From a virus: DNA of 29,484 nucleotides. The stretch is taken from the IMG/VR virus record IMGVR_UViG_3300043449_001840, positions 1 through 29,484 of that record, one strand, 5' to 3'. The notes below the pieces were generated by a model. The model worked only from the letters and a program-made list of their open reading frames with translations. It had not been told where the DNA came from and searched no databases. This document shows positions 1 through 29,484 of the stretch, in pieces (positions within the stretch are counted from its first letter, which is position 1; the number at the start of each line of letters is the position of its first letter). Made by a program: the position numbers and the translations under genes.

Positions 1-2325
1 GCCATAGGACTGGCCCAGTGCGTTACCGGCTGTGCGGCCTTCTGCAGCAGCTTCATACGGCATGCCGCGGGTTCCGAACACCACCTGCGACAGCAGTGGG
101 GTTCGAACACGCAGGCCAAAAGCAACTTCGACATACCCGTCCTTGGCGGCCTGGTGCAGCCGCTTCTGGACGTAGGCATCAGAGACCTGGTAGAGGTTGT
201 GGTACCCCTTTTCGATCTCCTTGGCTTTTTCCTCTGGCCAGCCGAGGTTGCTCATCATGCCGTGGTACGTGCCGCCGTAGGTCAGCAAGAACGTGGGAGC
301 CTTGCTGTCCTGGCGCAGCTCGGGGAACTGCTTCTTGATCGTGTTGACCGAAGCAGAGTCGCTCAGGTCAATGTGCGGCAGCTGGTCACGGAAGTAATAG
401 GCCGCGCGCAGGCAGTGACCATCAAAGCCCTTCTCGTACACGGCAAGCTTGTTGGGATCCTTGGTGGTCAGCGCCGAGATGTAGTCCTCCAACGAGTTGA
501 AGTCCGCACCGGCGAAGAGCCAGCCTTCGGGAGCCATGAAGCAAGACTTGATGAGCTTTGCATAGGTCGAGCCAGCAGGGATGTTCTGCAGGTTCGGATC
601 ACTTGAGCTCAAGCGACCGGAGACCGTGCCGCCCAGGTTGAAGCTGCCATGCAGCCACACCGTGTCGGAAGGATCTTTCTCCAGTGCTCGTTCGAACGCA
701 GGAATGAACGTGCTCAGGATCTTGGTGACCTTGCCGTAGCCAATCAGCGACTCCAAGAGCTTCTTGTAAGAAGGCTCACTGGTGTGGTTGATCAGCTTCT
801 CGATCGTCTCGGCACCGGTTGCAGGCATCTTGGTGTCGGTGAGATCGAGAACAGGCAAGCCCATCTGTTCGTAGAGCAGACGCTGCAGCTGGGGACCGCT
901 GTTGGGATTGAACCGGGTGTCATCGAACGCAGCCAGATTCTTGGGCATGATCTTCCCGGGATTCTTGGCTTTGGCTTTGCGGGACTCGTAGTCCTTGTCC
1001 CAGGCCGAGTGCTGCAGCAGCAAGTTCAGCGCGTCGATGACTGGGCTGGTTTCGATCAGTGCACGGTGCGTTTCCTGGATCAGGATCAGCTGTTGCTTGA
1101 CCTCTTGCACCTTGGCTTTGCTCATGGGCATGCCAGTCAGCTCGATCTGCATGATCAGCTTTAGGCTTGGAAGCATGAGGCCGCGGTAAAGGTCCAGCTG
1201 GTTGTCACGCACCATCACCGGCCAGAACTTCTCCTTCACGTAATGCGTGGAGAGTGCGTCGACGAGGTTGTATTCGAGCAGCTCCTTGAGCGGGATCTTG
1301 CGGATGTCCTTGATGTCGTCCTTGGCCCAGTTGCCTGCGAACTCATGGGCCAGTGGCTTCAAGCCCAGCACGTTGCCGGCAGTGGAGTTGGTGGCCAGGT
1401 AAGCGATGATCTTGGTGTCGTTCATCCTGGCGGTCATGATGTCCAGACCTTCCAGCATGCCCACGGTGTCGAGCAGATTTCTCATCCACAGTGCATGGAT
1501 GATGGCCTTCACGTCATAGGGCCCGTTGTGGAAGGTGAGCTCGCCTTTGTAGTCCATGAAGAACTGCAGCAGGAGTGCACGAATATGACGGTTGGCTACC
1601 CTCACTCCGTAATTTCCCAGAGCGTCTGGCAAAGGCTCAACTCCAATGGAAGTTGGAAGGTAGTCACATGCAAAAGCCAAGCCGTTGTGCTTGTTCCATG
1701 CAAATGCGATGGTGCCGATGCCAGCCTCGTTAAAAGCCAGCGAGAAGCCCTCGATGTCACAGGTGAGGTCTGGGTATTGGTGAAGCGATTCGAGGGCCTC
1801 AGCTATGGCCTGGGGGCCTTCCGGGTAGTAGGCGCTGTGGATGATGTTGGCTCCGATGGCCTGGTAGTTGCCGGCCACGGCCGAAGCCAGTGTGTGCAGG
1901 CTCAGCTCCAGCTTGGTGTGCAGCTGGGGGTTGTAGATGAGCTGCTGGTAATTCAGACTCAGCACCACGTTCATGTGCTCGTAGCCCTTGATCTTGCAGG
2001 GCAGCACATAGCCAAAATGGGGATCTGCCTTGCCTTGGCCGGCAAGGATCTTGAAGTACGTTGCATCGGTGACGAGCAGGTGCTTCACACCCAGGCCATC
2101 CAGGGCAGGCAGAAGATTGTTTAAGTACTCCTTCACGAAGCTGGCTGGTGCCTTGCCTTCGGAGTTGTACTTGAGGGTGAATGCGATCATCTCTTCTTCG
2201 GCTACACCGCGCGCAATCAGCGGGTCGATGTAGTTGATGCGAAGCTCTTGCTTGTTGAAGGCGGTGCCTTTGGACAAGACAGCGATGCTGTAGCTGTTGG
2301 CCTCTTTGAAAATGATATGACGCAT
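1..2325 (-). CDS. Family A DNA polymerase with 3'-5' exonuclease, 3' end cut by window
   Basis: Replicative phage DNA polymerase, equivalent to N4 gp39. 775 codons are in the window and the C-terminus runs off the left edge. The frame is open throughout. Exonuclease motifs are visible: Exo I DIE (D190, E192), Exo II HNGPYD (D271) and Exo III YNLVD (Y352, D356). The polymerase part shows SGRLSSSDPNLQNIP, motif A GADFNSLED (D608) and motif B DSKAPTFLLTYGG (K675). The palm HDE motif should lie just beyond the edge. The ATG follows AGGAACCCT and sits 7 nt after the preceding gene. It is the last middle gene visible, downstream of the helicase in the order helicase, small protein, polymerase, as in N4 genes 37-39. 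Confidence 0.95.
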   Translation of the reverse strand, partial: MRHIIFKEANSYSIAVLSKGTAFNKQELRINYIDPLIARGVAEEEMIAFTLKYNSEGKAPASFVKEYLNNLLPALDGLGVKHLLVTDATYFKILAGQGKADPHFGYVLPCKIKGYEHMNVVLSLNYQQLIYNPQLHTKLELSLHTLASAVAGNYQAIGANIIHSAYYPEGPQAIAEALESLHQYPDLTCDIEGFSLAFNEAGIGTIAFAWNKHNGLAFACDYLPTSIGVEPLPDALGNYGVRVANRHIRALLLQFFMDYKGELTFHNGPYDVKAIIHALWMRNLLDTVGMLEGLDIMTARMNDTKIIAYLATNSTAGNVLGLKPLAHEFAGNWAKDDIKDIRKIPLKELLEYNLVDALSTHYVKEKFWPVMVRDNQLDLYRGLMLPSLKLIMQIELTGMPMSKAKVQEVKQQLILIQETHRALIETSPVIDALNLLLQHSAWDKDYESRKAKAKNPGKIMPKNLAAFDDTRFNPNSGPQLQRLLYEQMGLPVLDLTDTKMPATGAETIEKLINHTSEPSYKKLLESLIGYGKVTKILSTFIPAFERALEKDPSDTVWLHGSFNLGGTVSGRLSSSDPNLQNIPAGSTYAKLIKSCFMAPEGWLFAGADFNSLEDYISALTTKDPNKLAVYEKGFDGHCLRAAYYFRDQLPHIDLSDSASVNTIKKQFPELRQDSKAPTFLLTYGGTYHGMMSNLGWPEEKAKEIEKGYHNLYQVSDAYVQKRLHQAAKDGYVEVAFGLRVRTPLLSQVVFGTRGMPYEAAAEGRTAGNALGQSYG

Positions 2326-2332
2326 AGGGTTC

Positions 2333-2848
2333 CTAAATGAGCAAGTTGGTGACCATCCTCTGCTTGATCAGATCGATGGAAACGGCGTTCTGTTCCCGGA
2401 TGGAGATCACCTTGTCCTCTTCAAGCTGGGTGGCTTTGCAAGGGCAGGTGGCGATCATCTTCTCGATGGGTCGGTGAGTGCAGTCCGGTAGCAGACGCAG
2501 ATAGTCACCAAGGTCGTTGGATGCGTTGAGCACCTTGTTGATGTAGCCGACGACGAAAGGCACCTCGTATTGATTCAGGTGCTTCAGATCGGCCAGGTAC
2601 TCGTCCATCAATGGACGCAGCTGAGGCAGCAGACGATTCCACGCACGGGGCGGTGGAGCAACATCGCAGCTGTAACGCTCTCCTTTATAGGTGAATGACT
2701 TGTGGCCATAGCCTGAAAGGATCGCGTTACGGATGATGATGGTTTCAAGACGGGTCTTGAACTGGTTCTGGACTGGGGTGTACAGAAAGTCGTAGAGCGC
2801 GTCCTTCAGGTGCTGTTTGGTGCGGGGATCGTGCTGCAGTTGGTCCAT
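2333..2848 (-). CDS. Conserved-position hypothetical protein between helicase and DNA polymerase
   Basis: 171 residues, not recognised by motif. It is soluble and mainly helical. There are two cysteines in a CPC near residues 135-137 and one in SCDVAPPPR near residue 60, and no membrane segment. It lies between the helicase and DNA polymerase genes with 13- and 7-nt gaps, the place held by N4 gene 38, so a role in replication is plausible by position only. It ends in TAG, which shows that amber is an ordinary stop in this genome. Confidence 0.8.
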   Translation of the reverse strand: MDQLQHDPRTKQHLKDALYDFLYTPVQNQFKTRLETIIIRNAILSGYGHKSFTYKGERYSCDVAPPPRAWNRLLPQLRPLMDEYLADLKHLNQYEVPFVVGYINKVLNASNDLGDYLRLLPDCTHRPIEKMIATCPCKATQLEEDKVISIREQNAVSIDLIKQRMVTNLLI

Positions 2849-2861
2849 GATTTCTCAAATT

Positions 2862-4112
2862 TTAGACGAGGTCTCCAGTCAAAAAGACTTGGTGACGGGC
2901 GCGACTGATGCCCACATAAAGCATGCGTGCAATCTGGTCGCCACTGTTGCAACGACGGATGTCGTCGAGGTCCACAAAGACTCGATCAAATGTCGAGCCC
3001 TGTGATTTGTTGATCGTGCATGCGTAGGCCGCACGCAGATCGATCCAGGTGCTTTCAATCTGTGATCCGATGTGAAAGTCGTCCTGGGCACGGGCGAGCT
3101 TTAATCGGGCATTCTTGGACTCCAGGGTCTTGGGCATGAAGGCACGCAGCCCGCTGTCCAAGGTGAACCAGTTGCCCAGCACGTCGTATTCCATCTCGTC
3201 TTCGCTGATGCCGGTGATCTGGACCAGCTGGTCGGTCTTCACGCTCGTGCGGTTCACGCTGATGAACGAGTTGCACACCGCGTAGTCGCCCACGGCAAAG
3301 TGCGGATCACCCTTGGCCAGGTTGCGCACGTAGTGGTTGTAGCCAATGACGCACTTGTTGGTCCAGGCCAGGATCTTGGAGTCCTTGTAGCGCCAGTCGG
3401 GCCGGGTGAACTCGGCTTCGATGGCAGCGTTGAACTCGGCGCGCTGCATGTATTTCACATGCTCGCCGTCGGGCGTGAAGCTGAAGAACTCGCCGGTGTT
3501 CACCGTGTGACGGAACTTGGTGGACAGGTCCACGATCGGGTTGCCCTCGGCCTGGCGAACCACGGTGGTCAGGGCAGCACCGGTGAAGTTCGCATCGAAC
3601 ACGGGCGTGCCCTGGGACTTCACCGGGGTGAGCTGCGCGGGGTCACCGATGAACACCACCTTGCAGTTGCGCGTCATCTTGAAGATGAAGCCCAAGAGCT
3701 GCTTGTCCACATAGCTCGCCTCGTCGATGAAGAGCAGGTAGCCCTCCTTCGGATCTTTGGCGCTGGGGATCAGCGTGGTGGTGTTGGTTCGGAAATCCGT
3801 CTGCACGCGCAGGCCCAGGAACGAATGGATCGTCGCCGCCGGCATGCCGGTGATCTGCCCCAGGTTCTCGGCCGCTTTGTTGGTGGTGGCCGTGAGCTCG
3901 ATCTTGTAATCCTTCTGGCTTGGATTGATCAGCTTGGCCGTGCGCATGAAGTCGGGGATGCGATCGATGATCGTGCGCACCAGCGTCGACTTGCCGCAGC
4001 CGGAATAGCCTGAGAGAACAAAGACCTGTTCGATGGGATTGAGCAGGAAACTGTGAAAGGCTTCAAGCGCGCTTTGCTGATCTTGGGTCAGCGTGAGTTC
4101 GTAGGTGATCAT
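2862..4112 (-). CDS. SF1B DNA helicase, Dda/RecD2-like
   Basis: ATP-dependent 5'-3' type DNA helicase of superfamily 1B, equivalent to N4 gp37 and T4 Dda, acting at the replication fork. 416 residues. Visible motifs in order: Walker A GYSGCGKST (K41), motif Ia TATTNKAA (74-81), Walker B LLFIDEAS (D130, E131), motif III GDPAQLTPV (156-164), motif V KSQGSTF (369-375) and motif VI YVGISRAR (399-406). All key residues are present, so the enzyme should be active. The length is typical for the Dda group. The gene precedes the small protein and DNA polymerase in one minus-strand run. Confidence 0.94.
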   Translation of the reverse strand: MITYELTLTQDQQSALEAFHSFLLNPIEQVFVLSGYSGCGKSTLVRTIIDRIPDFMRTAKLINPSQKDYKIELTATTNKAAENLGQITGMPAATIHSFLGLRVQTDFRTNTTTLIPSAKDPKEGYLLFIDEASYVDKQLLGFIFKMTRNCKVVFIGDPAQLTPVKSQGTPVFDANFTGAALTTVVRQAEGNPIVDLSTKFRHTVNTGEFFSFTPDGEHVKYMQRAEFNAAIEAEFTRPDWRYKDSKILAWTNKCVIGYNHYVRNLAKGDPHFAVGDYAVCNSFISVNRTSVKTDQLVQITGISEDEMEYDVLGNWFTLDSGLRAFMPKTLESKNARLKLARAQDDFHIGSQIESTWIDLRAAYACTINKSQGSTFDRVFVDLDDIRRCNSGDQIARMLYVGISRARHQVFLTGDLV

Positions 4113-4124
4113 GGGGATTCTTGG

Positions 4125-4439
4125 TTATGCAGCTTCGAGTGCGAACTGTTTGACTTCGTCAAGAGTTACATTCAGCAGGGCTGCGATTTTGATTTGCTCG
4201 TACTCCACGGCGGACAGGATGTACGTCTTGATCGAGTCCATGCCCAAAGGCCCAATGGACTTGGTCTGGCCATAGCGATCGGTGAGGTTCTCGGCATTGG
4301 CCAGCGAGCCCATGAAGGCGATGCCTTCTTTGTAGGGCAGCACGATCTTGTTGCTGTAGTCCAGCTCGATGACGAGAAAGTTTTCTTTGTGCTTTTTCTC
4401 ACCAATTTTTTTGAGGGCTTCTTTGTAGTCCATGATCAT
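4125..4439 (-). CDS. Small hypothetical protein coupled to the VWA gene
   Basis: 104 residues when started at the ATG that overlaps the stop of the VWA/metallopeptidase gene (ATGA). A second ATG two codons on (4433) is a possible alternative; the longer upstream frame has no better start. The protein is lysine-rich at the N-terminus (MDYKEALKKIGEKKHKEN) and ends in a helical part, with no known motif. Tight coupling to the VWA gene suggests a partner of the MoxR/VWA module. This is inference from context. Confidence 0.7.
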   Translation of the reverse strand: MIMDYKEALKKIGEKKHKENFLVIELDYSNKIVLPYKEGIAFMGSLANAENLTDRYGQTKSIGPLGMDSIKTYILSAVEYEQIKIAALLNVTLDEVKQFALEAA

Positions 4440-5545
4440 CCGATCTCGTAGTGAATCACCTTCCCAAAGGGAGGATTGAATTTCTCGTTGTCGTGGATCA
4501 GCCATAGCGTTTTTGCTTTGGTTTCCGGTCCATAGAAATTGAACTGGCCATCACTGAAGACGAGCAGCAGCTGAGGCTTGTTCGTGTTGGCCCAATCGAG
4601 GACCGGCTCGATGCGCGTGCCGCCGCGGCCGGTGAACGTGAGGTTCATCAGCTCGCGCACGTTGCGCACATCGGTAATGTATTTGATCTCGGTGTCGAAC
4701 TGCAGCACCGTGATCTTCTCAGGAGCCATCATTCGAAGAATCGAATGAGTCTCGGTGACGAAGCGGTTGAACTCGTGATCGGAAACCGAGCCCGAGGTGT
4801 CCACCGCAATGGCGATGTTGATCAGCTGCTGGCTGTACATCGTGGGCAGAAAGTGCTGCGGGAAGAAGCGCCGGTTGGGCTTCTTGAACGAGTAGTCGTT
4901 CTTCACGAAGGCCTGGATGTACTTGGCCAGGATCCGGTGCCAGGGCAGCTTTGGGTTCAGCAGCCGATCCAGAAAGATCTGGATTTCACCGGGAATGGAG
5001 CCCGGCTTGTCGCCGGCCATATTGGCCTGCATTGCCGCGCGCACCAGGATGTCCTGGATGTCGGCTTCGAGCTGCTCGCTTGGGCCAACAGGATCTTCCA
5101 GATCCTCACCGATGCCGCCGTGGTTGTCCTTGGGGTTCGCCGGCAGCAGGTTGTAGACCTCCTCGGTGGACAGCTCCTTGTACTGCGGATCGGCCAGGCC
5201 GACCTTGGGCATCTTGAAGCCACGCTCGATCAGCTGCAGGTTGATGACGTGATCGGCCGCGATGTTGTAGCGGCGCTTGTCCATCTGCTTGGCGCGTTCC
5301 ATGTGCAGGTACGCGCAGTGCATGGACTCGTGCAGGATCAGGAACACGCGCTCTTCGGGGCTGAGCGCCATGAAGAACTCGGGGTTGTAGAGCACGCGCT
5401 TGCCATTGGTGGCGGCAGTGGGCACTTTGAAGCTGAACTCGTGAACCAGGCTGAATGCAAGGTGGCAAAAGAATGTCGAGTCGGGCCAAGACATCAATGC
5501 GATCTTGGCCTTGCTCAATGCGATGTCGTGGGGTTGCTGTTCCAT
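4436..5545 (-). CDS. VWA domain protein with N-terminal HExxH metallopeptidase-like domain
   Basis: 369 residues, equivalent to N4 gp25. The N-terminal part resembles the DUF2201 putative metallopeptidase domain, with the zinc motif HESMH at 72-76. The C-terminal von Willebrand A domain has a complete MIDAS: DTSGS (D249, S251, S253), T310 in GRGGT, and SDG with D332. Proteins of this make-up usually act with a MoxR-type AAA+ ATPase, and one lies nearby at 6300-7313. ATG at 5545 was chosen over an upstream in-frame TTG because GAGAG precedes it at good distance. It lies just after a hairpin terminator and overlaps the next gene by ATGA. Confidence 0.9.
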   Translation of the reverse strand: MEQQPHDIALSKAKIALMSWPDSTFFCHLAFSLVHEFSFKVPTAATNGKRVLYNPEFFMALSPEERVFLILHESMHCAYLHMERAKQMDKRRYNIAADHVINLQLIERGFKMPKVGLADPQYKELSTEEVYNLLPANPKDNHGGIGEDLEDPVGPSEQLEADIQDILVRAAMQANMAGDKPGSIPGEIQIFLDRLLNPKLPWHRILAKYIQAFVKNDYSFKKPNRRFFPQHFLPTMYSQQLINIAIAVDTSGSVSDHEFNRFVTETHSILRMMAPEKITVLQFDTEIKYITDVRNVRELMNLTFTGRGGTRIEPVLDWANTNKPQLLLVFSDGQFNFYGPETKAKTLWLIHDNEKFNPPFGKVIHYEIG

Positions 5546-5554
5546 GAGGTCTCT

Positions 5555-5581
5555 CAAAATGAAAAGAGGCCTATGGCCTCT
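5555..5581 (-). terminator. Intrinsic terminator between 5584-6054 gene and VWA gene
   Basis: Perfect 7-bp stem AGAGGCC/GGCCTCT with a 3-nt loop, followed on the minus strand by TTTTCATTTT. It lies in the gap after the stop of the upstream minus-strand gene. The stem is short, so termination may be partial and leave reduced VWA gene expression. Confidence 0.65.
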
Positions 5582-5583
5582 GG

Positions 5584-6054
5584 TTAAGTGGTGATGAGCT
5601 TTCTGGCTCGGTATAACTTGCCAAACTCTTCCTGATTGTCCCAGGGCAGTGGCGTGCGTTCGGCAGCATGCTCTTGAATGTATGCCTTGAGCGCATGGTG
5701 GTCGTCGATGAGTTCTAGCAGCCTGCTCAATTCAGGGTTTACCTCTGAATCGTATATCTCCAGCAGAACGGCTTCACCTTCATTATTGAATCGGCAGTAC
5801 TTGCAACCTGATCCGTATTCGCTACCGGGTTCCCATCTGCTTTCAAAAGCAATGCCGTGAGCTTTGAGATTGTAAAGATAAGAAGTCCCACGGTTTAAGT
5901 CGCCGTAGTTCACGTCGTTGAAGATCAGGTCGATAAATTCAACGCCATTCAGATCGAATTCGTTGTCTTCAGACTGGTTGTGTTCAGCGATGCGCTTGGC
6001 TTCATCAGCCTGGCTCATCAAGACCGTCAGGGTGACGGTGGTGCGATCGCCCAT
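5584..6054 (-). CDS. Hypothetical acidic protein
   Basis: 156 residues, function not recognised. It starts MGDRTTVTLTV, is acidic, and has an aromatic-rich middle with two close cysteines (CKYC near residues 84-87). A charged helical C-terminus follows. No membrane segment. AAGGA in the tail of the upstream gene serves as ribosome site. A hairpin terminator follows its stop. Confidence 0.8.
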   Translation of the reverse strand: MGDRTTVTLTVLMSQADEAKRIAEHNQSEDNEFDLNGVEFIDLIFNDVNYGDLNRGTSYLYNLKAHGIAFESRWEPGSEYGSGCKYCRFNNEGEAVLLEIYDSEVNPELSRLLELIDDHHALKAYIQEHAAERTPLPWDNQEEFGKLYRARKLITT

Positions 6055-6057
6055 GGT

Positions 6058-6240
6058 TTATTCCTTGCTCAGGTGGGCGGTCAGGCGAATGATGGTGTCC
6101 TGGTAATACTCGGTCATCTTGGTGTGGTACTTCGATGCGGCCTGGTGCACCAGAATCTGGCGACGAGCTTCCTCCAGATCTTTCAAGGCCATGTCTTTGG
6201 GACTTGGCTTTTTGGTCAGGTTTTTGTAAAAGTCGAACAT
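6058..6240 (-). CDS. Small basic hypothetical protein
   Basis: 60 residues starting MFDFYKNLTKKP, helical and charged. An upstream in-frame TTG would add four residues but the ATG at 6240 is preferred. It follows a terminator hairpin directly and sits 3 nt before the next gene, so it begins a small two-gene unit. Function unknown. Confidence 0.7.
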   Translation of the reverse strand: MFDFYKNLTKKPSPKDMALKDLEEARRQILVHQAASKYHTKMTEYYQDTIIRLTAHLSKE

Positions 6241-6250
6241 GGGATCTTTC

Positions 6251-6279
6251 AAAAAAGAAAGCCACCGCTAGGGTGGCTT
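6251..6279 (-). terminator. Intrinsic terminator after the MoxR-type ATPase
   Basis: Perfect 8-bp stem AAGCCACC/GGTGGCTT with a 5-nt loop, followed on the minus strand by TCTTTTTT. It lies 20 nt past the stop of the 6300-7313 gene and before the 60-residue gene. Confidence 0.8.
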
Positions 6280-6299
6280 GTGTCGGGTTGAACAGTGGA

Positions 6300-7313
6300 T
6301 CAGAACAGGCTTGCAGCTGAGTCGCCGATCCATTTTTGCACCGCTGGGTGGGCCATCATTGGCTTGTTGCGTCGGATGGTTTCACGCAAGGTGACGACCT
6401 GGAACTCGGCCGGCAGACGCTGAACAAATTTCATCAGCTGGCTGAAGTTGTCCATGGTCGCGTTGTGCGCGATGGTGCCGGTCAGGGCAAACAGAATCGA
6501 AGGCTCGCTGGGCACTTTGATGCTTTCGGGCATGGCCATGATCTGTGCTGGCTTGGGCAGATCCGCATAGATCTTGCAGAACGATACGAACTCGCGTGCC
6601 ACACCTTCGGACAGGGTGCCGGCCAGCATAGGCAGCAGCTGGGGCGATCCTTCATCGGCCACACTCAGCACGCGGCTTGCGAATTCCCAGGTGCGTGGGC
6701 AGGCGTAGGTCTTGTCCGTGTGATCCGGCTTGAAGGTGTAGAGCATGCCGGGCTTGAACTTGATGAAGTCCGTGATCCGGTGATGGATGCCGTTTTGCGA
6801 AGCCCAGTCATCCCACTCGCCTGCGTCGACGACAAGCTCCATGTGCACCAGGCGCGACTGCAGAGCAGTGCTCATGGGCTGCACAATGGCGTTGTCGGTC
6901 TCCAGGTTGCCGGCAGCCACGATGGCCACGTTCTTGTGCAGATGGTGGCTACCCACCATACGGTCCAGAACGAGCTTGTAGGCGGCTGCCTGGATGGCTG
7001 CAGGTGCACTGGTCATTTCGTCGAGGAACAGCAGCCAGCCGCTGTAGCCTGCCGGCACAGGGTCGCCCTCGATGGGGAAGTGGGCCATGGGAACGTAATC
7101 CGACTTGGAGCCGGTCACCGTGGGAAAGCCAGCCAGGTCAGTGGGATCGCACTGGGCCAGGCGCAGGTCGATGACCTTCAGGTTGTAGTCCTTGGCGATC
7201 TGGTAGATCACCTGGGACTTGCCACAGCCGGGTGAGCCCACGAGCATGGGGACCAACTTGGCACGGATGTAGGAAGCCAACATGGGAATGGCTTGAGAGA
7301 TCTTGACTTGCAT
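6300..7313 (-). CDS. MoxR-like AAA+ ATPase (N4 gp24-like)
   Basis: 337-residue AAA+ ATPase. Walker A is GSPGCGKS (K32, S33), Walker B is WLLFLDEM (D98, E99), and a sensor-type AAGNLETD segment and an ALQSRL segment follow. The overall pattern fits the MoxR group, which usually acts as a chaperone-like motor with a VWA partner, here the protein at 4436-5545. The ATG follows AAGGACACC, which overlaps the stop of the preceding AAA+ gene. A strong terminator lies just downstream. Confidence 0.9.
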   Translation of the reverse strand: MQVKISQAIPMLASYIRAKLVPMLVGSPGCGKSQVIYQIAKDYNLKVIDLRLAQCDPTDLAGFPTVTGSKSDYVPMAHFPIEGDPVPAGYSGWLLFLDEMTSAPAAIQAAAYKLVLDRMVGSHHLHKNVAIVAAGNLETDNAIVQPMSTALQSRLVHMELVVDAGEWDDWASQNGIHHRITDFIKFKPGMLYTFKPDHTDKTYACPRTWEFASRVLSVADEGSPQLLPMLAGTLSEGVAREFVSFCKIYADLPKPAQIMAMPESIKVPSEPSILFALTGTIAHNATMDNFSQLMKFVQRLPAEFQVVTLRETIRRNKPMMAHPAVQKWIGDSAASLF

Positions 7314-7320
7314 GGTGTCC

Positions 7321-8115
7321 TTAAAGAGTGAGGGTTTTCTGGAAGCTGGTCTTCTTGGCTTCTTTTTCCTTGATACCGCCTTCGATGAAGTACTGGTGAA
7401 TCAGGGTATTGATCATGCGAACACCGATGGTGTTCTTTTCGTAGTTGTCGGCCAGGATCTTCATGATGACCGTGGTCACCTGATCTTTCTGAACGTCTGG
7501 GAACAGGGTCAGGTAAGTGGACAGCAGCTTGCTGTTGTTCAAGATGTTTTCCATCTCGTCCAAACTGACTTTCTCCAGGCCATAAGCCAGACCCACACGT
7601 CCGAGGAACTCGGTTTTGATGCCGAATTCACGCAGACGATCCAGATCGATGTTTTCTTCGCCGTTGAATGCGCCAGCAAAGACGAACAGCACCTTGTCTG
7701 TCTTCACATTGACGTATTTGCCATAGTCACCGAAGACTGAAGCTGACCCTTCCAGAACTCGCAGGAACTCGTTCTGAACACCGTTGGTGGTTTCGTGAGC
7801 CAGTGCTGAGTTGGTGTTGCCCGAGATGAAGAGCTTGTCGAACTCGTCGACAAAGCAGATCGTGGGCTGGCCACCACACTGAAGCAGCGGAGTCAGCGCT
7901 TTGCTGAGCGAATTGCCAGCAGTGCCTTCCTTGGTCAGGCCAGCAGCGTTGATGTCGAAGTAGTTGATGTCCATCTCTTCGGTCAGACACTAGATGGTGT
8001 GGCTCTTGCCAGAACCACTGGGTCCAGTGACGATGAAGTGAGGACGAATCTCACCTTCGCTGGTTTCAAAAATCTTTAGGACTCGACGAATTGCGTCAAG
8101 CGTGTGTGCTGACAT
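7321..8115 (-). pseudogene. ClpX/FtsH-like AAA+ ATPase interrupted by an in-frame amber codon
   Basis: The full reading frame begins at the ATG at 8115 (ribosome site AAAGG) and would encode 264 residues. Walker A GPSGSGKS lies at 31-38. A TAG at 7992-7990 (codon 42) follows SHTI, and the frame then continues without a shift: CLTEEMDINYFDINAAGLTKEG, with Walker B ICFVDEFDK and an LDRLREFGIKTEFLGR segment. A restart at ATG codon 48 (7974) would give 217 residues without the ATP-binding loop. Both halves are well conserved in style, so this is one gene with a single nonsense codon: a sequencing error, a recent mutation, or a codon read through in the host. Confidence 0.8.
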
Positions 8116-8124
8116 GGTTGCCTT

Positions 8125-8313
8125 TCAGATTGCGAGCTGCTTGAGCAGAGTGTTGTGGTACGTCATCAGCAGACTGAACATGTCGTTGCGGTCTGTGATG
8201 GGGAGTTTTGAATCGGCGAAGTCAACGACCTCTTGCAGCGAGCCCAGTGTAGGGAACAGCGCCATAGGCACCGCCCGGAGAGGCGGATGCAGGTTACCGG
8301 GTGAGTTGGACAT
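8125..8313 (-). CDS. Small hypothetical protein
   Basis: 62 residues from the ATG at 8313, which lies inside the end of the HTH gene (20-nt overlap). The upstream TTG at 8331 was rejected for lack of a ribosome site. The protein is helical, with no recognised motif. Its stop lies 9 nt before the AAA+ start, so the two are probably translated together. Confidence 0.65.
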   Translation of the reverse strand: MSNSPGNLHPPLRAVPMALFPTLGSLQEVVDFADSKLPITDRNDMFSLLMTYHNTLLKQLAI

Positions 8314-8650
8314 GTTTCTTGGTGATGGCAAGGATGTTCTGGAAAAAGCCTTTGATCGTGTCGATCAAAGAGGGCTTGTCCATGTTTAAAGGCTGCTGAA
8401 CCCAGACTTCTTTGGAAGGCGCTGGGGCAACAGGTGCAATGTGTTCAACGGGCGTGACAGAAGCAGCAGACTGTTCTGTTCTTGGCTTGCGATTGGGCGT
8501 GCGCGCAACGCCTTGTTCGACCAGCACACGATTGATCGTGCGTGGCGAGACGTTGTTGAACCTGGCCAATTCATCCGTGGAAGCGTTCTCATGCACATAG
8601 GCATGTGCAATGTAGGTCTTGACTGTTTCATTGAGACATTTGACTGTCAT
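8294..8650 (-). CDS. Helix-turn-helix protein, putative transcription regulator
   Basis: 118 residues from the ATG at 8650, preceded by AAGGAAACAAT. Residues about 15-46 form a homeodomain-like HTH: ENASTDELARFNNVSPRTIN followed by RVLVEQG. A basic, proline-rich linker then leads to a short amphipathic helix (IDTIKGFFQNILAITKKH). A DNA-binding role is likely, and its promoter-near place in the middle region suggests regulation of transcription or replication. The exact target is unknown. Confidence 0.75.
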   Translation of the reverse strand: MTVKCLNETVKTYIAHAYVHENASTDELARFNNVSPRTINRVLVEQGVARTPNRKPRTEQSAASVTPVEHIAPVAPAPSKEVWVQQPLNMDKPSLIDTIKGFFQNILAITKKHVQLTR

Positions 8651-8775
8651 ATTGTTTCCTTGAGTGTTGTGCCAATGAATTTGTTGCACCGAGCGCATTG
8701 GTATAGGTAATGGTTGGTTGAGCGCCAACTAATACCAAACAGGCTAGGAATCCAGTTGTGTTTGCACTTTTTCAT
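8647..8775 (-). CDS. Small zinc-ribbon-like protein (42 aa)
   Basis: Overlaps both neighbours by ATGA (upstream stop at 8774-8772, downstream start at 8650). It begins MKKCKHNWIPSLFG and has CARCNKF near the end, so a Cys-x-His ... Cys-x-x-Cys set could hold one zinc ion. Such single-ribbon proteins are common in phages. The double overlap and the cysteine pattern support it as a real gene although it is short. Confidence 0.75.
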   Translation of the reverse strand: MKKCKHNWIPSLFGISWRSTNHYLYQCARCNKFIGTTLKETI

Positions 8776-9452
8776 GTGTTAAGTTCCTTCAGTTTGGCTT
8801 CGATGGCTCGGGCAATGCGTTGCGATGTGGTTCCATCACGAGCAAACAAATTTTGCTGGGTAAATTTAATGCAGTCGTTGCGCTGTTTATCCGTCAGCCC
8901 AACCCATTGCCGCTGTGCTGCGGGTGGGGTGGCTTTGACATCAAGCTCGGCCACTGGGTTCTCGGGATCAGTGGCAGTCAGCATTTCTTGAATTTGGCAG
9001 GCGGTCTGCCAGCAGTGCTGTGCGCGGATGTCTTGCGTGCCCCGGAATGTTGACAGCGGATCGGCTTTCTCTTGCCGGTGGAATGCTCGCATCAGAAACC
9101 CTGCAAGTTCCTCAGTCTGGTCTACGATTTGCTGGTCTGTACGTCCCACAGGCTCCTGCACAAGTTCTTCAAGGGCTTCGACTTGTGCGCCGAGACGTGC
9201 TCGTTCATCGTGAAGCTCTTGGCACTTTGCTTTGTATAGGTCGTGCCAGTGCTGTGCTGCAGGTGGTGTGGTAAGTGCAGCAATGCGGCAATTCAACATT
9301 TCTTTGTCATCGCCATAAACGCGAGCCACAATCTCGTCACCATCCCACAGTTGGACAAACCATTGACCGAGTCCCGGATAGTCACTCTGAGTCAGGGTCA
9401 CAAGATTGCCAACTTTGAAGCTTGGTTTTTTGGTGTCGTTGGGTGTGCTCAT
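8772..9452 (-). CDS. Hypothetical protein with coiled coil
   Basis: 226 residues from the ATG at 9452, which overlaps the stop of the preceding membrane-protein gene by ATGA. The N-terminal part (about 10-60) looks like a small beta domain with aromatic residues (GQWFVQLWDGDEIVARVYG). A coiled coil covers about 70-105, and a charged C-terminal helix ends in AIEAKLKELNT. The C-terminal style is frequent in phages of Burkholderiales, often in Ea22-like proteins. No enzymatic motif is visible. Confidence 0.8.
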   Translation of the reverse strand: MSTPNDTKKPSFKVGNLVTLTQSDYPGLGQWFVQLWDGDEIVARVYGDDKEMLNCRIAALTTPPAAQHWHDLYKAKCQELHDERARLGAQVEALEELVQEPVGRTDQQIVDQTEELAGFLMRAFHRQEKADPLSTFRGTQDIRAQHCWQTACQIQEMLTATDPENPVAELDVKATPPAAQRQWVGLTDKQRNDCIKFTQQNLFARDGTTSQRIARAIEAKLKELNT

Positions 9453-9598
9453 GAAAAAATCCAGCTGATGAATGAAATGATCGAGCCCACGGCAATGCCG
9501 ATCAGAATTGCTGTGATCACAAGTTCTGAAGTGGATGCCGTGGGTTGCCTGTAGGGACAGTCCCGTCCCTGATTGCAGTCGTTGTTGCAGCACTTCAT
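9449..9598 (-). CDS. Small Cys-rich single-TM protein
   Basis: 49 residues. It opens with MKCCNNDCNQGRDCPYR, a Cys-rich head of a type often seen in betaproteobacterial phages, and ends in one membrane helix (LVITAILIGIAVGSIISFIS). GGGGGA lies upstream of the ATG. It overlaps both neighbours by ATGA. Function unknown. Confidence 0.75.
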   Translation of the reverse strand: MKCCNNDCNQGRDCPYRQPTASTSELVITAILIGIAVGSIISFISWIFS

Positions 9599-9750
9599 TT
9601 GCTGATCCCCCGCAACTCCCAACCTGTCTGGAACCATCGCCATCTCATTTGAAGTGAGGCATTGAGATATTTGCCTTTGGACATGGCAAAGTTGGTGTGG
9701 CCATCGATGCGCATGATGGCTTCGAATGCTGATTGGGGGTTAGTGCCCAT
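9595..9750 (-). CDS. Small hypothetical protein, first middle gene (51 aa)
   Basis: 51 residues starting MGTNPQSAFEAIMRIDG and ending with a Trp-rich tail (RWRWFQTGWELRG). The pattern FE...Y...W-x-W...GW is common in small phage proteins of unknown function. Its stop overlaps the next ATG (ATGA), which supports it. It is the first gene after the RNAP2 terminator and the palindrome-rich control region. Confidence 0.7.
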   Translation of the reverse strand: MGTNPQSAFEAIMRIDGHTNFAMSKGKYLNASLQMRWRWFQTGWELRGISK

Positions 9751-9769
9751 GACTGTCTTTCTGTTGGGT

Positions 9770-9880
9770 CAACCTATCGGTTGCACATAGTCGAAAATCG
9801 ATTTCCGACAAAGTCAGAATATCGGTACGAAGTTTTGGAGAAGTCCTGGAGAACTTCTGGAGAAGTGTTTTGAGGGGGAG
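9770..9880 (-). promoter_or_regulatory. Palindrome-rich control region upstream of the middle genes
   Basis: Between the RNAP2 terminator and the first middle gene lie three kinds of repeat: a 5-bp hairpin CAACC/GGTTG (9770-9783), a 20-bp palindrome with one mismatched pair (9790-9809, core AAATCGATTT), and about three tandem variants of TGGAGAA with a perfect ACTTCTGGAGAAGT palindrome (about 9836-9868). This is where the promoter for the RNAP1/RNAP2 enzyme is expected. No exact start site can be named. Confidence 0.5.
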
Positions 9881-9914
9881 AAAAAAAGAAGGGCCTATCC
9901 TTTCGGATAGACCC
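9881..9914 (-). terminator. Strong intrinsic terminator after RNAP2
   Basis: 10-bp stem GGGTCTATCC/GGATAGGCCC (one U-G pair) with a GAAA tetraloop, followed on the minus strand by TTCTTTTTTT. It ends the early transcript 54 nt past the RNAP2 stop. A second hairpin (GCGTCG/CGACGC, 9933-9948) lies between the two. Confidence 0.88.
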
Positions 9915-9967
9915 GTTCCTCCAACTCGCAAAGCGTCGCGGACGACGCATGCGGGTTTATCGACTGA

Positions 9968-11212
9968 TCAGCACAAGCCGTATGCGCTTTCTCTGATCTT
10001 GTCACCCAAGGTGCTGGACAGCTTTGGGAACATGCCTGGCACACCATGGATCTGGCTCAAGATGTCATCGAGCAGGTAGCCATCGGCCAGCTCGGCCAGG
10101 ATCTCCTTGTACTGCCACCGCACCCAATTCATGTTGTTGGGGTGCGCCTTGAACTCGTCATGGATGGTGACGAGAGGGAAGGGCTTGTACTGGAGCATGC
10201 CGTTGATGATCCTGGCCAGGGCCTCCAGATGCTGCTGCGACAGCTGCTGGACGTTCTCCTGGTTCAGGTGGGGCATGATGACCACGTCGGCGATCGAGCT
10301 GCGCTCGTACTGGGCCACGTAGTAGCCAGCCTGGCCGCGGGGCATGCTCACGGTGCGCTTGGCTCCCATGATCCGCTCCAGCATCTCGATCTCGATGATG
10401 CGAGACACCTCTTCTGCGATCTCACGATCGTAGTTGCAGCGCCTGTGCATGCTGCGCAGCACATAGGCATCCACGCTGTGGGTGACATTGGCGGCGTTTG
10501 ACAGGCCAGACTTCTGCCCCTGGTTCTCGTAGTACTCGTAGGTGAAGGTGGCGTGATCGAGCTCATCGACCTCGATGCGCGACTCCACCTTGCGCATGAC
10601 CTTGACCCGAGCGTCGAAGCCGTCGGGCATGACCCAGCGGTGCTCCAGTGCATAGGGCTGCCAGCTGGCCAGCAAGTCCTGCAGCAGATCCCAGGCACCA
10701 GGTGCGATGACCTGGGCGGCCTGGTAGAACGCGGCCAGCTCAGGGGTGTCCTCACCGAACAGGTTCTTGGGCTCGGCCTTGGAGCCGTAGAAGCTGGTCA
10801 TCAGGGCCTGCTTGGCATCGGCGCGGGCGACAACGAGGTTGCCTCCGAGGATGACATTCATCGCCTCGGTGCAGGCGCTGTAGGCATCGGCGCGCACGTT
10901 GGGGTCAACGAGGCCTGTGGCCCGTGCACCAGCCTCGCAGCCGGTGAGCACGCTCATCATCTGGATGCCCGAGCAGGTGCCGTCCACACCCACCAGGTGG
11001 CCAGTGGGCAGGCCTTTCTGGGCTTTGCGGATGGCCTGCACGGCCTTCATGTAGAGCGGCTTGGTTTCCGCTTCAGAGACCAGCTGCTCAAGCACCGGCA
11101 ATGCACCGGTGGCCCAGGCAATGCGCTGCTCGAAGGTCAGCTTGTCATGGCCAAACTGAGTGGCCGCATCAATCAACAGGTATTCGAACCCGGTATAGAA
11201 AGTCATGGCCAT
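9968..11212 (-). CDS. RNA polymerase subunit 2 (catalytic half, N4 gp16-like)
   Basis: 414 residues forming the C-terminal half of a T7-type single-subunit RNA polymerase. Motif A is VDGTCSGIQ (D77), motif B is DAKQALMTSFYGS (K134, Y142) and motif C is TIHDE (H351, D352). These supply both catalytic aspartates and the nucleotide-binding lysine. In N4 this protein joins RNAP1 to form the enzyme that reads middle genes. The start at 11212 has AAGGAG upstream. It ends the early operon before a strong terminator. Unlike in N4, it is separated from RNAP1 by about 1.1 kb of small genes. Confidence 0.95.
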   Translation of the reverse strand: MAMTFYTGFEYLLIDAATQFGHDKLTFEQRIAWATGALPVLEQLVSEAETKPLYMKAVQAIRKAQKGLPTGHLVGVDGTCSGIQMMSVLTGCEAGARATGLVDPNVRADAYSACTEAMNVILGGNLVVARADAKQALMTSFYGSKAEPKNLFGEDTPELAAFYQAAQVIAPGAWDLLQDLLASWQPYALEHRWVMPDGFDARVKVMRKVESRIEVDELDHATFTYEYYENQGQKSGLSNAANVTHSVDAYVLRSMHRRCNYDREIAEEVSRIIEIEMLERIMGAKRTVSMPRGQAGYYVAQYERSSIADVVIMPHLNQENVQQLSQQHLEALARIINGMLQYKPFPLVTIHDEFKAHPNNMNWVRWQYKEILAELADGYLLDDILSQIHGVPGMFPKLSSTLGDKIRESAYGLC

Positions 11213-11237
11213 GTTGGCTCCTTTGAAGTTGGTTGAT

Positions 11238-11411
11238 TTATCGGGTTGCGTTGAAGAATTTCAGGCGCATTTCGGCGTCTTCTGATTCTTCATCGATTGG
11301 TTCTTGGCCATGCAAAGGGTTTTGCATAACTCCGTTCAGCCATGCGGCTTCATCAGCATCAAGGACTAAAGTGACTTGTTTGATGATCGTGGTTTTAGTT
11401 GAAGATTGCAT
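11238..11411 (-). CDS. Small acidic phage protein
   Basis: 57 residues from the ATG at 11411. The body TLVLDADEAAWLNGVMQNPL followed by an acidic stretch and a MRLKFF tail matches a small protein type seen in many tailed phages; its function is unknown to me. It lies just before RNAP2. Unlike the four genes upstream it does not carry their shared C-terminal motif. Confidence 0.75.
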   Translation of the reverse strand: MQSSTKTTIIKQVTLVLDADEAAWLNGVMQNPLHGQEPIDEESEDAEMRLKFFNATR

Positions 11412-11419
11412 AAAAACTT

Positions 11420-11647
11420 TCAGGTTAAAAGGAGTGCAAAAGCACGAAGTTCTTTGGGGACATCTGCAAGCAGCACCGGAGTGAGGTCGCAACGCCACCA
11501 TTCGGTTTTAGCGTTTGGGTAATACATATAGCCCCCGTCGTAGATCTCTTGGCCGTAGACACTTTTAATCCCATTGTTTGGTCTAGGATCACTGGCCAAG
11601 AATTCTTCAACAAGCTGGGTGCCATAGAACAAGTAAGCCTTACTCAT
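11420..11647 (-). CDS. Tandem paralog D (75 aa), unknown function
   Basis: Fourth of four consecutive small related genes between RNAP1 and RNAP2. It begins MSKAYLFYGTQLVEEF and ends LADVPKELRAFALLLT. The final motif (acidic/basic, V/F, P, K/T, x, L/F, R, A, then L-rich) is shared with the other three. An aromatic middle (GGYMYY, EWWRCDL) suggests a small beta fold. The start overlaps the preceding stop by ATGA. No signal or membrane segment. Function unknown. Confidence 0.8.
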   Translation of the reverse strand: MSKAYLFYGTQLVEEFLASDPRPNNGIKSVYGQEIYDGGYMYYPNAKTEWWRCDLTPVLLADVPKELRAFALLLT

Positions 11648-11859
11648 GGCACATCCAGGATCAGCAGGTGAGCCCTGAAGGAGGTTGGGAACTTGTCCAA
11701 GGACAAGTCTCTGAGCATGCCTCCTGCGATCATCCCGAAGTCTGGAGAGTTTCGATCTTCACCAAGATCAAGGCAGTAGTAGCCTTGGTACTGGGCATAG
11801 TCGATCTCATTGGCTTCCACGAAGGTGCCCATTCGATACAGGTAGAACCTGGATTTCAT
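11644..11859 (-). CDS. Tandem paralog C (71 aa), unknown function
   Basis: Third of the four related genes. It begins MKSRFYLYRMGTFVEANE, has an aromatic middle (YQGYYCLDLG) and ends LDKFPTSFRAHLLILDVP, matching the shared C-terminal motif. ATGA overlaps at both ends tie its translation to its neighbours. Confidence 0.8.
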   Translation of the reverse strand: MKSRFYLYRMGTFVEANEIDYAQYQGYYCLDLGEDRNSPDFGMIAGGMLRDLSLDKFPTSFRAHLLILDVP

Positions 11860-12080
11860 GTTGGTGCCCCTAAAACAAGCATCCCAGCCAGCAGTTCTTT
11901 AGGGACATCAGCTCTGTTGATGGAGATCCATTGGTAACCTCTGATGACACCGTAGAAGGTGGCTTGAGCTCCAATAGACGCAACGTAAGCGCCTTCACAG
12001 CAAATCACATCGGACCATGAATCGAGGCTGATGAACTGCTCGCGCCACCACAAGTAATGCTTTTTGGAGAGGTGGCTCAT
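11856..12080 (-). CDS. Tandem paralog B (74 aa), unknown function
   Basis: Second of the four related genes. It begins MSHLSKKHYLWWREQFISL and ends RADVPKELLAGMLVLGAPT. The N-terminal aromatic strand followed by a charged pair and the C-terminal VPKEL motif mirror paralogs A, C and D. ATGA overlaps at both ends. Confidence 0.8.
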   Translation of the reverse strand: MSHLSKKHYLWWREQFISLDSWSDVICCEGAYVASIGAQATFYGVIRGYQWISINRADVPKELLAGMLVLGAPT

Positions 12081-12340
12081 GTGACCCCCATGATGAGAAG
12101 TGCCAGTCGAAATTTCTTTGGGAACTTCTCGATTTTTCCTGGTTGCCAGCCAATATCAAATCGCTCGGACTGATCGTAGAAACCGCAGATCGTTCCTCGC
12201 GCATTGCTGACCCATGCACACGGGCAGTACAGGTACTTGAACATCGAAGAATGTTTGAAGTCGTCGGTGCTTGTCAGGCAATCGAGGACTTCAACCTTGT
12301 CGTTTCTCCAGAAGATGGTTTTGCCAGCAAACTGGTTCAT
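12077..12340 (-). CDS. Tandem paralog A (87 aa), unknown function
   Basis: First of the four related genes and directly coupled to RNAP1 (ATGA at the RNAP1 stop). It begins MNQFAGKTIFWRNDKVEVLD and ends KIEKFPKKFRLALLIMGVT. It has a longer, Cys-containing middle (KYLYCPCAWVSNARG) than its paralogs. Position in the early operon suggests early expression at levels matched to RNAP1. Confidence 0.8.
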   Translation of the reverse strand: MNQFAGKTIFWRNDKVEVLDCLTSTDDFKHSSMFKYLYCPCAWVSNARGTICGFYDQSERFDIGWQPGKIEKFPKKFRLALLIMGVT

Positions 12341-13242
12341 GGAGCACCTGTCACGATCTCTTCATCGGCCAGCTCAAGCTGTGCCTTTTTGAAGGCGGTA
12401 CCTTGGGTGGTGATGTGGTAGCCCGAGGCGTAGATGCGGCCGCGCTTGTCGACCTTGTGGGTCAGGTACAGGCGATTGCCGCAGTCCACCATCAGCTTGT
12501 AAAACTGATAGCTCTGACGCTTGAACTCGTTCCAGAGGTCCGTCTTCTCCTGGCTGTCCAGCTCGAAGGTGGGCTCTTCCTCGACAGTGGACAGGAAGTC
12601 CGTATCGAGTTTGAGTGCCACGTTGTTCATCAGGTTGAGGACATCCAGGCAGATGTCTCCGTCATGATGATTGCCGGTGCCCAGGATCAGTGAATCGTTG
12701 TGGGTCAGATAGCCTGAGCTGTAGTTGTGGGTCAGCTCCAGAGGACTGCACACCATGGGTGGCAGGTACTGGCTGTTCTCGATGAACTCCACCACCTTCT
12801 CAGGCAGGGGAATCAGCGAGACCACCATCAAGCTGGAGAGCTTGTCTTCCTTGCAGATGTCGAACGCATCGGTGATGCACAGCACTGCCATCAACTCGGC
12901 CACCGTGGTGATGGCTTCCTTGCGGTCGCTGAACTTCAGCCGCGCGGCCAGCTGAGCACTCACCGAGGTGAAGAGCTCTGGCTTCATGCAGTAGGCGATG
13001 CCCACGAAGATGTCCATGACCATGGCCTTCACGTCCATGTTGTGCAGCTGCGCGATGCGCTTCTGCTTGGACTCGTAGTAGGTGCCGGCCATGTATTTCT
13101 GCACCAGGTCATGGCCCTGGGCAAGCTTGGCCACCATGCCCGCATCGGCCTCGATGGCTGTGCGGATCTTGGCGTCGATGTGCTTCCTGTTGAAGCGGTA
13201 CTCGTTCATCTCCTGGAGAACGATTTGTCTGATGGTGTCCAC
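12337..13242 (-). CDS. RNA polymerase subunit 1 (N-terminal half, N4 gp15-like)
   Basis: 301 residues, the N-terminal half of the split T7-type RNA polymerase. The C-terminal end carries the DxxGR motif (DKRGR, D265-R269) within YLTHKVDKRGRIYASGYH, which in T7-type enzymes contacts the nascent hybrid and template. It lacks motifs A-C, which sit in RNAP2. The start is a GTG at 13242 chosen because AGGAGAACCC lies just upstream; the next ATG is 11 codons in and has no such site. It follows the SLOG gene by 8 nt and overlaps the paralog cassette by 4 nt. Confidence 0.92.
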   Translation of the reverse strand: MDTIRQIVLQEMNEYRFNRKHIDAKIRTAIEADAGMVAKLAQGHDLVQKYMAGTYYESKQKRIAQLHNMDVKAMVMDIFVGIAYCMKPELFTSVSAQLAARLKFSDRKEAITTVAELMAVLCITDAFDICKEDKLSSLMVVSLIPLPEKVVEFIENSQYLPPMVCSPLELTHNYSSGYLTHNDSLILGTGNHHDGDICLDVLNLMNNVALKLDTDFLSTVEEEPTFELDSQEKTDLWNEFKRQSYQFYKLMVDCGNRLYLTHKVDKRGRIYASGYHITTQGTAFKKAQLELADEEIVTGAP

Positions 13243-13250
13243 GGGTTCTC

Positions 13251-13628
13251 CTATGAGTTGAAGTTGATGATGTGCACTGGCTTCTGAATCGAGTTCATGT
13301 ACTCGACCATGTGGCGGGTGCCATTGGATTGACCATCCCAGAAGGCTAAGAGGCCATCTGCGAAGTTGCCCATCTGGGTATTGCGGATGAAGCCCGCACG
13401 CTTGCCCAGGCCAGACCAGTTGGCTGGGAACTTGTAGAGCTTCACGCCGTGCTCTGTGGCAAAGCGGTAGCCCAGGGCATCAGCACCACGGGCCATGCCA
13501 CTGACGATACTCAGGGCCTTGTCAGCGAACTCGACATCGGCCATGGCAATGAGGACGCGCGAGAGCAGGGCGTAGTCGTTGAAGTCGCGGCTGCCGGCCA
13601 CGATCAGTTTGAATTCAGGTAGGTCCAT
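13251..13628 (-). CDS. SLOG/DUF2493-fold nucleotide-binding protein
   Basis: 125 residues from the ATG at 13628, with GGAGAACCCA upstream. Motifs of the YspA/DUF2493 group of the SLOG (Rossmann-like, DprA-related) superfamily are clear: GSRDF (12-16), SGMARGAD (43-50), AGFIRNTQM (78-86) and WDGQSNGT (97-104). Such proteins bind nucleotides or nucleotide-derived ligands. As the first gene of the early operon that ends in RNAP2, it would be made at once on infection. Ends in TAG. Confidence 0.85.
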   Translation of the reverse strand: MDLPEFKLIVAGSRDFNDYALLSRVLIAMADVEFADKALSIVSGMARGADALGYRFATEHGVKLYKFPANWSGLGKRAGFIRNTQMGNFADGLLAFWDGQSNGTRHMVEYMNSIQKPVHIINFNS

Positions 13629-13660
13629 TGGGTTCTCCATCAAAAGACATGGCAAAAGCG

Positions 13661-13680
13661 CCAGCCCATGGCCGGAGGCC
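13661..13680 (-). promoter_or_regulatory. Putative early promoter D (virion RNA polymerase hairpin)
   Basis: On the template (plus) strand a GGCC-GGA-GGCC hairpin (13670-13680) lies 13 nt from a CC at 13661-13662, which would give a transcript starting GG. The transcript would open with a short GGC/GCC stem, then TGGAG and the SLOG start at 13628. The same layout occurs at three other minus-strand starts. N4 early promoters are template-strand hairpins with a 3-nt loop. This one would drive SLOG, RNAP1, the paralogs and RNAP2. Confidence 0.7.
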
Positions 13681-13739
13681 CCCAATGTGTTGAATGGGTT
13701 GACTGTCTAGGCTGTGATCGGCTGGCAGTGCGCCAGCGT

Positions 13740-13776
13740 GAAAAAAAGCCCCCACCACCCTTTGCAGGGTGGTGGG
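13740..13776 (-). terminator. Strong intrinsic terminator after the 13784-14065 gene
   Basis: Perfect 11-bp stem CCCACCACCCT/AGGGTGGTGGG with a 4-nt loop, followed on the minus strand by GGGGCTTTTTTT. It separates early unit C from early promoter D. A further hairpin GCTGGC/GCCAGC lies at 13721-13737. Confidence 0.88.
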
Positions 13777-13783
13777 TTAGGCC

Positions 13784-14065
13784 TTAGAAGGGCAGCTCAG
13801 GTGCCTCGGTACCGTCGGCGAGCTGGAAGTCCCACTCGACGACCTTGGCCATGGCGGCAAGGGCATCAGGACCACCAGTGCTCAGACGCTCGATGATCTT
13901 GGCGTCGAACTTGCGCGCGCTCTTCAGCGGCAGAGCACCGATCTTGATGCGACCACCTTCCGAGCCCGGCTTGGGCAGGTAGATGTTCAGAAAGGCTTGC
14001 GCTTTCCAGTTGTCGTTGCCAGCAGGCTGGGCGGTTTGCGAGGAGACAGCAGGACGAAAAGACAT
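13784..14065 (-). CDS. Conserved small hypothetical phage protein
   Basis: 93 residues. The body NWKAQAFLNIYLP ... GGRIKIGALPLKSARKFDAK resembles a small protein type seen in several podoviruses whose function I do not know. Mixed beta character, no membrane segment. It is the first gene after early promoter C and is followed by a strong terminator, so it is a single-gene early unit with strong expression likely. Confidence 0.8.
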   Translation of the reverse strand: MSFRPAVSSQTAQPAGNDNWKAQAFLNIYLPKPGSEGGRIKIGALPLKSARKFDAKIIERLSTGGPDALAAMAKVVEWDFQLADGTEAPELPF

Positions 14066-14102
14066 GAGAGAACTCCAGTTGGTGGATTAGCGGCAGGATT
14101 TG

Positions 14103-14122
14103 CCTTTCTATGGCCGGAGGCC
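14103..14122 (-). promoter_or_regulatory. Putative early promoter C (virion RNA polymerase hairpin)
   Basis: Template-strand hairpin GGCC-GGA-GGCC (14112-14122), with CC at 14103-14104, 13 nt from the loop centre. The transcript would begin GGCA...UGCC, a short 5' stem, then CAACTGGAGTTC and the ATG at 14065. A 12-nt stretch around the ribosome site is identical in unit A. Confidence 0.7.
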
Positions 14123-14220
14123 CGAGCTAGCGTTGTCGGCCGGGCCCTTCCGGATCAACGCTTAGGAAGCGGACGTTACAGCAGGGTGTCAAGTTAGTGT
14201 CAGCTAACCGGTACGGACAC

Positions 14221-14352
14221 TTACCCGCGCCATGCAAGCAGCACGCCGATCGTTGCAAAGGCAACAACACAGGCGAGCACGGGTGCGATGCGCTCGTAGA
14301 ACGTGGGCTCACGTTCCACTGGTGGGTAATAGGTATGGTCATGGATGGACAT
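14221..14352 (-). CDS. Small single-TM protein (43 aa)
   Basis: Reads MSIHDHTYYPPVEREPTFYE and then one membrane helix (IAPVLACVVAFATIGVLLAW) ending RG. GGAG lies 5 nt before the ATG. It is the last gene of early unit B. Function unknown; small early membrane proteins of phages often alter the host envelope or block other phages, but nothing here proves that. Confidence 0.7.
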   Translation of the reverse strand: MSIHDHTYYPPVEREPTFYERIAPVLACVVAFATIGVLLAWRG

Positions 14353-14361
14353 GAAGTCTCC

Positions 14362-14589
14362 TTAGTGATGCGCATGGACATGCCATGCGACTTGGTTGAA
14401 GTGAGGGACAGGGTAGAAGCAGGCCTTCAGGCCATGGGCCAGCAGCGCACCGGTAGCGATGGCAGCAGCGTCATGATCGAAGGCCTTGTAAGTCACACGT
14501 AAGGGTGTGGCTTCAAGCACTAAGTCGATGTGGTCTTCGAGGTAATACTCGATGTGGGGAACAGCGACAGGTGGATGGGCAGAGGCCAT
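14362..14589 (-). CDS. Small hypothetical protein (75 aa)
   Basis: Started at the ATG at 14589 because AGGAG lies 8 nt upstream; a longer frame runs into the preceding gene without a ribosome site. It is His-rich at both ends (VPHIEYYLEDHID, NQVAWHVHAHH). No known motif. Member of early unit B. Confidence 0.7.
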   Translation of the reverse strand: MASAHPPVAVPHIEYYLEDHIDLVLEATPLRVTYKAFDHDAAAIATGALLAHGLKACFYPVPHFNQVAWHVHAHH

Positions 14590-14599
14590 GAGGGATCTC

Positions 14600-14800
14600 C
14601 TAGTAGTTGCGCATGAGGGTGACGTGATGCAGCACCAGCCCCAGATCAGCCTTGGGAAGGTGGCCAATCAGGTTGTCGATGCTGGTATGACGGACATGCT
14701 GAGTGGCATATCCGATGAAGCGGAGTGCTTTGCGCACTCGTGTGGGATTGCCATAGGCAGCAGCCTTGATGGCACGGACAGGGCGAATGGTCGAGGCCAT
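14600..14800 (-). CDS. Small basic hypothetical protein (66 aa)
   Basis: Basic, helical protein (MASTIRPVRAIKAAAYGNPT ... LRFIGYATQHVRH). AGGAG sits 6 nt before the ATG. Ends in TAG. Member of early unit B. A nucleic-acid-binding role is possible from the charge but not shown. Confidence 0.7.
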   Translation of the reverse strand: MASTIRPVRAIKAAAYGNPTRVRKALRFIGYATQHVRHTSIDNLIGHLPKADLGLVLHHVTLMRNY

Positions 14801-14803
14801 CGA

Positions 14804-14959
14804 TTACTCCTGGTTGAATTGAGACAGGTCATCAAGCCGAACGTATTCAGCGATGACTGTGATGGGCACCAAGCGCAGTTCAGAGGCAACCTCCAAAGGA
14901 GGCAGGCCACGGCACCATGCTTGGTAGATGTTGGACATCTGGAACTGAGACGGTTTCAT
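14804..14959 (-). CDS. Small hypothetical protein (51 aa)
   Basis: Reads MKPSQFQMSNIYQAWCRGLP then LEVASELRLVPITVIAEYVR, which could be a short helix-turn-helix, and ends DDLSQFNQE. The start overlaps the preceding stop by ATGA. Shorter than typical HTH proteins, so this assignment is weak. Confidence 0.65.
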   Translation of the reverse strand: MKPSQFQMSNIYQAWCRGLPPLEVASELRLVPITVIAEYVRLDDLSQFNQE

Positions 14960-15114
14960 TTGCCTGCCTTTGCGCACAAGGGTTGAACGATGAGGTTGTG
15001 ACCAACCTCAGGTGTCGAGCACCAGCGAGGCAGGTTGTCGACAAAGAGGTAGACGCTGAAGCCCACGCAATAGGCGAACAGCAGAAGTGAGATGACAAGG
15101 GTTGGGTGTTTCAT
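14956..15114 (-). CDS. Small single-TM protein, first gene of early unit B (52 aa)
   Basis: N-terminal membrane helix or uncleaved signal (LVISLLLFAYCVGFSVYLFV) followed by a short polar tail with two cysteines. GGAG lies 8 nt before the ATG. It is the first gene downstream of early promoter B, with a 7-bp hairpin (GGAACAG/CTGTTCC, 15130-15148) in its leader. Confidence 0.72.
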   Translation of the reverse strand: MKHPTLVISLLLFAYCVGFSVYLFVDNLPRWCSTPEVGHNLIVQPLCAKAGK

Positions 15115-15150
15115 AGAAGTTCTCCAATGGGAACAGGACATCTGTTCCTT

Positions 15151-15171
15151 CCATTGCATGCCCGGAGGGCA
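15151..15171 (-). promoter_or_regulatory. Putative early promoter B (virion RNA polymerase hairpin)
   Basis: The best formed of the four: template-strand stem TGCCC/GGGCA (5 bp) with a GGA loop (15159-15171). CC at 15151-15152 lies 13 nt from the loop centre. The transcript would start GGAAGGAACAG, and the 7-bp leader hairpin follows at once. It drives the five small genes from 15114 down to 14221. Confidence 0.72.
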
Positions 15172-15180
15172 AGGAGAGTG

Positions 15181-15414
15181 CTGTATATCGGGTGAGTATC
15201 GGAATGGGAAAGTAAGTGAGGACACACTAACTTAGGGAGTTTTGTTGCAGCCTGAGACTCAGCTGCATTCCCATTCCCATAACCCTGAGCTGAGCTGGAA
15301 CTCAGTCACACCATCCGAATGCCGGCAGGCATCTGCATCAAGAGATGATTGAAGCTGAGCTAGCCTCAGCCCTTTCATCTTGGAACTGACTATCTCAGTT
15401 GTGTATGTGTTGTG
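15181..15414. other. Non-coding repeat-rich segment
   Basis: I see no gene here. It holds a 10-bp inverted repeat (GGAATGGGAA at 15201-15210 and TTCCCATTCC at 15268-15277) enclosing a near-perfect palindrome (GCAGcCTGAG/CTCAGCTGC, 15247-15266). It also holds CTAACTTAG (15227-15235), ATGCC/GGCAT (15319-15332) and at least six copies of CTGAG/CTCAG. Candidate roles are replication origin, packaging site or genome end. Confidence 0.5.
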
Positions 15415-15447
15415 TAAAAAGACCTAGCACCCCGAAGGGTGCTTAGG
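15414..15447 (-). terminator. Intrinsic terminator of early unit A
   Basis: Stem CCTAGCACCC/GGGTGCTTAGG (one bulged base) with a TTCG loop on the minus strand, followed by TCTTTTTAC. It begins directly after the stop of the 70-residue gene. Confidence 0.82.
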
Positions 15448-15448
15448 T

Positions 15449-15661
15449 TTAGTTGGTGACCTTGGTAACAGAGGCGATCTTGCGATCAGCCTTCTCCAGT
15501 TCTACGAGCTGGCGAGCGCGGTCGATGCGTGCTTTGTCTGCCATTGCGGCAGCTGCTTCTTCAGTCATCTTTCCGATTTCGTCGATGGCATGAGCGTAAC
15601 GACCGAAGGCGGTGAAGAGGATAGCGATGGATGCGAACAGTGCTTTGAATGCGTTGATCAT
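15449..15661 (-). CDS. Small membrane-anchored protein, only gene of early unit A (70 aa)
   Basis: Starts MINAFKALFASIAILFTAFG, an N-terminal membrane segment, followed by a charged Ala/Glu/Lys-rich helix likely to form a coiled coil. CTGGAG lies 8-9 nt before the ATG. It has its own early promoter and terminator. Probably acts at the inner membrane; function unknown. Confidence 0.75.
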   Translation of the reverse strand: MINAFKALFASIAILFTAFGRYAHAIDEIGKMTEEAAAAMADKARIDRARQLVELEKADRKIASVTKVTN

Positions 15662-15696
15662 GGTGAACTCCAGTTGATTGAGGTGGGGTAGGGTTA

Positions 15697-15717
15697 CCCG
15701 TATTTGGCCGGAGGCCG
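15697..15717 (-). promoter_or_regulatory. Putative early promoter A (virion RNA polymerase hairpin)
   Basis: Template-strand hairpin GGCC-GGA-GGCC (15706-15716) with a flanking T-G pair. CCC at 15697-15699 lies 12-14 nt from the loop centre. The transcript would begin GGGUA-ACCC-UACCC, a 5-bp stem, then CAACTGGAGTTC and the ATG at 15661. Confidence 0.68.
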
Positions 15718-15731
15718 ACCCCGGGGGGGGT

Positions 15732-15756
15732 AGTCTGGGAGTTTGGGCTCCAGACT
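15732..15756. repeat. Inverted repeat in the early/late divergence region
   Basis: AGTCTGGGAG and CTCCAGACT form a 9-bp stem with one bulge and a 6-nt loop. No T-run follows, so it is not an obvious terminator. It lies between early promoter A and the tRNA genes. Confidence 0.55.
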
Positions 15757-15808
15757 GTAAGTCCTGCATCCGTACCCATTTTGAAAAAATCGTGAAAACC
15801 CGAGTGCC

Positions 15809-15837
15809 TATTTTTTGCGCAGTCTTTGCGCTATACT
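15809..15837 (+). promoter_or_regulatory. Possible sigma70-type promoter for the tRNA genes
   Basis: TATACT at 15832-15837 is a good -10 box 10 nt before the first tRNA. The -35 region is poor (T-rich around 15809-15818). Host RNA polymerase could read the tRNAs from here. Confidence 0.4.
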
Positions 15838-15846
15838 CCGATCCAT

Positions 15847-15922
15847 TCCAGAGTAGCTCAGTTGGTAGAGCACCCGCTTGATAAGCGGTCTGCCGGAAGT
15901 TCGAATCTTTCCTCTGGAACCA
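15847..15922 (+). tRNA. tRNA-Ile (GAT anticodon)
   Basis: 76 nt with encoded CCA. Acceptor TCCAGAG/CTCTGGA is perfect, D stem GCTC/GAGC, anticodon loop TTGATAA, T arm GGAAG-TTCGAAT-CTTTC, discriminator A. The outer pair of the anticodon stem is mismatched (C/T). Reads AUC and AUU. Confidence 0.93.
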
Positions 15923-15929
15923 AGTTCAT

Positions 15930-16025
15930 TGGCATATAGCTCAGCGGTAGATTGCGTAGCAACGCGGAGCGAGCAGTCGGCTGTTAACCGACCGGTCTGT
16001 GGTTCGATCCCACATTTGCCAGCCA
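15930..16025 (+). tRNA. tRNA-Asn (GTT anticodon) with enlarged D-loop
   Basis: 96 nt with encoded CCA. Acceptor TGGCATA/TTTGCCA has one T-T mismatch. D stem GCTC (15939-15942) pairs with GAGC (15971-15974). The anticodon stem GTCGG/CCGAC is perfect with loop CTGTTAA, the variable loop has 5 nt, and T stem TGTGG/CCACA is perfect. After the normal D-loop AGCGGTA there are 21 extra bases (15950-15970) containing a TTGC-GTA-GCAA hairpin and a second copy of GAGC. Without them it would be a normal 75-nt tRNA. Confidence 0.85.
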
Positions 16026-16028
16026 TTC

Positions 16029-16113
16029 GGATGCGTAGACCCGTAAGGAGCGGGGGTTGCCTGTAAAGCAGCTGTCTTTGGCCCACTTGGTTCGATACCA
16101 AGAGCATCCACCA
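16029..16113 (+). tRNA. tRNA-Tyr (GTA anticodon)
   Basis: 85 nt class II tRNA with encoded CCA. Acceptor GGATGCG/AGCATCC pairs at 6 of 7 positions, anticodon stem GTTGC/GCAGC with loop CTGTAAA, long variable arm of 13 nt as usual for bacterial tRNA-Tyr, T arm CTTGG-TTCGATA-CCAAG. The D arm has a CCC/GGG stem. It starts 3 nt after the tRNA-Asn CCA. Confidence 0.9.
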
Positions 16114-16238
16114 ATCCCTTTGGTTCTTTGGGTGATTGGCTTCTCGATAGAATGCAGCTTGTCTGCTCCCCTCCCTCCCCCGGTTCCCATGGCTTCGCCC
16201 TTTTATCTATAAAGGGTTCCCCTTTGTAAGAATTATGT

Positions 16239-16267
16239 AAGGCTCCTTTTAAGGGGCCTTTTTTATT
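16239..16267 (+). terminator. Intrinsic terminator after the tRNA genes
   Basis: Stem AAGGCTCC/GGGGCCTT (8 pairs, one U-G) with loop TTTTAA, followed by TTTTATTT. It separates the tRNA transcript from the late genes. A weaker hairpin AAAGGG/CCCTTT without a T-run lies just before it (16211-16225). Confidence 0.8.
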
Positions 16268-16314
16268 TGGTTTACCATATGAACCCTATAAGGTAACTCT
16301 TTCTCTTAAAGCCC

Positions 16315-17019
16315 ATGACCGCTCTCACCATTGACCAGTTCAAGCAAGCTCTTCCCGATAAGGTGAAGAAGTCCATCAATCAGGAGTTGATTGACCAGAT
16401 CAATACCACCCTGTCTGACCCGGAGATGTTTGAGAGTTACAGGGAGAACCTGCTCAGCTACACAAAGGTGATGGCTGATGGCCGGTTTAAGGTGGATTCA
16501 TACATTCAGGCTGTGAAGTATGTGAGCCACAAGCTGATGGGGTGCACCAACATCGAGGCCTACACCAAGACCTTCCCGGACAAGTACCAGCGGTTTGTTC
16601 AGCAAGGGGTTCAGGCCAAGGACATTGCCAGCTACGTGACGGCCTACAACAAGTCCAAGCTGGTGAACCTGATCTTCGAGCAGACGCTGATCCCGAGCTA
16701 TGTGCTGAACCAGGATCTGTACCAGAAGGCGCTGAATGTGCAGGCCGAGCTGATGGTGTCGAGCCATTCGGACAAGGTGCGCTGCGATGCGGCCAACAGT
16801 TTGTTGACCCACCTGAAGATGCCCGAGACCCAGAAGGTCGAGTTGGAGATCGGGGTCAAGGAGGATTCGAGCATTGCAGCCCTGCGCGCGGCGACCTTGG
16901 AGCTGGCCCGGCAGCAAAGGCTGGCACTGGAGGCCGGGGCGATGAATGCCCAGGAGGTGGCCCACACCCGAATCGTTCTGGATGTCGAAGCCAAGGAGAT
17001 CAACCATGGTGCCCCATGA
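16315..17019 (+). CDS. Putative small terminase subunit (N4 gp69-like)
   Basis: 234 residues directly upstream of the large terminase, the place of N4 gene 69. Mainly helical. A helical N-terminal part (about 1-130) is followed by HLKMPETQKVELEIGVKEDS, a segment usual before the C-terminus of small terminases, and an Ala/Leu/Gln-rich helix (about 190-215). It would recognise the packaging site and load TerL. It overlaps the next gene by 14 nt. The assignment rests on position and helical make-up. Confidence 0.7.
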   Translation: MTALTIDQFKQALPDKVKKSINQELIDQINTTLSDPEMFESYRENLLSYTKVMADGRFKVDSYIQAVKYVSHKLMGCTNIEAYTKTFPDKYQRFVQQGVQAKDIASYVTAYNKSKLVNLIFEQTLIPSYVLNQDLYQKALNVQAELMVSSHSDKVRCDAANSLLTHLKMPETQKVELEIGVKEDSSIAALRAATLELARQQRLALEAGAMNAQEVAHTRIVLDVEAKEINHGAP

Positions 17020-17227
17020 AGACGTGGTGCCCTGTGCCATATGCGCTGCCGTGCTCGGAGGATTCTGGGGCGTGGTGATCGGGGTGTTCTATCCGGTGGC
17101 CGGCGTGCTCATTGGAGGCGGGCTGTTTGCGCTGACCTTTTCTGTGCTGGTGCACAACTGTTCGATGGCCGAAGAGGCTGATGAAAAAATTCGGGATGTG
17201 GCTTCGCAACCCAAGGAGAACACATGA
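17006..17227 (+). CDS. Small protein with two membrane helices, possible holin
   Basis: 73 residues from the ATG at 17006, preceded by AAGGAGATCAACC. Two membrane segments (about 10-27 and 29-46, joined by a short FYPVAG turn) and a charged C-terminal tail (EEADEKIRDVASQPKENT). Size and topology would fit a holin or other small late membrane protein, but no lysis gene is next to it. It lies between the two terminase genes with ATGA at the TerL start. Confidence 0.75.
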   Translation: MVPHEDVVPCAICAAVLGGFWGVVIGVFYPVAGVLIGGGLFALTFSVLVHNCSMAEEADEKIRDVASQPKENT

Positions 17228-18837
17228 CCAGAGATCCAGTCGCAGAAGCCTTGGCTCCGTGGAAGGTTGAGGACTACCTCAATGCCACCGACTACCAGGT
17301 CGATCCGTCCTACGTGCCGAGTGAATTTGCACTGGAGTTCGTCACCTTCATCAAGCTGGTGAACGGGGCACAGGGGGAAGAGCACAAGACCCCCCTGGTC
17401 CACTACAAGATGCTCGACACCCTGACCGAGGGCGGCAAGCGGGTGATCAACCTGTGCCACCGAGGCATTGCCAAGACGACCGTCATGGGCGAGTACCTGT
17501 TCCTGTACATCGCAACCTACGGTGAGATCCCTGGCTTTGGACGAATCGACCTGGCCCTTTACGTCTCGGACTCGATCGAGAACGGCGTGAAAAACATGCG
17601 GAAGAACTTGGAGTTCCGCTGGGATAACTCCGACTTCCTGCAGGAGTACGTGCCCGAGATCCGGTTCACCGACATCCGCTGGGAGTTCAAGAACGCCGAC
17701 GGCAAGGTGTTCATTGTCAAGGGGTACGGCGCAAAGACCGGTGTCCGGGGTGCAAAGGAGATGGGCAAGCGTCCTCAGCTGGCTGTGCTTGATGACTTGA
17801 TCAGCGATGAGGATGCGCGCTCCGCCACCGTCATTGCGGCCGTGGAAGACACCGTCTACAAGGCGGTGAACTATGCGCTGCACCCAACCAAGAACATGAT
17901 CATCTGGTCGGGCACACCGTTCAATGCGAAGGATCCGCTCTACAAGGCGGTGGAGTCTGGGGCCTGGGCAGTCAACGTGTTCCCGGTGTGCGAGCAGTTC
18001 CCTTGCACCAGGGAAGAGTTCCGTGGCTCATGGCCTGATCGCTTCAACTTCGACTACGTGAAGGAGCAATACGACACCGCTGTGAAGCTGGGCAAGGTGG
18101 AGACCTTCAACCAGGAGCTGATGCTGCGAATCATGTCGGAAGAAGACCGCATGATTCAGGATGGAGACATCGGCTGGTACAAGCTCGACGCTGTGCTGCG
18201 CAACAAGAGCCGGTTCAACTTCTACATCACCACCGACTTTGCCACCTCGTTGAAGGACAAGGCCGACTACTCGGTGATCAGTGTCTGGGCCTACAACAAC
18301 GTGGGCGATTGGCTTTGGGTGGATGGGGTGTGCAAGCGTCAGCTGATGGACAAGAACATCAACGACCTGTTCCGGCTGTCCCAGATGTACAAGCCCCAGC
18401 AGGTGGGCATCGAAGTGACCGGGCAGCAGGGTGGCTTCATCTCCTGGATCCAGAACGAGATGATGGACCGCAACATCTACTTCCCGCTGGCCACCGAAGG
18501 CAACGACAACAAGCCCGGCATCCGACCCAACACCAACAAGATGGTTCGATTCAACACGGTGGTGCCGTTATTCAAAGCGCGCAAGATCCTGTTTCCAATC
18601 GAGCGCAAGACTGAACCTACAATGGCGGAAGCCATGAACGAATTGAGCCTGGTTTCTGTTTCTGGTTTCCGCAGTAAGCACGACGACTTCCTCGACACGA
18701 TCTCGATGTTGTCCTCACTCACACCCTGGAGACCTTCGGAGGAAGCTCCGATGATGGAATCGGGGAACAGTGATGGCATGTGGGAACTGGATGTGGATCC
18801 GGAACCTGTGGATCGAATGGCTTCGTATATCGTCTGA
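17224..18837 (+). CDS. terL: Terminase large subunit (N4 gp68-like)
   Basis: 537-residue packaging motor. The ATPase domain has an atypical Walker A CHRGIAKTT (K84) and Walker B LAVLDD (D190, D191). WSGTPFNAKD (228-237) lies where the coupling motif is expected. The C-terminal nuclease shows ITTDFATS (D338), GIEVTGQQGG and DDFLD (D487, D488, D491), as expected for an RNase H-like fold. The start overlaps the stop of the preceding gene (ATGA). Confidence 0.95.
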   Translation: MTRDPVAEALAPWKVEDYLNATDYQVDPSYVPSEFALEFVTFIKLVNGAQGEEHKTPLVHYKMLDTLTEGGKRVINLCHRGIAKTTVMGEYLFLYIATYGEIPGFGRIDLALYVSDSIENGVKNMRKNLEFRWDNSDFLQEYVPEIRFTDIRWEFKNADGKVFIVKGYGAKTGVRGAKEMGKRPQLAVLDDLISDEDARSATVIAAVEDTVYKAVNYALHPTKNMIIWSGTPFNAKDPLYKAVESGAWAVNVFPVCEQFPCTREEFRGSWPDRFNFDYVKEQYDTAVKLGKVETFNQELMLRIMSEEDRMIQDGDIGWYKLDAVLRNKSRFNFYITTDFATSLKDKADYSVISVWAYNNVGDWLWVDGVCKRQLMDKNINDLFRLSQMYKPQQVGIEVTGQQGGFISWIQNEMMDRNIYFPLATEGNDNKPGIRPNTNKMVRFNTVVPLFKARKILFPIERKTEPTMAEAMNELSLVSVSGFRSKHDDFLDTISMLSSLTPWRPSEEAPMMESGNSDGMWELDVDPEPVDRMASYIV

Positions 18838-18845
18838 GGAACACC

Positions 18846-19592
18846 ATGAAACTGAAAGAAATCTTTGACCAGCTCACTTACGGCGAGCTCTCCCAGCTGA
18901 GCATCGGCGGCAGTGAAGCAGGGGCTGTTGCCCCGGCCAATTACAACCGTCTGCTGGCTCACATCAACCTGGCTTTGACCGCGCTCTACAAGCGCTTCCC
19001 TTTGAAGGAAGGTCGCGTGAAGATCGAGCTGCAGCCTGGTCGCCTGACATATCCGATCCACAGCAAGTACGCCGTCCATGGCTTGAACACCACCGAGCCG
19101 GTGCGCTACATCAAGGACACTGCAGAGGAGCCTTTTCGCGACGACATCCACAAGATCGAGCGGGTGTACTCATCGGGTGGTTTGGAATTTGGGCTCAATG
19201 ACCTCGAAGACCCGTTCTCCATGATGACGCCCACGGCCACGGTGCTGCGTGTGCCGGCCGACATTGTGACCCCACCTGTGGAGCTGGACGATCTGCTGCG
19301 CACCACGACGCTGGATGTGGTGTACCGGGCCAACCACAGGATCATCCTGGGCAACGGTCTGGATCTGGATCCTGAAGCGGTGGAAGTCGAGCTGCCGTAC
19401 AGCCACCTGGAGCCGCTCCTGTACTTCGTGTCTGCGCGCTTGCACACTCCCACCGGCATGAGCAACGAAACCAACATGGGCAACATCTACGCGGCCAAGT
19501 ACGAGCAGGCCTGCCAGGAGATCGAGACCCGCAACCTGCGCGTGGACAACGTGAGCCAGCCTGATCGCTTGGCTCGCAACGGCTGGGTCTGA
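18846..19592 (+). CDS. Structural protein, probable head-tail connector (N4 gp67-like by position)
   Basis: 248 residues from the ATG at 18846, with GAGGAACACC upstream. The N-terminal helices (ANYNRLLAHINLALTALYKR) followed by beta-rich parts and a C-terminal helix (KYEQACQEIETRN) resemble head-tail adaptor proteins that sit under the portal. It directly follows TerL. The function is inferred from fold style and position. Confidence 0.75.
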   Translation: MKLKEIFDQLTYGELSQLSIGGSEAGAVAPANYNRLLAHINLALTALYKRFPLKEGRVKIELQPGRLTYPIHSKYAVHGLNTTEPVRYIKDTAEEPFRDDIHKIERVYSSGGLEFGLNDLEDPFSMMTPTATVLRVPADIVTPPVELDDLLRTTTLDVVYRANHRIILGNGLDLDPEAVEVELPYSHLEPLLYFVSARLHTPTGMSNETNMGNIYAAKYEQACQEIETRNLRVDNVSQPDRLARNGWV

Positions 19593-19628
19593 GCAGCATT
19601 GCCCCATCAACCAACCAGAGGAAATCCC

Positions 19629-19892
19629 ATGGCAACGAAAGACCCAAGACTCGAGCGCGCCGGCGTGTCCGGCTACAACAAACCCAAGGCCACACCCAGC
19701 CATCCGACCAAGAGCCATGTGGTGGTGGCCAAGTCCGGTGACCAGGTGAAGACCATTCGCTTTGGCCAGCAGGGTGTCAAGGGTTCACCTGATGGCTCCA
19801 AGCGCAACGAGGCATTCAAAGCCCGGCATGCCAGCAACATCTCCAAAGGCAAGATGAGCGCTGCCTACTGGGCCGATAAGGTCAAGTGGTGA
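19629..19892 (+). CDS. Small basic conserved phage protein (DUF6321-like)
   Basis: 87 residues, very basic, start preceded by AGAGGAAATCCC. The C-terminal part VKTIRFGQQGVKGSP followed by FKARHASNISKGKMSAAYWA is a strongly conserved small protein seen in many podoviruses. Its function is not known to me; the charge suggests contact with DNA. It is followed by a terminator. Confidence 0.85.
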   Translation: MATKDPRLERAGVSGYNKPKATPSHPTKSHVVVAKSGDQVKTIRFGQQGVKGSPDGSKRNEAFKARHASNISKGKMSAAYWADKVKW

Positions 19893-19907
19893 ACCCTGGC
19901 AGCCCAT

Positions 19908-19935
19908 AAAAAAGGCCCTTTGATCGGGGCCTTTT
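19908..19935. terminator. Bidirectional terminator between convergent genes
   Basis: Perfect 9-bp stem AAAAGGCCC/GGGCCTTTT with an 8-nt loop. It has T-rich sequence on the plus strand side and A-rich on the other, so it can end both the plus-strand late genes and the minus-strand fibre block. Confidence 0.88.
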
Positions 19936-19948
19936 CTTTTCCTTTTTG

Positions 19949-20212
19949 TCAAACGACTTCTTGCTGCATCAACATCAAGCCTGCCTTTTGCAGGCCGACA
20001 TCCAGCGGCCCGAAGTACACCTTGCGCGGCCAGGTCACATCGTTGCAGATGCGGTCCAGCTCGGAGTCCTCGAAATACCCGTTGGTCAGGTAGTGCGTGG
20101 CTGGTGCCGTACCCTCGGCCGAAGCCGGGGCTGTAAAGTATTCAGGGAAGTCAACTTGTGCGACTGCTTGATCTGCGGCCAGCACGATGACGGTTGCGAG
20201 TGTGGAGTCCAT
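19949..20212 (-). CDS. Small hypothetical protein downstream of the tail fibre
   Basis: 87 residues, acidic. It starts MDSTLATVIVLAADQAVAQV, then a Pro/Thr/Ala stretch and an aromatic C-terminal part. Its ATG lies directly before the fibre gene stop on the minus strand (adjacent, no gap). Genes in this place often encode fibre assembly factors or accessory tail proteins; nothing in the sequence proves that here. Confidence 0.7.
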   Translation of the reverse strand: MDSTLATVIVLAADQAVAQVDFPEYFTAPASAEGTAPATHYLTNGYFEDSELDRICNDVTWPRKVYFGPLDVGLQKAGLMLMQQEVV

Positions 20213-21895
20213 TTAATAGGCTTTCGTTTTGGAGTTAATGTACGTCTCACCAGCTGTGATCTGCGCTGCGGTGGATGCTGCGCCTCGGGCGATTGAGCCG
20301 TAGTCGTGGCCGCTAGAGAACAGGGTTGTTCCACCTCGGGTGTAGAAATAGGCAGGGTAAGTGCCGTAGTTTCCAGTTCCTTGATCTGCTGTGCTTTGCG
20401 CCACTTGCGCACCATTGACTCGCAAAGTTGCGCGGTCTCCAGAGATGTCACCAAGACATGTCACCACATTGGTGATTGGTGCTGCGTAACCGCTTGTATT
20501 AGCACGCGCGGAAACGGTCCCCTTGCTGTCCCATAAGTATGAGAAAGAACCTGCGAACGAGGCAAGCTCAAACGACCCTGCATTTGCGGCAGTATCTGCG
20601 CTCAAACCAACTATTCCCATGTAAGCATCACTCAACTTCCGCACCCCCTGCCACACGGTCATCTTGTCCGTGGCTGTGAAGTTGATGCTGTTGGTCACCA
20701 TGAACTGGTTGCTGCCGTTGGGCTTGATGTAGACCGGGAAGCCTGTGCTGTCGTAGTCCGTGCTGGTGTTGACACGCTGATATGCGGGGAGGCCAACGCC
20801 TTGGTTTGTGGGTCGGACATCAGCGCCCCATACAAAAACGCCTTGGGTTGGAGTTGTACCATCCGCAGCACCAACAAGAATGCCACCAACTGTTGCAGTT
20901 ACTGTTAAAGAAATCCTATACCAGCCGTTTCCTTGATCAGAAATGCTGTAAGACACTAACGATCCGCCTCCATAGGATCGACCTGAAATAAAAGCACCGT
21001 TTGTGAGGTTGACGTTAATTAAATAACCAACTGCTCCTCCACCCATTGCGACGAGGCAAGACCCAGCACCATTGTTTTTTACGCTTACGCTTGCTGTGTA
21101 AGTTCCCGCAATATTAAACGATTGAACCGCACTAAAACCGACAACCGTAGGTGTCAATGTGTCTGCTGTTGTTGTGCCATCTGGTGCAGTTGTGGAATTT
21201 GCGGTTACCGTGGTAGCTGTCTTCGTCCAAACCGCATCACTGAAATCCTCAGTCTTGGTCAGCAAGTTCACCCGCGCAGATACCACAGGGCGGTTTGCGC
21301 TGGTGGACTGGAAGCGGTGGTTGCCGGGGAGTTCTTTGACTGTGATGTTGTCAACGGTTGTGTTAGCACCATTTGCTTGAAAAATCAGACGGGTGTCGCC
21401 AGCAGCTAAAACTTTGAGTGATTTTCTTCCCGCAGCAGATGCCAAAGTAAAAGCCGTAACGCTGCCTATGCCACAAAAGACATTCAGCGTGTTTACAAGC
21501 GGGCCGATTTGATCAAACTCTATGGCATACCACTTGCCAACAGTAACAACGTTGGATTGCGCCAAGGTTCCAGTCGAGGCCGTGAACTGACCACTGCCGT
21601 TGACAGTCCAAGTTGTTGTTGTCCACCCCGTCAACCCCGCTGATCCATCCCCATTCGTCACCAACTCAGGCCCAAGCACCAACCCCTTGCTCAAGTCCAA
21701 CTGCAACCCCACAGGCTGCTCCACCGCTGTCACGGGCGTGGTGCCTGCGCTGTCTTGGAACAAGGTGGCGAAGTTGCTCGGGTCATACCACCATCCCTGC
21801 TCGCCATTGGCAAACAAAGATGCTGGGTTGAAAGCTGTCTTTCTCAGCTTTCCCGGTACCGTCCTTCGACGGAGTATTCGATTCAATGCAGTCAT
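20213..21895 (-). CDS. Putative tail fibre or receptor-binding protein
   Basis: 560 residues rich in Thr, Ser, Gly, Val and Asn. An N-terminal section (GWWYDPSNFATLFQDSAGTT, about 35-54) is common in tail proteins of Burkholderiales phages and prophages. It is followed by two beta-sandwich modules of carbohydrate-binding style (about 75-190 and 205-360), then a LamG/concanavalin-like C-terminal part (about 395-540). No catalytic motif is evident. AAGG lies before the ATG. It probably sets host range. Confidence 0.8.
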   Translation of the reverse strand: MTALNRILRRRTVPGKLRKTAFNPASLFANGEQGWWYDPSNFATLFQDSAGTTPVTAVEQPVGLQLDLSKGLVLGPELVTNGDGSAGLTGWTTTTWTVNGSGQFTASTGTLAQSNVVTVGKWYAIEFDQIGPLVNTLNVFCGIGSVTAFTLASAAGRKSLKVLAAGDTRLIFQANGANTTVDNITVKELPGNHRFQSTSANRPVVSARVNLLTKTEDFSDAVWTKTATTVTANSTTAPDGTTTADTLTPTVVGFSAVQSFNIAGTYTASVSVKNNGAGSCLVAMGGGAVGYLINVNLTNGAFISGRSYGGGSLVSYSISDQGNGWYRISLTVTATVGGILVGAADGTTPTQGVFVWGADVRPTNQGVGLPAYQRVNTSTDYDSTGFPVYIKPNGSNQFMVTNSINFTATDKMTVWQGVRKLSDAYMGIVGLSADTAANAGSFELASFAGSFSYLWDSKGTVSARANTSGYAAPITNVVTCLGDISGDRATLRVNGAQVAQSTADQGTGNYGTYPAYFYTRGGTTLFSSGHDYGSIARGAASTAAQITAGETYINSKTKAY

Positions 21896-21897
21896 GA

Positions 21898-22548
21898 TTA
21901 GGCCTTGTTGAAGTACACGACTTGCACGTTGGTGGTACCACTGCGCGAAATCAGTTTTACGGAAGCCAGAGCGGTGTCCACGTAATAGAACACGCCGTCA
22001 TCGATGCGCGAGCCGATGCTGGCAGTTGGGTTTGTACTATCCTGGGTCACCGACACGGCGCTCCCATCGGCCTGGATCATGGCAGCCACGGCACCACCAG
22101 GCACAGTCAATGTGGCCACCGCAGCGGCTGTGACGGACAAAGTCTGACGGCCTACGCAAAGACGGGGAGCAGCCGATACGGGAATTGGGTTGCCCGTCTC
22201 GTTGGTGATCTCGACTTCGTTGCTGGCTGTGATTGGACCGGTGATCGTCACGTTTCCAGTGGCCAGGGAAACCGGGGCACCACCCGTGGACTTGCTCACC
22301 GTCAGGGTGAAATTGGGATAGGGGAATCCTGGTTTGGTTCGGGCCCACACAAAGCCTGCGCCGATCATGGCTCGGGTCAGGCCTTGCTCGCGAAGCATCA
22401 TGTGACCGGGAACAGTGGGAGCAGAATCCGTATCCGTGGCTGCAAATTCGATGGCAACTGCTTCGAGCCAGGAGATCAGAAGGCTGGCATCAGCAGCATC
22501 GGCTACTTTGGTCCATGCCGAGGTAATGGAGGTGTTGGCGGTAGTCAT
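21898..22548 (-). CDS. Tail protein upstream of the fibre gene
   Basis: 216 residues with AAGGAACCCCCC before the ATG. The N-terminal part has AWTKVADAADASLLISWLEA, and the rest is beta-rich Thr/Val/Ala sequence. Similar small proteins stand beside fibre genes in other phages. It may link the fibre to the tail or act as an adhesion part. It ends 2 nt before the fibre start. Confidence 0.75.
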   Translation of the reverse strand: MTTANTSITSAWTKVADAADASLLISWLEAVAIEFAATDTDSAPTVPGHMMLREQGLTRAMIGAGFVWARTKPGFPYPNFTLTVSKSTGGAPVSLATGNVTITGPITASNEVEITNETGNPIPVSAAPRLCVGRQTLSVTAAAVATLTVPGGAVAAMIQADGSAVSVTQDSTNPTASIGSRIDDGVFYYVDTALASVKLISRSGTTNVQVVYFNKA

Positions 22549-22577
22549 GGGGGGTTCCTTTTTGAATTGAAGAGAGG

Positions 22578-22997
22578 TTATTTACCTGATGAACCAAATC
22601 CACCGGCCCCACGGTTGGTCTCATCAAGAGACTCCACTAGCTCCAGGGTTGTGTTTGCAAGCGGTACAATCATAAACTGAATGACACGTTCCCCAGCTTC
22701 CCAATGAAAGGGGATACCGGACTTGGTTCGAATGGCTGCTTTCCATTCACCACGGTAATCAGAATCGATTACCCCGCAGGTATTGTTCAGTTCCACTCCG
22801 TGCTTGGCTCCGGTACTGGAACGTGGCAACAGCAAACCGACGTGGCCTTCAGGAATTGCGGCAGCAAATCCGAGTCCGAACATCAGAGTTGCACCATTGG
22901 CTGAGCCGGCTTGAGGCATGTATATGTCAAAGGCTCCGGCTTTCTCAGATGCCTTTGTTGGCATAATGAAGCCCGTGTGAAGAGATTGAATTTGCAT
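22578..22997 (-). CDS. dut: dUTP diphosphatase (trimeric dUTPase)
   Basis: 139 residues, hydrolyses dUTP to dUMP and pyrophosphate, keeping uracil out of phage DNA and supplying dUMP. All five motifs of the trimeric family are present: AGAFDIYMP, PRSSTG, GVIDSDYRGE, GERVIQF and the C-terminal RGAGGFGSSG. The enzyme should be active. Start preceded by AAGGTCCACAGA. It is unusual as a nucleotide-metabolism gene next to tail genes and divergent from the portal. Confidence 0.95.
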   Translation of the reverse strand: MQIQSLHTGFIMPTKASEKAGAFDIYMPQAGSANGATLMFGLGFAAAIPEGHVGLLLPRSSTGAKHGVELNNTCGVIDSDYRGEWKAAIRTKSGIPFHWEAGERVIQFMIVPLANTTLELVESLDETNRGAGGFGSSGK

Positions 22998-23048
22998 TCT
23001 GTGGACCTTGAGTGGTTGACCGAATGATTGTAGCTATCCGGAGAATAT

Positions 23049-25220
23049 ATGCTCACAACTGATGAATCTAGAATGCCGGGTTTGGAAGCCCCCTCGTTGT
23101 CCAACTGGAAAAACCCCCCGACATTGCGTCAGTTGAAGCAGGATCTGACCTTTTCCACTCCAACTCACAACCTTCAAAAAACGAAGATTGCTGAATGGCT
23201 GGACAACCTGAATGTCACCGGCAGCGCAATCGTCAAAACGCCCAAAGGCACTTCGGCCATTGTGCCGAAGCTGATTCGAAAACAAGCCGAGTGGCGCTAC
23301 GCCGCATTGAGTGAGCCGTTTCTGAGCACAGACGACGTGTTCAATGTGCGTCCCATCACCTGGGAAGACCGCAAAGCAGCTCAGCAGAATCAGTTGGTTT
23401 TGAACCACCAGCTCAACGTGCACATCGACAAGACCAAGTTCATCGACGAATACGTCCGGGCTGCGGTCGATGAAGGCACCGTCATTGTCCGGGTCGGCTG
23501 GGATTTCCAGGAAGAGCAGTACCTGGCCACGGTGCCCAAGGTCGAATACCGGGTGAATCCCGAATTTGCTCCCATGCACCAGCACCTGGATCAGCTGGAG
23601 CAGGACTCGCCCAGTCAATACGCCACCGATGTGCCCGAAGAACTGAAGCAGGCCCACGAGCTCTACAAAGAAAATGGCGTGCCGATTGAGCCTGTGATCG
23701 TGGGCAAAGAGCAGGTGAAGAAGATGCGCACGGTGGTCAACCGGCCAACGCTGGAGGTCTGTGATTACCGCAACGTGACCTTCGACCCCACCTGCATGGG
23801 CAACCTGGAGAAGGCTGGCTTTCTGATCTACACCTTTGAGACCTCTCTCTCGGAGCTGGAGAAGGACGGCAAGTACAAGAACCTGAAGTTTGTGAACGTC
23901 GATTCGAACACCGTGCTGGGAACCCCCAACCACGCGCCGTCCGATGGTGTTCGCAGCTTCAACTTCCATGACCAGCCCCGCAAGAAGATCGTGGTGCACG
24001 AGTACTGGGGCCACTGGGACATCAACGGGGACGGCAAGACCGAATCTTTTGTGGCTGCCTGGGTGGGAGACACAATGATCCGTCTGGAAAAGAATCCCTA
24101 TCCGGACAAGAAGATCCCGTTCGTGGTCGAGCAGTACCTGCCCGTGAGAAAGAGCATGTACGGCGAGCCTGATGGAGCCCTTTTGGAGGACAACCAGAAA
24201 GTGGTCGGTGCCGTGACGCGCGGCATGATCGACATCATGGGCAAGTCGGCCAATGGCCAGACCGGCATCCGCAAGGACATGCTGGACACAACCAACCGTC
24301 GCAAGTTCGACAAGGGCCTGGACTACGAGTTCAACGCGAACGTCGATCCTCGGCAGGGCGTGTTCATGCACACTTATCCCGAGATCCCCCAGTCCGCCCA
24401 GTTCATGCTCCAGCTGCAGCAGATGGAAGCCGAGTCGATGACCGGGGTGAAGGCGTACAGCCAGGGCGTCTCCGGTGCTTCTCTGGGTGATGTGGCCGCG
24501 GCTGTGCGCGGTGCACTGGATGCTTCGTCCAAACGCGAGCTTGGGATCCTGCGCCGGCTGTCTAACGGCATGATCAAGATCGGCCGCAAGATCATTGCGA
24601 TGAACGCCGAGTTCCTGTCCGACACCGAGACCGTGCGCATCACCAACGAGGACTTCGTCACGGTGCGCAAGGACGATCTGCCAGGCAACTTTGATCTGAA
24701 GCTGTCGATCTCCACCGCCGAGGAAGACAACAACAAGGCCGAGCAGCTGGCTTTCCTGTTGCAGACCGTAGGCCCCAACGGCGATCGCGAGCTGATGCAG
24801 ATGATCCTGTCCGACATCGCCAAGCTGCGCAAGATGCCCGACCTGGCCGAGAAGATCGAGAAGTTCCAGCCTCAGCCTGATCCGTTGGTTCAGCAAAAGG
24901 CTCAGCTTGAGATCGAACTGCTCAAAGCGCAGATCTCGCGCGAGCAGGCGCACGCCATGAGCTACCAAACCAGCGCTCAACTGGACGTGGCCAAGGCTGG
25001 AACCGAAGGTGTGAAGCAGGGCCACATTAAATCGGACACCGACCTGAAGAATCTGAATTTTGTCGAGCAGGAATCAGGCGTGACCCAGGAACGAGCCAAG
25101 GAATTGCATGGTGAACAGGCCAGAAGCCAGATGCAATTGAAGGCTGTCGAGCATGAATTCAACAAAGAATTGAAGGACCGAGACCTTCTTAAAGAGTACA
25201 TGAAGAAAAATGCGGCTTAA
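23049..25220 (+). CDS. Portal protein (N4 gp59-like)
   Basis: 723 residues, the dodecameric channel at the capsid vertex. Length and style match the large portal of N4-like phages. The N-terminal part holds conserved aromatic and acidic stretches (PITWEDRKAAQQNQLVLNHQ, DEGTVIVRVGWDF). The central part, with EDNQKVVGAVTRGMIDIMGK, is typical for this family. Residues from about 600 to the end form long charged helices with likely coiled coils, the barrel or crown region. CCGGAGAATAT lies before the ATG. Confidence 0.92.
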   Translation: MLTTDESRMPGLEAPSLSNWKNPPTLRQLKQDLTFSTPTHNLQKTKIAEWLDNLNVTGSAIVKTPKGTSAIVPKLIRKQAEWRYAALSEPFLSTDDVFNVRPITWEDRKAAQQNQLVLNHQLNVHIDKTKFIDEYVRAAVDEGTVIVRVGWDFQEEQYLATVPKVEYRVNPEFAPMHQHLDQLEQDSPSQYATDVPEELKQAHELYKENGVPIEPVIVGKEQVKKMRTVVNRPTLEVCDYRNVTFDPTCMGNLEKAGFLIYTFETSLSELEKDGKYKNLKFVNVDSNTVLGTPNHAPSDGVRSFNFHDQPRKKIVVHEYWGHWDINGDGKTESFVAAWVGDTMIRLEKNPYPDKKIPFVVEQYLPVRKSMYGEPDGALLEDNQKVVGAVTRGMIDIMGKSANGQTGIRKDMLDTTNRRKFDKGLDYEFNANVDPRQGVFMHTYPEIPQSAQFMLQLQQMEAESMTGVKAYSQGVSGASLGDVAAAVRGALDASSKRELGILRRLSNGMIKIGRKIIAMNAEFLSDTETVRITNEDFVTVRKDDLPGNFDLKLSISTAEEDNNKAEQLAFLLQTVGPNGDRELMQMILSDIAKLRKMPDLAEKIEKFQPQPDPLVQQKAQLEIELLKAQISREQAHAMSYQTSAQLDVAKAGTEGVKQGHIKSDTDLKNLNFVEQESGVTQERAKELHGEQARSQMQLKAVEHEFNKELKDRDLLKEYMKKNAA

Positions 25221-25242
25221 AAAGTTATATAGTACGGGGTGT

Positions 25243-25258
25243 GAGTGAGTGGTCACTC
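25243..25258. repeat. Small inverted repeat between portal and next gene
   Basis: GAGTGA-GTGG-TCACTC, a 6-bp hairpin without a following T-run, in the 71-nt gap after the portal. Possibly an RNA processing site or weak terminator. Confidence 0.4.
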
Positions 25259-25291
25259 CATCCCTATTAACTTTCGAAAGCACTGATAGAC

Positions 25292-25633
25292 ATGAGCAAC
25301 AACACTGTTCAAGCGATTGAAGAGAACATACGACAAGCCAAGTTGATCGTAGGCACCGGGGATTCCCTGGAGCGTCTGCGTCAGAACCGGGACTTCAAGG
25401 CCGTGATTCTCGACGGGTACTTCAAGCAGGAAGCCATTCGATTGGTTCACCTCAAAGCTGACCCTGCAATGCAGTCGCCTGACATGCAAAAATCCATCGT
25501 TGCCCAGATGGATGCCATTGGTTCGTTGAACCAGTACTTCACCGCTGTGTACCAGCAGGCTTCGATTGCCCGAAAGGCAATTGCTTCCGATGAAGAAACA
25601 CGCGATGAAATTCTGGCTGAGGAGCAAAACTGA
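25292..25633 (+). CDS. Small structural or assembly protein (N4 gp58-like by position)
   Basis: 113 residues, helical, with two amphipathic helices (EENIRQAKLIVGTGDSLERL, AQMDAIGSLNQYFTAVYQQA). It lies between portal and scaffold and its stop shares a base with the next start (TGATG), so translation is coupled. Matches the place of N4 gene 58. Confidence 0.8.
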   Translation: MSNNTVQAIEENIRQAKLIVGTGDSLERLRQNRDFKAVILDGYFKQEAIRLVHLKADPAMQSPDMQKSIVAQMDAIGSLNQYFTAVYQQASIARKAIASDEETRDEILAEEQN

Positions 25634-26832
25634 TGGCTGACAAAGACGACAATGTGAACACCCACATGGCCAATTTCCTTTCCATGCCGGACGAAGAAAT
25701 TCGCAACATGGTTTCTCCTGGCGTGGCTGATCCTGCACCAGAACTTGATGCTGATCCTGTTGACAACGAACCAGTTGTTGACTTGGCACTTGATGCCAAT
25801 GACGATCAGGACAAAGATCCTGTAGAGGGCGATGACGACGAGCCGGCTGACAAGCCGGGCGAGGAGGAGTCGTCCGAACGCGATGGAAACAAAGAAGGTG
25901 CTGCGGATTCCCAGGACAAAGCTCCTGCCGCAGACCAGGCCGATAAAGCTGCCGAGCCTGCTGATAAGCCGGCTGCAGAACAAGGCGCAGTGGATTTCGA
26001 GTCAGAGTACAGGCGTCTTCTGGCTCCCTTCAAGGCAAATGGCCGCGAGATCAAAGTCAACTCTGTTGACGAGGCCGTGACCCTGATGCAGATGGGAGCC
26101 AACTACAACAAGAAGATGGCTGCTCTGAAACCCAATCTGAAGCTCATGAAGCTGTTGGAAAACAACGGCCTTCTGAACGAAGAGAAGATTGGCTTTTTGA
26201 TTGACCTGGGTCGTAAAGACCCTGCTGCAATCAACAAGCTGGTCAAAGACAGCGGTATCGATCCCATGGATCTTTCCGCTGAACAAGCAAGCGCGTACAA
26301 GCAGACTGCTTACACTGTTGATGATCGTGAGATTGAGCTGGATACGGTGCTGGATGACATTCAAGGCACACCCTCGTACAACCGGACGCTCGAAGTTGTT
26401 AGCACTAAGTGGGATGCGGCAAGTAAACAGGTGATCGCTGGAACGCCTCAACTGCTCAAAGTCATCAATGACCATATCTCGAATGGCATTTACGATGTGA
26501 TCAGTAAAGAGATCGAAAGCGAGCGCATGTTTGGTCGCTTGAACGGTGTGTCCGACATCGAAGCTTATCGTCGAATTGGGGATTCTCTCCACGCTAAGGG
26601 CGCGTTTAACCACCTGGTTCAGGGTAGCTCCCCGACCCAGGCAAAACCTGCAGCCCAGCCAGTGGTGGTCACTCCAAAACCGAAAGTCGAAGACGACAAA
26701 CTGAAAGACAAACGGCGAGCTGCAAGCTCCACAAAGCCCGCTGCAACTGGAAATTCGACACCTTCGGAATTTGATCCGTTGGCTTTGTCGGATGACGAGT
26801 TCAGCAAGCTGATCAACAAGAACCTTTTGTAA
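25633..26832 (+). CDS. Putative scaffolding / capsid assembly protein (N4 gp57-like by position)
   Basis: 399 residues. Residues about 30-125 are strongly acidic and low in complexity (Asp, Glu, Pro, Ala), as in many scaffolds. A helical core covers about 125-330, a basic Lys/Pro linker about 335-370, and the end is a short helix (DPLALSDDEFSKLINKNLL), the place where scaffolds usually bind the capsid protein. It stands directly before the major capsid gene. The function is inferred from make-up and position. Confidence 0.8.
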   Translation: MADKDDNVNTHMANFLSMPDEEIRNMVSPGVADPAPELDADPVDNEPVVDLALDANDDQDKDPVEGDDDEPADKPGEEESSERDGNKEGAADSQDKAPAADQADKAAEPADKPAAEQGAVDFESEYRRLLAPFKANGREIKVNSVDEAVTLMQMGANYNKKMAALKPNLKLMKLLENNGLLNEEKIGFLIDLGRKDPAAINKLVKDSGIDPMDLSAEQASAYKQTAYTVDDREIELDTVLDDIQGTPSYNRTLEVVSTKWDAASKQVIAGTPQLLKVINDHISNGIYDVISKEIESERMFGRLNGVSDIEAYRRIGDSLHAKGAFNHLVQGSSPTQAKPAAQPVVVTPKPKVEDDKLKDKRRAASSTKPAATGNSTPSEFDPLALSDDEFSKLINKNLL

Positions 26833-26844
26833 AGGATGCTCATC

Positions 26845-28242
26845 ATGGCACGTCAGTTCAACAACCCCCCTTCGACTCCTTCGAGCGTTGGCGGTACTCA
26901 ACTTCACCCTCACTTTTATGTCAAGAAGGCCCTTGTCGAACTGCCTAAGTTGCAGTTCTTCAGCCAACTTGCTGATGTGACTTCCATGCCGAAAAACTTC
27001 GGCAAAACGATCAAGCGCTATCACTACATGCCGTTGCTTGACGACCGCAACATCAACGACCAAGGTCTGGATGCTGCTGGTGCCGTCATTGACAGCACGA
27101 AGTATTTTGTGACTTTGCCTGCTTTGACCAATTCCTATGCCGTGGATGCCACTGCTACTGCCGCTGCTGCCGCAATCAATGCGATCCAAGCTGGTGTGGC
27201 TGTGAAATCCGGTACTGGTCCTTGGGTTGTGACTGTGTCCAAGCTGAATTTGGCTGCCGCTACTCAAGCACAAGCTGCTGCCGTGGTTGCTGCTGTGACT
27301 GGTGCCTTGTCCCAACAAGGCTCTGGCAACCTGTACGGTTCCAGCAAAGACATTGGCACGATTTCGGGCAAGATGCCTGTTTTGTCCGAAACCGGTGGCC
27401 GCGTTAACCGCGTGGGCTTCAAGCGTATCGAACTGGAAGGCACTTTGGAGAAGTTTGGCTTCTTCGACGAGTACACCCAGGAATCGATGGACTTCGATTC
27501 GGACGAGCAGTTGATGGAACACATCAACCGCGAGCTGATTCTGGGTGCCAACGAGATGACCGAAGATGCTCTGCAGATCGACTTGCTGAACTCTGCCGGT
27601 GTGGTTCGTTACGCTGGCTCCGCTGTCAGCAACGCCACCATCGACCAGACCAGCGTCGTGACCTACGGCGATCTGATGCGTACCTCGATCCAGCTGGACC
27701 AGAACCGCTGCCCCAAGCAGACCAATGTGATTACTGGTTCGCGCATGATCGACACCAAGACGATCCCTTCTGCTCGCGTGGCTTACATTGGCAGCGAGTT
27801 GATCCCGATCTTCAAGGGCATGAAAGACCTGCACAACAACCAGGCCTTCGTGGGCGTAGAGCGCTACGCTGCTGGTACCACCACCTTGAACGGTGAAATC
27901 GGTACCGTGGATCAGTTCCGTCTGGTCGTGGTTCCCGAGATGATGAAGTGGGCTGGTGCCGGTGCTGACGCTTCTGCCGATGCCACCTGCTACGAGACTG
28001 GCAACCGTTTTGACGTGTTCCCTATCCTTGTGGTTGGCGACGAGTCGTTCACTACTATCGGTTTCCAAACCGACGGCAAATCGGTGAAGTTCAAAATTAC
28101 CCACAAGGCTCCTGGTGAAGCAACTGCCAACCAGCTTGATCCTTACGGTGAGACAGGCTTCATGTCGATCAAGTGGTACTACGGCTTTATGTGCCTGCGT
28201 CCTGAGCGTATTGCTCTGATCAAGACAGCTGGCAAGCTGTAA
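26845..28242 (+). CDS. Major capsid protein (N4 gp56-like)
   Basis: 465 residues from the ATG at 26845, 8 nt after AAGGATG. The first ATG at 26836 lies within the ribosome site. HK97-fold capsid protein of N4 type: conserved stretches include [49 protein letters not shown] and [14 protein letters not shown]. Residues about 98-160 form an Ala-rich extra segment ([16 protein letters not shown] ... LSQQGSG) that makes it longer than the N4 protein. A terminator follows closely. Confidence 0.93.
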
Positions 28243-28255
28243 TCCACAGTAAAGG

Positions 28256-28280
28256 AAGGCAGGGAAACCTGCCTTTCTTT
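28256..28280 (+). terminator. Intrinsic terminator after the major capsid gene
   Basis: Perfect 8-bp stem AAGGCAGG/CCTGCCTT with a GAAA tetraloop, followed by TCTTTGCTT. The T-run is modest, so read-through to the following structural genes is likely; it may set a high ratio of capsid to downstream products. Confidence 0.75.
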
Positions 28281-28314
28281 GCTTACCTTTTTCACCCCAC
28301 AGGAACAATCCGCA

Positions 28315-28878
28315 ATGTCTGAAACCACTGACAACGAAATCCAAAATCCAACGCAAGACGAGCTGGCTGCGCTGAAAGCACGCGCCGACATGCTGGGTCT
28401 TACGTACCATCCCTCCATTGGTTTGGAGAAGCTGCGCGAGAAGGTGAATGCCGCTCTGGCCCCGCCCGCAGAAGAAGCCAAAAAATCTGAAGTTGCTGCC
28501 GTGGAAACCGAAGGGCAGCGCATGAACCGCTTGAAGCGCGAAGCTTCCAAGCTGGTGCGCATTCGTGTGACCTGCATGAATCCGGCCAAAAAGGAATGGG
28601 AAGGCGAGATCTTCTCTGTGGGCAACTCAGTGGTGGGTGCGTTTACCAAGTACGTGCCGTTCAACGCAGAAGAAGGCTGGCACGTTCCCCACATGATTTA
28701 TCAGATGATCTGTGATCGTCAGTGTCAGGTGTTTTACACCGTGTCTGACAGCCGTGGAAACAAGACTCGTCGTGGCAAGCTGATCAAGGAATTTTCTGTT
28801 GAAGTCATGCCTCAGCTGACTGCCGAAGAGCTGCACGATCTGGCCCAACGCCAGGCCATGTCTAACTCGATCGACTAA
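28315..28878 (+). CDS. Hypothetical virion or assembly protein (N4 gp55-like by position)
   Basis: 187 residues from the ATG at 28315. The N-terminal part contains a LEM/SAP-like short helical stretch (DELAALKARADMLGLTYHPS followed by IGLEKLREKV), then beta-rich sequence (IRVTCMNPAKKEWEGEIFSV). SAP-like stretches can bind DNA, but this is only a resemblance. It follows the capsid terminator. Confidence 0.75.
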   Translation: MSETTDNEIQNPTQDELAALKARADMLGLTYHPSIGLEKLREKVNAALAPPAEEAKKSEVAAVETEGQRMNRLKREASKLVRIRVTCMNPAKKEWEGEIFSVGNSVVGAFTKYVPFNAEEGWHVPHMIYQMICDRQCQVFYTVSDSRGNKTRRGKLIKEFSVEVMPQLTAEELHDLAQRQAMSNSID

Positions 28879-28903
28879 GTTGTAACCCAGCCCGGATAGA
28901 CCT

Positions 28904-29484
28904 ATGACCGCCATTGCAGTAACAGACCTGACCGCAGCCACCCTTGAAGGCTCAGGTGTCTTCGACGTTCTGATGCGAGCCAACAAGGCTCACCTGGAAG
29001 CCGAGTTTGCCAAGGGGCGGATCAAGGGTGCGGAATACGCCACGGTCTATCTGGGCTCGCTGACCCAGGTCATGCAGACAGCGCTCAGCTTTCTGCTGGC
29101 CAAGGAGAAGACCGACCTTGAAGCCCAGCTGATCCAAAAGCAGATCCAGCTGGCTCAAGTCGAGATCGACAAGGCAAGTGCCACGCTGCTGCAGATCGAG
29201 GCCCAGACCGCTTTGATCAACCAGCAAAAGCTGAACGCCATCACCGAGAACACGGTGCTGGTGGCTCAGGAATGCAAGCTGCGCGCCGAATACGACCTGA
29301 CCTTGGCTTCGATCCTGAAGGCCAACCAGGAGACGGCGCTGCTGACCCAGAAGGTGGCCACCGAGCGTGCTCAGATCACTTCGATGGGCGTGGATGCGGA
29401 CAGCGTGCTGGGCCGGCAGAAGGGCCTGTACGTGGCCCAGACGAACGGCTTTGTCCGAGACGCCGAGCAGAAGGCCGCAAAGCT
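28904..29484 (+). CDS. Structural protein (N4 gp54-like by position), 3' end cut by window
   Basis: 193 codons in the window, open to the right edge. Starts MTAIAVTDLTAATLEGSGVF, then GRIKGAEYATVYLGSLTQVM, then long Gln/Leu/Ala/Lys-rich helices (about 70-160) likely to form coiled coils, and YVAQTNGFVRDAEQKAAK near the edge. This pattern fits the tail or internal structural protein next to gp55 in N4-like phages. Confidence 0.8.
   Translation, partial: MTAIAVTDLTAATLEGSGVFDVLMRANKAHLEAEFAKGRIKGAEYATVYLGSLTQVMQTALSFLLAKEKTDLEAQLIQKQIQLAQVEIDKASATLLQIEAQTALINQQKLNAITENTVLVAQECKLRAEYDLTLASILKANQETALLTQKVATERAQITSMGVDADSVLGRQKGLYVAQTNGFVRDAEQKAAK

Follow-up and report, generated by a model that had tools for sequence, protein, structure and literature searches.

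The stretch of DNA analyzed here (the window) is a 29,484-base fragment of an N4-like phage (Schitoviridae), taken from an IMG/VR virus record. It contains the N4-type gene set: an RNAPII pair, a terminase, a portal, and a major head protein. The minus strand carries small early genes followed by RNAP1, RNAP2, and further genes, and on the plus strand there follow tRNAs, the terminase, the portal, and the major head protein. The window ends short of the position of the virion RNA polymerase (vRNAP) gene, which in N4 is gp50 and comes after gp54-gp51. The terminase had matches in 480 phage records (top matches at 71% identity, in Vibrio phages). RNAP1 was about 50% identical at best to its counterparts in Pseudomonas and other phages of the phage collection, and identity reached 83% among IMG/VR relatives. 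A megablast search against phage records returned no close named relative, and an Rfam scan of the region returned two tRNAs and no other family. The genes of the early region, listed with the candidate promoters (A to D) that precede them, are as follows.

15449..15661, minus strand: early gene after promoter A, 70 aa, PHROG 6483, function unknown; leader of 37-38 nt
14956..15114, minus strand: first early gene after promoter B, small hydrophobic protein, ATG at 15114
13784..14065, minus strand: early gene after promoter C, 93 aa, weak match to PHROG 6271
13251..13628, minus strand: first gene after promoter D, YspA/SLOG family (PF10686)
12337..13242, minus strand: RNAP1, N4-like RNAPII subunit (phrog_2166, E 3e-100)
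9968..11212, minus strand: RNAP2, N4-like RNAPII subunit (phrog_2051, PF00940)

The start codon of the gene after promoter D (ATG at 13628) is assumed from the GGAG ahead of it; an alternative ATG lies at 13640. Unit D runs on into the RNAPII subunit genes.

A preliminary description of this DNA placed four hairpins with GGA loops on the plus (template) strand, and all four were found where it had put them, upstream of early genes and RNAPII subunit genes as in N4.

15706..15716, plus strand: promoter A hairpin (template strand), GGCC-GGA-GGCC; predicted minus-strand RNA start at 15699 or 15698
15159..15171, plus strand: promoter B hairpin (template strand), TGCCC-GGA-GGGCA; predicted minus-strand RNA start at 15152
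14112..14122, plus strand: promoter C hairpin (template strand), GGCC-GGA-GGCC; predicted minus-strand RNA start at 14104
13670..13680, plus strand: promoter D hairpin (template strand), GGCC-GGA-GGCC; predicted minus-strand RNA start at 13662
15426..15443, minus strand: terminator of unit A, 7-bp stem and T run
13751..13776, minus strand: terminator of unit C, 11-bp stem and T run

These are the only perfect GGA triloop hairpins with stems of at least 4 bp on the plus strand of the window, and they span 2.04 kb of the early region; the minus strand has a single one, at 5098, within a gene. Other elements of the preliminary description also held. All four units have CC at 13 and 14 nt to the left of the loop center (CCC at 12-14 in unit A), the start codons lie 42 to 47 nt from the hairpins with TGGAG ahead of them, the 12-nt CAACTGGAGTTC common to units A and C occurs exactly twice (14070-14081 and 15665-15676), and the two strong hairpin terminators are present. 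The distance from predicted RNA start to ATG is 34 to 39 nt. Shuffling the window 300 times with dinucleotides preserved gave a mean of 0.60 C-closed GGA hairpins (maximum, 3), compared to four observed, and a mean of 0.03 such hairpins with CC in register (maximum, 1), again compared to four. At 15319-15332 there is a fifth candidate with CC in register, but its loop is the tetraloop GGCA; since all the other promoters in the window have GGA triloops, we keep it as a weak lead only.

The GRA loop and C:G closing pair of N4-type promoters are present in all four units, each time as GGA. Position -8 of the stem is C in all four instead of N4's G, and this base is variable across the clade. None of the four has the C at 11 nt from the loop center that defines the N4 start register; they have CC at 13-14 instead. 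Perfect stems are 4, 4, 5, and 4 bp long in the window and 4 to 7 bp in relatives, compared to 5 to 7 bp in N4-type promoters. N4 numbering, contact bases, and the start at 11 nt from the loop center are from PMC4496689, and the N4 P1 oligonucleotide sequence is from PMC12633501. Since the -8G and the 11-nt register were both looked for and are lacking, the putative promoters of the window are a variant of the N4 early promoter kind.

Our comparison took in about 80 relatives overall. Close relatives have hairpins at the same genes, the absence of which would have spoken against the preliminary description; the flanks are identical and the stems different yet still complementary. Early-zone hairpins were counted in 44 sequences (the window plus 43 loci), with the zone set as the 4.5 kb upstream of RNAP1. 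Template-strand C-closed GRA hairpins numbered 115 in 185 kb of early zone, compared to 29 in 499 kb elsewhere. CC was in register in 94 of the 115, whereas this was so for 1 of the 29 elsewhere on the same strand and 9 of 49 on the opposite strand. A strict promoter pattern gave 13 matches in 12 genomes, and its reversed control gave none. The shuffles, together with the strand and zone controls, ruled out a chance origin. We found no convincing hairpins of the promoter type when scanning RHEph22, ZC03, RPP1, and HN02, nor any promoter-type hairpins in several IMG/VR relatives (e.g., L034, L035, L043, and L106-L109).

Complementarity within the scanned hairpin set is not evidence in itself, because the scan demands a stem. 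As an independent test of pairing, we started from the conserved leader GGCAGGATTTGCC (template sense) and inspected what follows it. At 13 of its 15 exact sites, the next element is a perfect GNA triloop hairpin; at the remaining two, it is a GGTA tetraloop hairpin. The stems after the 13 triloop sites are GGGC, GCGC, GGCC, or GGCG; the stem sequence thus changes while pairing is kept. Intergenic inverted repeats are commonly operators, and the hairpins might on that account be double-stranded protein-binding sites instead of promoters. We consider this very unlikely, given that the stems vary between sites and phages with complementarity retained, that among all loop sequences enrichment is limited to C-closed G..A loops, and that the pattern is strand specific with a fixed CC register. 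The location of the hairpins between transcription units would also suit a role in RNA, where they would terminate the preceding unit or signal its processing. That reading is scarcely credible, as the hairpins themselves are absent from terminator predictions, the RNA does not contain the conserved G..A loop, which belongs to the template strand, and a start-like CC, a Shine-Dalgarno sequence, and an ATG come after each hairpin.

Among 137 unique C-closed GNA hairpins, selected without conditioning on CC, C is found at position 13 in 113 and at position 14 in 96, A is found at position 12 in 90, most have C8-A7-T6, and positions 15 to 18 are flat. These could be vRNAP promoters at which RNA starts at position 11, as in N4 and its nearer relatives (PMC4496689), the CC at 13-14 being conserved solely for the opening pairs of the leader stem, to which it contributes in many units. 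Such a start is improbable: position 11 is unconserved (C in 41 of the 137) compared to position 13, no C occurs there in any of the four window hairpins, and CC persists where the leader stem begins later than +1 (e.g., unit B). Phages with CC at 11 and those with CC at 13 also fall in separate groups. CC is at 11 in N4 (3/3), ECBP1 (3/3), RiverRider, Pokken, JWAlpha, Salmonella phage UTK0002, and Rexella, and at 13 in Pa2 (4/4), JA-1 (3/4), 98PfluR60PP (one), and Ka3 (3 of 5 sites). A vRNAP tree groups N4, JWAlpha, and RiverRider together and places the 13-nt phages outside that group. The longer loop-to-start spacing that had been proposed for the window (13 compared to 11 in N4) holds and, going by predicted starts, marks a whole class; we infer that Schitoviridae are split into 11-nt and 13-nt spacing classes.

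The vRNAP gene itself was sought in relatives. With a clade profile, it was found in 18 of 26 relative contigs, including every contig of at least 55 kb, and the eight contigs without a match are fragments of 5 to 48 kb; a single-sequence search with the N4 catalytic core found it in 15 of 24 records. The clade profile matched N4 vRNAP structures (E about 1e-40), and the catalytic motifs align with those of N4 (the E(V/I)DGxTNG region at D559, and R...K.P), motif C being HDA in relatives and FDG in N4. The predicted core structure of one relative's vRNAP (mean pLDDT, 84) had as its best match the N4 mini-vRNAP-P2 complex (3c3l; Z 25.3, rmsd 3.9, 962 residues, 16% identity), with T7 RNAP below it (Z 17.9). 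As modeled, this enzyme has the N4 vRNAP fold. Mapping of the N4 contact residues K114, R119, W129, D901, and R904 onto relatives was dropped, since the N-terminal loop-binding part aligns unreliably and there are insertions in the specificity-loop region. Both parts are too diverged, and we therefore make no residue-level claims.

The predicted RNAs of the four units can each be drawn with a stem-loop in the leader, the templates of which are as follows.

15686..15699, plus strand: leader stem-loop A template, RNA GGGUA-ACCC-UACCC
15130..15148, plus strand: leader stem-loop B template, RNA GGAACAG-AUGUC-CUGUUCC, from +5
14092..14104, plus strand: leader stem-loop C template, GGCAGGATTTGCC, RNA GGCA-AAUCC-UGCC, kept in many relatives
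13651..13662, plus strand: leader stem-loop D template, RNA GGC-GCUUUU-GCC

The four pairings proposed in the preliminary description can thus be drawn as written, but its statement that every transcript begins at once with a stem-loop fails for unit B, in which the stem begins at +5. In the promoter B leader, all seven pairs covary across five orthologues, with both sides changed and all cells paired. Across 77 leaders, with +1 set at the CC, the first two RNA nucleotides had a mean predicted pairing probability of 0.75, compared to 0.55 in GG-start controls, and the value dropped to 0.54 and 0.51 upon a shift of 1 nt either way. With one leader per cluster, the difference was 0.66 to 0.53 (P = 4e-7), and pairing exceeded 0.8 in 54% of clusters and 33% of controls. 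Leaders thus tend to begin with a predicted stem-loop at or near +1, a feature that is common and not universal. Its role could be release of the RNA from the single-stranded template or protection of the 5' end, although this is a guess.

We then compared loops across phages in an enrichment scan covering all loop sequences and closing pairs. The in-register C-closed loops above the rest were GGA (96), GAA (52), GTA (28), GCA (20), and the tetraloop GGTA (11). GGCA and GATA (six each) were not above the commonest other loops (seven) in number; they occur mainly in phages whose remaining promoters are also tetraloops. Some phages use a single kind: L016 to L019 have GTA loops only (19 promoters), L023 and L024 have GCA loops only, L010, L014, and L099 have GGNA tetraloops, and L118 has GATA and GTTA. 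In a set of 45 nonredundant phages with 171 promoters, the exact loop was shared by 68% of same-phage promoter pairs, compared to a shuffled mean of 23% (maximum, 32%; 2,000 shuffles), and the 4-bp stem was shared by 28%. In the 26 phages with a vRNAP sequence, loop similarity correlated with vRNAP identity once RNAP1 identity was corrected for (r = 0.34; P = 0.001) but not with RNAP1 identity once vRNAP identity was corrected for (r = 0.10; P = 0.18). These correlations are support and not proof, given the known weaknesses of partial Mantel tests and the fact that descent also causes loops to be shared. L004 and L006, for example, are 82% identical in RNAP1 and 35% identical in vRNAP, and their loops are mainly GAA and GGA, respectively. 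As a counterexample, L006 and L011 both have GGA loops at 32% vRNAP identity, so the loop does not track the enzyme strictly. Judged from these sequences, the loop seems to be largely uniform within a phage and to change with vRNAP rather than with the neighboring RNAPII gene.

Taken together, the four modules are very probably early promoters for the virion-packaged, T7-like RNA polymerase of an N4-like phage, as the preliminary description had proposed; the hairpins at the same genes in relatives and the vRNAP genes found in relatives both support that reading. Counting against it are the C at -8 and the missing C at position 11 in all four units, stems at or below the N4 length range, the end of the window ahead of the vRNAP position, and leader folding that is a tendency only. 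By analogy with N4, negative supercoiling would extrude each short inverted repeat, and the template-strand arm would fold into a stable C-GGA-G triloop hairpin. The vRNAP would then read the loop and the C:G closing pair and start opposite the CC, 13 to 14 nt from the loop center, giving RNA with 5'-GG. The leader RNA would usually form a stem-loop that begins at or close to +1, with TGGAG and ATG after it. Units A and C would stop at their strong terminators, and unit D would feed the RNAPII subunit genes. We infer that the loop, be it GGA, GAA, GTA, GCA, or a GNNA tetraloop, acts across a whole phage as a specificity feature and changes along with the vRNAP. More tentatively, and with somewhat less than even confidence, we propose that early transcription in Schitoviridae follows an evolvable DNA-hairpin code. 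Each vRNAP would recognize its own loop of this set in register 11 or 13, which may insulate one vRNAP-promoter pair from another, and the RNA would often start with a stem-loop of the first transcribed bases, aiding its release or protection.

For promoters that a polymerase reads as DNA hairpins, the model enzyme is the vRNAP of N4, and the N4 rules (a central purine, -8G, and a start 11 nt from the loop center) rest on one phage. The comparison suggests that clades differ in these rules but retain the C-closed G..A loop and the CC start. The consensus CCA-N3-CATGNNC-GRA-GNNCA (template strand) can serve as a finder for early promoters when N4-like phages are known only from uncultured material. 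The natural pairs of vRNAP and promoter, differing as they do in their loops, offer material for learning how a hairpin is recognized by the enzyme. They might also supply single-strand promoters that work independently of one another in vitro. The leader stem-loops suggest that the handling of early RNA includes a hitherto unexamined step.

The closest known system is that of N4 promoters P1 to P3, used by the vRNAP gp50 (PMC4496689, PMC12633501). They share with the window the template-strand G-R-A triloop with its C:G closing pair, the initiating C followed by C, and the location upstream of early and RNAPII genes. A leader stem-loop from +1 is likewise found in P1 and P2 but not in P3. The differences are the spacing (11 compared to 13), position -8 (G compared to C), the stems (5 to 7 bp compared to 4 to 5 bp), and the number of promoters (three compared to four). 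In the window's relatives, unlike in N4, a pyrimidine can occupy the center of the loop, and loops of four bases also occur. Hairpin promoters were predicted earlier in Pseudomonas phages LUZ7, LIT1, and PEV2 (PMC3715699) and hairpins also in Pectobacterium phages (PMC6027278), and the kind is therefore already known. Those of LUZ7, LIT1, and PEV2 likewise have 4- to 5-bp stems and 3-nt loops ahead of early genes; they were described as N4-like, and the main text of that paper gives no spacing difference (PMC3715699). Pa2, a relative of these three, has CC at 13 in 4 of 4 promoters in our scan, like the window, but mixes GAA and GTA loops. A mapped transcriptome of LUZ7 reportedly exists.

What appears to be new here is family-wide: the two registers, the phage-wide loop identity that includes tetraloops, and the structured leaders. 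Within the open-literature library that we searched, we found no description of the 13-nt class, of pyrimidine loops, or of tetraloops. Erwinia phage Rexella (Erskinevirinae) also has template-strand hairpins with a fixed CC register ahead of early genes, which came to light in this comparison. Its register is 11, as in N4, yet its loops are the tetraloops GTAA and GGAA, and Rexella is apparently a separate case of tetraloop use.

A tandem CCGATA motif lies close to promoter B, one of the predicted vRNAP (virion RNA polymerase) promoter hairpins.
15186-15202, - strand: tandem CCGATA, CCGATACTCACCCGATA, with an 11-bp period
Out of about 90 relatives, about 50 carry the pattern CCGATA-N5-CCGATA, almost without exception as a single copy per genome, and the reversed control of the search gave near-zero matches. 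It was not found in the Schitoviridae phages N4 or Pa2. In the relatives, it lies on the sense strand, 0.9 to 3.6 kb upstream of the RNAPII subunit gene RNAP1, often with an early promoter hairpin 20 to 45 nt downstream and sometimes immediately upstream of a gene start.

The surrounding stretch between terminator A and promoter B (15170-15424, - strand) has no evident gene and contains many CTGAG/CTCAG repeats. Its - strand RNA folded better than 200 of 200 shuffles (z = -3.36), whereas folding of the + strand was weaker relative to shuffles (z = -1.31). Relatives conserve parts of this stretch. It also includes another hairpin.
15319-15332, + strand: tetraloop hairpin ATGCC-GGCA-GGCAT; its CC (15311-15312) keeps the register seen in the window's promoters
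This hairpin is possibly a fifth promoter or may be a chance occurrence.

The first gene behind promoter D encodes a YspA/SLOG-family protein.
13251-13628, - strand: YspA/SLOG-family protein gene (PF10686)

Between two relatives, L004 (record G001) and L006 (record G002), identity was 82% in RNAP1 but only 35% in the vRNAP core, and vRNAP therefore seems to have been exchanged, or to have diverged, independently of the early region.
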